DNA of 64,000 bases from Agrococcus baldri (GTDB taxonomy: Bacteria > Actinomycetota > Actinomycetes > Actinomycetales > Microbacteriaceae): positions 1 to 64,000 of the forward strand of contig BJUU01000011.1 of NCBI GenBank assembly GCA_007988785.1, in the 5' to 3' direction. A program made the translations under genes and the position numbers. This document shows positions 1 through 64,000 of the stretch, one piece after another. A model generated the notes under the pieces. The model was not told the DNA's origin. It saw nothing but the letters and a program-made list of their open reading frames with translations, and did no database searches. The number at the start of each line of letters is the position of its first letter. Within the stretch, counting starts at the first letter, position 1.

Positions 1-1351
1 CGACGGCGTCGAGCCGCAGGGCGCCCCGCCACCGCAGCACCCTCCCCGCCGCATCCCGCTCCGCCGTCGCCACCTCGTGGCCCGAGCCCATGCCGGTCGC
101 GGCGGCGACCCGCACGCGATCGCCCTCGAGCGGCGTGAGCACGTCGACGGCCTGCAGCGGGTCGGCGGCCGTGGGCGAGACGGCCAGCAGCCGCCCGCCG
201 AGCTCGACGACGTCGGTGCGGGCCCAGATGCTGGCGAAGCTGCCCTCGAACGAGCGCAGCAGCGCGCGCTCCTCCGCGGCCACCGCATCCGCCCCGTCGT
301 CGAGCGCCGTGCCCACGATGCGGGCGATGCCGATCGCGAGCTCCTCGGCGGCGCCGTCGATCGCGTTCGTCAGCACGGTCACGACGACGTCGCGCTCGGC
401 GTCGACGAGGGTCCTGGTCGCCTGCCCCGTCCAGGCGCCGCCGTGCCCGGCCCACTCGCGGCCGTCGACCTGCCGCAGCATGAGGCCGAGGCCGTAGCCG
501 GCTTCGCCGCCGTCGCGCCCGGTGGTCGTCCACTGCCGCTGCCGCATGCGCCGGCGCGACGCGGCGCTCAGCAGCCGCTCGTCGGCGTCGGCGATGGCGC
601 GCAGCGCGTCGCTCAGGGTCGCGGCGCTCGCCACCGCGCCCGTGGCGGCGGCGAGCGCGGCGGCCACGGGGCTGCCGAGCACGACTCGCTCGCTGCTGGA
701 GTGCAGCGCGCTGTGGCCGGCGACCGCCGGCGCGGTGCCGCCGGGCACGAGGTCGCCGTCGAGCCCGTCGAGGCCCAGCGGCGCCGCCACGAGCCGCCGC
801 AGGGCCTCGGGGTAGCCGGTGCCGGTCACGGCCTCGATCACGAGCCCCAGCAGGCCGAAGCCGATGTTGGAGTACTTGAACTCGGTGGATGCGGGGATGC
901 GCTCCACCCCGGCACGCGCGATCGCGAGCAGCGCGTCGGCATCCGGGAAGGGCGCCTGCAGGTGCCAGAAGTCGACGTCGTCGCCGTCGCGAACGGCGCC
1001 GCCGCCGTGGGAGAGCAGCTCCCGCACCAGCAGCGCCCCGGCGTCCGTGCCGTGCAGCGCGGGCACGTGGAGCTGTGCCGCGTCGTCGAGCCGCAGCCGA
1101 CCCTCGTCGACGAGCCGCATGGCCGCCAGCGCCGCGAGGGACTTCGAGTGCGAGGCGATGCGGAAGCGGTGCCGCGCGGTGAGCGCCTCGCCCGTGGACG
1201 CATCCGCCACCCCGTGCGCCGTGTCGAGCACGAGCGCGCCGCCGATGCGCACGGCGGCCTGCACGCCGGGGATGCGCAGCCGCCAGCGGCGGTAGGCGAG
1301 CCAGCGGTCGGCGTAGTCGAGGGCGTGGGCGATGGCGTCGTCTGCGGGCAT
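1..1351 (-). CDS. Serine beta-lactamase-family hydrolase (class C / esterase-like), 3' end cut by window
   Basis: The first 450 residues of a minus-strand gene are visible, beginning at the ATG at 1351 behind a GGAG ribosome site; the C-terminus lies beyond position 1. The fold markers of the beta-lactamase/transpeptidase-like family (PF00144) are all present: S-H-S-K at residues 67-70 (nucleophile Ser67 and Lys70), Y-S-N at 160-162, and H-G-G at 303-305 as the KTG equivalent. There is no signal peptide, so a cytoplasmic esterase or D-peptidase role is more likely than secreted antibiotic resistance, but the substrate cannot be read from sequence. It is followed on the same strand by nothing visible and is preceded by the rpsA terminator. 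Confidence 0.85.
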   Translation of the reverse strand, partial: MPADDAIAHALDYADRWLAYRRWRLRIPGVQAAVRIGGALVLDTAHGVADASTGEALTARHRFRIASHSKSLAALAAMRLVDEGRLRLDDAAQLHVPALHGTDAGALLVRELLSHGGGAVRDGDDVDFWHLQAPFPDADALLAIARAGVERIPASTEFKYSNIGFGLLGLVIEAVTGTGYPEALRRLVAAPLGLDGLDGDLVPGGTAPAVAGHSALHSSSERVVLGSPVAAALAAATGAVASAATLSDALRAIADADERLLSAASRRRMRQRQWTTTGRDGGEAGYGLGLMLRQVDGREWAGHGGAWTGQATRTLVDAERDVVVTVLTNAIDGAAEELAIGIARIVGTALDDGADAVAAEERALLRSFEGSFASIWARTDVVELGGRLLAVSPTAADPLQAVDVLTPLEGDRVRVAAATGMGSGHEVATAERDAAGRVLRWRGALRLDAV

Positions 1352-1390
1352 GCTCCGATCCTCGCATCCGACGCCGCCGCGGAACGACGA

Positions 1391-1422
1391 AGCGGGCCGC
1401 ACCCCGGAGGGTGCGACCCGCT
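1391..1422 (-). terminator. Terminator-like hairpin after rpsA
   Basis: A 14-bp stem (one mismatch) around a four-base loop lies 15 bases after the rpsA stop on the minus strand. It is followed by a short TTCGTCGTT stretch, not a clean U-tract, which is common for intrinsic terminators in high-GC actinobacteria. It separates rpsA from the downstream beta-lactamase-family gene. Confidence 0.7.
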
Positions 1423-1437
1423 GCCGTGGGGTGCTGC

Positions 1438-2904
1438 TTACTCGCTCGAGCCCGTGAGCTTCTCGCGGAGCGCTGCGAGGGCCTCGTCGTCGGCGAGGGT
1501 GCCCGCGCCGGAGCCGGACTCCTCCGTCGCGCCGCCGAACGACGATGCGCCAGCGGGCACGTCCTTCGCGAGCACGTCGGCGTCGCGGGCTGCCGCGACC
1601 TGCGCCTTGTGGGCCTCCCAGCGCGACTGCGCCGCGGTGTACTCGGCCTCCCAGGCCTCGCGCTGCGTGTCGAAGCCTTCCTTCCACTCGTTCGTCTCGG
1701 GGTCGAAGCCCTCCGGGAACTTGTAGTTGCCCTGCTCGTCGTACTCGGCGAGCATGCCGTAGAGCGCCGGGTCGAAGTCGGCGCCCTCGGGGTCGACGCC
1801 CTCGTTCGCCTGCTTCAGCGAGAGCGAGATGCGGCGGCGCTCGAGGTCGATGTCGATGATCTTCACGAAGACCTCGTCGCCGACCGCGACGACCTGGTCA
1901 GCCGTCTCGACGTGCTGCGACGACAGCTCCGAGATGTGCACGAGGCCCTCGATGCCGTCCGCGACGCGCACGAAGGCACCGAAGGTGACGAGCTTGGTGA
2001 CCTTGCCCGGTGCGACCTGGCCGATGGCGTGGGTGCGGGCGAAGATCTGCCACGGGTCCTCCTGCGTCGCCTTGAGCGACAGCGAGACGCGCTCGCGGTC
2101 GAGCTCGACGGTGAGGATCTCGACGGTGACCTCCTGGCCGACCTCGACGACCTCCGAGGCGTGCTCGATGTGCTTCCACGAGAGCTCGGAGACGTGCACG
2201 AGGCCGTCCACGCCGCCCAGGTCAACGAAGGCGCCGAAGTTGACGATCGACGAGACGACGCCCTTGCGGACCTGGCCCTTCTGCAGCGACTGCAGGAAGG
2301 CGCCGCGGGAGGCCGACTGGGTCTCCTCGAGGAGCGCGCGGCGCGAGAGCACGACGTTGTTGCGGTTCTTGTCGAGCTCGAGGATCTTCGCCTCGATCTC
2401 CTGACCGAGGTACGGCGTGAGGTCGCGGACGCGGCGCAGCTCGATGAGCGAGGCCGGCAGGAAGCCGCGCAGGCCGATGTCGACGATGAGGCCGCCCTTG
2501 ACCACCTCGATGACCGTGCCGGTGACGACGCCGTCGTCCTCCTTGATGCGCTCGACATCGCCCCAGGCGCGCTCGTACTGCGCACGCTTCTTGGAGAGGA
2601 TCAGGCGACCCTCCTTGTCCTCCTTCTGGAGGACGAGCGCCTCGACGGTGTCGCCGACCTCGACGACCTCGGTGGGGTCGACGTCGTGCTTGATGGAGAG
2701 CTCGCGCGAGGGGATGACGCCCTCGGTCTTGTAGCCGACGTCGAGAAGGACCTCGTCGCGGTCGATCTTGACGACGGTGCCCTCGATGAGGTCGCCGTCA
2801 TTGAAGAACTTCAGGGTCTTCTCAACGGCGGCCATGAAGTCATCGGCCGAGCCGATGTCGTTCACAGCGACCTGCTTGGGAGCCGTGGTCGTTGCAGTGG
2901 TCAT
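1438..2904 (-). CDS. rpsA: 30S ribosomal protein S1
   Basis: 488 residues with four S1 RNA-binding domains in tandem (about residues 38-107, 125-190, 208-276 and 293-362), the usual actinobacterial arrangement, then an acidic low-complexity tail. S1 binds mRNA on the small ribosomal subunit. The start ATG at 2904 (MTTATTTAPK) was chosen over an in-frame upstream start at 2982 because homologues begin near here and an AAAGG sits upstream. The closeness to polA, pdtaR and pyk matches the conserved order known from Mycobacterium (polA-rpsA neighbours). Confidence 0.97.
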   Translation of the reverse strand: MTTATTTAPKQVAVNDIGSADDFMAAVEKTLKFFNDGDLIEGTVVKIDRDEVLLDVGYKTEGVIPSRELSIKHDVDPTEVVEVGDTVEALVLQKEDKEGRLILSKKRAQYERAWGDVERIKEDDGVVTGTVIEVVKGGLIVDIGLRGFLPASLIELRRVRDLTPYLGQEIEAKILELDKNRNNVVLSRRALLEETQSASRGAFLQSLQKGQVRKGVVSSIVNFGAFVDLGGVDGLVHVSELSWKHIEHASEVVEVGQEVTVEILTVELDRERVSLSLKATQEDPWQIFARTHAIGQVAPGKVTKLVTFGAFVRVADGIEGLVHISELSSQHVETADQVVAVGDEVFVKIIDIDLERRRISLSLKQANEGVDPEGADFDPALYGMLAEYDEQGNYKFPEGFDPETNEWKEGFDTQREAWEAEYTAAQSRWEAHKAQVAAARDADVLAKDVPAGASSFGGATEESGSGAGTLADDEALAALREKLTGSSE

Positions 2905-2977
2905 AGAGTTCAAGTTGCCTTTGATGGGGGACGTCGGGCCGGAGGCATGCGGATGCGCCGCCGGCGATTCGGATGGG

Positions 2978-3005
2978 ATCATGCGTCACACGAGTGACCG
3001 GTCAA
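2978..3005 (-). promoter_or_regulatory. Probable rpsA promoter
   Basis: Minus-strand TTGACC (3005-3000) and CATGAT (2983-2978) are separated by 16 bases and lie about 75 bases before the rpsA ATG. The spacer contains a GTCAC-N4-GTGAC inverted repeat (2985-2998). The -35 is good and the -10 is 4 of 6. Promoter identity is inferred from sequence only. Confidence 0.45.
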
Positions 3006-3066
3006 GCCTACACCCCGGCCGTCGCGACGGACAACCGGGGTGCGGGGGCGCTGCAGCGGGTGGCGA

Positions 3067-4758
3067 TCAGCCCCTGAGCACCGCCTGGCGCAGCGTGTCG
3101 AGGCCGACGCCGCCGATGTTCAGCACCCGCATGTGGAACTGCTTCAGGTCGAAGGCGTCGCCCGCCGCATCGGCCGCCTCGTCGCGGATCTGCTCGAAGA
3201 TGCGCTGGCCGATCTTGTACGAGGGCGCCTGCCCGGGCCAGCCGAAGTAGCGGTTCACCTCGAAGCGCACGAAGGGCTCGTTCATGTTCACGTTCTGCTT
3301 CATGAACTCGAAGGCGTAGTCGAAGTCCCACTCCCCCGTGCCGTCGAGGCGCGGCTTGCCCAGGTGCACACCGATGTCGAGCACGACGCGTGCCGCGCGC
3401 ATCCGCTGCCCGTCGAGCATGCCGAGGCGGTCTGCCGGGTCGTCGAGGTAGCCGAGCGACTCCATCAGCCGCTCGGCGTAGAGCGCCCAGCCCTCCGCGT
3501 GGCCGGAGGTGCCGGCGAAGGCTCGCCGCCACAGGTTCAGCTCGCCGCGGTTGTAGGTCTGCTGGGCGATCTGCAGGTGGTGGCCCGGCACGCCCTCGTG
3601 GTAGACGGTCGTCAGCTCGCGCCAGGTGTCGAACTCGGTGATGCCCTTCGGCACCGACCACCACATGCGGCCCGGGCGCGAGAAGTCGTCGGCGGGGCCG
3701 GTGTAGTAGATGCCGCCGGTCTCGGTCGGGGCGATCATGCACTCGAGCGCCCTGATGGGCTCGGCGATGTCGAAGTGGCTCCTGCCGAGCTCCTCGATCG
3801 CCTGGTCGCTCGTGCGCTGCATCCAGGCCTTGAGCGCATCGGTGCCGTGCAGCTTGCGGCTCTCGTCCTGATCGAGGAAGGCGATGGCCTCCTGCACGCT
3901 CGCGCCGAGCTTGATCTCGTTCGCGATCGACTCCTGCTCGCTGCGCATCCGGTCGAGCTCCTCGATGCCCCACGCGTAGGTCTCGTCGAGGTCGATCTCC
4001 GCGCCCAGGAAGCGGCGCGACATGAGCGAGTAGAACTCCCGGCCCACCGCGTCGACGGGGTTGGCGGATGCGGCGAGCTCGTCGCGCAGGAACGCCGCGA
4101 AGCGCTCGTGGGCGTCGGTGGCCTCGCCCGCGGCCCGCGCCAGGTCGGCGCGCAGCGACTCGGGCAGCTCGGCCTCTCCCGCCTTCGCGCCGGCGGCGAG
4201 CTCGTGGAAGAAGCCGGTGCCGGCCGCGTAGTCGGCGTACTGCTCGAGCACGTTGTCGATCTGGCGGGCAGCGGGCGTGTTGCCGTTCGCGATGCCGGCG
4301 CGCAGCGAGGCGATGTAGCCGTCGATGGCGGCGGGCACGTTGCCCATGCGCTGCGCGATGGCGTCCCAGTCGTCGTCGGCCGCGGTCGGCATGACGTCGA
4401 AGATGTCGCGGATCGACGAGGCGGGGCTCGCGAGGTTGTTCAGGTCGCGGTCGCCCCAGCCGGCCGCCTCGATGTCGAGCTCGAGCTGCAGCTCGCGGGC
4501 GAGGTCGGTCTTGGTGACCCAGTCGATGTCGTCGGCGGGGCTCGCCGCCTGGAGCCTGCCGAGCACGTCGCTGGCGAGCTCGGTCATGGCGGCGCGGCCC
4601 TCCGGCGAGTAGTCGCCGTAGCCGGCCTTGTCGCCCTCCAGCCCGGTCCAGACGTTGATCTCGGGGTTCAGCGCTGCCGCGCGGTGGACGAAGTCCTCGG
4701 CGATGCGGTCGATGTCGGTCTGCGGGCGCGACGATGCGCCGACGGTCTCGTCTGTCAT
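3067..4758 (-). CDS. DUF885 family protein, putative zinc metallopeptidase
   Basis: 563 residues of the DUF885 family, whose members resemble M3-type metallopeptidases. The diagnostic H-E-G-V-P-G-H-H motif is at residues 387-394, which should supply zinc ligands and the catalytic Glu388. No signal peptide or membrane segment is seen, so it should be cytoplasmic. The ATG at 4758 was chosen over one 33 bases upstream because a TAGGCT -10 box ends 7 bases before it, which suits a leaderless mRNA. The substrate is unknown. It is a monocistronic unit between rpsA and an LLM oxidoreductase. Confidence 0.9.
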   Translation of the reverse strand: MTDETVGASSRPQTDIDRIAEDFVHRAAALNPEINVWTGLEGDKAGYGDYSPEGRAAMTELASDVLGRLQAASPADDIDWVTKTDLARELQLELDIEAAGWGDRDLNNLASPASSIRDIFDVMPTAADDDWDAIAQRMGNVPAAIDGYIASLRAGIANGNTPAARQIDNVLEQYADYAAGTGFFHELAAGAKAGEAELPESLRADLARAAGEATDAHERFAAFLRDELAASANPVDAVGREFYSLMSRRFLGAEIDLDETYAWGIEELDRMRSEQESIANEIKLGASVQEAIAFLDQDESRKLHGTDALKAWMQRTSDQAIEELGRSHFDIAEPIRALECMIAPTETGGIYYTGPADDFSRPGRMWWSVPKGITEFDTWRELTTVYHEGVPGHHLQIAQQTYNRGELNLWRRAFAGTSGHAEGWALYAERLMESLGYLDDPADRLGMLDGQRMRAARVVLDIGVHLGKPRLDGTGEWDFDYAFEFMKQNVNMNEPFVRFEVNRYFGWPGQAPSYKIGQRIFEQIRDEAADAAGDAFDLKQFHMRVLNIGGVGLDTLRQAVLRG

Positions 4759-4765
4759 GCCGCTC

Positions 4766-4771
4766 AGCCTA
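4766..4771 (-). promoter_or_regulatory. TAGGCT -10 box, leaderless start of the DUF885 gene
   Basis: Minus-strand TAGGCT followed by seven bases and then the ATG at 4758, so transcription would begin at or next to the start codon. No recognisable -35 element is seen. Confidence 0.55.
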
Positions 4772-4794
4772 CGGCGTTCCAGCGGCTCCACCGC

Positions 4795-5808
4795 TCACGC
4801 GAGCGCCGGCATGACCTCGCGCTGGTACAGCTCCATGCCGGTGGTGTCGTAGGCGACATCCGGCATGTACGTGATGAGCGTGCCGAGGCCGACCTCGCGC
4901 AGCGCGGCCACGTGGTCGATCACCATCTGCGGCGTGCCGACGACCGCGCCCTTGGCCGAGAACCCGGTGCCGGCGTGCTCGGCCGGCAGCGCCGAGTCGG
5001 CGCGCGCGTTGATCTCGTCGACCACGCGCCGCGCCTCGGCCTCGGTCTCGCGCACCACCACGTTGAGGTTCGTGGTCAGGCGCACCTCGGCGGGGTCGCG
5101 GCCCTCGCGGTCGAGGTGGCCGAGCAGCAGCTCGCGCTTCTGCTTGAAGGTGTCGAGCCTGCCGCCGGCGAAGTTGGTCGCGTCGGCCCACTTGGCCGCG
5201 TAGCGGAGCGTGCGCTTCTCGCCGCCGCCGGCGATCCAGGTGGGGATGCGCGGCTTGCCGTCCCGGCCCAGCTGCAGCGGCTGCGGGCGGCAGATCGCGC
5301 CGTCGACGGTGAAGCTCTCCGACTCGAGCGTCGCCTCCCCCTCTGCCCAGAGCCGCTGGATGATCTGCACGCCGTCGCGCAGCGCCGAGATCCGCTCGCC
5401 GACCCCGGGGAAGCCGTAGCCGTAGGCGCGCCACTCGTGCTCGTACCAGCCCGCGCCGATGCCGAACTCGAGCCTGCCGCCGGAGATCACGTCGACGGTC
5501 GCCGCGACCTTCGCCATGTACGCCGGGTTGCGGTAGCCGATGCAGGTGCACATCTGCCCCAGCCGCACGCGCTCGGTCGTGGCGGCCAGCGCGGCCATCA
5601 GCGTCCACGCCTCGTGCGTCGCCTCCGCGGTCGGCTGCGGAGTCGTGTGGAAGTGGTCGTACACCCACACCGAATCCCACGCGCCGGCATCCGCCGCCTG
5701 CGCGACCGACAGCATCCGCTGCCACTGCTCTGCCGGGTCGATGCCGACCAGGTCGAGGCGCCAGCCCTGCGGGATGAACAGGCCGAACTGCAGTGCGTCT
5801 GTGCTCAC
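4795..5808 (-). CDS. LLM-class F420-dependent oxidoreductase
   Basis: 337 residues with the luciferase-like monooxygenase TIM-barrel throughout. It has the N-terminal LQFGLFIPQG strand, the V-Y-D-H-F segment, and the GRLEFGIGAGWYEHEW stretch typical of the F420-dependent branch. The substrate is not predictable. It starts at a GTG (5808) preceded by a TAGGCT box at a 6-base distance, so it is probably leaderless. That -10 box overlaps the stop codon of polA, and the gene therefore follows polA directly but likely has its own promoter. The F420 assignment is by family resemblance; FMN use is not excluded. Confidence 0.9.
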   Translation of the reverse strand: MSTDALQFGLFIPQGWRLDLVGIDPAEQWQRMLSVAQAADAGAWDSVWVYDHFHTTPQPTAEATHEAWTLMAALAATTERVRLGQMCTCIGYRNPAYMAKVAATVDVISGGRLEFGIGAGWYEHEWRAYGYGFPGVGERISALRDGVQIIQRLWAEGEATLESESFTVDGAICRPQPLQLGRDGKPRIPTWIAGGGEKRTLRYAAKWADATNFAGGRLDTFKQKRELLLGHLDREGRDPAEVRLTTNLNVVVRETEAEARRVVDEINARADSALPAEHAGTGFSAKGAVVGTPQMVIDHVAALREVGLGTLITYMPDVAYDTTGMELYQREVMPALA

Positions 5809-5814
5809 CGCACC

Positions 5815-5820
5815 AGCCTA
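5815..5820 (-). promoter_or_regulatory. TAGGCT -10 box of the LLM gene, overlapping the polA stop
   Basis: The TAG stop of polA (5820-5818) forms the first three bases of TAGGCT, which ends 6 bases before the GTG start of the LLM gene. This is the leaderless arrangement seen repeatedly in this window. Confidence 0.5.
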
Positions 5821-8463
5821 ATGCGCGGCAGCGTCCCAGTTCGGGCCGACGCCGACCTGCACGTCGAGCGGCACCGAGAGCTCGGCGGCGCCGCCCATCT
5901 CCTGCCGCACGATCGCCTCCAGCGCCTCGCGCTCGCCCGTCGCGACCTCGAAGACGAGCTCGTCGTGCACCTGCAGCAGCATGCGCGAGCCGAGGCCCTC
6001 GTCGACGATGCGGCGGTCGATGGCGAGCATGGCGCGCTTGATGATGTCGGCGGCCGAGCCCTGGATGGGCGAGTTCAGCGCCGCGCGCTCTGCGTTCTCG
6101 CGCAGCACCCGGTTCGACGAGGAGAGGTCGGGGAACGGCCGGCGGCGGCCGAAGATGGTGGTCGTGTAGCCGTCGTCCTTCGCCTGCATGACGACGCCGC
6201 GCAGGTAGTCGCGGATGCCGCCGAAGCGCTCGAAGTACTCGAGCATGAGCGTCTTCGCCTCCGCCTGCGTGATGCGCAGCTGCTTCGAGAGCCCGAAGGC
6301 GCTCAGGCCGTACGCGAGGCCGTAGCTCATCGCCTTCACCTTCACGCGCTGCAGCGCCGTCACCTCGTCGGGCGCGACGCCGAAGATGCGGCTGCCGACG
6401 AAGCGGTGCAGGTCCTCGCCGGAGTTGAAGGCCTCGATGAGCCCCTCGTCGCCCGAGAGGTGCGCCATGATGCGCATCTCGATCTGCGAGTAGTCGGCGG
6501 TCAGCATGGTCTCGAACTCGGCGCCGTGCACGAAGGCCGAGCGGATCTCGCGGCTCACCTCGGTGCGCACGGGGATGTTCTGCAGGTTGGGGTCGTTCGA
6601 GGAGAGGCGGCCGGATGCGGAGCCGGTCTGGTCGTAGCGCGTGCGGATGCGCCCGTCCTCCTGGATCGCCTTCAGCAGCGTCTCGATGATCTGGGCGAGC
6701 TTCGTGGTCTCGCGGTGCTGCAGCAGCAGGCCGAGGAACGGATGCGGGTTGGTCGCCTGCAGGTCGGCGAGCGCCTGCGCGTCGGTCGAGTAGCCGGTCT
6801 TGGTCGCGCGCGTCTTCGGCATGTCGAGCTCGTCGAAGAGCACCGCCTGCAGCTGCTTGGGGCTGCCCAGGTTGACCTCGTGGCCGATCTCGGCGAAGGC
6901 CGCCTCCGCGTGGCCGGCGGCCTGCTCGCGCATGGTGTCGTGGATGCGCTGCAGCACCTCGCGGTCCATCGCGACGCCCTGGCGCTCCATGCGGCACAGC
7001 ACCGGCATGAGCGGCAGCTCGATGTCGTCGAGCACCCCCTGGGTGCCCTCGTCGAGGCGCGGGCGCTGGCTGCGGGCGAGCTCGCCGGTGAGCCAGGCGA
7101 CCGTGCCGAGCTCCTCCGGCGCGATCTCCGGCACGAGCTGGTTGGGGTCGGGCGCGGGCAGCGGGGCGCCGAGCAGCGCCTCGGTCTGCCAGTCGAGCTC
7201 GAAGGTCTTCGGCGGCGCCGTCGGCGTGGCCAGCCAGGCTGCGACGCGCGTGTCGTGCACCGCGCCGCCGAGCGCGAGCCCCGCCCGGTCGAGGGTCTTG
7301 ATGGCGAGCTTGACGTCGTGGAGCGCCTTCGGGGCGTCCGACGCGAGCCACTGGACGAATCCGTCGTAGTCGCCGGTGCCCGCCTTGTACGGCACGTAGG
7401 CGCTCGCGCCGCTGGTGGCGACGCCGAAGCCGGCGATGCCGCCGAGCCCGTCGGGCGCGATCGAGACGGCGACCGTGTCGTCGGCGCGCTCGAGCCACAG
7501 GTCGAGCTCCTCGTCGACGAGCTTCTGCACGGCGGGCGCCTGGATGCTCGGCTCGAGGGCCGCGACCTGCTCGCCGCTGCCCTCCTGCTTCAGCACGCGG
7601 TCGAGCAGGGTGCGGAACTGCAGCCGCTGGAAGACGTCGCGCAGCTTCGCCTCGTCGACGGGTGCGCGCAGCAGCTCGGTGGGCTGCACGCCCAGGTCGA
7701 CGTCGGTGAGCAGCTTGTTCAGCCGCCGGTTGCGCTCGGCCCGCTCGCGCTGCTCGCGCAGGTTGTTGCCGACGACGCCCTTGATCTCGTCGGCGTGCTC
7801 GAGCAGGTTGGCGACCGTGCCGTACTCCTTGATCCACTTGACGGCGGTCTTCTCGCCCACCTTGTCGATGCCGACCAGGTTGTCGCTCGTCTCGCCCACG
7901 AGCGCGGCGATCTCGGGGTACTGCTCTGGCTCGATGCCGTAGCGCTCGCGCACGGCCTCGGGCGTGTAGTGCTTGAGCTCCGAGACGCCGCGCACCGAGG
8001 GGTAGAGCAGCGTCACCTCGTCGTTGACGAGCTGGATGGTGTCGCGGTCGCCGGAGACGACGAAGACGTCCATGCCCGCCTTGGGGCCCTCGACCGAGAG
8101 GGTCGCGAGGATGTCGTCGGCCTCGTAGTCCTCCTTCGAGAGGGTGCGCACGCCCATCGCGTGCAGCGCCTCCTCGAGCAGCGGGATCTGGCCCTTGAAC
8201 TCCTTCGGCGTCTCGTCGCGGGTGCCCTTGTACTCGGCGTACTCGCGGGTGCGGAAGGAGAAGCGGGAGATGTCGAACGCGACCGCGAGGTGCGTCGGCT
8301 TGTGATCCTGCAGCAGCTTGAGGAGCATCGACAGGAAGCCGTGGATGGCGTTGGTGTGCTGCCCCTCGGAGTTCACGAAGTTCTCGAGCGGGAGGGCGAA
8401 GAACGCCCGGAATGCGAGCGAATGCCCGTCGATGACCATGAGGGTAGGCTTCGTTTCCGACAC
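5818..8463 (-). CDS. polA: DNA polymerase I
   Basis: 881 residues, close to other actinobacterial Pol I enzymes. The order is an N-terminal 5'-3' exonuclease/FEN domain (MVIDGHSLAFRAFFALP at the start, about residues 1-300), a degenerate 3'-5' exonuclease domain, and the A-family polymerase. Motif A is D657-Y-S-Q-I-E, motif B is VKAMSYGLAYG, and motif C is V-H833-D-E. The 3'-5' domain lacks the D-x-E metal-binding motif, as in mycobacterial Pol I, so proofreading should be absent. The start was set at GTG 8463 because a TAGGGT -10 box (8476-8471) overlaps the alternative GTG at 8472. Confidence 0.96.
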   Translation of the reverse strand: MSETKPTLMVIDGHSLAFRAFFALPLENFVNSEGQHTNAIHGFLSMLLKLLQDHKPTHLAVAFDISRFSFRTREYAEYKGTRDETPKEFKGQIPLLEEALHAMGVRTLSKEDYEADDILATLSVEGPKAGMDVFVVSGDRDTIQLVNDEVTLLYPSVRGVSELKHYTPEAVRERYGIEPEQYPEIAALVGETSDNLVGIDKVGEKTAVKWIKEYGTVANLLEHADEIKGVVGNNLREQRERAERNRRLNKLLTDVDLGVQPTELLRAPVDEAKLRDVFQRLQFRTLLDRVLKQEGSGEQVAALEPSIQAPAVQKLVDEELDLWLERADDTVAVSIAPDGLGGIAGFGVATSGASAYVPYKAGTGDYDGFVQWLASDAPKALHDVKLAIKTLDRAGLALGGAVHDTRVAAWLATPTAPPKTFELDWQTEALLGAPLPAPDPNQLVPEIAPEELGTVAWLTGELARSQRPRLDEGTQGVLDDIELPLMPVLCRMERQGVAMDREVLQRIHDTMREQAAGHAEAAFAEIGHEVNLGSPKQLQAVLFDELDMPKTRATKTGYSTDAQALADLQATNPHPFLGLLLQHRETTKLAQIIETLLKAIQEDGRIRTRYDQTGSASGRLSSNDPNLQNIPVRTEVSREIRSAFVHGAEFETMLTADYSQIEMRIMAHLSGDEGLIEAFNSGEDLHRFVGSRIFGVAPDEVTALQRVKVKAMSYGLAYGLSAFGLSKQLRITQAEAKTLMLEYFERFGGIRDYLRGVVMQAKDDGYTTTIFGRRRPFPDLSSSNRVLRENAERAALNSPIQGSAADIIKRAMLAIDRRIVDEGLGSRMLLQVHDELVFEVATGEREALEAIVRQEMGGAAELSVPLDVQVGVGPNWDAAAH

Positions 8464-8470
8464 GGCAGTC

Positions 8471-8476
8471 ACCCTA
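8471..8476 (-). promoter_or_regulatory. TAGGGT -10 box, leaderless polA start
   Basis: TAGGGT on the minus strand, then seven bases, then GTG at 8463. The box also covers an alternative in-frame GTG (8472), which it argues against. The divergent thioesterase gene begins only about 40 bases away. Confidence 0.5.
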
Positions 8477-8514
8477 TCCCGGGCGGCCGACACCCCCTCT
8501 CGATCGGAGCGACG

Positions 8515-8946
8515 ATGACCCTGCCCACCGAGCCCGACGAGGCGACCAGGGCGCTGCTCGAGCGGCGCGGCGGCAGGCCGGGCGGGCAGCTGGCCGAGCG
8601 CATGGGCATCGAGTTCCTGCAGCTCTCGGCCGAGCACTCGATCGCGCGCATGCCGGCGGACGGCAACCTGCAGCCGGTGGGCCTCGTGCACGGCGGCGCC
8701 TACTGCGTGATCGCCGAGACGCTCGGATCGGTCAGCGCCAACATCCACGCCGGTGAGGGCCGCTACGCGGTCGGCACCGACATCAACGCCACCCACACGC
8801 GCTCGATCTCGACCGGCTGGGTCACCGCCGAGTGCCGCGCGGTGCACCTGGGCCGCTCCATGACGGTGCACGAGGTCGTCTGCACCGACGACGAGGGCCG
8901 CCGCGCCTCCACCCTCCGCATCACCAACTTCATCAAGACCCGCTGA
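8515..8946 (+). CDS. PaaI-family hotdog thioesterase
   Basis: 143 residues with the 4HBT hotdog fold. The central helix motif P-V-G-L-V-H-G-G-A-Y-C-V-I-A-E supplies the usual catalytic Glu. The expected role is hydrolysis of an acyl-CoA thioester, with unknown acyl group. It starts at ATG 8515 behind GGAG. It is one of the few plus-strand genes and is divergent from polA. Thioesterase genes next to polA/pyk are common in actinobacteria. Its 3' end runs into the left 20-bp repeat array. Confidence 0.92.
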   Translation: MTLPTEPDEATRALLERRGGRPGGQLAERMGIEFLQLSAEHSIARMPADGNLQPVGLVHGGAYCVIAETLGSVSANIHAGEGRYAVGTDINATHTRSISTGWVTAECRAVHLGRSMTVHEVVCTDDEGRRASTLRITNFIKTR

Positions 8947-8992
8947 CGCCGCCCCGCCGCGCCCCGCACCCATCCCCACCCACCCCAAGCCC

Positions 8993-9060
8993 CCATTGGC
9001 GCCTCCCGCATCTGAGTGGCGCCTCCCGCATCTGAGTGGCGCCTCCCGCGCTTGAACGGC
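8993..9060. repeat. Left 20-bp tandem array of an inverted pair (3' side of the DUF559 gene)
   Basis: Two perfect units TGGCGCCTCCCGCATCTGAG (8997-9016, 9017-9036), a third with a changed tail (9037-9056) and the start of a degenerate fourth. Positions 8993-9050 form a perfect 58-bp inverted repeat with 10090-10147. The outermost unit reads CATTGG instead of AGTGG in both arms. The array lies between the convergent ends of the thioesterase and DUF559 genes. Confidence 0.95.
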
Positions 9061-9093
9061 GCACTCCGCGGCACGAGGCGATCGAGGCGTGGC

Positions 9094-9984
9094 TCACGCG
9101 GCCGTCCACGCGACGTAGCGGCGGTGGGCGGCCACGATCTGCGCGAGGAGACGCGTGCCGCCGTCGTCCAGGTCGTGCTTGGTGACCGTGATGATGTGCC
9201 AGCCGAGGGCACGCAGCCGCTCGATCCTGGCGAGGTCTCGCGACCGCTGCTCAGGTTCGGTGTGATGCTCGCCGTCGTACTCGACGCCGAGCTTGAGTTT
9301 GGGCCAGCTCAGATCGAGCCTCGCGATGAAGGTGCCGGATGCATCGAAGACCTCGTGCTGCAACGTCGGCTCGGGCAGCGCACCGATGACGAGCAGTCGC
9401 ACGAGCGTCTCGCGCGGCGACTCCGCGCCGACCCGAACGAGCGAGAGGGCACGGCGTGCGCGGTGAAGCCCGCGCGCCCCGCTGTAGCGACGCAGCGCAT
9501 CCGTCAGCTCATCGACCGAGAGCGGCGCTTGTCGCTTGGGCGACACCAGCCAGTCTCCGACGATGACCAGCTCCTCGACCGTCAGCATGGTCGCCAGGTG
9601 GATGAAGACGTCGGGGCGGGACTCGACCCGAAGTCCGTCGACCTCGACCGTCGTGGACTTGAGCCGGTGACCGACCACACCGGGTCGCACCATGCGTGCC
9701 CGTCCGGTGGGTGAGGCCAGGTGCACTCTGGCCTCGCTCTCGAGCCGCGTCGGCAGCGGCATGCCATGGATGCGCGCGGCCGTCGAGTGCGAGAAGAACT
9801 GGTCGTCGACGGCGAGGACGCGGACAGCCTCGAAGAGCGCCTGCGCGTCGTCGCCGATGGCGGCGGTGATGCGGGCCCCGCGGGCAGGCGAGGTGAACGC
9901 CATGGAGCGGAGCTCCGCGGCTGTGTAGCCGCGGTCGAGGCCCGCGCGGACGGTGAAGCCGTGTGGTGATTCCATGCGCGGCAT
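9094..9984 (-). CDS. DUF559 protein with AbiEi-like N-terminus and PD-(D/E)XK-type C-terminal domain
   Basis: 296 residues. The N-terminal third (GFTVRAGLDRGYTAAELRSM) resembles the winged-helix region of AbiEi-like antitoxins. The C-terminal part is a DUF559/Vsr-like nuclease fold with D224 in a short strand, then E235-Y-D237, then a basic helix: the spacing of a PD-(D/E)XK metal site. Family members are common and often multicopy in Microbacteriaceae, mostly of unknown function. The start is uncertain: ATG at 9984 or 9975, or a GTG at 10044 inside the repeat array. The gene is alone between two inverted arrays of a 20-bp repeat, which suggests it moves, or is maintained, with them. Confidence 0.85.
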   Translation of the reverse strand: MPRMESPHGFTVRAGLDRGYTAAELRSMAFTSPARGARITAAIGDDAQALFEAVRVLAVDDQFFSHSTAARIHGMPLPTRLESEARVHLASPTGRARMVRPGVVGHRLKSTTVEVDGLRVESRPDVFIHLATMLTVEELVIVGDWLVSPKRQAPLSVDELTDALRRYSGARGLHRARRALSLVRVGAESPRETLVRLLVIGALPEPTLQHEVFDASGTFIARLDLSWPKLKLGVEYDGEHHTEPEQRSRDLARIERLRALGWHIITVTKHDLDDGGTRLLAQIVAAHRRYVAWTAA

Positions 9985-10040
9985 GGTGTGCCATCTGGTG
10001 GCTCGCCGGCGGCCAGCGACCGCATGGTTGTGGAGAACCG

Positions 10041-10147
10041 CCACTCACACGCGCGAGGCGCCACTCACACGCAGGAGGCGCCAGTCACACGCGGGAGGCG
10101 CCACTCAGATGCGGGAGGCGCCACTCAGATGCGGGAGGCGCCAATGG
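10041..10147. repeat. Right 20-bp tandem array of the inverted pair (5' side of the DUF559 gene)
   Basis: Five 20-bp units from 10041 to 10140 plus a partial sixth. The last two are identical (CCACTCAGATGCGGGAGGCG) and the three nearest the gene have CACAC in place of CAGAT. Positions 10090-10147 are the exact reverse complement of 8993-9050. The array occupies the region upstream of the DUF559 gene and just after the pdtaR stop, so it may also influence transcription of the gene. Confidence 0.95.
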
Positions 10148-10158
10148 AGCGGAGGGGG

Positions 10159-10800
10159 CTACTTCTTGGGGGTGCCGAGCTGCTCGATGACGGCCTGCGC
10201 GACCTCGGCCATCGTGAGGCGGCGGTCCATCGACGCCTTCTGGATCCAGCGGAAGGCCTCCGGCTCGGCCAGGCCCATGCGCTGGTTCAGCAGGCCCTTC
10301 GCGCGGTCGACGAGCTTGCGGGTCTCGAAGCGGTCGGCGAAGTCGGCGACCTCCGACTCGAGCGCGCGGATCTGGTCCCAGCGGGCCAGCGCGATCTCGA
10401 TCGCCGGCAGCAGGTCGTTCTGCGTGAACGGCTTCACGACGTAGGCCAGCGCGCCGGCCTCGCCCGCCCGCTCGACGAGCTCCTTCTGGCTGAAGGCCGT
10501 CAGCAGCACGACCGGCGCGATCTTCGCCGCACCGATCTTCTCGGCAGCGGTGATGCCGTCCATCTTCGGCATCTTCACGTCCATGACGACCAGGTCGGGC
10601 TTCAGCTCGGTCGCGAGCTCGACCGCGCGCTCGCCGTCGCCCGCCTCGCCGACGACCTCGAAGCCTGCGGCCTGCAGCGTCTCGACGATGTCGAGGCGGA
10701 TGAGCGACTCGTCCTCGGCCACGAGGACGGTGCGTGCGGTGGAGGGGGTCGGCGCGTCAGCCGTGTCGAGCTGCGGCTCGGCGAAGAGGTCGTCGGTCAT
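10159..10800 (-). CDS. pdtaR: ANTAR-domain response regulator (PdtaR type)
   Basis: 213 residues. The receiver domain has acidic residues E29/D30, phospho-acceptor Asp74 (V-V-M-D-V-K-M-P), a L-L-T-A-F switch region and K-P-F; the C-terminal ANTAR RNA-binding domain is at about 150-205. It should be phosphorylated by an unlinked histidine kinase and act as an RNA-binding antiterminator, as Rv1626 does in Mycobacterium, whose neighbourhood (pyk, polA, rpsA) matches this one. The start ATG 10800 lies 7 bases after a TAGGCT box, so the mRNA is probably leaderless. Confidence 0.92.
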   Translation of the reverse strand: MTDDLFAEPQLDTADAPTPSTARTVLVAEDESLIRLDIVETLQAAGFEVVGEAGDGERAVELATELKPDLVVMDVKMPKMDGITAAEKIGAAKIAPVVLLTAFSQKELVERAGEAGALAYVVKPFTQNDLLPAIEIALARWDQIRALESEVADFADRFETRKLVDRAKGLLNQRMGLAEPEAFRWIQKASMDRRLTMAEVAQAVIEQLGTPKK

Positions 10801-10807
10801 GACCACT

Positions 10808-10813
10808 AGCCTA
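10808..10813 (-). promoter_or_regulatory. TAGGCT -10 box, leaderless pdtaR start
   Basis: Minus-strand TAGGCT, then AGTGGTC, then the ATG at 10800. The site lies in the 48-base gap between pdtaR and the divergent tRNA-Leu gene. Confidence 0.55.
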
Positions 10814-10848
10814 GTGTTCGTCGCGGGCACGGCTTGGCCGTCCCGCAG

Positions 10849-10930
10849 GCCGGTGTGGCGGAATTGGCATACGCGGCGCACTCAAACTGCGCTTCCGCGA
10901 GGATTGTGGGTTCGAGTCCCACCACCGGCA
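10849..10930 (+). tRNA. tRNA-Leu (anticodon CAA)
   Basis: The 7-bp acceptor stem GCCGGTG/CACCGGC closes at 10849-10855 and 10923-10929, with discriminator A at 10930. The anticodon arm GCGCA-CTCAAAC-TGCGC gives CAA, reading UUG. There is a long variable arm (class II) and a T arm with GGTTCGAGTCCC. CCA is not encoded. It is followed at once by a strong terminator hairpin. Confidence 0.96.
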
Positions 10931-10935
10931 CGCGC

Positions 10936-10972
10936 AGAACGGCCCGACCTCGCGAGAGGTGCGGGCCGTTCT
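10936..10972 (+). terminator. Terminator after tRNA-Leu
   Basis: An 11-bp perfect outer stem (AGAACGGCCCG/CGGGCCGTTCT), extended by ACCT/AGGT, begins 6 bases after the tRNA 3' end. The short T-run follows on the plus strand, so it serves the tRNA and not pyk. Confidence 0.75.
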
Positions 10973-10973
10973 T

Positions 10974-11031
10974 GGTCTCGATACGGCCCTTCGGGCCTAC
11001 TCGACCAGCGTTGGGGCCTCCTCGACCAGCG
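10974..11031. repeat. Interspersed repeat, tandem copy and a half
   Basis: GGTCTCGATACGGCCC-TTCG-GGCCTACTCGACCAGCG, containing a short GGCCC/GGGCC hairpin, then a second partial copy GGCCTCCTCGACCAGCG. The same family (GTCTCGATACG...CTACTCGACGACC) occurs at 29634-29673. It fills the gap between the tRNA terminator and the pyk stop. Confidence 0.75.
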
Positions 11032-11036
11032 TGGCG

Positions 11037-12527
11037 TCAGGCCTCGTCGGGGTGCGGCACGGAGTGCAGCACCTCGATGCGGCGCTTGCCGTGGTACGCG
11101 GGCGCCGCCTCGGCGTGCACGTCGCCGACGCGGTGCACGCGCAGGTCGTTCGTGGAGCCGGAGATGCCCGGGGGCATGCCCGAGATCACGACGACCTTCT
11201 CCCCCACCGGCACGAGCCCCTTGCCGATGAGCACGTCGTCGACCTGGGCGATCATGTCGTCGGTGTGCATCACCCGGTCGACCAGGTGCGTCTGCATGCC
11301 CCAGATCATCTGCATGCGGCACTCGACCTCGGGGTCGGGCGTGAAGCCGAACGTGGGGATGGCGGTGCGCAGCCGCGACATGCGGCGGGCGGAGTCGCCC
11401 GACTCGGTGAAGACCACGATGGCCTTCGCCTCGACGAACTCCGCCACCTCGAGGGCGGCGAGCGTCATCGCGCCGCCCTGCGTGCGCGGCTTCGTGCCGA
11501 GCGGCGGGATGCGGCCGAGGCCCTGGTCCTCCGCCGCGACGACGATGCGCGCCATGGTCTCGATGGTGGTGATGGCGTGCTTGCCGACGCTCGTCTCGCC
11601 CGAGAGCATCACCGCATCCGCCCCGTCGAGGATGGCGTTGGCGCAGTCGCTCGCCTCGGCGCGCGTCGGGCGCGGGTTCTCGATCATCGACTCGAGCACC
11701 TGCGTCGCGACGATCACGGGCTTGGCCCAGCGGCGCGCCATCTCGATCGCGCGCTTCTGCACCAGCGGCACCTGCTCGAGCGGCAGCTCGACGCCCAGGT
11801 CGCCGCGGGCGACCATGATCGCGTCGAAGGCGTCGATGATGTCGGCGAGGTTCTGCACCGCCTGCGGCTTCTCGATCTTGGCGACGACGGGCAGCTTGCG
11901 CCCCTCCTCGGCCATGATCTCGTGCACGCGCGCGATGTCGGCCGCGTCGCGCACGAACGAGAGCGCGATGATGTCGGCGCCCAGGTTCAGCGCCCAGCGC
12001 AGGTCGGACTCGTCCTTCTCGCTCAGCGCCGGCACGTTGACGGCCACGCCGGGCAGGTTGATGCCCTTGTTCGAGGAGACGGGGCCGCCGACGACCACCT
12101 CGGTCACGACATCCGTCTCGGTCACCTCCGTCGCCCGCAGCGCGATGCGGCCGTCGTCGATCAGCAGCGGGTCGCCGACCTTCACGTCGGCCGGCAGGCC
12201 GGTGAAGGTGGTGCCGGCGCGCTGGCCGTCGCCCTCGATCTCATCGGTCGTGATGGTGAAGGTGTCGCCCTCGGCGAGCTCGTACGGCCCGCCGGGGATC
12301 TTGCCGAGGCGGATCTTCGGGCCCTGCAGGTCGACCAGGATGCCGACCGGCTGCTTCAGCTCGTCGGAGGCCCGGCGGATGTTCGCGTACACCTCCTCAT
12401 GCACGCTGCGGTCGCCATGGCTCAGGTTCATGCGCGCGACGTTCACGCCGGCCGCGAGCGCGGCCTTCGTGTTCTCGTAGCCGGCAAGGGCCGGCCCCCA
12501 CGTCGCGACGATCTTGGCTCGTCTCAC
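11037..12527 (-). CDS. pyk: Pyruvate kinase
   Basis: 496 residues covering all pyruvate kinase regions: the N-terminal RRAKIVATWGPA, V-N-V-A-R-M-N-L-S-H-G, the catalytic K-I-E-K-P segment, V-A-R-G-D-L-G-V-E-L, and M-L-S-G-E-T. It converts PEP and ADP to pyruvate and ATP. The start is GTG 12527. In the first motif Trp stands where a Leu (TLGPA) is usual, a variant worth noting but not one that disables the site. It lies between gltD and the tRNA/pdtaR region. Confidence 0.96.
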   Translation of the reverse strand: MRRAKIVATWGPALAGYENTKAALAAGVNVARMNLSHGDRSVHEEVYANIRRASDELKQPVGILVDLQGPKIRLGKIPGGPYELAEGDTFTITTDEIEGDGQRAGTTFTGLPADVKVGDPLLIDDGRIALRATEVTETDVVTEVVVGGPVSSNKGINLPGVAVNVPALSEKDESDLRWALNLGADIIALSFVRDAADIARVHEIMAEEGRKLPVVAKIEKPQAVQNLADIIDAFDAIMVARGDLGVELPLEQVPLVQKRAIEMARRWAKPVIVATQVLESMIENPRPTRAEASDCANAILDGADAVMLSGETSVGKHAITTIETMARIVVAAEDQGLGRIPPLGTKPRTQGGAMTLAALEVAEFVEAKAIVVFTESGDSARRMSRLRTAIPTFGFTPDPEVECRMQMIWGMQTHLVDRVMHTDDMIAQVDDVLIGKGLVPVGEKVVVISGMPPGISGSTNDLRVHRVGDVHAEAAPAYHGKRRIEVLHSVPHPDEA

Positions 12528-12643
12528 AGGTCACTCGCTTTCGTCATCGCGCCGCCTGGGTGGGTTCGGCACGAACGGTTCCATCCTGCCAGGCGGATGC
12601 GCGGGGCGCTCCCGCGCGCCCGCCCGGCAGGTGGGTGGTGGTC

Positions 12644-14087
12644 TCAGGCCGCGAAGGGGCGGTCGGTCGCGCGCACGGGCGCCGGCAGCTCGCTCGATCC
12701 CTCGAGGTAGGCGTCGACGGCGGCCGCCACCGCGCGGCCCTCGGCGATCGCCCACACGATGAGCGATGCGCCGCGGCCCGCGTCGCCGGCCACGAACACG
12801 CCGGGCCGCTCGGTCGAGTAGTCGGGCTGCCGCTGCGGCACGCCGCGCTCGAACGGGACGCCGAGCGCCTCGCCGATCGACGCATCCGCCCCCGTGAAGC
12901 CCAGCGCGAGCAGCACCAGGTCGGCGGGGATCTCGCGCTCGGTGCCGGCCTTGGGCCGCCGCACGCCGTCGACGATCTCGGTGTCGGCCACCTTGAGGGC
13001 GCGCACCTCACCGGCGGCGTTCGCCAGGAACTCGACGGTCGAGACGAGGTAGGCGCGCTCGCCGCCCTCCTCGTGGCTCGTCTGCACCTCGAACAGGCTC
13101 GGGTGCACGGGCCACGGCTGGTGCTCGGGGCGCTCCTCGGGCGGCTGCACGCCGATCGCGAGGTTCGTGACCGTGAGCGCTCCCTGCCGGTGCGCGGTGC
13201 CGATGCAGTCGGAGCCGGTGTCGCCGCCGCCGAGCACCACGACGTGCTTGCCCGCCGCCGTGATCTGGTTGCCGGGCACGGTGCCCGCGACCGCGCGGTT
13301 CTGCTGCACGAGGTACTCCATCGCCGGGTGCACGCCGTCGAGGCCGCGGCCGGGGATGTCGAGCTCGCGCGCGACCGGCGCGCCCGTGGCGACGACGATC
13401 GCGTCGAAGCGCTCGTGCAGCTCCTCCCAGCTCACGTCGCGGCCGATCTCGACCCCGGCGCGGAAGCGCGTGCCCTCCGCCTGCATCTGCGTCAGGCGGG
13501 CCTCGATGGTCTGCTTCTCGAGCTTGAAGTCGGGGATGCCGTAGCGCAGCAGCCCGCCGATGCGGTCGTCGCGCTCGTACACCGCCACCGTGTGCCCGGC
13601 GCGCGTGAGCTGCTGCGCGGCCGCGAGCCCCGCGGGGCCGGAGCCGACCACGGCGACCGTCTTGCCGGTGAGGCGGGCGGGCGGGTGCGGCTCCGTCCAG
13701 CCGTTCGCGAAGGCCTCGTCGGCGATCGCCTGCTCGACCGACTTGATCGTCACGGCCGGCTGGTTGATGCCGAGCACGCACGAGGACTCGCACGGCGCGG
13801 GGCACAGCCTGCCGGTGAGCTCGGGGAAGTTGTTCGTCGCGTGCAGGCGGTCGCTCGCGGCGCGCCCCTCGCCGCGCCAGGTGAGGTCGTTCCACTCGGG
13901 GATGAGGTTGCCGAGCGGGCAGCCCTGGTGGCAGAACGGCACGCCGCAGTCCATGCAGCGCCCCGCCTGCCGCTTGAGCACGGCCTTGTCGCCCGGCTCG
14001 CCGATCTCGCGCCAGTCGAGGATGCGCACCGGCACCGGCCGCTTCTTCGGGAGCTCGCGCTCCGTCACCTTCAGGAATCCACGAGGA

Positions 14088-14095
<8 letters not shown>
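12644..14095 (-). CDS. gltD: Glutamate synthase small (beta) subunit
   Basis: 483 residues. The N-terminal iron-sulfur region has C47-x2-C50, C55 and C59, then C-P-A-P-C-E-S-S-C. It is followed by FAD-binding (V-V-G-S-G-P-A-G) and NAD(P)H-binding ([10 protein letters not shown]) Rossmann motifs. It feeds electrons from NADPH to GltB for glutamate formation from glutamine and 2-oxoglutarate. The GTG start (14095) overlaps the gltB stop by 8 bases, so the two subunits are translationally coupled. The gene ends 116 bases before pyk. Confidence 0.96.
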
Positions 14096-18653
<4,558 letters not shown>

Positions 18654-18707
18654 CGTGCTCCTGTGCTGTTCGTGCTGGCGAGAGGAGCGGGACGCCGTCG
18701 GCCCGCA

Positions 18708-18725
18708 GCGCGCTCAGGAGCGCGC
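18708..18725 (-). terminator. Small hairpin between lgt and gltB
   Basis: A perfect 8-bp inverted repeat GCGCGCTC-AG-GAGCGCGC lies just after the lgt stop and about 55 bases before gltB. There is no U-tract. It could end the trp-lgt transcript or act in the gltB leader; the sequence does not decide. Confidence 0.35.
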
Positions 18726-18730
18726 AAGCC

Positions 18731-19906
18731 CTATCTGGTGGTCGCGGCCGCGGGGTCTGCGGCGAGCTCGGCCTCGTCCTGGGTGCGGGTCTCGGGGAGC
18801 TCGGTGTAGCGGGAAGAATCTACACCCTCATCGGCGCCCGGCTCGCGCCCGGGGCGCCACGGCGAGGGCTCGAGGCCCGGGTGGCGGCGCGTCTGCACGA
18901 GCCACACGACCACGCCGACGGCGATCGCGAGGAAGGCCATCCAGACGTTGGTGCGGATGCCCAGCAGCAGCTCGGAGGGGTCGAGGCGGATGGTCTCGAA
19001 CACCGAGCGGCCCACGCCGTACCAGATGAGGTAGAGGGCGATCAGGCGGCCCCACTGCACGTCGCGCTTGCGGTCGAGCCAGAGCAGCAGGGCGGCGCCC
19101 AGCACGTTCCAGACGATCTCGTAGGCGAAGGTCGGGTGGAAGAGCGTCTCGGGCGGCAGGCCGACGGGGAACGCCGGGTTGGTGGCCTCGATCTCGAGGC
19201 CCCACGGCAGGTCGGTGGGCTGGCCGAAGAGCTCGTGGTTGAACCAGTTGCCGAGCCGGCCGAAGGCCTGGGCGAGCAGCAGCCCGGGGGCGAGCGCGTC
19301 GACGAAGGTGCTGAAGCGCAGCCCCGTCATGCGGCAGCCGATCCAGATGCCGATCGCACCGCCGATCAGCGCCCCGAAGATGGCGATGCCGCCCTCCCAG
19401 ATGTAGAGCGCTGTCATGGGGTCGCGGCCGGCGCCGAAGTAGTCGTCGGGGTGCGTGAGCACGTGGAAGACGCGGGCGGCGACGATGCCCAGCAGCACGG
19501 CCCAGACGGCGATGTCGATCACGTAGCCGGCCTCGACGCCGCGCTGGCGCAGCCGGTAGCCGGTGAGCAGCGTCGCCACCACGATGCCGGCGAGGATGCA
19601 CAGCGCGTAGGTCTGCACGCCCCAGCTCGGGCCGACGATGCGCAGCAGGAACGCGAGCACGACGCCGAACAGCAGGCTCCAGAGCAGCGTCCAGCCGGCG
19701 TCCTTGCGCGTGAGCGTGCCGGCGAGCAGCATGATCGCGAGCACGACGACCGTGATGACGATGCCCACCACGAGCCCGAAGAGCACGGCGCCGAGCACCG
19801 AGCCCTGCACGAGCGGCATCACGCCGATCGCGTCGAGCCACTGCCCGATCGCGAGCTGCTGCCACTCGGGGCTCGGACTGGGGATGCTCTGGAGGAGACT
19901 GGTCAC
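18731..19906 (-). CDS. lgt: Prolipoprotein diacylglyceryl transferase with an inserted two-helix segment
   Basis: 391 residues; typical Lgt proteins are about 260-330. It transfers diacylglycerol from phosphatidylglycerol to the lipobox cysteine of prolipoproteins in the membrane. The Lgt signature G216-R-L-G-N-W-F-N-H-E-L-F-G is intact. The N-terminal I-P-S-P-S element (8-12) is separated from the usual Q-T-Y-A-L-C-I-L-A-G helix (98-107) by about 75 residues that include two extra hydrophobic segments (about 35-63 and 72-92). The C-terminal tail is hydrophilic and acidic. The GTG start overlaps the trpA stop by 4 bases (GTGA). Confidence 0.93.
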   Translation of the reverse strand: MTSLLQSIPSPSPEWQQLAIGQWLDAIGVMPLVQGSVLGAVLFGLVVGIVITVVVLAIMLLAGTLTRKDAGWTLLWSLLFGVVLAFLLRIVGPSWGVQTYALCILAGIVVATLLTGYRLRQRGVEAGYVIDIAVWAVLLGIVAARVFHVLTHPDDYFGAGRDPMTALYIWEGGIAIFGALIGGAIGIWIGCRMTGLRFSTFVDALAPGLLLAQAFGRLGNWFNHELFGQPTDLPWGLEIEATNPAFPVGLPPETLFHPTFAYEIVWNVLGAALLLWLDRKRDVQWGRLIALYLIWYGVGRSVFETIRLDPSELLLGIRTNVWMAFLAIAVGVVVWLVQTRRHPGLEPSPWRPGREPGADEGVDSSRYTELPETRTQDEAELAADPAAATTR

Positions 19907-20772
19907 GCGGAGGCGCCCTTCTGTGCTGATGCCGGCCCAGCGGGGCCGCCGTCGAGTGTACCGACGACGAGCGAGTCGGCGAGCTCGCGCAGCGCGGGCA
20001 CGCCGCCGTCGCCGAGCGCGCGCACGAGCGCCGAGCCGACGATGGCGCCGTCGGCGTAGTCGACGACCTGCCGCACGTGCGCGGCCGTCGAGATGCCGAC
20101 GCCCACGCAGCGCAGCGTCTCGCGGCCGAGCGCCTCGGCGCGCACCTCGATGCGGTCGGCGAGCGCGCGGGCGGCGAGGTCGACATCCGCCCTCGTGCCC
20201 GTCGTGCCCATGGTCGAGACGGTGTACACAAAGCCCCTGGAGGCCTCGATGACGCCGTCGAGGCGCGCGTCGGAGGAGGATGGCGCCGCGAGGAAGACGC
20301 GGTCGAGGTCGTGCCGCTCGGCGGCATCGAGCCACTCCGCCGCGTTCTCGGGCGTGAGGTCGGGCGTGATGAGCCCGGCGCCCCCGGCAGCCGCGAAGCG
20401 CTCCGCGAACCGGTCGACGCCGTGGCGCAGCACGGGGTTCCAGTACGTCATCACGAGCACGGGGATGTCGGTGCGGGCCGTGATGGCCTCGAGCGCCAGG
20501 AAGAGCTCCTCGAGCCGGAAGCCGCGCTCGAGCGTCGCCTGCGTGGCGGCCTGGATGACGGGGCCGTCCATGCCCGGGTCGCTGTAGGGCACGCCGAGCT
20601 CGATCGCGGTGAAGCCGGCGTCGGCGAGCGCGAGCACGGCCTCGACGCAGGTGTCGAGGTCGGGGTAGCCGACCGGCAGGTAGCCGATCAGGGCGCGGTC
20701 CCCGCTCGCGCGGATGGCGGCCTCGGTGCGGCTGCCCGTGCGGCTGCCCGTGCGGCTCGATGCCTCGCTCAC
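19903..20772 (-). CDS. trpA: Tryptophan synthase alpha subunit
   Basis: 289 residues. It cleaves indole-3-glycerol phosphate to indole. The catalytic Glu lies in [11 protein letters not shown] and the catalytic Asp in the P-D-L-T-P-E segment. Phosphate-binding glycines lie towards the C-terminus (V-G-V-G-I-S, G-A-I-V-G-S-A). The N-terminus carries a short R-T-G-S repeat that comes from a 12-bp tandem repeat. The GTG start overlaps trpB by 4 bases and the stop overlaps lgt by 4 bases. Confidence 0.96.
20726..20759. repeat. 12-bp tandem repeat within the trpA 5' end
   Basis: GTGCGGCTGCCC twice, plus most of a third copy. It is in frame, giving the [11 protein letters not shown]-terminal stretch of TrpA. 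Copy number could vary without breaking the frame. Confidence 0.8.
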
Positions 20773-21980
20773 GTCTGCTGCGCTCCCTCGTCGAGCATGT
20801 CGAACCACCGGCCGGCGGTCGCGACGTCCTTGTCGCCGCGGCCGGAGAGCGAGACGACGAGCGTCGCGCCCGGCTGCTCCTTCGCGAGGCGCAGCGCCCC
20901 GGCGACGGCGTGGGCCGACTCGATGGCGGGGATGATGCCCTCGGCGCGCGTGAGGGCGAGGAACGCGTCCATCGCCTCCGCATCGCTCACCGGCTGGTAC
21001 TCGGCGCGGCCGATGTCGTGCAGCCAGGCGTGCTCGGGGCCGACGCCCGGGTAGTCGAGGCCGGCGGAGATCGAGTGCGACTCGAGGGTCTGGCCGTCCT
21101 CGTCCTGCAGCAGGTAGGTGCGCATGCCGTGCAGCAGGCCGGGCGCGCCCCGCTCGATGGAGAGCGCGTGCCGCTCGGTCTCTGCGCCGTCGCCCGCGGC
21201 CTCGAGGCCGATCAGGCGCACCTCGGGGTCGTCGAGGAAGGCGTGGAAGATGCCCATGGCGTTCGAGCCGCCGCCGACGCACGCGAGCACGGCGTGCGGC
21301 AGGCCGCCCGTCATCGCGATGGTCTGCTCGCGGGCCTCCTCGCCGATGGCGCGGTGGAAGTCGCGCACCATCTCGGGGAACGGATGCGGGCCCGCGACCG
21401 TGCCCATGAGGTAGTGGGTGGTGTCGACGTTCGCGACCCAGTCGCGCAGCCCCTCGTTGATGGCGTCCTTGAGCGTGCGGGAGCCGCTCTTCACCGGCAC
21501 CACCTCGGCGCCCAGCAGGCGCATGCGGGCGACGTTGAGCGCCTGCCGCTCGGTGTCGACCTCGCCCATGTAGACGACGCACTCCATGCCGAACAGGGCC
21601 GCAGCCGTGGCGGTGGCGACGCCGTGCTGGCCGGCCCCGGTCTCGGCGATCAGGCGCGTCTTGCCGAGCCGCTGGGCGACGAGCGCCTGGCCGAGCACGT
21701 TGTTGATCTTGTGGCTGCCGGTGTGGTTGAGATCCTCGCGCTTGAGCAGGATGCGGGCGCCGGCCCGCTCGCTCAGGCGCGTCGCCTCGGTGAGCAGCGA
21801 TGGCCTGCCGGTGTAGTCGCGCGAGAGGCGCGCGAACTCGGCCTGGAAGGCCTCGTCGGTGCGGCACTGCTCGTACGCCTGGGCGAGCTCGTCGATCGCC
21901 GCCATGAGCGGCTCGGGCATGAAGACGCCGCCGTAGCCGCCGTACCAGGGGCCGTGGTGGTCGCGCAGCTGCTCGATCAT
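20769..21980 (-). CDS. trpB: Tryptophan synthase beta subunit
   Basis: 403 residues, full length. It condenses indole with serine using PLP. The PLP lysine is Lys91 in H-T-G-S-H-K-I-N-N. The cofactor phosphate loop G-G-G-S-N-A and the conserved E-T-G-A-G-Q-H-G motif are present. The ATG overlaps the trpC stop by 4 bases (ATGA). Confidence 0.97.
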
Positions 21981-22765
21981 GATGCCCTCCCGAACTCGGC
22001 GACGCGGGCCTCAGGGTCGCCGTGGGTGACGAGCGCCTCTCCGACCAGCACCGCATCCGCACCGTCGCGCCGGTAGCGCGCGACGTCCGCTGCCTCCCGC
22101 ACGCCCGACTCGGCGACCGCGACGGTGCCGGCGGGGATGCGCGCCCGCAGCTCGCCGAAGCGGCCGGGGTGCATCGTGAAGGTCTTGAGGTCGCGGGTGT
22201 TGACGCCCAGGATGCTCGCGCCCGTCTCGAGCGCCGCGTCGATCTCGCGCTCGTCGTGCACCTCGACGAGCACCGAGAGCCCGAGCTCGCGGGCGAACGC
22301 GTGCAGCGCGGCGAGCCGCTTGGGCTCGAGCGAGGCGACGATGAGCAGCGCCAGGTCGGCGCCGAAGGCGCGCGCCTCGAGCAGCTGGTACTCGTCGGCG
22401 ATGAAGTCCTTGCGCAGCACCGGCACCGCGACGGCGGCGCGCACCGCCCGCAGGTCGTCGAGCGTGCCCAGGAAGCGGCGGCCCTCGGTGAGCACGCTGA
22501 TGGCGCTCGCTCCCCCGGCCTGGTAGCGGGCGGCGAGCGATGCGGGCTCGGGGATGTCGGCGAGCGCGCCCTTCGAGGGGCTTGCGCGCTTCACCTCGGC
22601 GATGATGTGGGGGCCGTCGGAGTCGGCCTTGGGCGTGCCGAGCATGGCCGCCGCGTCGAGCGGCTGCGGGGTCGAGAGCGCGATGGACTCCAGGCGGGCC
22701 GTCGGCAGGCTCTCGCGCCGCCGGGCCGCATCCTCGAGCGCGCCCGCCGTGAGCGCGTCGAGCAC
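21977..22765 (-). CDS. trpC: Indole-3-glycerol phosphate synthase
   Basis: 262 residues of TIM barrel. The [10 protein letters not shown] motif carries the catalytic Lys and Glu, and V-L-R-K-D-F and A-E-S-G-V are also present. It closes the ring of CdRP to give indole-3-glycerol phosphate. The start is most likely GTG 22765, two bases after the stop of the preceding gene, with AGGA upstream; a CTG at 22771 is possible. It is not fused to TrpF. Confidence 0.95.
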
Positions 22766-22767
22766 GC

Positions 22768-23037
22768 TCAGTGTTCCTGCACGCCGAGGCCGGCCTTCGC
22801 GAGGATGGGCCAGAGCACCGCGCCGATCACGAGCAGGCCGGCGCTCGCCCACACGAGCGTCGGCATGTCGAGGAAGAAGAACAGGGTGCCGAGCAGCACG
22901 GCGACGAGCATGACGATGACGCTGGCCCAGCCGGCCTTCGAGTTGCCGTGGCCCGGGTCGACGAACGCCGGGTCGTAGTCGGCGACGTGCAGTTCTGCCG
23001 CGTGGTCGTCGCTGATGCCGTTGCTGCGTGCGTTCAC
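22768..23037 (-). CDS. Small two-helix membrane protein of the trp operon (HGxxPAAW-like)
   Basis: 89 residues from a GTG start. A polar N-terminus ending in D-P-G-H-G-N-S-K-A-G-W precedes two hydrophobic helices (about 38-56 and 60-80). It resembles the small actinobacterial membrane proteins with an HGxxPAAW signature found in trp operons, although the prolines and one alanine of the signature are changed here. The function is unknown. Its place between the Trp-associated membrane protein and trpC, only two bases from trpC, suggests co-expression with tryptophan synthesis. Confidence 0.8.
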   Translation of the reverse strand: MNARSNGISDDHAAELHVADYDPAFVDPGHGNSKAGWASVIVMLVAVLLGTLFFFLDMPTLVWASAGLLVIGAVLWPILAKAGLGVQEH

Positions 23038-23095
23038 GATGCTCCTCGGGTGAATCCGGTCGAACTCGGGCGCGCTCGGTGCGCCTGCCGCCAGT

Positions 23096-23656
23096 CTACC
23101 GAGTCGGATCCTCGCCGTCGTCCATGACGTCCCACGCGAGGCCGGATCCGGTGCGCTCGTAGCGGGCGGCGCGCTTGGCGCGGGCGGGCCAGCGATGGGC
23201 GGTGGCGAGCACCCAGAGGGCCGCGACGATGGCGAAGCCGCCGGCGGCGATCCCGAAGCCGGGTGTGCCGTGCTGGGCGAGGCTGGCGACCTCGTCGGCC
23301 TGCGCCGATCCCGCGAGCCCGGTCGCCTCGGCGATCAGCGCGTCGATCGCGCCCTGCACGCCCGCGCGGGCCGCGGAGACGTGCGCGATGAGCGCCCCGC
23401 CCAGCAGCAGCGCGAGCCCGCCGAGCACGTACCGCCAGACGCGGCCGGCGATCGGCAGCACGAGCGCGAGCACCGCGCACGCGAGCGACATGACGGTGAC
23501 GGCGCCGGCGAGATCCTGCCCGGTGGCGGTGAGCACGCGGCCGTCGACGAGCGTGGCGCTCCCCCACGGCTGGGTCGCGGCGACGAGGCCGAGCGCCGCG
23601 GCCAGCAGCAGCGCGAGGGCGGCGACGGTGCGGCCGCGCGCCAGCAGCCGCGTCAC
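23096..23656 (-). CDS. Trp biosynthesis-associated membrane protein
   Basis: 186 residues with four hydrophobic segments: one at the N-terminus (about 11-28), two around 50-85, and one around 135-155. It ends in a charged tail. The placement after trpE and the topology match the actinobacterial Trp-operon membrane protein family (TIGR02234, the Rv1610 type), whose function is not established. The GTG start overlaps the trpE stop by 4 bases. Confidence 0.88.
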   Translation of the reverse strand: MTRLLARGRTVAALALLLAAALGLVAATQPWGSATLVDGRVLTATGQDLAGAVTVMSLACAVLALVLPIAGRVWRYVLGGLALLLGGALIAHVSAARAGVQGAIDALIAEATGLAGSAQADEVASLAQHGTPGFGIAAGGFAIVAALWVLATAHRWPARAKRAARYERTGSGLAWDVMDDGEDPTR

Positions 23657-25182
23657 GCGCGGCCCCGCATCGACGAGGCGACGGCGACCGCCCGCAGCGG
23701 CGCCGCGGCCTTGCTGCGCACCTCCTGCAGCTCGGTCTCCGGGTCGCTGTCGGCCACCAGGCCGGCGCCCGACTGCACGTGCGCGACGCCCGCCCGCATG
23801 GTGACGGTGCGGATCGCGATCGCGAGATCCGCATCCCCCGCCAGGTCGAACCATCCGACCACCCCGCCGTACACGCCGCGCTGGGCGCTCTCGAGCTCGT
23901 CGATCAGCTCGAGCGCGCGCGGCTTCGGCGCGCCCGAGAGAGTGCCGGCCGGGAAGGTGGCGCGGAAGGCGTCGACGGCGGAGGCATCGGGCCGCATCTC
24001 GCCCTCGACGGTCGAGACGATGTGCATGATGTGGCTGAAGCGCTCGATCGCCATGAGCTCGGTGACGGCGACCGTGCCGGGCGCGCACACCTTCGCGAGG
24101 TCGTTGCGGGCGAGGTCGACGAGCATGACGTGCTCGGCGCGCTCCTTGGGGTCGGCGAGCAGCTCGTCGCCCAGCTCGCGGTCGGCGGATGCGTCGGCGC
24201 CTCGCGGGCGGGATCCGGCGATCGGGTGCATGGTCGCCCGCCCCTCGTGCACGGTGACGAGCGCCTCGGGGCTCGAGCCGACGACCGCGTAGGGCTCGCC
24301 GTCAGCGGTCTCGAGCCGCAGCAGGTAGAGGTAGGGCGAGGGGTTGAGCATGCGCAGCACCCGGTAGACCTCGAGCGGGTCGGCCTCGGTGGGCAGGTCG
24401 AAGCGTGCCGAGAGCACCACCTGGAAGACGTCGCCGTCGACGATGTGCCGCTTCGAGGACTCGACCATGCTGCGGTAGTCCTCGGCGCTCACGCGCGAGC
24501 TGGGCTGCGGCGCCGCTGCCCGGTCGAGGGCGGCGATCGATCCCGCCTGCGGACGGGTGAGCTCGTGCTCGAGCGCGTCGAGCCGCGCCTGCGCGTCGCG
24601 CCACAGCGCATCCGCGTCGTCGACCCCGTCGTTGAGCACGTTCGCGACCAGGTGCGCGGCGCCGGTGCGGTGGTCGAGCACGACGAGGGTCGCGGCGAGC
24701 GACATGGCGATGGCCGGCACGTCGACGTCGCGCTCGGGCGCGTGCGGCAGCCGCTCGAGCTCGCGCACGGCCTCCCAGCCGATGTGGCCGATCATGCCGC
24801 TCGTCAGGCGCGGGAGGCCCTCGATGCGGGGCGTCGCCCAGCGGCGCAGCACGTGCTCGACGGTCGCGAGGCCGCCGTCTGGGGCATCGGGCCCGAGCAG
24901 CCGCTCGGCGCTCACCGTCTCGGAGCGCCAGGTGACGACGCCGCGGTCGGCGGTGAGCTGGCCGAAGGAGGCGACGCCGACGAAGGAGTAGCGGTTCCAG
25001 ACGCCCTGCTGCGCCGACTCGAGCAGGAAGCTGCCCGGACGGGCGGCGCCGTCGGCGTCGTGGGCGAGGCGGCGGTAGACGCCCACGGGCGTCTCGGCGT
25101 CGAGGAACACCTCGCGCACCACCGGCACGATGCGGTGGCCGGCGAGCAGCGCGTCGAAGGCCGCGCGGTCGGTACCCGTCAC
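23653..25182 (-). CDS. trpE: Anthranilate synthase component I
   Basis: 509 residues. The C-terminal chorismate-binding domain includes F-Q-V-V-L-S-A-R-F, the P-I-A-G-S-R-P-R-G stretch, V-D-L-A-R-N-D-L and F-P-A-G-T-L-S-G-A-P-K-P. The N-terminal region, including L-L-E-S-A with the Trp feedback site, is intact, so allosteric inhibition is expected. The glutaminase partner trpG is not in this window. The GTG at 25182 (VTGTDRAAF) overlaps hisI by 4 bases, joining the trp genes to the his genes. Confidence 0.95.
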   Translation of the reverse strand: MTGTDRAAFDALLAGHRIVPVVREVFLDAETPVGVYRRLAHDADGAARPGSFLLESAQQGVWNRYSFVGVASFGQLTADRGVVTWRSETVSAERLLGPDAPDGGLATVEHVLRRWATPRIEGLPRLTSGMIGHIGWEAVRELERLPHAPERDVDVPAIAMSLAATLVVLDHRTGAAHLVANVLNDGVDDADALWRDAQARLDALEHELTRPQAGSIAALDRAAAPQPSSRVSAEDYRSMVESSKRHIVDGDVFQVVLSARFDLPTEADPLEVYRVLRMLNPSPYLYLLRLETADGEPYAVVGSSPEALVTVHEGRATMHPIAGSRPRGADASADRELGDELLADPKERAEHVMLVDLARNDLAKVCAPGTVAVTELMAIERFSHIMHIVSTVEGEMRPDASAVDAFRATFPAGTLSGAPKPRALELIDELESAQRGVYGGVVGWFDLAGDADLAIAIRTVTMRAGVAHVQSGAGLVADSDPETELQEVRSKAAAPLRAVAVASSMRGRA

Positions 25183-25553
25183 GCCTGCTCCCCTGCTCGA
25201 CCCGGATCGGCCATCGGGATGGGCGTGAAGAAGCACGAGCGCGCACCCGTGTGGCAGGCGGGGCCGGTCTGGTCGACGCGGATGAGGATGGCGTCTCCGT
25301 CGCAGTCGAGCGCGATCGAGCGCGGCACCTGGATGTTGCCGGACGTGTCGCCCTTGCGCCAGTACTCCTGCCGGGAGCGCGACCAGAAGGTGACGCGCCC
25401 CTCGGTGGCGGTGCGGCGCAGCGCCTCGTCGTCCATGTAGCCGACCATCAGCACGTCGCCCGACGCGTCGTCCTGGATGACGGCGGCGACCAGGCCGTCG
25501 GCGTCCTTCTTCAGCGCCGGAAGCAGCAGCTCGTCCCTCGCACCGTCACTCAT
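25179..25553 (-). CDS. hisI: Phosphoribosyl-AMP cyclohydrolase
   Basis: 124 residues. The metal-binding motif is intact: D-C-D-G-D in the middle and [11 protein letters not shown] at the C-terminus. It opens the purine ring of PR-AMP in histidine synthesis. It is a single-domain protein, with the pyrophosphohydrolase as separate hisE. ATG 25553 overlaps the hisF stop. Confidence 0.95.
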
Positions 25554-26308
25554 CGCACCGTCACCCCGGCTTCCCGCATCGCTGCCTTCACCTCGCCGAT
25601 CGTGCACTGCCCCGAGTGGAAGATGCTCGCGGCGAGCACCGCATCCGCCCCCGCCTCGACGGCGGGCGCGAAGTGCGCGGGCTCCCCCGCGCCGCCGGAG
25701 GCGATCACGGGCGTCGTGGCCGCCGCGCGCACGAGGCGCAGCAGCTCGAGGTCGAAGCCCTCCTTCGTGCCGTCGGCGTCGATCGAGTTGACGAGCAGCT
25801 CGCCGACGCCGCGCGCGACGCCCTCGCGCGCCCACGCGATGGCGTCGAGGCCCGCGCCGCGGCCGCCGCCGTGCGTCGTCACCTCGAAGCCGCTCGGCAT
25901 CGCTGCCGAGCGCCGCACGTCGAGCGAGAGCACGAGCACCTGCGAGCCGAAGTCGGCGACGATGCGGTCGATGAGCTCCGGGTCGCGGATGGCGGCCGAG
26001 TTCACGCCCACCTTGTCGGCGCCGTGCGCGAGCAGCCGGGCGACGTCGTCGCGCGAGCGCACGCCGCCGCCGACGGTGAGGGGGATGAAGATCTGCTCGG
26101 CGCAGCGCTCGACGACCTCGAGCATCGTGCCGGCATCCTCGACGGTCGCCTTCACGTCGAGGAAGGTGAGCTCGTCGGCGCCCTGCTCGGCGTAGCGGGC
26201 GGCGAGCTCGACCGGGTCGCCCTGGTCGGTGAGGCCCTGGAACTTCACGCCCTTGACGACCCGGCCGTGCGCGACGTCGAGGCAGGGGATGACGCGGGTG
26301 GCGAGCAT
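25550..26308 (-). CDS. hisF: Imidazole glycerol phosphate synthase cyclase subunit
   Basis: 252 residues of (beta-alpha)8 barrel, beginning V-I-P-C-L-D-V with the catalytic Asp of strand 1. V-G-G-G-V-R-S and S-I-D-A-D-G-T are the phosphate and catalytic loops. It joins ammonia from HisH to PRFAR. No hisH or hisA lies alongside, so its partner must be encoded elsewhere. Confidence 0.96.
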
Positions 26309-26322
26309 CGTGCGGCCCCCGC

Positions 26323-27162
26323 TCAGATCCTGGCGGCGTGGATGCGCGAGACGATGATCGCGCGGGCGCCGACGTCGGCGAGCGCATCCATGATCTGGTT
26401 GGTCTCGTCGCGGCGCACCATGACGCGCACGGCGACCCAGCCCTCCTTCTGCAGGGGGCTGACGGTGGCGCTCTCGAAGCCGTGCGCGACGTCGATGGCG
26501 GCGTCCAGGCGCGAGCGCTCGATGTCGTAGTCGACGAGCACGTAGTCGCGGGCGACCATGACGCCGTCGAGGCGGCGCTTGAGCGTGTTCAGCCCCGCGG
26601 GGTGCTGGCCGTTCGAGATGAGCACGGCCTCGCTGGCGAGGATCGGCTCGCCGAAGACCTCCAGGCCCTGCGCGCGCAGGGTGGCGCCGGTCTCGACGAC
26701 GTCGGCCACCGCATCCGCCACCCCGAGCCGCACGGCCGACTCGACCGCCCCGTCGAGGCGCACGAGCTCTGCCGTGACGCCGAGGCTCGCGAGGTGCGCC
26801 TCGACGAGCAGGGTGTAGCTGGATGCGATGCGCACGCCCTGCAGGTCGGCGGCGTCGGTGAAGCGGCCGGCGGGGCCGGCGAAGCGGAAGGTCGAGCGGG
26901 CGAAGCCGAGGCCCTCGACCTCGACGGCGTCCGAGCCGGAGTCGAGCAGCAGGTCGCGGCCGGTGATGCCGACGTCGAGCGCGCCCGAGCCGACGTAGGT
27001 GGCGATGTCGCGCGGGCGGAGGAAGAAGAACTCCACCTCGTTGCGCGCGTCGACGACGATGAGCTCCTTGCCGTCGCGGCGGCCGCGGTAGCCGGCCTCG
27101 TCGAGCATCCAGGCGGCCGTCTCGGCCAGCGAGCCCTTGTTGGGCACGGCGATCTTGAGCAT
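26323..27162 (-). CDS. hisG: ATP phosphoribosyltransferase
   Basis: 279 residues, the long form with a C-terminal regulatory domain (from about residue 205), so histidine feedback inhibition without HisZ is expected. The N-terminal [11 protein letters not shown] and the PRPP-binding D-V-V-E-T-G-A-T-L are both clear. It catalyses the first step of histidine synthesis. A GAGGAACCC ribosome site precedes the ATG. Confidence 0.96.
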
Positions 27163-27197
27163 GGGTTCCTCAGGTCTGACGGGTGGTGGGCAGCGCG

Positions 27198-27461
27198 TCA
27201 GAGATGTCGGTACACGTCCTGCAGCGTGATGCCCTTCGCCAGCATGAGCACCTGCAGGTGGTACAGCAGCTGCGAGATCTCGAGCGCGGCATCCTCATCG
27301 GTCTCGTGCTCGGCGGCCATCCAGACCTCGGCGGCCTCCTCGACGATCTTCTTGCCGATCGCGTGCACGCCGGCGTCGACGAGCTCGACGGTGCGCGAGC
27401 CCTCAGGGCGCTCGGCGAGGGTGCGCTCGAGCTCTGCGTGCAGCTCGTCGAAGGTCTTCAC
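27198..27461 (-). CDS. hisE: Phosphoribosyl-ATP pyrophosphohydrolase
   Basis: 87 residues of the all-alpha MazG-like fold, with the metal-binding E-E-A-A-E-V-W-M-A and E-x-S-x-L-L-Y-H acidic helices. It is the second step of histidine synthesis. The GTG start overlaps the rpe stop by 4 bases; hisG follows after 35 bases. Confidence 0.95.
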
Positions 27462-28189
27462 GTCTCCAGGCTACCGGCCGTGCCGGTGCCGGCGATGCCG
27501 CGGTGGATCGCGCGCAGGTCGATGCGGCCGGTGTCGAACGCGCCCTTGCCGGCGTCCCGCAGCGCGGTGATGCGCTCGGCGGGCGAGGAGTGCCCGTAGA
27601 CGGCGCTGCCGGCGACGAAGACGTCGGCGCCGGAGGCGGCGGCGATGGGCAGGGTGTCGGCGGTGATGCCGCCGTCGACCTGCAGGGCGAGCTCGATGCC
27701 GAGCTCCTCCGCCCTGCCGCGCAGCGCCTCGACCTTGGGCATCATCTCGCCCATGAACGACTGGCCGCCGAAGCCGGGCTCGACGGTCATGACGAGCACC
27801 ATGTCGAACTCGGCGAGGTGCTCGAGCACGTCGTCGACGAGCGTGCCGGGCTTGACGGCGATGGATGCGCGGGTGCCGCGGGCGCGCAGCTCGCGGGCGA
27901 GGGAGACGGCGTCGCGGGTCGCCTCTGCGTGGAAGGTGACGGAGTCGACGCGATCGATCGCGTACTGCGGCGCCCAGGTGTCGGGGTCGTCGATCATCAG
28001 GTGCACGTCGATGGGCAGGCTCGTGACCTCGGCGATGCGCTGCACCATGGGCAGGCCGAACGTGAGGTTGGGCACGAAGTGCGCGTCCATGACGTCGACG
28101 TGCACGCCGTCGGCGCTCGCGATCTTCTCGAGGTCGCGCTCGAGGTTCACGAAGTCGGCCGAGAGGATGCTGGGGTGGATCCTGACCAT
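27458..28189 (-). CDS. rpe: Ribulose-phosphate 3-epimerase
   Basis: 243 residues of TIM barrel. The N-terminal H-P-S-I-L-S-A-D-F, the metal ligands in [11 protein letters not shown] and [16 protein letters not shown] and V-D-G-G-I are all present. It interconverts ribulose-5-phosphate and xylulose-5-phosphate, supplying the pentoses used for PRPP. It heads the long his/trp chain and has a leaderless-type promoter at 28197-28202. Confidence 0.96.
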
Positions 28190-28196
28190 GGCTTCC

Positions 28197-28202
28197 AGCC
28201 TA
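28197..28202 (-). promoter_or_regulatory. TAGGCT -10 box, leaderless start of the rpe-his-trp-lgt chain
   Basis: Minus-strand TAGGCT followed by seven bases and the rpe ATG. It is the only clear promoter seen ahead of the genes from rpe to lgt, although internal promoters cannot be excluded. Confidence 0.55.
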
Positions 28203-28279
28203 TCGGGCTGTGCGTGCGCCCTGGGCGGACTGTGGGGCGGGCGGGGAGGGCACGGCGCAACGATTGCGTAACGGCCGAC

Positions 28280-29623
28280 TCAGCCCTCGCTCGTGGTGAG
28301 CAGCTGGATGAACATCGCGTCGGTGCCGTTGCGGTGCGGCCAGAGCTGCACGGCATCGCCCGTCTCCCCCAGCTCGATGCCGGGCGAGAGGTCACGGACG
28401 ACGGCAGGCGTGTCGAGCGGTCTGAGGCCGAGGGCGGCCGCGCGGTCGATGACGGCACGCGTCTCGGCCAGGTGCGGCGAGCACGTGACGTAGGCGATGA
28501 GGCCGCCGGGCTTGAGCGCCCTGGCGGATGCCTCGAGCAGCTCGGCCTGCAGCGTCGCGAGCGCGGGCACGTCGCCGGGCTGCTTGCGCCAGCGGGCCTC
28601 GGGCCGGCGGCGCAGCGCGCCGAGGCCGGTGCAGGGCGCGTCGAGCAGGATGCGGTCGAAGGCCTGCGCCGTCTCGCCCGTGCCGTAGCGGCGGCCGTCG
28701 CCCGTGACGACGCGCGGTGCCGGCTCGATGGTGCGCACCGCCTGCCGCACGAGCTTCGCCCGGTGCGGCAGCATCTCGTTGGCCTCGAGGTCGGCGCCCG
28801 CGATCGCAGCCTCCGCCGCCATGAGCGAGGCCTTGCCGCCGGGGCCCGCGCACAGGTCGAGCCAGCGCTCCCCCGCGACCACCGGCCGCGCGCGCGTCAG
28901 CGCGAGCGCGGCGAGCTGGCTGCCCGCATCCTGCACCCGCCAGCTGCCCTCGGCGATCTGCGGGATGCGCGCCGGGTCGCCGGCCGGCGCGACGCGGCCG
29001 ATCGGGCTCGCACTCGGGTCGAGGCCCAGCTCATCGGGATCGGCGAGCCCGGGCAGCGCCACGAGCTGCACCGCTGGCGGGTCGTTGTCGGCGGCGAGCA
29101 GGGCCGGCAGCTCGCCGGCCGCGCCCTCCCGGTCGAGCGTGCGGCGCAGCGCGCGCAGCACCCAGGCGGGATGCCCGGTCTCGAGCGCGAGCCGCTCGTC
29201 GTCGGAGAGCCCCCGAGCGATCGTCGCGAGGCGCTCCTCGAAGGGCACCTCCGACAGCCGCCGCAGCACCGCGTTGGCGAAGCCCGCGCGGCCGCGGTGG
29301 TGGCGCAGCAGCGCGACCGTCTCGTGCACGGCGGCATGCGAGGGCACGCGCATGCGGGCGAGCTGGTGCGAGCCGATGCGCAGCGTCGCGAGCGTCTCCG
29401 GGTCGATCTCGTCGATCGCGCGACCCGCGGCGTCGGCGATCAGGGCGTCGTGCTGGCCCTGCCAGCGCAGCGTGCCGTAGGCGAGCTCGGTCGCGAAGCC
29501 GGCGTCGGCGGGGCTGAGGCGAGCCTCGCGGATGCGCTTCGGCAGCAGGAGGTTGGCGTAGGCGTCGTCGCGGGCGACGTCGAGCACGACGTCGCGGGCG
29601 ATGGAGCGGGCGGTGGGGGTCAT
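28280..29623 (-). CDS. rsmB: 16S rRNA (cytosine-967-C5)-methyltransferase
   Basis: 447 residues. An N-terminal NusB-like RNA-binding domain (about 1-140) is followed by a Rossmann methyltransferase with D-L-C-A-G-P-G-G-K (SAM site). The two-cysteine catalytic pair is in D-A-P-C-T-G-L-G and Y-V-T-C-S-P-H. It methylates C967 of 16S rRNA. ATG 29623 overlaps the fmt stop by 4 bases. Confidence 0.94.
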   Translation of the reverse strand: MTPTARSIARDVVLDVARDDAYANLLLPKRIREARLSPADAGFATELAYGTLRWQGQHDALIADAAGRAIDEIDPETLATLRIGSHQLARMRVPSHAAVHETVALLRHHRGRAGFANAVLRRLSEVPFEERLATIARGLSDDERLALETGHPAWVLRALRRTLDREGAAGELPALLAADNDPPAVQLVALPGLADPDELGLDPSASPIGRVAPAGDPARIPQIAEGSWRVQDAGSQLAALALTRARPVVAGERWLDLCAGPGGKASLMAAEAAIAGADLEANEMLPHRAKLVRQAVRTIEPAPRVVTGDGRRYGTGETAQAFDRILLDAPCTGLGALRRRPEARWRKQPGDVPALATLQAELLEASARALKPGGLIAYVTCSPHLAETRAVIDRAAALGLRPLDTPAVVRDLSPGIELGETGDAVQLWPHRNGTDAMFIQLLTTSEG

Positions 29624-30588
29624 TCCGTGTCTCGTCTCGATACGCCGGCTTCGCCGGCTACTCGACGACCGTCGGTGGGGAGGTCGAAGTGCGCCGTGCC
29701 GCCGCGGCCGCGCAGCCAGTCGGCGCCGGCCATGGGGCGCCTGCCGGCGGGCTGCACCTCGAGCAGCTCGAGCGGGGCGCTGCCGGTGCCGACGATGGCC
29801 GCGCGGCCGGCGATGACCGCCTCGCCTGGGGCGAGCGGCTCCGCGCCGGAGCGTGCGAGCGCGTGCAGCTTCACGCGCTCGCCGTCGACCATCGCGTGCG
29901 CGCCGGGCTCCGGCGTCACGCCGCGGAAGCGCGCCAGCAGCGCCGGCGCCGTCTGGCTGAGGTCGAGCGCTCCGTCGTCGAGGGTCAGCTTCGGCGCGAG
30001 GCTCGGCGCACCGGTCTGCTCCTCGAAGACGGCCGTGCCGTCGGCGATCGCGTCGACCGCCGCGACGAGCTCGTGCGCGCCGAGCTCCGCGAGCTGCGCG
30101 AGCAGGGCGCCCGCAGTCGCGCCCTCCGGGATCTCGGCCTCGCGCATCCGCACCACCGGGCCCGCATCGAGCTCCGGCACCAGCCGGAACACGCTCACGC
30201 CCGTCACGCGCCGCCCGTCGATGAGGGCGCGCTGCACGGGCGCGGCGCCGCGGTAGTCGGGCAGCAGCGAGAAGTGCAGGTTGATCCAGCCGTGCGGGGG
30301 CGCCGAGAGCAGCGGCTCGCGCACCAGCCCGCCGTAGGCGACCACGACCGCGAGCTCTGGCTCGAGCGCGGTGATGCGCGCCGTCGTCTCGGCGTCGAGC
30401 CGGTTCGCCTCGATGATCGGCAGGCCGAGCGCCTCGGCGGCCGCCGCGACAGGCGTGGGCGTCAGCACCCGCTTGCGCCCCTGCGGCGAGGCGGCGCGGG
30501 TGATGACCGCGGCGATCTCGTGCCGCTCGTGGAGGGCCTCGAGGCTGGGGACGGCAGCGGCTGGGCTGCCGGCGAAGACGATGCGCAT
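29620..30588 (-). CDS. fmt: Methionyl-tRNA formyltransferase with repeat-derived C-terminus
   Basis: 322 residues. The formyl-THF site motif H-F-S-L-L-P-D-Y-R-G-A-A-P-V is intact, as is the start M-R-I-V-F-A-G-S-P. It formylates initiator Met-tRNA. The last residues (about 306-319, R-R-V-A-G-E-A-G-V-S-R-R) are encoded by a copy of the interspersed GTCTCGATACG repeat, so the natural end was probably replaced. The stop still overlaps the rsmB start by 4 bases. A TAGCCT -10 box at 30616-30621 and AAGGAACC before the ATG indicate its own promoter. Confidence 0.95.
   Translation of the reverse strand: MRIVFAGSPAAAVPSLEALHERHEIAAVITRAASPQGRKRVLTPTPVAAAAEALGLPIIEANRLDAETTARITALEPELAVVVAYGGLVREPLLSAPPHGWINLHFSLLPDYRGAAPVQRALIDGRRVTGVSVFRLVPELDAGPVVRMREAEIPEGATAGALLAQLAELGAHELVAAVDAIADGTAVFEEQTGAPSLAPKLTLDDGALDLSQTAPALLARFRGVTPEPGAHAMVDGERVKLHALARSGAEPLAPGEAVIAGRAAIVGTGSAPLELLEVQPAGRRPMAGADWLRGRGGTAHFDLPTDGRRVAGEAGVSRRDTE
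29634..29673. repeat. Interspersed GTCTCGATACG repeat inside the fmt 3' end
   Basis: GTCTCGATACG, then the hairpin CCGGC-TTC-GCCGG, then CTACTCGACGACC. It is the same family as the copy at 10974-11010. It lies within the coding region of fmt. Confidence 0.8.
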
Positions 30589-30615
30589 GGTTCCTTCTGG
30601 TCGGGCCTGCTGGTG

Positions 30616-30621
30616 AGGCTA
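30616..30621 (-). promoter_or_regulatory. TAGCCT -10 box upstream of fmt
   Basis: Minus-strand TAGCCT overlaps the TAG stop of priA and lies 27 bases before the fmt ATG, leaving a short leader with an AAGGA ribosome site. Confidence 0.4.
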
Positions 30622-32628
30622 GAGGCCGTCGAACGGCTCGGGATCATCCAAGCGGATGCGGAGGCGGGGTGGCGCGCCCGGCTTGCGCGGGCGCGATGCG
30701 GCGGCGAGCACGCGGCCGCGCGCGACGCCGGCGACGCGCGCGCCGTCGGCGTAGGCGAAGCGGGCGATGGCGCGCTCGAGCTCGCCCTCGCGGCTGCCCT
30801 TCACGACGTCCGCGGGCGCGGGCACCGGGCCGAGCACGTCGAGGTGCTCGATCTCGGCCAGCGCCTCGACGGCCTCGGCGACCGCGTCGGGATGGCCCAC
30901 GACGGATGCGGTGCGCACTGCGGGCGGGAACCGCAGGCTCCTGCGCTCGGCCAGCTCGGCCTTCGCGAAGGGCACGGTCGTGTCGCCGGTGATCGCCGTC
31001 ACGGTGGCGCCGCCCGCGCCGGTGAGCACGACGGTCGCGCCGTCGGCCGCCAGCGCCCTGGCGGTCGCCCACTGCCGCACGGCCTCCTCCGCGACGCGCA
31101 GGCCCTCGCGCGAGAGCAGCGCGTCGCCGTCGAGCAGCAGCACCGCGCCGTAGCCGCCGTCGGCGAGCGGCTCGGCGCCGCGCGTGGCGACCACCATGCG
31201 CGGCTTGGCGTCGATCGTGAGCCGCTCGTGCTCGCCGTCGGCGACCATCACCGGCACGCCGGGAAAGGCGCGGCCGAGCTCCTCGGCGATGCGGCTCGAG
31301 CCGCGGCCGACCTCGGTGAGACTCGTGCCGCGACAGCTCTGGCAGCGCCAGGCGGCGGCGAGCCGGCCGCACAGCCTGCACGATGGCACAGCCCCGCGCG
31401 AGCTGCGGCCGAGCGGCCCGGCACAGCTCGTGCAGCGGGCGCGGGCGCCGCAGTCGCCGCAGCGCAGGCCGGGCGCATGGCCGGGGCGGGCGACCTGCAC
31501 GAGCACAGGCTTCGTCGCAAGCGCCTCCTTCGCGGCGCGGAAGGCGACCGCGGGCACCCGCCTGCCGTCGTCGGTGAGCGCCGAGGGCAGCACCCGCACG
31601 CGGTGCGCGCCGAGCCGCTCGTGCTCGAGGAAGCCGAGCTCGACGAGCCGCTCGGCGTCGCTCGAGCGCGCGTGCCCGGCGAGCACGAGCGCACAGCCGG
31701 ACTGCCCCTGCCGCACGAGCGCGGCATCGCGTGCGTGCACCCAGGGCGCGAGCGGCTCGGAGAGCAGCGGGTCGCCGTCCTCCCAGATCGCCAGCAGGCC
31801 GAGCTTCGGCGCCGGCGCGTAGACGGCCGAGCGGGGGCCGATGATCGCGATCGGCTCGCCGTCGATGCAGCGGAGGAAGCCTCGGTAGCGCTCCGGGTTC
31901 TTCTGCCGCGCGTCGAGCTCGACCACGCGCTCGTCGCCGATCGCCGCCGCGAGCGCGATGCGCAGCTGCCGCTGGTCGCGGTGGTCGGGCACGACGATGA
32001 TGGCCTGCTCGCCGCGCTCGATCGCCTGCCGCGCGATGCTCGCCAGGCTGATCGCCCAGCGGCCGACCCACACGGGCGCGCCCTCGGCATCCGTGATCTC
32101 GGCGACCCCGCCGGCGCACTCGATCGCCACCCGGCGCCGCGCCTCCACGAGCCCCGGCAGCACCGCCGCAGCCTCGACGGCCTCGGGCAGCGGCGGCAGC
32201 TCGGCGCGCTCCTGCGCGAGCCACTGCTTCTCGATGCGCGCCTGCCGCCCGGGGATCGCCACCCGCAGCACGTCGGCCGCTCCCCCGGCCGCCCGGTCGG
32301 CGATGGCGCGCGCGAGCGCCCACACCTCCGGCTGCAGCACGGGCACCGGCGAGACCACCTTCTCGACGTCGGCGACCTCGCCCTCCCACGCCCGCGCATC
32401 CGTCGTCTCGACGACCCAGCCGGAGGTGAGTCGGTCGCCGCGCAGCGGCACGCGCACGCGCACGCCGGGCTCGACGCCCGTCATGCCCGGCGGCACGCGG
32501 TACTCGAAGAGCCGGTCGAGCTGCGGCAGCCGGGAGTCGACGACGACCCGCGCGTACCGGGTTGCCCCAGGCGGGGTCGCCTCGGGCAAGGTCGCCGCGG
32601 GCGGTGGCCCGTCCGGCTCCGCGGGCAA
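30619..32628 (-). CDS. priA: Probable primosomal protein N' (PriA), ATPase motifs lost
   Basis: About 669 residues. The N-terminal 3'BD-like domain (Y-A-R-V-V-V-D-S-R-L-P-Q-L-D-R-L-F-E-Y) and the cysteine cluster (C-G-D-C...C-T-S-C...C-R-L-C...C-Q-S-C) are present. There is no Walker A (the expected position reads V-G-R-W-A-I-S-L-A-S), and the DEEH box reads W-E-D-G. This matches the helicase-defective PriA known in actinobacteria, so a structural role at stalled forks is more likely than unwinding. No ATG or GTG fits the start; TTG 32628, CTG 32637 (overlapping the metK stop) or TTG 32589 are the choices. Confidence 0.85.
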   Translation of the reverse strand: MPAEPDGPPPAATLPEATPPGATRYARVVVDSRLPQLDRLFEYRVPPGMTGVEPGVRVRVPLRGDRLTSGWVVETTDARAWEGEVADVEKVVSPVPVLQPEVWALARAIADRAAGGAADVLRVAIPGRQARIEKQWLAQERAELPPLPEAVEAAAVLPGLVEARRRVAIECAGGVAEITDAEGAPVWVGRWAISLASIARQAIERGEQAIIVVPDHRDQRQLRIALAAAIGDERVVELDARQKNPERYRGFLRCIDGEPIAIIGPRSAVYAPAPKLGLLAIWEDGDPLLSEPLAPWVHARDAALVRQGQSGCALVLAGHARSSDAERLVELGFLEHERLGAHRVRVLPSALTDDGRRVPAVAFRAAKEALATKPVLVQVARPGHAPGLRCGDCGARARCTSCAGPLGRSSRGAVPSCRLCGRLAAAWRCQSCRGTSLTEVGRGSSRIAEELGRAFPGVPVMVADGEHERLTIDAKPRMVVATRGAEPLADGGYGAVLLLDGDALLSREGLRVAEEAVRQWATARALAADGATVVLTGAGGATVTAITGDTTVPFAKAELAERRSLRFPPAVRTASVVGHPDAVAEAVEALAEIEHLDVLGPVPAPADVVKGSREGELERAIARFAYADGARVAGVARGRVLAAASRPRKPGAPPRLRIRLDDPEPFDGL

Positions 32629-32633
32629 GGGCT

Positions 32634-33821
32634 TCAGAGCCCCGCGGCCGCGCGCAGCGCGTCGACGCGGTCGAGCCGCTCCCAGGTGAAGCCGGGCAGC
32701 TCGCGGCCGAAGTGGCCGTAGGCGGCCGTCTGCCGGTAGATGGGCCGGCGCAGCTCGAGGTCGCGCACGATCGCGCCGGGCCGCAGGTCGAAGACCTCGA
32801 GGATGGCGGCCTGGATCGCCTCGTCCGAGACGGTGCCGGTGCCGAAGGTCTCGACGTAGACGCCCACCGGCTGCGCCATGCCGATGGCGTAGGCGGCCTG
32901 CACCTCGAGGCGCGAGGCGAGGCCCGCGGCGACGGCGTTCTTCGCCACCCAGCGCAGCGCGTAGGCGGCCGAGCGGTCGACCTTCGAGGGGTCCTTGCCG
33001 CTGAAGGCACCGCCGCCGTGGCGGGCAGCGCCGCCGTAGGTGTCGACGATGATCTTGCGGCCCGTGAGGCCGGCGTCGCCCTTCGGCCCGCCCGTGAGGA
33101 ACGAGCCAGAGGGGTTGACGATCGTGCGCATGCCGGATGCGTCGAGGCCGAGCTCGCCGATCACCGGCTCGATGACGTGCCGGGTCACCGCGGCGCGGAT
33201 CTCGTCGTCGGTCACGCCGGGCGCGTGCTGGGTGGAGACGAGCACGGCATCGACGGTGACGGGAGTGAAGCCGTCGTAGCCGATCGTCACCTGCGTCTTG
33301 CCGTCCGGGCGCAGCCACGGGATCTCGCCGGAGCGGCGCACCGCGGCGAGCCGCTCGGCCAGCCGGTGCGCTGCCCACGCGGTCGCCGGCATGAAGGTGG
33401 GCGTCTCGTTCGTCGCGAAGCCGAACATGATGCCCTGGTCGCCCGCGCCGATGAGGTCGAGCGGATCCTGCGAGCCTGCCCGCGCCTCGACGGCCGTGTC
33501 GACGCCGGTCGCGATCTCGCTCGACTGCTCGCCGATCGAGACGGTCACGCCGCACGAGTGGCCGTCGAACGACACCTCGCTCGAGTCGTAGCCGATGTCG
33601 ATGATGGTCTTCCGCGCGAGCGAGGCGATGTCGACGTAGCCGCTCGTGCGCACCTCGCCGGCGACGTGCACGAGACCGGTGGTGACGAGCGTCTCGACCG
33701 CAACCCGCGCCTCCGGGTCCTGGGCGAGCATCGCGTCGAGCACGGCGTCGGAGATCTGGTCGGAGATCTTGTCCGGGTGGCCCTCGGTGACCGACTCCGA
33801 CGTGAACAGCCGCAGGCTCAT
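32634..33821 (-). CDS. metK: S-adenosylmethionine synthase
   Basis: 395 residues, full length. [14 protein letters not shown] carries the ATP and Mg ligands. [10 protein letters not shown] and the P-loop-like [16 protein letters not shown] are intact. It makes SAM from methionine and ATP. The ATG overlaps the coaBC stop by 4 bases. Confidence 0.97.
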
Positions 33822-35056
33822 GCCTCGCCCTCCCCTGTGCGCTGATCGCGGGCGATGCGCGTCGCGATGACCTCGATGATCTCCCGGGCCACTGACGCCT
33901 TCGCGCCGTGCGCCTCGGCGATGACGCCGGATGCGTCGAGCACGCTCACGCGCGTGGCGACGCTGCCGAACCCCTCGTCGTGGCCCACCCGGTTGACGAC
34001 CAGCAGGTCGGCGCCCTTGCGGGCGAGCTTGGCGCGGCCGCGGTGGATGAGGGCGGTGTCGTCAGCCTCGGTCTCGGCCGCGAAGCCCACCACGAGGTTC
34101 TGCCGCGCCCGCTGCGCGAGGCCGGCGAGGATGTCGGGGTTCTGCGTCAGCGTGAGCGTGGGTGCCTCGCCCCACTCCTCCTTGCTGCGCTTGCCGTCGG
34201 AGACGCCGTCGACGCGGTAGTCGGCGACGGCCGCGGCCATCACGAGCACGTCGGCGGGCGCGTGCGCCTCCATCGCCTCGGCGAGCTGCGCGGTGGTCTC
34301 GACCTCGACGAGCGCGACGCCGTCGGGCGCCGGCACGTGCAGGTTGGCGCCGACGAGCGTGACCGCGGCGCCGGCATCGCGGGCCGCCTCGGCGAGGGCC
34401 ACGCCCATGGCGCCGCTCGAGCGGTTGCCGAGGAAGCGCACCGGGTCGATGGGCTCGCGCGTGCCGCCCGCGGAGATCACGACGGAGCGGCCGGCGAGCG
34501 CGTCGGTGCCGGCTGCACCTGGCGCAGCGGGGTCCGCGACGAGCGCGAGGGCGGCCGCGACGACGTCCGCCGGCTCCGCCATGCGGCCGAGGCCGGAGTC
34601 GGCACCGGTGAGCTGACCCGCGACGGGGCCGACGATCGTCGCGCCGCGCTCGGCGAGCAGCCGCACGTTGGCCTGCACGGCCGCCTGCTCCCACATCTCG
34701 GTGTGCATCGCGGGCGCGAGCACGAGCGGCGCGCGCGAGGCGAGGATGGTGGTGCCGAGCAGGTCGTCGGCGAGGCCGTGCGCGAGCTTGGCGATGGTGT
34801 TGGCCGTCGCCGGCAGCACGACGATGAGGTCGGCCCGCTGGCCGAGCGCGACGTGCCGCACGCTCGCGACATCGTCGAACACCTCGTCGGTGACCGGGTT
34901 GCGGCTGAGCGCCTCGAGCGTCGGGCGCCCGATGAAGCGCAGCGCGGATGCGGTGGGCACGACGTGCACGTCATGCCCGGCCAGCACGAGCTCGCGGATG
35001 GCGAGCGCGGCCTTGTACGCGGCGATCCCGCCGGAGATCCCGACGACGACGCGCAT
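33818..35056 (-). CDS. coaBC: Bifunctional phosphopantothenoylcysteine decarboxylase / phosphopantothenate-cysteine ligase
   Basis: 412 residues in two parts. The N-terminal flavoprotein decarboxylase (CoaC, about 1-185) has [10 protein letters not shown], the active-site His in V-R-H-V-A-L-G and P-A-M-H-T-E-M-W. The C-terminal ligase (CoaB) has [13 protein letters not shown] and N-R-S-S-G-A-M-G. It performs two successive steps of coenzyme A synthesis. The ATG overlaps the rpoZ stop by one base (TGATG). Confidence 0.96.
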
Positions 35057-35316
35057 CAGGCCGATGCCACCTCGTCCTTGGTCAGGACGAGCTTGTCCTG
35101 GTGGATCTCGTGCAGCGAGACCGACAGCGGCTTGTCCTCGACGGTCGCGTCGACGAGCGGGCCGACGTTGTCGAACATCGAGCCCTCGTGGATGTCGGTG
35201 TAGTAGTCGTTGATCTGGCGGGCGCGCTTCGACGCGAAGATCACGAGCTGGTACTTGGAGTCGACCTTCTCGAGCAGCTCGTCGATGGGCGGGTTGATGA
35301 TGCCCTTGCTGGCCAT
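35056..35316 (-). CDS. rpoZ: RNA polymerase omega subunit
   Basis: 86 residues. [28 protein letters not shown] is the conserved omega core that latches the beta' subunit. A strong AGGAGG lies before ATG 35316. It follows gmk after 94 bases, the usual gmk-rpoZ-coaBC order. Confidence 0.96.
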
Positions 35317-35410
35317 GGGTGCCTCCTGCAGTCGTGATGGATGCGGGTCGTCGCCCGCGAAGCTCGTGCGCCGGTGGGCGCAAGGGCCAAGTCTACCGTG
35401 CGCGCTGGAG

Positions 35411-36391
35411 CTATGGGCGACGGCCCCTTCGGGCCGTCGCTGCGACGCCAGCGCCGGGGCCCGTCTCGGGCCCCGGTCCCTCGGCCTCTGCCGCGAGGAT
35501 GCGCTCGACCACCTCGCGGGCGGCCTCCGCGACGTCGGTGTTGACGATCGTGCCGTCGAACTCGGGCTGGCTGGCGAGCTCGACCTTCGCGGTCTCGAGG
35601 CGGCGCTCGCGCTCGTCCTCGGTCTCGGTGCCGCGGCCCACGAGCCTGCGCACCAGCTCGTCCCACGACGGCGGCGCGAGGAACAGCAGCACCGCATCCG
35701 GGAACGACTCGCGCACCTGCCTGGCGCCCTGCAGGTCGATCTCGAGCAGCACCGATGAGCCCTCGTCGAGGGCGGCCTGCACGCTCGAGCGCGGTGTGCC
35801 GTAGCGCGACTGGTTGTGCACCTTCGCCCACTCGAGGAACTCCCCCTCGTCGACCATGCGGTCGAAGTCGGCATCGCTCACGAAGGCGTAGTGCACGCCG
35901 TCGATCTCGCCCGGCCGCGGGCCGCGCGTGGTGGCGCTCACCGACTGGCGGATCTGCGGGAAGTGCTCGCGCACATACTGCGCCACCGTGCCCTTGCCGA
36001 CCGCGGTCGGGCCGGCGAGGACGATGAGGCGGGGGCGACGCGAGGGATCCACGGCGTCCAGCCAACCGCGAACGCGCTCGCGCTGCAAACCGCCCAGCCC
36101 GCCGAGCCGCTTCGCGCGGGCGATCGCGAGCCCCGCCATGAGCGTCTCGACCCGCTTCGGGCCCATGCCGCGCAGGCTGCCGAGGTACTCCTCGACCCGC
36201 AGCCGGCCCTCGGGGCTCTCGGGCTCCTGCCAGGCGCGCTCCGCGACGTCGCGCGGGCCGCGCTGGCCCGCCGCGATCGCGCGCTTGACGGCCGCCCGGG
36301 CGCGACGCGCCTCGATCGCCGCGCGGCCCGCGGCGCCGGGATCGGGCACCGGGTGCTGATCGACGACGCTGCGCCCGCGGTCGACGGTCAT
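35411..36391 (-). CDS. gmk: Integration host factor (mIHF) - guanylate kinase fusion
   Basis: 326 residues, against about 190-210 for guanylate kinase. Residues 1 to about 118 match actinobacterial integration host factor: a basic helix ([12 protein letters not shown]), then [17 protein letters not shown], then R-L-G-G-L-G. The kinase follows, with the P-loop G127-P-T-A-V-G-K-G134, [11 protein letters not shown] and the lid region. No stop or strong internal start separates the parts. Mycobacterium has them as adjacent genes, mihF and gmk. ATG 36391 overlaps the pyrF stop by 4 bases. It makes GDP from GMP; the N-terminus should bind DNA. Confidence 0.92.
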
Positions 36392-37190
36392 CGGGGCAGC
36401 TCGGCGCGCGCCGCCTCGATCGCGTCGCCGAGGCCGGCGGGGCCCGCCTGCAGGAGGCTGCGGCTCGCGCTCGCGAGCACGAGGGCGTGCGGCGGGAAGA
36501 GGGTGCGCAGCTCGGCGAGGCCGACGCCCTGGGCGCCGAAGCCGGGCGAGAGGATGGGCGTGGCGGCGTCGGGCTCGATGCCGTGGGCCGCGCGGTCGAC
36601 CGTCGCGCCGATCACGAGCCCGTGACCGGCGCCCGTCCGGGCGTTGCGCTGTGCGACGGCGCGGGCGACCGAGGCGGCCACGGTGCGGCCGTCCGGCAGC
36701 GCCGCGCCCTGGATGGCGGCCGCCTCGGGGTTCGACGTCGCGGCAAGCACGAAGGCCGCCTTGCCGCCGCGCTCGGCGGTCTCGAAGACCCCGTCGAGCG
36801 CCTCGACGCCCAGGTAGGGGCTGACGGTGAGCGCGTCGGCCTCGAGCGGCGAGCCGGGCGTCAGCCACGCCTCGGCGTAGCCGTCGTTCGTCGAGCCGAT
36901 GTCGCCGCGCTTGGCATCGGCCAGCACGAGCAGGCCGGCATCACGGGCATCCGCCAGCACCCGCTCGAGGGCCGCGAAGCCGGCCGCGCCGTGCGCCTCG
37001 AACAGCGCCACCTGCGGCTTGACCACCGCGACGCGCCCCGCGGCCGCCTCGACCACCGTGCGCCCGAAGCGCTCGAGCCCCGGCCCATCCGCCGCCAGTG
37101 ACCACGCCTCGAGCAGCGAGCGGTGCGGGTCGATGCCGACGCACAGCGCGCCGTGCTCGGCGAGGGCGGCGCGCAGCCGCGGCAGGAAGC

Positions 37191-37194
<4 letters not shown>
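36388..37194 (-). CDS. pyrF: Orotidine 5'-phosphate decarboxylase (subfamily 2)
   Basis: 268 residues, the long type-2 form. The catalytic [10 protein letters not shown] and C-V-G-I-D-P-H are diagnostic. It is the last step to UMP. Its ends overlap carB and mihF-gmk by 4 bases each, linking the pyrimidine operon to the gmk-rpoZ-coaBC-metK-priA genes. Confidence 0.95.
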
Positions 37195-40462
<3,268 letters not shown>

Positions 40463-40463
<1 letters not shown>

Positions 40464-41668
40464 CAGGCCCCCTTCTTCGCGACCACCAGGTCGCGGAACT
40501 GCTGGAACAGGTGGCGGGCGTCGTTCGGCCCCGCAGCCGACTCGGGGTGGTACTGCACGCTGAACGCGGGGATGTCGAGCGCGCGCAGGCCCTCGACGAC
40601 GCTGTCGTTGAGGGAGTAGTGGCTCACCTCGACGCGCCCGAAGCCCGCGGGGCTCGTGAGCTCCTGCCCGATCTCCGCGTCGACCGCGAAGCCGTGGTTC
40701 TGGCTCGTGATCTCGACCCGGCCGGTGGCGACATCCAGCACCGGCTGGTTGATGCCGCGGTGGCCGAAGGGCAGCTTGTAGGTGCCGAAGCCGAGCGCGC
40801 GGCCGAGCAGCTGATTGCCGAAGCAGATGCCGAAGAACGGCAGCTCCTGGCGCAGCAGGCCCTGCAGCAGCTCGACCTGGCTGTCGGAGGCCGCCGGGTC
40901 GCCGGGGCCGTTCGAGTAGAAGGCGGCGACGGGCTCGTGCGCGAGCACCTGCTCGAGCGTCGAGTCCTGCGGCAGCACCACAAGGTCGAAGCCCTGCTCG
41001 CGCAGGTAGGTGAGCGTCGAGGTCTTCACGCCGAGGTCGAGCACGGCGAGCGTGCCGATCGGCTCGCCGACCGCCTCGAGCCGGTACGCCTCGGCCGTGC
41101 TCACGGTCGCGGCGAGGCTGCGGCCGGCCATCTGCGGACTCTCGCGCACGATCGCGATCATCGCAGCGTCATCCGTCAGCGCATCCCCCGAGAAGACCCC
41201 GGCGCGCATGGCGCCCACGTCGCGCAGCCGGCGGGTGATGGCGCGCGTATCGACGCCGGCGATGCCGACCACGCCGTCGCGCTCGAGCTGGGCCGGCAGC
41301 GACTGCTCGGCGCGCCAGTTCGAGGTGATGCGGCTCGCGGCGCGCACCACGTAGCCGGCCGGCCACATGCGGGCCGACTCGTCGTCCTCGCTCGTGACGC
41401 CGGTGTTGCCGATGTGCGGAGATGTCTGCACGACGATCTGCCCGGCGTAGCTGGGGTCGGTGAGCGTCTCCTGGTAGCCGGTCATGCCGGTGGCGAAGAC
41501 GGCCTCGCCGAGCGCCTGGCCCGTCGCGCCGTAGGCGGCGCCGCGGTAGATCGTGCCGTCCTCGAGGACGAGGGCGGCAGCCGCGGCTGCGCCCTGAGCC
41601 GTTCCGGACCGAAGGTCCAGAACGTGTCGAAGGGCTGCGCCCTGAGCCTGTCGAAGGGATGCGTTCAT
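40463..41668 (-). CDS. carA: Carbamoyl-phosphate synthase small subunit with repeat-encoded N-terminus
   Basis: 401 residues. The glutaminase nucleophile is Cys282 in F-G-I-C-F-G-N-Q, with His and Glu in Q-Y-H-P-E. The conserved CarA sequence begins near residue 32 (A-L-V-L-E-D-G). The preceding 30 residues are unusual: residues about 4-27 are translated from a copy of the interspersed CTTCGACAGGCTCAGG-type repeat (41585-41658). The upstream gene's stop still overlaps the ATG by 4 bases, so this extended start is probably the one in use. Confidence 0.94.
41585..41658. repeat. CTTCGACAGGCTCAGG-family interspersed repeat inside the carA 5' end
   Basis: It contains GGCTGCGCCCTGAGCC twice, at 41585 and 41633 (48 bases apart, in frame), a hairpin GTTCCGGACC-GAA-GGTCCAGAAC between them, and CCTGAGCCTGTCGAAGGG at 41641-41658. 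The last 18-mer occurs identically at 51460-51477. Confidence 0.88.
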
Positions 41669-42171
41669 GCAGGTGTTCCTTCCACGGTGGTCGTGGCTGT
41701 CGTGTCGGGGGCGAGGCGGCTGAGGGCCTCGAATGCGGGCGCGTCGTCGCCGATGACGCGCAGGTAGGTGTCGACGTCGGCGCCGAGCCGGTGGCCGATG
41801 ACGATGATGCCGCCGGGCTCGACGACGCGGTCGATGGTCCAGGTCGCCCGCTCGACCGAGCGGATGCTCGTGGCGGGGATGCGCAGCTCGCGCCGGTCGG
41901 CGAGCAGCTGCACGCCGTGCGCGTCGATCGCCAGCCGCGTGCGGCCGCGGAAGCCGAGGCCGTGCGCGAAGACGCGGTCATAGGGGTCGCCGGCGCGCGT
42001 GGTGGCGACGTAGAGGGCGTCGACCACGAGGCTCGGCACCGCGTCGATCCAGCCCTGCGGCGCGTCGATGTCGCCCTGGCGTCGTCGCCGGGATCGCAGT
42101 CCCAGCCACACCAGCAGCGCCAGCAGCGCGACGAACGCCGCGCACAGCAGCGCGAAGAGCTCCTTGGTCAT
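41665..42171 (-). CDS. PH-like domain membrane protein of the pyr operon
   Basis: 168 residues. There is one N-terminal transmembrane helix (about 5-24) followed by an R-S-R-R-R-R stop-transfer stretch and a beta-rich cytoplasmic domain (PH-like) with no catalytic motif. An equivalent gene sits between pyrC and carA in other actinobacteria (Rv1382 in Mycobacterium). The function is unknown. It overlaps both pyrC and carA by 4 bases and so should be co-translated with them. Confidence 0.85.
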   Translation of the reverse strand: MTKELFALLCAAFVALLALLVWLGLRSRRRRQGDIDAPQGWIDAVPSLVVDALYVATTRAGDPYDRVFAHGLGFRGRTRLAIDAHGVQLLADRRELRIPATSIRSVERATWTIDRVVEPGGIIVIGHRLGADVDTYLRVIGDDAPAFEALSRLAPDTTATTTVEGTPA

Positions 42172-43465
42172 GCCTGCACCTGCTTCTCTGTGATCTCGGC
42201 ATCGGTCACCGTGCGGCGGCCGGCGTGCCACACGTGCAGCACCCGCCCGGGCAGCTCGACGCCCAGGAACGGCGAGTTGGCCGAGCGGCCCTTGAGGCGC
42301 GAGGCCTCGATCGTGCCGCGCGCCGCGGGGTCGACGAGCACCACGTGCGCGGGCGAGCCGATCGCGAGCGGCGCCTCGTAGCCGGGCTCGCGGCCGATCG
42401 CCGCGGGCGTCGTCGACATGACGCGCGCGACGCCGGCCCAGTCGAGCAGGCCGGTCTCGACCATGCTCTGCTGCACCGCACCCAGGGCCGTCTCGAGACC
42501 GACCATGCCGAAGGCCGCATCCGCGAACGCCGTCTGCTTCGCCTCGGGCGCGTGCGGCGCGTGGTCGGTCGCGACGATGTCGATCGTGCCGTCGGCGAGC
42601 GCCTCGCGCAGCGCCCGCACGTCGCGCTCGGCGCGCAGCGGCGGGTTGACCTTGTAGCGGGCGTCGTAGCTGCGCACGAGCTCCTCGGTGAGCAGCAGGT
42701 GGTGGGGGGTGACCTCTGCGGTGATGGCGATGCCGCGCGCCTTCGCGGCCCGCACGACCTCGACGGTCTCGAGCGTCGAGACGTGGCAGACGTGCAGCCG
42801 CGCGCCGGCCGCCTCGGCGAGCATCGCGTCGCGCGCGACGATCGCGGCTTCGGCGGCGGAGGGCCAGCCGGTGAGGCCGAGCTCTGCCGCGAGCGGGCTC
42901 TCGTGCATCACCGAGCCGCGGGTGAGCGCCGGATCCTGCGCGTGCTGCGCGATGACGGCGTCGAGGGATGCGGCGTGCTCGAGGGCGCGGCGCATGAGCT
43001 CGGCGTCGGCGACGCAGTGGCCGTCGTCGCTGAAGACGGTGACGCGGGCGGCGCTGCCGGCCAGCATGCCCATGTCGGCCAGCCGCTCCCCCGCGAGGCC
43101 GACGGTGACGGCGCCGATGGGGCGCACGGTCGCGAGCTCCGCTTCGACGCCCAGGCGGTGCACCTGCTCGACGACGGCGGGCGTGTCGGCGACCGGCGTC
43201 GTGTTCGCCATCGCGAACACGCACGTGTAGCCGCCGGCGGCGGCGGCGCGCACGCCGGTGGCGATCGTCTCGGCCTGCTCGCCGCCGGGCTGCCGCAGGT
43301 GGGTGTGCAGGTCGACGAGCCCCGGCAGGGCGACGAGGCCGGATGCGTCCACGAGCTCGGCGGTGTCGCGGTCGATGGTCGCGGGGTCGACGAGCAGTCC
43401 GTCGGCGATCGCGAGCTCGCCGGGCTCGCCGCCCAGGATGCGGGCGCCGGTGAGGAGCGTGACGG

Positions 43466-43469
<4 letters not shown>
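42168..43469 (-). CDS. pyrC: Dihydroorotase
   Basis: 433 residues, class I dihydroorotase. The zinc ligands H-T-H-L-R-Q-P-G are near residue 55 and the active-site D-H-A-P-H lies in the C-terminal half. It cyclises carbamoyl aspartate to dihydroorotate. The ATG overlaps the pyrB stop by 4 bases. Confidence 0.96.
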
Positions 43470-44415
<946 letters not shown>

Positions 44416-44419
<4 letters not shown>

Positions 44420-44979
44420 GCGGCACCGCCCGTCGCCGGCTCGGCCTCGATCACGACGGCATCCTCGCCGTCGACCTCGTCGAGCAGGATCGACACGTGC
44501 TCGCTGCGGGCGCTCGGCAGGTTCTTGCCCACCGAGTCGGCGCGGATCGGCAGCTCTCGGTGGCCGCGGTCGACGAGCACGGCGAGCCGCACGGCGCGCG
44601 GGCGCCCGATGTCCGAGAGCGCGTCGAGCGCGGCCCGGATGGTGCGGCCGGAGTAGAGCACGTCGTCGACCAGCACGACCGTCCTGCCGTCGACACCGGA
44701 TGCGGGGATGCGGGTGGGCTGCGAGGCGCGCGTCGGGCGGGCGCGCAGGTCGTCGCGGTGCATCGTGATGTCGAGGGCGCCGGTGCGGGCGCTGAAGTCC
44801 TCACCGGTGATCTCGGTCAGGCGGGTCGCGAGCCGCTCTGCGAGGGCCACGCCGCGGGTGGGGATGCCCAGCAGGACGAGGTCGTCGGGGCCGTGGTTCG
44901 CCTCGAGGATCTCGTGGGCGATGCGCGTGAGGGCCCTGGCGATCTCGTCGGGGCCGAGCACGGTGCGCGATTGAGTCAC
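44416..44979 (-). CDS. pyrR: Bifunctional pyr operon regulator / uracil phosphoribosyltransferase
   Basis: 187 residues. The PRPP loop [13 protein letters not shown] and the dimer-forming N-terminal helices are typical of PyrR, which binds pyr mRNA in response to UMP. The start is GTG 44979 with GGGAG upstream. As first gene of the operon it can control its own leader (44984-45020). Confidence 0.94.
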
Positions 44980-44983
44980 GAAC

Positions 44984-45041
44984 GACTCCCTTCTCCGCCT
45001 CACGGGACGGGCTTCAAGGTTGTCTGATTGCCTCCACTCTA
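44984..45041 (-). promoter_or_regulatory. pyr operon leader: -10 box and probable PyrR-binding element
   Basis: Minus-strand TAGAGT (45041-45036) is a plausible -10 box and overlaps the monooxygenase stop. The transcript then carries G-U-C-C-C-G-U-G-A-G-G-C-G-G-A-G just before the ribosome site AAGGGAG, resembling the PyrR-binding loop reported for actinobacterial pyr leaders. Because it overlaps the ribosome site, control would be by blocking translation rather than by attenuation. No terminator hairpin is seen. This is inferred by resemblance. Confidence 0.45.
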
Positions 45042-46247
45042 GCGCTCGACGTGCTCCGGCAGCATCCCGAGCCCGATGAAGCGCCCCATCGCGTGCCGCA
45101 CGACGGGCAGATGCTGCACGACGCGCAGCGGCAGCGGCACGGGCACCTGCTCGCCGGGCGCCGCCAGCTTCACCAGCACGGTCTCGAGCCGGCGCTGGAA
45201 CGCCTGCGTGACCCGGGCTGGGCGCTCGCGGCGGCGCTGGATGCTCCGCAGCAGCCGCTCGGCGGGCCGCGCGGTCGCGAGCTGCGGCGCCAGCGCGTTG
45301 GCGGTCGCGACGGCGTCCTGGATGGCCAGGTTGATGCCGACGCCGCCGGCGGGCGACATCGCGTGGGCGGCATCGCCGATCGCGAGCAGCCCGTCGCGGT
45401 GCCAGCGCTCGAGGTGCTCGATGCGCACGTCGAGCACCCGCAGATCGGCGCTCGTGAGCGCCGTCATCCGCTCGCGGAACGCCGGCGCGAGCACCCCGAC
45501 GCGGCGGCGCATGGCCTCGAAGGAGGCGGCGTCGCCCGCCCACGCGCCCTTCCGCACGATGTGCGCGCACTGGTAGAAGTCGCCGCGCGGGATCGACAGC
45601 AGCGCGCCGTCGCCGGCCTGCATGAACGGGATCTGCTCGTCGTCGTGCCGCGGCAGCCGGAACCAGAGCACGTCGATGGCGCTCCTCGCGCCGACGGGCT
45701 CGAGCCCCGCCTGCGCTCGCAGCGCGGAGTCGCGGCCGTCGGCGAGCACGGTCAGCTTCGCCCGGATCTCGACCGGCCCGTCCGGCCCCTCCGCGCGGAC
45801 GCCGGCGATGCGCTCGCCGTCGCGCAGCAGCGCGGTCGCGGCCGTGCGCATCCGCAGCTCGTACGCCGGATGCTCGCGGCCGGCCTCCGCCAGCAGGTCG
45901 AGGAAGTCCCACTGCGGCATGAAGGCGATGGCGCGCCGCTCGGTCGGCAGCCGGGTGAAGTCGGCGAGCACGAGGCGGCGGCCGGAGAACGACATGGTGA
46001 CCTGCGGGAGGTCGGCGTGGGGACGCTCGAGGAAGCGCTCGAGCAGGCCGAGCTCGTGCAGGAGCTGCTGCGTCGAGGGATGGATGGTGTCGCCGCGGAA
46101 GTCGCGCAGGAAGTCGCCGTGCTGCTCCAGCACGCTCGTGCGCACGCCGCGCCGGGCGAGCAGCAGGGCGAGCATGAGCCCCGCCGGGCCGCCGCCGACG
46201 ATGACGCAGTCGGTCGTGACGCTCTCGCTGATCGGTATCTCGCTCAT
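45039..46247 (-). CDS. FAD-dependent monooxygenase (class A flavoprotein)
   Basis: 402 residues of the PHBH/UbiH-like fold. The FAD dinucleotide motif V-I-V-G-G-G-P-A-G is at the N-terminus, a D-G-R-D-S motif lies near the middle, and [16 protein letters not shown] carries the second FAD motif. It should hydroxylate an aromatic or related small molecule; the substrate is unknown. ATG 46247 was chosen over 46256. It is divergent from a TetR gene only about 38 bases away, its likely regulator. Confidence 0.88.
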
Positions 46248-46285
46248 GCCGCCCATCGTGCGCCCGACGGTGTCAGGATGCGAGG

Positions 46286-46870
46286 GTGGTCGATTCTGAG
46301 GGAGCTCGGCGCGGGCGCCCGCGCGGCGGCGGTGACGCGCGCGCCCGGCTGCTCGCCGCGGCCCAGCGGCACCTCGAGGCGGGCGACCTCGCCGCCACCT
46401 CGTCGCGCGCGCTCGCTGGCGAGGCCGGCGTGAGCCACACGCTGGTCAATTTCCACTTCGGCGACCGGCAGGGGCTGGTGGCCGCGGCGACCGCGCTGCG
46501 GATCGCACCGCACGACCTGCTCGAGTCGGTGACGGTCGGCGAGGACGGGCTCGACCTGCCGCGGCTCGTGCGCGGCATCGTGGCGCTGTGGGAGCATCCG
46601 GACCACCGTGCCGCGCTCACGCGCCTCGCCCGCGACCTCGCGGCCGGCGGCCCGCGGGCAGAGGCGTTCGTCGACTATCTGCAGCGCTCGGTGCTCGAGC
46701 GCCTGCAGCGCGCCCTCGGCGTGGAGCGCGGAAGGGTCGCGACCGTCGCGATCGCCGGCACGCTGTTCACCCGCTACGTGATCGGCCTGCCGTCGATGGC
46801 GGCGCTCGAGCCGCGCGAGGTCGAGCAGCTGCTGCTCACGGCCATCGGCGAGCGGTCGCCGCACCGCTGA
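46286..46870 (+). CDS. TetR-family transcriptional regulator
   Basis: 194 residues. The N-terminal helix-turn-helix (G-D-L-A-A-T-S-S-R-A-L-A-G-E-A-G-V-S-H-T-L-V-N-F-H-F) is canonical, and the ligand domain is helical. The GTG start lies 6 bases after CAGGAT, so it may be leaderless. It is divergent from the flavin monooxygenase gene, so repression of that gene is the simplest hypothesis. The inducer is unknown. Confidence 0.87.
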   Translation: MVDSEGARRGRPRGGGDARARLLAAAQRHLEAGDLAATSSRALAGEAGVSHTLVNFHFGDRQGLVAAATALRIAPHDLLESVTVGEDGLDLPRLVRGIVALWEHPDHRAALTRLARDLAAGGPRAEAFVDYLQRSVLERLQRALGVERGRVATVAIAGTLFTRYVIGLPSMAALEPREVEQLLLTAIGERSPHR

Positions 46871-46925
46871 TGCTGCCGAGGCACCAGCGGCCAGCGGTTC
46901 GCGGTCAGCGGTCGTCGCTCGGTGG

Positions 46926-48497
46926 TCAGAACGGTTGCTCGCCCTGTGGTGCGGCGTCGCCTGTCGGCTGCCCCCATGGCGAGGAGGTGTCGTGGAAGGC
47001 GGGTCCGGTCTGGGGTGGCTGGTCGATGTAGGTGTGGCCCATGGGTGAGGTGAACTCGAGCACGCCGGGGCTGCGCTGTCGGACCTTCCATCGTCGGGCG
47101 CGGCTGAGCTGGGCGCCCTTGAGGGTGTGGTGCCTGCGGCAGAGGTGGGCGAGGTTGGCGTGGTCGGTGGTGCCGCCGGCTGCCCAGGCTCTGGTGTGGT
47201 CGATGTCGCAGCGGACGGCGCGGGCGTTGCAGCCGGGCCAGCGGCAGCGCTGGTCGCGGGCGCGCAGCAGCTTCTTCAGGCGGGTGCTGGGCACGTAGGT
47301 GTCGACGGCGGTCACGTGGCCGGTGAGGGGGTCGGTGAACAGCCGCGTCCAGCTGCTCGCGCGCACGGCCAGCAGCAGCGCCGTCTCCGGGTCGATCGGG
47401 GTGCCGTCGGCGAGTCTGGCGACCGCGACCTCACCCGGGCGCGGCTCGCTGGTCTCGCGGGGACCGGTGACCGCTCCGGCGTCGCCGGTGAGCAGCTGTG
47501 CGGGGATGATGATGGAGACCTCGGCGGTGATGCCGTGCAGTGCGGTGTCGGTGGGCTCGCCCGTGAGCAGCAGGTCGCAGACCGCGTCGGCGCGGCGCTG
47601 GTCGAAGCTGCGGGGGTCGTCGGCGGCCGCGGCCTTGGCCATCTGCGTGACCCGGTCGTGGATGCCGTGGGCGAGCGGGGTGGGCACGAGCGCCTGGAAC
47701 AGCGACATGCCGTCATCGACGTCGGTCACCCAGGCCTTGCGGCGCGAGCGCGCCTCGACGTGCCGGGCGGCCAGCGGCTGCTGGAGGTGGCGTTCGAGCT
47801 CGCGGCGGGCGATCGTCCGCAGCCGGCCCGGGTTCATCGTCTCGGCATGCGGCAGCAGGGCCGCCTCGAACGCGGCCCGCGCCTGCGCGTCCTGCAGGGC
47901 GCCGCCGATCTCGGCGATCACGGCGACGTGGCCGCGGTGGATGCGCGCCTGACCCCACGCGCGCAGGAGCGCGGGCCAGCGCTCGCGCTCGGCCATCGCA
48001 CGGTTCAGGTCGGCCTCCAGGGTGCGGTCGGAGCGGCGCTGCATCAGCGCCAGCTCGGCCGCGACATCCCGCAGCCCCACGCCGGGATCGAGCCGCTCCG
48101 CGGCCGCATCCTCGACCGCGACACCGCCGATGCCCGCGAGCAGCTGCGCCCGCATCGCCTGCAGCGACGCGATCGCGGAATCGATCTCCACCACCGCCCG
48201 CATCGCCGACTCCGACACGGCACGACCCGACACCTCGACCGGCACCAGCGGGACGACCTCAGCCGACACCCCGGCACCGGGCTCGACAGCGCCGGACTCG
48301 ACAGCCCCGGCCTCGACGCCGTCGGCGTCGACGGTCTGCCCGGGCGCCTGATCTCCCGGCCGCACCCACGGGAAGCCGCGCCGGTACTCCGGGCTGAACG
48401 GCGGCGGCGTCAGCCGCGCGTTCAGCTCCTCCGCAGACTCCGGACGCGCAGGCACGGCACCCTCCGGGCCCTCGTGCTGCACCGCATCCGCCGACAT
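46926..48497 (-). CDS. DUF222 domain HNH endonuclease
   Basis: 523 residues. A DUF222 domain occupies about 130-370, followed by an HNH nuclease with C-R-W-P-G-C, I-D-H434-T and H-L-C-R-R-H-H. Such genes are multicopy in Microbacteriaceae and Mycobacterium, often as mobile or host-defence-related nucleases of unknown target. The N-terminal linker contains a 15-bp degenerate repeat (G-A-V-E-S-G-A-V-E-P). ATG 48497 has GGGAG upstream. It interrupts the nusB/pyr neighbourhood and is likely an accessory gene. Confidence 0.88.
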   Translation of the reverse strand: MSADAVQHEGPEGAVPARPESAEELNARLTPPPFSPEYRRGFPWVRPGDQAPGQTVDADGVEAGAVESGAVEPGAGVSAEVVPLVPVEVSGRAVSESAMRAVVEIDSAIASLQAMRAQLLAGIGGVAVEDAAAERLDPGVGLRDVAAELALMQRRSDRTLEADLNRAMAERERWPALLRAWGQARIHRGHVAVIAEIGGALQDAQARAAFEAALLPHAETMNPGRLRTIARRELERHLQQPLAARHVEARSRRKAWVTDVDDGMSLFQALVPTPLAHGIHDRVTQMAKAAAADDPRSFDQRRADAVCDLLLTGEPTDTALHGITAEVSIIIPAQLLTGDAGAVTGPRETSEPRPGEVAVARLADGTPIDPETALLLAVRASSWTRLFTDPLTGHVTAVDTYVPSTRLKKLLRARDQRCRWPGCNARAVRCDIDHTRAWAAGGTTDHANLAHLCRRHHTLKGAQLSRARRWKVRQRSPGVLEFTSPMGHTYIDQPPQTGPAFHDTSSPWGQPTGDAAPQGEQPF

Positions 48498-48575
48498 GCA
48501 GGCATGCTCCCAGGCACCACCCACACGACGGCGACCCGTGCACGACCGGCCCGATCGAGGCGATCGCGGCCGGCT

Positions 48576-49010
48576 TCAGCCGCGCTGCGCCGCGATCCTG
48601 CCGAGCACGCCGTTGATGAACGCGCCGGAGCGGTCGGTGGAGAGCTCGTTCGCCAGGTGCACGGCCTCCGAGACGACCACGCTCGCCGGCGCCGTCTCGT
48701 GCTCGAGCTCCCAGGTGCCGACCCGCAGGATCGCGAGGTCGGTGCGCGGCATCCGGTCGATCGGCCAGTGCTCGCTCGAGGAGGCGATCAGCTCGTCGAG
48801 TGCCGCGGTCTCGTCAGCGACACCCGCGACGATCTCGCGCGCGAACTCGAACCAGCCGTGCTTCGACCAGCCGAGCCGCGCGGCGGTGTCGCGCAGCACG
48901 GTCTCCGGCGACTCGTCGCGCGCGTTCGCCGAGTAGATGACCTCGACGGCGTGCTTGCGCGCCTTGCGGCGCGAGGGGTACGTCTCCCCCGGTGCGTCGG
49001 TCTTCGTCAC
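48576..49010 (-). CDS. nusB: Transcription antitermination factor NusB
   Basis: 144 residues, all-helical. S-R-R-K-A-R-K-H-A-V-E-V-I-Y-S is the N-terminal RNA-binding helix, and the tail carries N-E-L-S-T-D-R-S-G-A-F-I-N-G-V-L-G-R-I. It works with NusE/S10 at rRNA boxA. GTG 49010 follows the efp stop by one base, so it is co-transcribed with efp. Confidence 0.95.
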   Translation of the reverse strand: MTKTDAPGETYPSRRKARKHAVEVIYSANARDESPETVLRDTAARLGWSKHGWFEFAREIVAGVADETAALDELIASSSEHWPIDRMPRTDLAILRVGTWELEHETAPASVVVSEAVHLANELSTDRSGAFINGVLGRIAAQRG

Positions 49011-49011
49011 G

Positions 49012-49575
49012 TCAGTCGGTGACGCGGCCGAGGTAGCTGCCGTCGCGCGTGTCGACCTTGATGCGCGTGCCCTGCTCGACGAACAGCGGCACCTGCACCT
49101 CGGCGCCCGTCTCGACGGTCGCGGCCTTCGTGCCGGCGCTCGAGCGGTCGCCCTGCAGGCCCGGCTCGGTGTACGTGATCTCGAGCACGACGGATGCGGG
49201 CAGCTCGACCTGCAGCGCCTCGCCCTCGTGCATCGAGATCGTGGCGGTGCCGTTCTCGAGCAGGTACTTCGCGCTGTCGCCGACCGTCGCGGCGGGGATC
49301 GGCAGCTGCTCGTAGGTGTCGTTGTCCATGAAGACGAAGTCGGTGCCGTCGTTGTAGAGGAACTGGTAGTCGCGGCGGTCGACGGTCGCGAACTCCACCT
49401 TGGTGCCGGCGTTGAAGGTCTTGTCGACCGTCTTCTGGCTGCGCGCGTTGCGCAGCTTGGTGCGCACGAACGCGCCGCCCTTGCCGGGCTTGACGTGCTG
49501 GAACTCGATGACGCTCCAGAGCTGTCCGTCGAGGTTGAGCACCGCGCCGTTCTTGATGTCGTTCGTGGTTGCCAT
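49012..49575 (-). CDS. efp: Elongation factor P
   Basis: 187 residues with the three KOW/OB domains. The domain I loop reads [16 protein letters not shown] helps ribosomes pass polyproline stretches. No modification enzyme gene is adjacent. A TAGACT -10 box lies about 70 bases upstream (49651-49646). Confidence 0.97.
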
Positions 49576-49645
49576 GAGGCGATTCCGTTCCGTGGGAGCT
49601 TGCGGGGGCCGCAGCCGCTCGAGGCTGGCACTGCGCCGACAGGAG

Positions 49646-49651
49646 AGTCTA
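49646..49651 (-). promoter_or_regulatory. TAGACT -10 box of the efp-nusB operon
   Basis: Minus-strand TAGACT, about 70 bases before the efp ATG, in the gap after the methyltransferase gene. No -35 is evident. Confidence 0.4.
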
Positions 49652-49662
49652 GCGGGCGTCGA

Positions 49663-50430
49663 TCACGCAGGCTTCCGCAGCCGCATCAGGTGCCTCGAGG
49701 CGTGGGCGACGAAGGGGACGGATGCGCGCAGCTCGGCGTCGAGGGCACGCAGCGTCGCGTCGTGCCTCCCCCGCCGCACATCGGCGTCGAAGCCAGGCAC
49801 CCACCACGGGCACTTCCGCAGGATCCAGACGATCGCACCCACGTCGCGGTACTCCTGCCGCAGGCGCGCAGCGCGCAGGTCGACAACCTCGAGCCCGGCG
49901 GCCTGCGCCGCCAGCACCTCGGCCCCGGGATCGCGCGCCACCGGGTTGCCGGGCAGCGGGCCGAGGAACCGCTCGCTGAGCTCCGCGGCGCTCCACGGGC
50001 CCACGTGCTGGGCGAGATACGTGCCGCCGGGCGCGAGCACCCTGGCGATCTCACCGAAGTCGGGCGCGACCGGGTGCCGTGCCGTGACCAGGTCGCGCGA
50101 GGCATCCGCCACCGGCAGCCGAGTGCCGGTCGCGTGCCGCAGCACCCGCACGCCGCGAGGCTCGAGCCGCGCGCGGGCGAGGCCGAGGTTGGCGGGCCAC
50201 CCCTCGGTCGCGAGCGCCCCGGAGGGGATAACCGGCGCCTCGTCGAGCACCTCCCCGCCGCCCGTGTCGAGGTCGAGCGGGGCGCGCGCCGCCGCCACGC
50301 GCGCTGCGAGCAGCCGTGCGTAGCCCCACGGCGGCCGCTCCTCGGTCGCACGACCTTCCAGCCAGGCGAAGCCCCAGCCGTCGACGTCCGCCGCCAGCGC
50401 CTCGGCGATCAGGTCGTCGAAGGGGCGCAC
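49663..50430 (-). CDS. SAM-dependent methyltransferase (class I, substrate unknown)
   Basis: 255 residues with a Rossmann SAM-binding start (L-D-L-D-T-G-G-G-E-V-L, motif I) and a post-I region. A loop D-L-V-T-A-R-H takes the place of motif II, and A-R-V-L-A-P-G-G-T-Y follows. Small-molecule methyltransferases of this kind cannot be assigned a substrate from sequence. The start is GTG 50430. It lies 24 bases after aroQ on the same strand. Confidence 0.8.
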   Translation of the reverse strand: MRPFDDLIAEALAADVDGWGFAWLEGRATEERPPWGYARLLAARVAAARAPLDLDTGGGEVLDEAPVIPSGALATEGWPANLGLARARLEPRGVRVLRHATGTRLPVADASRDLVTARHPVAPDFGEIARVLAPGGTYLAQHVGPWSAAELSERFLGPLPGNPVARDPGAEVLAAQAAGLEVVDLRAARLRQEYRDVGAIVWILRKCPWWVPGFDADVRRGRHDATLRALDAELRASVPFVAHASRHLMRLRKPA

Positions 50431-50454
50431 GGTGGTGCCCGGCTCCCGGCGGCG

Positions 50455-50889
50455 TCAGTCGCCGACGATCGCGGCGGCCGCGAGGGCGTAGCCGCGCAGC
50501 CCGAAGCCGGCGATGACACCCGTCGCCACACCCGAGACGACGGAGGTGTGCCGGAACGCCTCGCGCGCGTGGGGGTTGGAGATGTGCACCTCGACGAGCG
50601 GCGCGACGCCCTGCAGCTGCGCGCACGCATCCCGCAGCGCGTAGGAGTAGTGGGTGAAGGCGGCCGGGTTGAGGATCACCGGCGTGGCGGCGTCGACGGC
50701 CTCGTGGATCCAGCCCACCAGCTCGGCCTCGTCGTCGGTCTGGCGCACGTCGGCCTCGATCGGTCGCGCGGCGGTGCCGGCGGCCTCGACGAGCGGGGCG
50801 ACGTCGGCGATCGTCGCCGTGCCGTAGACGTCGGGCTCGCGGGTGCCGAGCCTGCCCAGGTTGGGGCCGTTGAGGACGAGGATGCGCAT
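50455..50889 (-). CDS. aroQ: 3-dehydroquinate dehydratase, type II
   Basis: 144 residues. The conserved [16 protein letters not shown] (with the catalytic Arg and Tyr) and [15 protein letters not shown] are present. It dehydrates dehydroquinate in the shikimate pathway, after AroB. It is separated from aroB by the VOC gene and repeats, unlike the tighter cluster in relatives. Confidence 0.95.
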
Positions 50890-50895
50890 GCGGCC

Positions 50896-50901
50896 AGTCT
50901 G
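50896..50901 (-). promoter_or_regulatory. CAGACT -10-like box before aroQ
   Basis: Minus-strand CAGACT, 6 bases before the aroQ ATG, compatible with a leaderless transcript. The first base deviates from the usual TANNNT pattern, so confidence is limited. Confidence 0.35.
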
Positions 50902-50930
50902 GCATCGCAGGGCACGCCGCATGCGCATCC

Positions 50931-50971
50931 GGTCTCGAGACGCGAGCGCCTCCGGCGCGCGCACCTCGACC
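50931..50971. repeat. GGTCTCGAGACGCG interspersed repeat, copy left of the VOC gene
   Basis: GGTCTCGAGACGCGAGCGCC, a short GC hairpin, then CACCTCGACC. It begins with the same 14 bases as the element at 51421. Both lie in the gaps on either side of the VOC gene, in direct orientation. Confidence 0.75.
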
Positions 50972-50981
50972 TGCGGCGTGC

Positions 50982-51338
50982 CTACATCTCGCCCTCGAAC
51001 AGGCCGATGTGGTTGCCGTCGGCGTCGGTGAGCAGCGCCCACCAGCTCGTCGGCGTGATCTCGGTCTTCTGCACCGCGACCGACCCGCCCAGCTCGGTGG
51101 CCTTCGCGATCGCGTCGTCGATCGAGTCGACCTCGACCATCGAGCGCGGCTGGGTGAAGCCCTCCTCGCGCGCCGTCAGCGCCCCGCCGGAGACGCCGTT
51201 GGGCGCCTGGAACATCGGGTACCCCTCGAAGCCCTCCATCTCGGCGATCTGCCAGCCGAAGAGCGTGCTGTAGAACTCGGTCGACCTGGCGAAGTCGCTG
51301 ACCGGGATCTCGATGTGCGTGATGTCTCCGTGCGCCAC
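50982..51338 (-). CDS. VOC superfamily protein (glyoxalase/dioxygenase-like)
   Basis: 118 residues with paired beta-alpha-beta-beta-beta modules. H-I-E-I-P-V-S-D at the start and [10 protein letters not shown] near the end are the classic VOC edge strands with metal-ligand positions. The substrate is unknown. The start is GTG 51338, with AGGGG upstream. Direct repeats of one family bracket it, suggesting insertion between aroQ and aroB. Confidence 0.85.
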
Positions 51339-51420
51339 GATGCGCCCCTCTCGCTGCCGCCCGTCGGGTGCGGGCGTTCGCGACGATCGTGGCGCAGGGG
51401 GCTGACAACGCGCCAGCCGC

Positions 51421-51477
51421 GGTCTCGAGACGCGTGCGCCCGCGGCGCGCGCTCCGGCTCCTGAGCCTGTCGAAGGG
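51421..51477. repeat. Composite interspersed repeat, copy right of the VOC gene
   Basis: GGTCTCGAGACGCGTGCGCC followed by GC-rich sequence and then CCTGAGCCTGTCGAAGGG (51460-51477), which is identical to the 18-mer in carA. It fills most of the 154-base gap between aroB and the VOC gene. Confidence 0.8.
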
Positions 51478-51492
51478 CGACCGACGGACAGG

Positions 51493-52554
51493 TCAGTCGG
51501 CGAGCGACTGGTAGGCCATGAACAGCAGACCCTCGTCGGGGCCCTCGAGGATGCGCGGCTTCGCCACGTCGTCGAGCACCACGAAGCGCAGCATCGAGCC
51601 GCGCGTCTTCTTGTCCTTGCGCATCTGCCCCAGCAGCGACTGCCAGCGCCCCACCGGGTACGTCATCGGCAGCTCGAGCGAGCCGAGGATCTCGCGGTGC
51701 CGGTCGACGACGCGCTCGGGCAGGCGGCCGGCGAGGCGAGAGAGCTCCGCCGCGAACACCATGCCGATCGAGACGGCCGCGCCGTGCCGCCAGCGGTAGC
51801 GCTCGTTGTGCTCGATCGCATGGCCGAGCGTGTGCCCGTAGTTGAGGAACTCGCGCTCCCCCGCCTCGCGGAAGTCGTTCGCGACCACGCGCGCCTTCAC
51901 CTCGATCGAGCGCGAGATCACCTCGGCGAACTCGGGCGTCGTCGGGTCGGTGGATGCCTCGAGCGAGCCCTCGAGCAGCTCGAGGATGCGCGCGTCGGCG
52001 ATGAAGCCCGCCTTCACGATCTCGGCGAAGCCGGTGAGCAGCTCGTTGCGCGGCAGCGAGTCGACGAGCTCGAGATCGGCGACCACGGTCGCCGGGTGGT
52101 GGAAGGCGCCGACGAGGTTCTTGCCCTGCTCGGTGTTGATGCCCGTCTTCCCGCCGACGGCGGCGTCGACGATGCCGAGCACGCTCGTGGGCGCCTGCAG
52201 CACCCGGATGCCGCGCAGCCAGGTGGCCGCGGCGAAGCCCGCGAGGTCGGTGACGGCCCCGCCGCCCAGGCCGAGCACCGCATCCGTCCTGGTGAACTCG
52301 GCCTGCCCCATGATCTGCCACAGGAACTGCGCGACCTCGATGCGCTTGGCCGCCTCGGCGTCGGGCACCTCGGCGAGGAAGACCTCGACGTCGAGCGCGT
52401 CCTTGAGGTGGTCGGCGATGCGGCTCATGGCGGGCTGGTGCACGACCAGCAGCCGCTGCGCGTCGCCGAGGGTCTCGCGCAGGCGCTCGACCAGGATGCC
52501 CCTGCCGACGTGGACGTCGTAGGGCGCCTCGGTCTCGACGCGGATCGTGGTCAT
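51493..52554 (-). CDS. aroB: 3-dehydroquinate synthase
   Basis: 353 residues. The NAD-binding G-L-G-G-G-A-V-T-D motif, the zinc ligands (E in D-L-E..., H in Y-G-H-T-L-G-H-A and N-H-type loops) and K-T-G-I-N are present. ATG 52554 is favoured because GAGGAG lies 7 bases upstream; an in-frame GTG at 52602 would overlap the aroK stop but has no comparable ribosome site. It makes dehydroquinate from DAHP. Confidence 0.95.
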   Translation of the reverse strand: MTTIRVETEAPYDVHVGRGILVERLRETLGDAQRLLVVHQPAMSRIADHLKDALDVEVFLAEVPDAEAAKRIEVAQFLWQIMGQAEFTRTDAVLGLGGGAVTDLAGFAAATWLRGIRVLQAPTSVLGIVDAAVGGKTGINTEQGKNLVGAFHHPATVVADLELVDSLPRNELLTGFAEIVKAGFIADARILELLEGSLEASTDPTTPEFAEVISRSIEVKARVVANDFREAGEREFLNYGHTLGHAIEHNERYRWRHGAAVSIGMVFAAELSRLAGRLPERVVDRHREILGSLELPMTYPVGRWQSLLGQMRKDKKTRGSMLRFVVLDDVAKPRILEGPDEGLLFMAYQSLAD

Positions 52555-52598
52555 GGCGGTGCTCCTCGCTTCGGTGGTGGTCGTGCTCCGGTGGGCTG

Positions 52599-53141
52599 TC
52601 ACAGCCCGCGCTCCTCGAGCCAGGCCTCGAGCTGGTCGACCAGCCGGGCCATGGGGGTGCGCGAGGTGTCGACGACGGTGTCGGCGAGCTCGCGGTAGAT
52701 CGGGTCGCGCTCGCCCGCGATGCGGCGCCAGGCCGCGATGCCGTCGGCGACGAGCGGGCGCGCGTCGCCGACGATGCGGCGCTCGGCGGCGAGCTCGTCG
52801 ACGGTGACGAGCACGACGGTGGCCTGCTCGCGCAGCAGCGCCCTGGTGCCCTCGTCGAGCACCGCCCCGCCGCCGAGGGCGACGACGCTGCCGGGGGTGA
52901 GGGCGCGCTGCACGGCCTCGGCCTCCCAGGCGCGGAAGGCGGGCTCGCCGTGCTCGGCGAAGATCGCCGGGATCGGGCCGTGGTCGAGGGTCACGAGCCG
53001 GTCGGTGTCGGCGAAGGTGCGGCCGATGCGCGACGCGAGCTTGCGGCCGATCGAGGTCTTGCCGGCCGCCATCGGGCCGATGAGCGCGATCGGGGGCGTC
53101 GCGCTCGCCTCGTCGCCGGGGCGCGGGCCGTCGGCGGTCAC
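52599..53141 (-). CDS. aroK: Shikimate kinase
   Basis: 180 residues. The Walker A G-P-M-A-A-G-K-T is near residue 20, followed by shikimate-binding D-T-D-R and G-G-G-A-V. It phosphorylates shikimate. The GTG overlaps the aroC stop by 4 bases. Confidence 0.94.
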
Positions 53142-54388
53142 GGGTGCCCGGCGCCCTCCGACACCGCGCCCTCCGGCACCGCGTGGTCCGGCACCGCGCC
53201 CTCCGGCACCGTGCGCAGCCGCTCGGGGATGGCGGCGAGGTAGGCGTCGAGGTTCCTGCGCGTCTCGGCCGCCGAGTCGCCGCCGAACTTCTCGAGCATC
53301 GCGTCGGCGAGCACGAGCGCCACCATCGCCTCGGCCACGACGCCGGAGGCCGGCACGGCGCACACGTCGCTGCGCTGGTGGTGCGCCTGCGCCGCCTCGC
53401 CGGTGGCGGTGTCGATGGTGCGCAGCGCGCGCGGCACGGTCGCGATGGGCTTCATGCCGGCGCGCACGCGCAGCACGTCGCCGGTCGACATGCCGCCCTC
53501 GATGCCGCCTGCGCGGCCGGTGGCGCGGTGCACGCCGTCGTCGCCGACGAGCAGCTCGTCGTGCGCGACGCTGCCGCGGCGGCGCGTGGTCTCGAAGCCG
53601 TCGCCGACCTCGACGCCCTTGATCGCCTGGATGCCCATGAGCGCCTGCGCGAGGCGGCCGTCGAGCCGGCGATCCCAGTGCACGTAGGAGCCCAGCCCGG
53701 CGGGCAGGCCGTAGGCGAGCACCTCGACGATGCCGCCGAGCGTGTCGCCCGATCGGCGGGCGTCCTCGACCTCGGCGAGCATCGCCTCGCTCGTCGCGGG
53801 GTCGGCGCAGCGCAGCTCGTCGGCGTCCAGCCGGTCGACGTCGTCGGGCGTCGGCAGCGCGGCCTCGTCAGGCACGCGCACGGGGCCGATCGACAGCGTG
53901 TGGCTCACGAGCCGCACGCCCAGCTCGCCGAGGAAGGCGCGCGCGACGGCGCCGAGCGCGACGCGGGCGGCGGTCTCGCGGGCGCTCGCGCGCTCGAGCA
54001 CCGGCCGGGCCTCGTCGAAGCCGTGCTTCTGCATGCCGACCAGGTCGGCGTGGCCGGGCCGGGGCCGCGTGAGCTTCGCGGCGCGGGCGCCGGTGAGCTC
54101 GCCCTCGAGCGGTGCCGCCGACATCACGCCGGTCCACTTCGGCCACTCGGTGTTGCCGATGCGCAGCGCGACGGGGCCGCCCTGCGTGAACCCGTGGCGC
54201 ACGCCGCCGGAGATCGAGAGCTCGTCCTGCTCGAACTTCATGCGCGCGCCGCGCCCGGCGCCGAGCTTGCGGCGCTGCAGGTCGGCCTGGATCTGCTCGG
54301 CGGTGATCGGCACCCCCGCAGGCAGCCCCTCGAGCACAGCGATCAGTTCGGGGCCGTGGGATTCCCCGGCAGTCAGCCAGCGCAGCAT
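53138..54388 (-). CDS. aroC: Chorismate synthase
   Basis: 416 residues. The FMN/EPSP site signatures G-E-S-H-G-P, R-P-G-H-A-D and the [11 protein letters not shown] stretch are intact. It makes chorismate, the precursor of Trp synthesis by TrpE encoded elsewhere in this window. The C-terminus ends in a pentapeptide repeat (V-P-E-G-A type) not usual in AroC, encoded by a 15-bp tandem repeat (53150-53209). Confidence 0.96.
53150..53209. repeat. 15-bp tandem repeat at the 3' end of aroC
   Basis: Four in-frame 15-bp copies encoding [15 protein letters not shown] and V-S-E-G-A, just before G-H-P-stop. Variable copy number would alter only the tail. Confidence 0.85.
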
Positions 54389-54390
54389 GC

Positions 54391-55245
54391 CTACGATTCT
54401 TCCAGACCGGCCGTGCCGCTCCCGACCATCGCCGCCCGCATGGCCGCCGCGACGCGCGCCTCGTCGGGCAGCGCCGTCTCGATCTCGCCGAGCGCGAAGA
54501 TGCGCGCCTGCAGCACGGCCTGGCCCAGCAGCATCTCGCGGCCGTCGATGACGCGCTCGGCGCCGAGGCCGGGGAGGTAGCGCGAGCCCTCCGGGCGCGC
54601 GTAGTCGGCATCGAGCAGTCGGGCGGGCGGATGCGCGAAGGCCGGCACGACCTCGGCCCCGGCCGGCAGGGTGGAGACGGCGGCGTCGACGGCGGGCAGC
54701 GGCTCGGTGAGCGGCTGCAGCGACACCGTCACGCCCAGCCGCTCCCCCAGCTCGGTCAGCCGCGCGCCCTTCGCCGGGCTGCGCAGGCCGACCGTCACGG
54801 TGCCGGCGCCGAGCTCCGCGAGGGCGAGCAGGGCCGCCTGCGCCGTGCCGCCGGCACCCACGATGGCACCGGAGCCGACCGGACCGAGCCCCGCATCCGC
54901 GAACGACCGCACGATGCCGCCGACGTCGGTGTTCCAGCCGCGCGGTGCGGCACCCAGCAGCAGCGTGTTGACGGCGCCCGTGAGCTCGGCGCGCGCGTCG
55001 ACGCTCGCGGCGAGCGCCCGCGCCTCGTGCTTGAGCGGCGCCGTCACCGAGAGCCCGAGCCACGAGCCGTCGAGCACGTCGAGGAAGCCGGCGAGCTCGC
55101 CCGCCGCCACGAGCCGCCGCTCATAGCGCCAGTCGAGGCCCAGCTCGCGAGCCGCGGCGCCGTGCAGCGCCGGCGAGAGCGAGTGCGCGATCGGCGAGCC
55201 GACGACCGCGAGCCTGCGGGCGCCGGCACCGTCGATCCGCTGCAC
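54391..55245 (-). CDS. aroE: Shikimate 5-dehydrogenase
   Basis: 284 residues. [11 protein letters not shown] binds shikimate, V-T-A-P-L-K-H-E has the catalytic Lys and N-T-D binds substrate; G-A-G-G-T-A is the NADP Rossmann motif. It reduces dehydroshikimate. GTG 55245 directly abuts the mltG stop. Confidence 0.94.
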
Positions 55246-56331
55246 TCAGCCGCCCCAGCCGGGGTTGTCGCGCAGGAACTGCTGGAACTCCTGCACCGCG
55301 ACCTGGTGCTGCTCGTAGGTCTCCGAGAACACCGTCTCGCCCGTCTCCGGGTTGATGGTCACGAAGTACAGCCAGGGGCCCTCGGTGGGCTCGAGCACCG
55401 CGGTGATCGCCTGATCCCCCGGGGCGCCGATCGGTCCGACCGGCAGGCCGGTGTGCTGGTAGGTGTTGTACGGGTTCGTCGCGTCGGCGCGCTCGTCGCT
55501 GGTCGTGGTCACGACGTGCAGGTTGCCGGTGCCGTAGGCGACGGTGGCATCCGACTGCAGCGGCATGTTGATGTCGAGACGGTTCTGGAACACGCGTGCG
55601 ACGCGGCCGAAGTCGTCGGCGAAGCGGGCCTCGCGCTGCACGAGGGCCGCGAAGGTCAGCACGCGCTGGGCGTCGGCCTCGGCGACGCCGTGCTGCTCCA
55701 GCGCCTGGCGCTGGCGGTCGATCATCCGCTGCAGCACCTGCTCGGCCGTCACGCCCTCGTCGAAGGTGTACGTGGCGGGGAACATCCAGCCCTCGATCGT
55801 GAGCGCATCGGAGGGCAGGTCGAACCGCGCCGGGTCGTCCTTGAACGGCAGGAACTCCGACGCGGGGATGCCCAGGTCGCGCTCGAGTCGCTCGAAGACC
55901 TGCTGGAACGTGTAGCCCTCCGGCACCGTCACGCGCAGCTCGACCTTGTTCTCCGGGTCGAGGATGGCGTCGAGCGCGCCCTGCGCCGACATCTGCTGCT
56001 GCAGGCTGTAGGCGCCCGGGTGCAGCTGGATCGAGGGGTCGGCGACCAGGATGTCGGTGAACGCCTCGGCGCTCGCGATGACGTCCTGCTCGACGAGCGT
56101 GGCTGCCACGTCGTAGCCGTTCTGCCCCGACTGGATCTGCACGGTCACGTCGCCCGTGCCCGGGCCTTCGTAGTCCTCGGGGCCACTGAAGCGCTCGGCG
56201 AGCTGCGTCGCTCCCCAGCTGACGGCGACCACGATGCCGACGATCACGACGAGCGCGATGCTCCAGCCGATGATGCGCCTGCGGGTGCGGGCCTTGCGCT
56301 CCTGGCGGGCGCGTTCGCGTCGTCCTGCCAT
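55246..56331 (-). CDS. mltG: Endolytic murein transglycosylase MltG
   Basis: 361 residues. A basic N-terminus, one membrane helix (about 20-41), a LysM-like region and then the YceG domain. The catalytic Glu should lie in the L-V-Q-R-E-A segment (about residue 220), and V-F-Q-N-R-L, T-N-P-Y-N-T-Y and G-L-P-V-G-P-I are diagnostic. It cleaves nascent glycan strands on the outer membrane face. It lies between ruvX and aroE, as in Mycobacterium. Confidence 0.94.
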   Translation of the reverse strand: MAGRRERARQERKARTRRRIIGWSIALVVIVGIVVAVSWGATQLAERFSGPEDYEGPGTGDVTVQIQSGQNGYDVAATLVEQDVIASAEAFTDILVADPSIQLHPGAYSLQQQMSAQGALDAILDPENKVELRVTVPEGYTFQQVFERLERDLGIPASEFLPFKDDPARFDLPSDALTIEGWMFPATYTFDEGVTAEQVLQRMIDRQRQALEQHGVAEADAQRVLTFAALVQREARFADDFGRVARVFQNRLDINMPLQSDATVAYGTGNLHVVTTTSDERADATNPYNTYQHTGLPVGPIGAPGDQAITAVLEPTEGPWLYFVTINPETGETVFSETYEQHQVAVQEFQQFLRDNPGWGG

Positions 56332-56332
56332 G

Positions 56333-56809
56333 TCAGTCCTCTTCTCGCTGGGCGACAGCGTCGCCGTCCGTCAGCAGCTCGCCGGGCGCGCGCCCGGACG
56401 CGCGCTCCGAGTCGAGCGCGTGCTGCAGGATGACGACCGCGGCCGCCTGATCGATGGTGGCGCGCTGCTGGCGCGTCGACTTGCCGGATGCGCGCATGCC
56501 GGCGGACGCGGTGACGGTGGAGAGCCGCTCGTCCACGAGCCGCACGGGCAGCGCGGCTGCCAGCTGCGCCGCCATCTCGCGCGCGTCCTGCGTGCTGGGC
56601 GTGTCGCCGCCGGAGAGCGAGATGGGCAGGCCGACGACGGCCTCGACCGCACCGAGCTCGGCGGCGAGCTCGCGCAGCCGCGCCACCGGCTCGACGCTCG
56701 CGCGCTGGATGGTCTCCACGGGCGTCGCGAGCAGCCCGTCGCGGTCGCTGCGCGAGACCCCGACGCGGGCCCTGCCCACGTCGACGCCGATCCGCACGCC
56801 CTGACGCAT
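56333..56809 (-). CDS. ruvX: Putative pre-16S rRNA nuclease / Holliday junction resolvase YqgF
   Basis: 158 residues of RNase H-like fold, with R-I-G-V-D-V-G and G-V-S-R-S-D at the first strands, V-V-G-L-P-I-S-L-S-G and D-E-R-L-S-T-V. The family processes 16S rRNA 5' ends and has been linked to Holliday junction cleavage. It lies between alaS and mltG. Confidence 0.92.
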   Translation of the reverse strand: MRQGVRIGVDVGRARVGVSRSDRDGLLATPVETIQRASVEPVARLRELAAELGAVEAVVGLPISLSGGDTPSTQDAREMAAQLAAALPVRLVDERLSTVTASAGMRASGKSTRQQRATIDQAAAVVILQHALDSERASGRAPGELLTDGDAVAQREED

Positions 56810-56823
56810 GGTCGCGCCCCCGC

Positions 56824-59481
56824 TCAGCGGAGCAGCCCCTCGCGCACGGCGACGAGCGCCGCGGGCATCGCGGCCGCATCCTGGCCGCCGCCCTGCGCCA
56901 TGTCGGGCTTGCCGCCGCCACCGCCGCCGAGCACCCCGGCAGCGGCCTTCGCGAGCGGCCCGGCAGCGTGGCCGGCGTCGCGCGCCGCCTGGTTGGTGGC
57001 GACCACCACGGCGGGCTTGCCGTCGACGGCACCGCCGACGGCGACGACCGCGGGGTCGACGCCCAGTCGCTCGCGCACCTGGCCGGCGAGCGAGCGCAGG
57101 TCGTCGGCGGAGCCGACGGCGCCCAGGTCGACGGCGGCGAGCCGCACCTCGCCGATCCGCTCAGCGGCGTCGGCGATGGGCTGCACGCGGCCGGCCAGCT
57201 GCTTCGACTCGAACTCGGCGATGCGCTTCTCCGCCGACTTCAGCGACGCGACGATCTCCTGGATCCTGCCCGGCAGCTGCTCCTTGGGGGTCTTCAGCAT
57301 CGAGGTGAGCTCGCTCACGAGCGTGCGCTCCGCGACCAGCTGCTCGAACGCATCCGCCCCCACCGCCGCCTCGACGCGACGCGCGCTCGAGCCGACGCTC
57401 GCCTCGCTCGTGATCGAGATGAGGCCCACCTGGCTCGCGGTGCCGACGTGCGTGCCGCCGCACAGCTCGCGCGACCACGGGCCGCCGATGTCGACCATGC
57501 GCACGGTGTCGCCGTACTTCTCGCCGAACAGCGACATGGCGCCGAGCGCCTTCGCCTCGTCGAGCGGCATCACGCGCGTCTCGACGGGCAGGTCGTCGCT
57601 GATCGCGCCGTTCGCGATGCCCTCGAGCTCCTGGCGCATGTCGGGCGACAGCGGGCTCGACCACGAGAAGTCGAGGCGCATGTAGCCGGCCTTGTTGTAC
57701 GAGCCCGCCTGCACCGCATCCGGGCCGAGCAGCTGCCGCAGCGCGGCGTGCACGAGGTGCGTCGCGGAGTGCGCGCGGTTCGCGCCGCGGCGGTAGAGCG
57801 GGTCGACGACCGCGTGCGCGACGTCGCCCACGGCGATCTCGCCGCTCGTGACGCGCACGGTGTGGCTGATGAGGCCCTGCACAGGCCGCTGCACGTCGAG
57901 CACCTCTGCCTCGAAGCCCTGGCCGACGAGCCGGCCCTGGTCGCTGTCCTGCCCGCCGGACTCGGCGTACAGCGAGGTGGCCGTGAGGATGACCTCGACC
58001 TCCTGGTCGACGCCCGCCGAGGGCACCTGGGCGCCCGCCGAGATGATGCCGATGACCTCGCCGTCGGCCTCGAGCTCGTCGTAGCCGAGGAAGGCGGTCT
58101 CGCCGCGCGCACGCAGCTCGGAGTAGACCGAGAGGTCGGCGAGCTGCCGGCGGCGCGACTTCGCATCGGCCTTCGCGCGGCTGCGCTGCTCGCTCATGAG
58201 GGTCTCGAAGCTCGAGCGGTCGACCTCGAGGCCCGCCTCCTCGGCGATCTCCATCGTCAGGTCGATCGGGAAGCCGTAGGTGTCGTGCAGCAGGAAGGCG
58301 GTCTTGCCGGGCACCGTGCGGCCCGAGTCCCTGCGCACATCCGCCATCGCGAGGTCGAGCACCGTCGAGCCGGACTCGAGCGTCTTCAGGAACGTCTCCT
58401 CCTCGGCGATCGCCAGCCGCTCGATGCGCGGGTAGGCGTCCCGCAGCTCGGGGTAGGCGGTCGACATGGCGTCGAAGCTCGCGCGGAAGAGCGTCGGGAA
58501 GGTCGCCTCGTGCACGCCCAGCAGGCGCATGCCGCGGATCGAGCGGCGCATCAGGCGGCGCAGGATGTAGCCGCGGCCCTCGTTGCCGGGGGTGACGCCG
58601 TCGCCCATGAGCATGAGCGACGAGCGCACGTGGTCGGCGACCACGCGCATCCGCACGTCGTCCTCGTGGTCGGCGCCGTAGCTGCGGCCCGAGAGCTCGC
58701 TCGCGAGGTCGAGCACGGGCCGCACCTGGTCGATCTCGTACATGTTCGGCACGCCCTGCTTGAGGAAGGCGATGCGCTCGAGCCCCATGCCGGTGTCGAT
58801 GTTCTTGCTCGGCAGCTCGCGCACGATGGTGAACTCGGTCTTCGAGCGCACGTCGGCGATCTCGTCCTGCATGAACACGAGGTTCCAGATCTCGACGTAG
58901 CGGTCGCTGCCGGTGGCGGGGCCGCCCTCGGGGCCGTACTCGGGGCCCAGGTCGTAGAAGATCTCGGAGTCGGGGCCGGCGGGGCCGGGCTGGCCGGTCA
59001 TCCAGTAGTTGTCCTCGAGTCCGAGTCGCTGGATGCGCGCGGCGGGGATGTCGGTGAGCTCGAGCCAGAGCCGCTCGGCCTCGTCATCGGTCTCGTAGAC
59101 CGTCGCCCAGAGGCGGCTGGGGTCGAACGCGTAGCCGCCGTCGGCCTCGGGCCCGGTCAGCAGCGTCCAGGCGTACTCGATCGCCTCGCGCTTGAAGTAG
59201 TCGCCGAACGACCAGTTGCCGGCCATCTGGAAGAAGGTGCCGTGCCGCGGCGTGCGGCCGACCTCCTCGATGTCATTGGTGCGGATGCACTTCTGCACGT
59301 CCGCGACGCGGGGCCAGGGGGCGGGCACCCGGCCGGAGAGGTAGGGGATGAACGGCACCATGCCGGCGATCGTGAACATGATCGCGGGGTCGTCGCTCAC
59401 GAGCGACGCCGAGGGGAGGATGGTGTGGTCCCGCTGCTCGAAGTGCTTCAGGAAGCGGCTGTGGATCTCTGCGGTCTGCAT
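56824..59481 (-). CDS. alaS: Alanyl-tRNA synthetase
   Basis: 885 residues. It begins A-E-I-H-S-R-F-L-K-H-F. The editing-domain zinc motif H-S-A-T-H and C-G-G-T-H-V is present, and the C-Ala domain ends in a glycine-rich stretch (G-G-G-G-G-G-K-P-D-M-A-Q-G-G-G). It charges tRNA-Ala and edits Ser/Gly mischarging. It shares the transcript with ruvX and mltG. Confidence 0.97.
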   Translation of the reverse strand: MQTAEIHSRFLKHFEQRDHTILPSASLVSDDPAIMFTIAGMVPFIPYLSGRVPAPWPRVADVQKCIRTNDIEEVGRTPRHGTFFQMAGNWSFGDYFKREAIEYAWTLLTGPEADGGYAFDPSRLWATVYETDDEAERLWLELTDIPAARIQRLGLEDNYWMTGQPGPAGPDSEIFYDLGPEYGPEGGPATGSDRYVEIWNLVFMQDEIADVRSKTEFTIVRELPSKNIDTGMGLERIAFLKQGVPNMYEIDQVRPVLDLASELSGRSYGADHEDDVRMRVVADHVRSSLMLMGDGVTPGNEGRGYILRRLMRRSIRGMRLLGVHEATFPTLFRASFDAMSTAYPELRDAYPRIERLAIAEEETFLKTLESGSTVLDLAMADVRRDSGRTVPGKTAFLLHDTYGFPIDLTMEIAEEAGLEVDRSSFETLMSEQRSRAKADAKSRRRQLADLSVYSELRARGETAFLGYDELEADGEVIGIISAGAQVPSAGVDQEVEVILTATSLYAESGGQDSDQGRLVGQGFEAEVLDVQRPVQGLISHTVRVTSGEIAVGDVAHAVVDPLYRRGANRAHSATHLVHAALRQLLGPDAVQAGSYNKAGYMRLDFSWSSPLSPDMRQELEGIANGAISDDLPVETRVMPLDEAKALGAMSLFGEKYGDTVRMVDIGGPWSRELCGGTHVGTASQVGLISITSEASVGSSARRVEAAVGADAFEQLVAERTLVSELTSMLKTPKEQLPGRIQEIVASLKSAEKRIAEFESKQLAGRVQPIADAAERIGEVRLAAVDLGAVGSADDLRSLAGQVRERLGVDPAVVAVGGAVDGKPAVVVATNQAARDAGHAAGPLAKAAAGVLGGGGGGKPDMAQGGGQDAAAMPAALVAVREGLLR

Positions 59482-59516
59482 CGGCTCAGGTCTTTCCAGC
59501 CCGCGCGGGGCCTGAC

Positions 59517-59543
59517 GAGCCCGGGCGCGGTGCGCCCGGGCTC
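59517..59543 (-). terminator. Perfect 12-bp hairpin between the small gene and alaS
   Basis: GAGCCCGGGCGC-loop-GCGCCCGGGCTC lies 14 bases past the stop of the 59-residue gene and 36 bases before the alaS ATG. It has no U-tract. It could lower read-through into alaS, or be a leader element. Confidence 0.6.
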
Positions 59544-59556
59544 GGATCGGGTCGTG

Positions 59557-59736
59557 TCACTCGCCTCGCAGCTCGCGGTCGCGAGCCTTGTAGCCGTCCT
59601 TGACGGCGTCCGAGAACTCGCGGGAGCGGTCGTCGACACTGTCGAGGAACGCCTTGCCCTTCTCGGTCTCCTCGATGCGACGTGCGGCGAAGACGCCGAT
59701 GACGACGCCGATGGCCAGGAACAGGAGCTTCTTCAC
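59557..59736 (-). CDS. Small membrane-anchored protein (59 residues)
   Basis: GTG 59736 with a GAGGGA ribosome site begins M-K-K-L-L-F-L-A-I-G-V-V-I-G-V-F-A-A-R-R, a single membrane helix or uncleaved anchor (about 4-18). A charged amphipathic tail follows, with E-E-T-E-K-G-K-A-F-L-D-S and D-G-Y-K-A-R-D-R-E. Comparable short proteins lie between rpsD and alaS in other actinobacteria; the function is unknown. It is co-directional with alaS. Confidence 0.78.
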   Translation of the reverse strand: MKKLLFLAIGVVIGVFAARRIEETEKGKAFLDSVDDRSREFSDAVKDGYKARDRELRGE

Positions 59737-59796
59737 AGCGGGTCCCTCTCGTGTCTCGCTTGCCCCGCACCGGGTTCGGCGGCGGGGCGAGGCCCA

Positions 59797-59802
59797 AGTC
59801 TA
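59797..59802 (-). promoter_or_regulatory. TAGACT -10 box for the small gene and alaS
   Basis: Minus-strand TAGACT lies directly after the rpsD terminator, about 60 bases before the GTG of the small gene. The leader contains a GCCCCGC/GCGGGGC inverted repeat. Confidence 0.45.
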
Positions 59803-59809
59803 ACGACGA

Positions 59810-59837
59810 AGAGGGGCCGCCACCTGGCGACCCCTCT
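59810..59837 (-). terminator. rpsD terminator
   Basis: A 12-bp stem AGAGGGGTCGCC/GGCGGCCCCTCT (one G-U pair) with a short loop, 11 bases after the rpsD stop, followed by TCGTCGTTAG. Confidence 0.75.
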
Positions 59838-59848
59838 CCTTCGGCGGA

Positions 59849-60478
59849 TCAGCGAGCTGCGTAGTACTCGACGACGAGCTGCACGTCGGCGACGATGGGC
59901 ACCTCGGCGCGCTTGGGGCGGCGCACGAGGCGCGCCTGCAGGCGGTCGAGCTGGACGTCGAGGTACGGCGGCACCGGGGGCAGCACCTGGGCGTGACCGC
60001 CCGCGGCTGCGACCTGGAAGGGCTCCATGCCCTCGCTGCGCTCGTGCACGTGGATCGTCTGGCCCTCCTTCACGCGGAAGGACGGGCGGTCGACGCGCTG
60101 GCCGTCGACCATGATGTGGCGGTGCACGACGAGCTGGCGGGCCTGCGAGGTGGTGCGGGCGAAGCCGGCACGCAGCACGAGCGCGTCGAGACGCATCTCG
60201 AGCAGCTCGACGAGGTTCTCACCGGTCAGGCCGGGCTGGCGGCGCGCCTCGTTGAAGACGATGCGCAGCTGCGCCTCGCGGAGCCCGTACTGGGCGCGCA
60301 GGCGCTGCTTCTCGCGCAGGCGGACGGCGTAGTCGCTGTCGGCCTTGCGCTTGGTGCGTCCGTGCTGGCCGGGGCCGTAGGGGCGCTTCTCGAGGTAGCG
60401 GGCGGCCTTCGGGGTGAGGGCGACGCCGAGTGCGCGCGAGAGGCGCACCTTCGAACGGGAACGGGACTTCGTGGACAT
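59849..60478 (-). CDS. rpsD: 30S ribosomal protein S4
   Basis: 209 residues, with the central S4 RNA-binding domain (L-E-M-R-L-D-A-L-V-L-R-A-G-F-A) and H-I-M-V-D-G-Q-R-V. The N-terminus has R-S-R-S-K-V-R-L-S-R-A-L-G and Y-G-P-G-Q-H-G. It lies apart from the alpha operon (no rpoA nearby), an uncommon but known position in actinobacteria. Confidence 0.97.
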   Translation of the reverse strand: MSTKSRSRSKVRLSRALGVALTPKAARYLEKRPYGPGQHGRTKRKADSDYAVRLREKQRLRAQYGLREAQLRIVFNEARRQPGLTGENLVELLEMRLDALVLRAGFARTTSQARQLVVHRHIMVDGQRVDRPSFRVKEGQTIHVHERSEGMEPFQVAAAGGHAQVLPPVPPYLDVQLDRLQARLVRRPKRAEVPIVADVQLVVEYYAAR

Positions 60479-60514
60479 GACTTCCTTCGCTGAGTCGCTG
60501 CCGCGTGAGCGGCT

Positions 60515-60535
60515 GTCCCGGCCGAGTGCCGGGAC
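60515..60535 (-). terminator. Hairpin in the rarA-rpsD gap
   Basis: A perfect 8-bp stem GTCCCGGC/GCCGGGAC with a 5-base loop lies 77 bases after the rarA stop and 37 bases before the rpsD ATG. It could be a terminator for rarA or a leader structure in rpsD mRNA. A TAGTCT -10-like box on the minus strand (60606-60601) is upstream of it, favouring a leader role. Confidence 0.45.
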
Positions 60536-60611
60536 CTAAGGAGGGGTGCGGGCCCGGCTGCAGCTGCCGTGGCATGCTGCCGCCCGATGGGCCGTCGTCC
60601 AGACTAGCAGA

Positions 60612-61940
60612 TCAGCTGCCGCCGGCGAGGATGGTGCGGATGCGCTCGAGGCGGGCCGCGACGTCGCGCTCGAAGCCGTGCGCCCCGGCCTCGTAGTAGC
60701 GCCGGCCGACGAGCGGATCCGGCAGGTACTGCTGCGTCGCGACGCCGTGCGGCGCGTCGTGGGCGTAGCGGTAGCCCTTGCCGTGGCCGAGCCGCTTGGC
60801 ACCGGGATAGTGGGCGTCGCGCAGATGGGTGGGCACGCGGCCGAAGTCCCCGGCGCGCACGTCGGCGATCGCCGCATCGATGCCCTTGTACGAGCGGTTC
60901 GACTTCGGCGCGGTGGCGAGGTAGACGGTCGCCTCGGCGAGCGGGATGCGGCCCTCCGGCATGCCGATCATCTGCACCGCGGTCGCCGCCGCCGTGGCGA
61001 TCACGAGGCCCTGCGGGTCGGCCATGCCGATGTCCTCGCTCGCGAGCACGATGATGCGGCGGGCGATGAAGCGCGGGTCCTCCCCCGCCTCGATCATGCG
61101 CGCGAGGTAGTGCAGGGAGGCGTCCGGGTCGGAGCCGCGCACCGACTTGATGAAGGCCGAGATGACGTCGTAGTGCTCGTCGCCCTGGCGGTCGTAGCGC
61201 AGCAGCGCCCGGTCGACCGCGGTCGCGAGGGCCTCTGCGGTCACCGTCGCAGGCGCATCCGCCGTGCTCTCCTCCTCCGTCGCCTCGAGCGCGTGCGCGC
61301 CGGCGGCCTCGAGCGCGGTGAGCGCACGGCGCGCGTCGCCGGAGGAGAGCCGGATCAGCTGCGCCTTCGCCTGCTCCTCGAGCGCGATCCGGGAGTCGAA
61401 GCCGCGGGGATCGGCGACGGCGCGGTCGACGAGCTCGGCGATGTCGGCGTCCTCGAGCGGCTCGAGCGTCAGCAGCAGCGAGCGCGACAGCAGCGGGCTG
61501 ATGACGCTGAAGGAGGGGTTCTCGGTGGTCGCGGCGATGAGCGTCACCCAGCCCTGCTCGACGCCCGGCAGCAGCGCATCCTGCTGCGCCTTGGTGAAGC
61601 GGTGGATCTCGTCGAGGAACAGCACCGTCGACTGGCCGAAGAGGTCGCGCTGGTTCAGCGAGTCCTCCATCACCTGGCGCACGTCCTTCACGCCGGCGGT
61701 GACGGCGCTCAGCTCGACGAAGCGGCGGTCGGAGGTGTGCGCGATCGCCTGCGCGAGCGTCGTCTTGCCGGTGCCGGGCGGCCCCCAGAGGATGACGCTC
61801 TGGCCGCTCGCGCCGTCGCCGGGCGCCGCGAGCCGGCGCAGCGGCGAGCCCTGGCCGAGCAGGTGCCGCTGGCCGACGACGTCGTCCAGGCTCGTCGGGC
61901 GCATGCGCACGGCGAGCGGCGCTGTCGTCCCCCTGGCCAT
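60612..61940 (-). CDS. rarA: Replication-associated recombination protein A (AAA+ ATPase)
   Basis: 442 residues. Walker A G53-P-P-G-T-G-K-T60, Walker B F-L-D110-E-I-H, sensor T-T-E-N-P-S-F and the C-terminal MgsA/RarA tetramerisation region. The family acts at stalled replication forks. It starts at ATG 61940, 6 bases after TAGCAT, so it is probably leaderless. It precedes rpsD on the same strand. Confidence 0.95.
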   Translation of the reverse strand: MARGTTAPLAVRMRPTSLDDVVGQRHLLGQGSPLRRLAAPGDGASGQSVILWGPPGTGKTTLAQAIAHTSDRRFVELSAVTAGVKDVRQVMEDSLNQRDLFGQSTVLFLDEIHRFTKAQQDALLPGVEQGWVTLIAATTENPSFSVISPLLSRSLLLTLEPLEDADIAELVDRAVADPRGFDSRIALEEQAKAQLIRLSSGDARRALTALEAAGAHALEATEEESTADAPATVTAEALATAVDRALLRYDRQGDEHYDVISAFIKSVRGSDPDASLHYLARMIEAGEDPRFIARRIIVLASEDIGMADPQGLVIATAAATAVQMIGMPEGRIPLAEATVYLATAPKSNRSYKGIDAAIADVRAGDFGRVPTHLRDAHYPGAKRLGHGKGYRYAHDAPHGVATQQYLPDPLVGRRYYEAGAHGFERDVAARLERIRTILAGGS

Positions 61941-61946
61941 GCCTCC

Positions 61947-61952
61947 ATGCTA
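61947..61952 (-). promoter_or_regulatory. TAGCAT -10 box, leaderless rarA start
   Basis: Minus-strand TAGCAT, then GGAGGC, then ATG. The GGAGG is too close to the ATG for good use as a ribosome site, which supports a leaderless start. Confidence 0.5.
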
Positions 61953-62006
61953 GGCGCGACGGCTGACGCGCCAGCGCCGCTGTCGGGCCGCACGCGGTCG
62001 AGCCGG

Positions 62007-62012
62007 TAGCCT
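62007..62012 (+). promoter_or_regulatory. TAGCCT -10 box upstream of the cyclophilin gene
   Basis: Plus-strand TAGCCT about 60 bases before GTG 62072, leaving a leader that ends in a GAGGAG ribosome site. No -35 is evident. Confidence 0.4.
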
Positions 62013-62071
62013 GAACGGCGGCCGCGCGCGCCATCGGCATGCTCTGCGCGGCAGGCAGACGAGGAGAGCCC

Positions 62072-62830
62072 GTGGTCACGAAGCAGGAGCAGGAGCGGCG
62101 CGTCCGCGACTATCGCGCACGCCAGACCGTGCACGAGCGCAGGAAGCGCCGCCAGACGCGAGACTCCATCATCGGCGGCGTGCTCGCCGCCGTGGTCCTC
62201 TTCGGCGGCATCGGCCTCATCTCCCTCGTCCAGCCGGCGGCGCCTCCCGCCGAGGAGACCCCGGCACCGTCCGCGAGCGAGCCCGCGGCGCCCGAGTCGG
62301 AGGTGCCCGACGCGGCGCTCGCCGAGGATCGCGCCTGGACGGGCGCGCTCACCATCAACGGCATCGAGCTCGGCGTCGAGCTCGACGGGCAGGCTGCCCC
62401 GCAGGCCGTCTCCTCCATGCTGTTCGACACCCAGCGCGACTACTACGACGGCAAGACCTGCCACCGGCTCACGACCGCCGAGGGCTTCAACGTGCTGCAG
62501 TGCGGCTCGATCGACGGCCAGGGCTCCGGCGACCCCGCCTTCATGTACGGGCCGATCGAGAACGCACCCGCCGACGACGTCTACGTCGAGGGCACCATCG
62601 CGATGGCGCGCCAGGGCGACAACGGCGACTCCAACGGCCACCAGTTCTTCATCGTCTACGGCGACACCACCATCCCCTCCGACAGCGCCGGCGGCTACAC
62701 CGTCGTCGGTCGCGTCACCTCGGGGCTGGACCAGCTGCAGGAGCAGGTCATCGCGAAGGGCACGCAGGACGACCTGCCCGACGGCGCGCCCGCCGAGCCG
62801 GTGACGATCGAGGACTTCGTCCTGCAGTGA
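62072..62830 (+). CDS. Membrane-anchored cyclophilin-type peptidyl-prolyl isomerase
   Basis: 252 residues. A highly basic N-terminal helix (residues 4-31) precedes one membrane helix (about 33-53) and a Pro/Ala/Glu linker. The extracytoplasmic cyclophilin domain has F-D-T-Q-R-D-Y-Y-D-G-K-T-C-H-R-L, F-N-V-L-Q-C-G, N-G-H-Q-F-F-I and V-V-G-R-V. It should help fold exported proteins. Homologues occur widely in actinobacteria. GTG 62072 has GAGGAG upstream. Confidence 0.91.
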   Translation: MVTKQEQERRVRDYRARQTVHERRKRRQTRDSIIGGVLAAVVLFGGIGLISLVQPAAPPAEETPAPSASEPAAPESEVPDAALAEDRAWTGALTINGIELGVELDGQAAPQAVSSMLFDTQRDYYDGKTCHRLTTAEGFNVLQCGSIDGQGSGDPAFMYGPIENAPADDVYVEGTIAMARQGDNGDSNGHQFFIVYGDTTIPSDSAGGYTVVGRVTSGLDQLQEQVIAKGTQDDLPDGAPAEPVTIEDFVLQ

Positions 62831-62862
62831 GCCCCCTCGCGCGCCGAGCGCCCCTGTGGCGT

Positions 62863-62868
62863 TAGGCT
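62863..62868 (+). promoter_or_regulatory. TAGGCT -10 box upstream of the DUF349 gene
   Basis: Plus-strand TAGGCT about 36 bases before ATG 62905; the leader is short and has a weak ribosome site. Confidence 0.4.
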
Positions 62869-62904
62869 CGACCTGCCCGTTCCCTCGTACGAGAGACTCC
62901 GTCA

Positions 62905-64000
62905 TGCCCGACTCCACCCAGCCCACCGACGCCGACGCGCAGCAGCCCGCTGACGCCGCCGTGCCCGAGACCGCCGAGGCGAGCACCGACGCCGCCACCG
63001 AGGCGGCCGAGCAGAGCGCAGAGGCAGCACCGACCGCTGAGCCGAGCGCAGATGCAGAGGCAGCGGCACCGGCCGCAGCCCCCACCGGCCCCACGATGGG
63101 CGAGCACGTCATCGAGCGCGGCCTCGGCCGCGTCGACGCCGAGGGCACCGTCGCGGTGCAGGACGGCGACGACTGGCGCGTCGTCGGACAGTTCCCGGAT
63201 GCCACGCCCGACGAGGCGCTCGCCTACTTCGAGCGCAAGTTCGCCGACCTCGAGGGCCAGGTGCGGCTGCTCGAGCAGCGCGTGCGCGGCGGCGCGAACG
63301 CCAAGGACGTCGCGAAGGCCGCGTCGCACCTGCACGACACGGTCGTGCAGGCGAGCGCCGTCGGCGACATCCCCTCGCTGCTCACGCGGCTCGACGCGCT
63401 GCGCGGCGAGCTCGGCCAGCTCGAGGCCGAGCAGCAGGCCGCCAGCAAGGCAGAGCTCGACGAGGCGATCGCCGAGCGCACCCGCGTCGTCGAGCAGATC
63501 GAGCAGCTGGCCGCCGGCGACCTCGCCGACGTGCAGTGGAAGCAGATGATGCAGAAGGTCGATCTGCTGTTCGCCGACTGGCAGCGCCTGCAGAAGGACG
63601 GCCCGCGCCTGCCGAAGGGCCAGGCGGATGCGCTCTGGAAGCGCTTCCGCGACGCTCGCAGCACGCTCGAGACCGCGCGCCGCAAGTTCTTCGCCGAGCT
63701 CGACGCCTCGCACAAGGACGTCCGCACCCGCAAGCAGGCGCTCGTCGAGCAGGCGCAGGCGCTCGCGCCCAAGGGTGCCGACGGCATCCCGGCCTACCGC
63801 ACGCTGCTCGACCAGTGGAAGGCCGCCGGCCGCGCCGGCCGCAAGGTCGACGACGCCCTGTGGGCGCAGTTCAAGGAGGCCGGCGACGTGCTGTTCGCCG
63901 CCAAGTCCGAGCAGGCCGCGGTCGACAACGAGGAGTACGCGGCGAACCTCACCGCGAAGCTCGCCCTGCTCGACGAGGCAGCCCCCATCCTGCAGAGCAC
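62905..64000 (+). CDS. DUF349 domain protein, 3' end cut by window
   Basis: 365 residues are visible. An acidic Ala/Glu/Pro-rich N-terminus (about 1-65) precedes repeated three-helix DUF349 units, each with a W-x3-F or W-x3 signature (D-A-L-W-K-R-F-R, D-A-L-W-A-Q-F-K), largely coiled-coil. DUF349 proteins occur across actinobacteria; the function is not established. The C-terminus is beyond the window. Confidence 0.86.

Follow-up and report, generated by a model that had tools for sequence, protein, structure and literature searches.

Short palindromes are commonly found dispersed in genomes, and an enzyme is known for some of their families only. REP sequences are scattered in genomes also at places without an adjacent RAYT gene.

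The REP/RAYT system (REP/REPIN/RAYT, TnpA-REP or 'REPtrons'), as outlined in PMC3733652, probably resembles in its workings the gene and repeats of Agrococcus baldri described here. In both, short palindromic or inverted repeats are dispersed (here chiefly between genes, by crude ORF calls), a resident gene is flanked by its own repeats, as is also the case elsewhere in Agrococcus, gene and repeats are absent together, and the repeats vary by lineage. The enzymes differ, being a HUH tyrosine transposase there and a putative Vsr/PD-(D/E)XK-like protein here; the present repeats also have no GTAG tag at their ends, and they form tandem 20-bp arrays in the clade of the window (the whole 64-kb stretch of DNA analysed). 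GTAG occurred in one of the 35 arms or elements scanned, in its loop, and the hairpins of loci L133 and L134, outside those 35, hold it internally. Lacking both a HUH enzyme and a GTAG tag, which are defining features of REP/RAYT, the DUF559/array system is best read as an analogue, not a member. The CGTC-tagged REPs, listed without a known transposase in the account of PMC3733652, are likewise palindromic families lacking a RAYT, whereas a partner gene is proposed here for the DUF559-linked repeats. CGTC lies near one end of three of the 15 elements of genome G005 and inside all five copies of one G500 family, and is absent from the window arms. With the homing endonuclease I-Bth0305I and with Vsr, the protein likely shares its catalytic fold, as judged from a predicted model; unlike them, it is encoded by a resident gene whose flanking arms also occur dispersed as short repeats. 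The AbiEi antitoxins are similar to the N-terminal part of two relatives, and give a weak fold match, but here that part is fused to a nuclease domain.

The segment consists of the following features, in order of position:

8515–8946, plus strand: thioesterase gene, a conserved neighbour, with 46 bp between its stop and the left arm.
8993–9062, no strand assigned: left arm, downstream of the DUF559 gene; 20-bp units with the GAGTGG end outward, outermost copy CCATTGG.
9094–9975, minus strand: DUF559 gene, with a likely C-terminal Vsr-like nuclease domain and an N-terminal part that is probably AbiEi-like.
10039–10147, no strand assigned: right arm, upstream of the DUF559 gene; five inverted 20-bp units and an outermost partial unit.
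10159–10800, minus strand: pdtaR-like response regulator gene, a conserved neighbour, with 11 bp between its stop and the right arm.

The two neighbours, which we take to be a thioesterase and a pdtaR gene following the initial annotation, are convergent, with the DUF559 gene and its arms between them. That annotation had described 8993–9050 and 10090–10147 as exact reverse complements built of 20-bp units around a DUF559 gene, with even the deviating outer unit common to both arms, and our comparison agrees on each point: 8993–9062 and 10078–10147 agree in 66 of their 70 positions, no mismatch falls in the outer 58, and the outermost CCATTGG lies within that outer part. No other exact inverted 20-mer pair at most 5 kb apart was found in the window. 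Tandem Repeats Finder reported a period of 20 at 8997–9049 (2.7 copies) and at 10039–10143 (5.2 copies). A hairpin within each 20-bp unit, judged by eye only, was dropped as a candidate, and a known RNA family was rejected, as Rfam gave no match in 8900–10250. A second short tandem repeat, GCCTACTCGACCAGCG, lies beyond pdtaR in two species (window 10993–11032 and L136:3326–3384; Tandem Repeats Finder).

The minus-strand ORF 9094–10044 matches DUF559 with 21.6 bits (cut-off 20.6) and the MTES_1575 REase with 28.6 bits, under its cut-off of 38.2; the gene likely starts at the ATG 9973–9975, since conservation begins there. In Pfam searches with 14 and 13 members, the matches were chiefly to REase_MTES_1575 and DUF559, and no transposase family was matched at E up to 0.1; the DUF559 protein is not a RAYT. 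PMC3710099 assigns MTES_1575 to the Vsr-type nucleases. In the AlphaFold model (mean pLDDT 72.5), quality is good from about residue 131 onwards and poor in the part preceding it. By E-value, the model's first Foldseek row was a mitoribosomal protein (E 0.032, probability 0.80, TM 0.23), followed by the I-Bth0305I catalytic domain (3r3p; probability 1.00, E 0.038) and Vsr (1vsr; 0.99, E 0.081), with a weak AbiEi match to 6y8q (0.33, E 0.26); no match of the window protein reached E 0.001. AbiEi models matched two of the three proteins scanned, L145 (E 5.1e-6) and L141 (2.6e-5), and gave no match in the window protein. The enzyme likely has a Vsr/homing-endonuclease-like domain, going by the model, and probably an AbiEi-like part. 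Its dN/dS was 0.14–0.26 against 11 orthologues of at least 71% identity, and 0.40 and 0.43 against two more distant ones.

The unit is dispersed in the window's own genome (G000), where a single-unit pattern with at most two mismatches gave 82 matches, as opposed to 2 for the reversed control, and a two-unit pattern gave 112, as opposed to 9. Stray singles aside, the matches cluster in 13 places, the window locus included (up to 12 others), and the DUF559 gene is present at one of the 13. Both arms are seen at seven of the 12 other places, with less than 100 bp between them (8–88 bp at the six read in 8-kb loci, about 25 bp at the seventh, on contig C18). Arm polarity is fixed: the GAGTGG end points outward at all 12 two-armed loci among 19 array loci from three genomes, the other seven being single-armed. 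Locus L115 shows weaker reverse-orientation matches within an arm, and one arm in G002 (L104:2929–3825) has about 45 units over nearly 900 bp, with matches every 60 bp. Contigs C5, C7, C16 and C18 of G000 end in or beside an array, which makes it probable that arrays interrupt assemblies and that draft genomes contain more of them than are counted; some of the places at contig ends may be halves of one place. None of the six other DUF559 loci of this genome is flanked on both sides by period-20 arrays; a tract of that period lies about 0.9 kb from L007, and L003 has 25 nt common to its two flanks. The initial annotation had held that units scattered in many gaps without a DUF559 gene would refute a partnership of gene and array. 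Such scatter is literally what was found, and the partnership is not overturned by it, because REP sequences also scatter without RAYT genes.

A DUF559 homologue lies between the thioesterase and pdtaR genes in 19 of the 24 Agrococcus genomes (loci L117–L131, L136 and L145, and two more in G007 and G013); in G013 the pdtaR side of the site was seen, the thioesterase side falling outside the locus read, in G009 a contig break inside the array left the polA side directly visible, and the query of the pdtaR homologue search carried two extra residues. By Tandem Repeats Finder, period-20 arrays flank the gene on both sides at 14 of the 17 numbered loci and on one side at L124 and L130; L131 has them on neither side, with degenerate units visible on both. 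The flanks of the G013 and G007 genes (L178, L179) have 12 and 16 nt in common. In the remaining five genomes (G004, G005, G011, G019 and G022) the site is a short gap with neither gene nor arrays.

Gene and arrays also co-occur genome-wide. The unit of the window was rejected as a genus-wide marker, being found in 13 of the 24 genomes with units that vary; the variants were found by a profile, R1, whose 20 source arrays adjoin DUF559 genes, in one case a relative located elsewhere. With the top 150 candidates of each genome scored and an E limit of 0.01, R1 gave 9–110 matches in each of the 19 genomes where the locus is occupied, counts in which a long array yields several matches and arrays beside the gene are included, and which in G006, G007 and G013 are not all assignable to the syntenic gene. 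The gene-less genomes gave 0 (G004), 1 (G005), 0 (G011), 3 (G019) and 1 (G022), with the reservation that a profile of this origin could miss unlike units. On a rough tree of three conserved proteins, rooted on G004/G011/G022, the absences fall on three branches: G005 stands among array-bearing genomes beside G020, at a node that is weak, as are several others, and G019 is sister to G008 (3 matches vs 53). G019 is 65% complete and has a 55% relative of the gene elsewhere. The gene has an in-frame stop in G021 (L120) and G003 (L136), genomes that still hold 73 and 47 R1 matches, which suggests recent gene loss or sequencing error. Applied under stricter filters (13 candidates per genome) to 388 genomes from other genera of the family, R1 had no match at 1e-6, a setting that would miss weak arrays, as G007 drops from 30 matches to 1 under it; the window pattern had one isolated match in the same 388. 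The association of gene and repeat is strong, and we hold it with high confidence.

The arrays that flank orthologues differ in unit sequence between species: GAGTGGCGCCTCCCGC in the window, GAGTGGTCATTCCCGC in G008, GAGTGGCCACTTCCCC in G014, GAGCGGTCGCTTCCGC in G003 and GATTGGCCACTTCCTGC in G006 (protein identity 47%). A Curtobacterium relative of about 40% identity (L158) has a similar core in its flanks. By Blast of fetched loci, dispersed arrays lie at orthologous places in different species; because several of these sites are common to different species, the data favour copying between sites over new insertion. Six orthologous array pairs were compared, sorted by eye into like and unlike unit types. 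In all three unlike-type pairs (G000/G003 twice, G000/G001) the array is closer to the gene-flanking units of its own genome, with similarities of 0.73, 0.76 and 0.76 to own units vs 0.57, 0.54 and 0.58 to the other's, and of 0.70, 0.69 and 0.66 vs 0.62, 0.58 and 0.62. The G000/G020 pair differs little (0.71 vs 0.66 and 0.69 vs 0.65), and G000/G002 and G009/G015 show no consistent direction of own-unit resemblance. This own-genome resemblance at shared sites in the unlike-type pairs suggests that arrays are copied between sites within a genome.

We regard it as probable that the gene with its two inverted arms is the resident master locus of dispersed inverted-arm repeats, which would be bound, cut and copied through the action of the nuclease. 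The N-terminal part would bind the arm core, GANTGGYCA or GANTGGCGC, and the Vsr/homing-endonuclease-like C-terminal domain would nick or cut there. Repair would then copy arms between sites, giving rise to dispersed arrays that lengthen by 20 bp at a time and remain similar to one another. In the window clade, single arms would have grown into tandem arrays, while some relatives kept plain hairpins. Binding, cleavage and templated copying of the arms by the DUF559 protein are what we infer from these patterns, and nuclease-driven arm copying appears the likeliest reading of the mechanism. Points against it are the high E-values of the fold matches and the poorly modelled N-terminal part, the abundant arrays of G003 and G021 despite the in-frame stop in their gene, and, as set out below, the first G500 gene, whose hairpins have no dispersed copy, and the relatives without a common flank motif. 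That a PD-(D/E)XK-type protein might partner the arrays in the manner of REP/RAYT had been proposed at the outset; synteny, co-occurrence, species-specific units and the other gene/repeat pairs described below speak for it.

The alternative that survives best, although we consider it unlikely, is that the arms are operator or nucleoid-organising sites through which the protein regulates itself and other loci, its nuclease activity being irrelevant to their spread. The AbiEi-type N-terminal matches in two relatives and the presence of arms near the gene on both sides agree with it, and the spacing of about two helical turns would suit cooperative binding. Among 13 members of 30–55% identity to the window protein, however, D244, H261 and D270 never vary and E255 hardly does, residues that we take to be the catalytic ones of Vsr-like/EDxHD nucleases, and the change of units at shared sites needs a copying process.

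It is distinctly improbable that gene and arms together form a conventional mobile element whose terminal inverted repeats are compound, as the inverted arms, the short gene-less gaps in five genomes and the relatives with a similar core at other sites might indicate. Against this stand the single syntenic place in 19 of 24 genomes, the lack of a transposase-family match and the occurrence of DUF559 at one of 13 array places of its own genome. A fresh insertion of the gene is rejected by synteny, which corrects the initial annotation's view of the segment as a likely insertion: the same place is occupied in 19 genomes, and five have gaps without gene and arrays.

There is very little probability that the repeats are passive hairpins or terminators, linked to DUF559 by the coincidence of one site. 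Seven of 17 array loci do lie between convergent ORFs (seven are tandem and three divergent, by crude ORF calls), but DUF559 relatives at other places carry flanking motifs of their own. We compared the left and right 350-bp flanks of such genes for exact nucleotides in common, with a threshold of 14 nt that was fixed after the tables were seen. Among the Agrococcus relatives (69 genes after prior removal of one duplicate locus; 67 tested, two having short flanks), 43 had at least 14 nt in common, vs 21/600 mismatched pairs, among which orthologues with like units are included; the counts become 57/67 vs 105/600 at 12 nt and 33/67 vs 8/600 at 16 nt. Searched at 1e-30 over 297 genomes from 94 genera of the order, a profile of 13 diverse members detected relatives in 183 genomes and 61 genera. 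For 68 of these loci, 28 taken from the search program and 40 from a listing in rank order with gaps, flanks not yet seen, the counts were 44 vs 5/700 mismatched pairs at 14 nt or more, 54 vs 65/700 at 12 nt and 31 vs 2/700 at 16 nt. Ordinary genes, 92 in number and all from Agrococcus, had 14 nt in common in 2 cases and 12 nt in 15. A control of random 950-bp segments (32/400 at 14 nt) was left unused, as its pool contains DUF559 loci themselves. About a third of the relatives, 24/67 in Agrococcus and 24/68 in the order, have no common flank motif of 14 nt. Judged by the mismatched-pair and ordinary-gene controls, the passive-hairpin reading appears already disfavoured.

Dispersal of such motifs was seen in five of the six gene/motif pairs judged, the window family included. 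In G005, which is without window-type arrays, the half-motif on either side of its own relative L137 has 26 matches (control 1; 0 to 2 matches in each of the other 23 genomes). They make up hairpins at 15 places, of which two adjoin the gene and one falls in the thioesterase/pdtaR gap. Three further genomes (G345, G481 and G500) were sampled, chosen for clear palindromes. In 400 kb of G345 there are 23 paired elements, four of them beside the gene, and single matches number 60 vs 16 reversed at up to five mismatches and 42 vs 1 at up to four; a seventh pair, L320 of this genome, was left out, its motif core being common with that of L361. G481 has three dispersed and two flanking copies in 380 kb, with none for the reversed motif. 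The first G500 gene has hairpins on both sides and no dispersed copy in 400 kb. The same sample holds a further 59-bp hairpin family of five copies (reversed, 0), for which we predicted in advance, and then found, that it flanks the second G500 DUF559 gene on both sides, a success that speaks against the passive-hairpin reading. Around L413–L431 of G481 are further hairpin families, e.g., TGTGGGTACG...GATGGCGTGG, with several copies in 380 kb. Where L113 (G000) and L293 (G005) cover roughly one region, a 20-bp array stands opposite an unrelated 54-bp hairpin, and their alignment leaves more than 1 kb of extra sequence in G000.

Least probable of all is a defence or toxin–antitoxin-like nuclease with the arrays as decoy or self-marking sites, in spite of the AbiEi matches in two relatives and weak PADLOC matches for the nuclease part, given the conserved location between the same two genes.

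Beyond Agrococcus, we lean slightly towards a wider reading of nuclease-driven arm copying, in which this actinobacterial order harbours widespread repeat systems, selfish or domesticated: a Vsr-like nuclease, one part of which is AbiEi-like, would spread and homogenise its own palindromic or tandem-array repeats by cut-and-copy, with a DNA code of its own in each protein clade. Among open PMC papers we found no report linking DUF559 to dispersed repeats, and an earlier one elsewhere is possible; DUF559 genes with their own repeats look like a so far undescribed counterpart of REP/RAYT. If this is true, a second, unrelated enzyme class would mean that REP-like populations arose more than once, actinobacterial repeats would have a candidate cause, and the family would offer many natural protein/motif pairs for reading DNA recognition.
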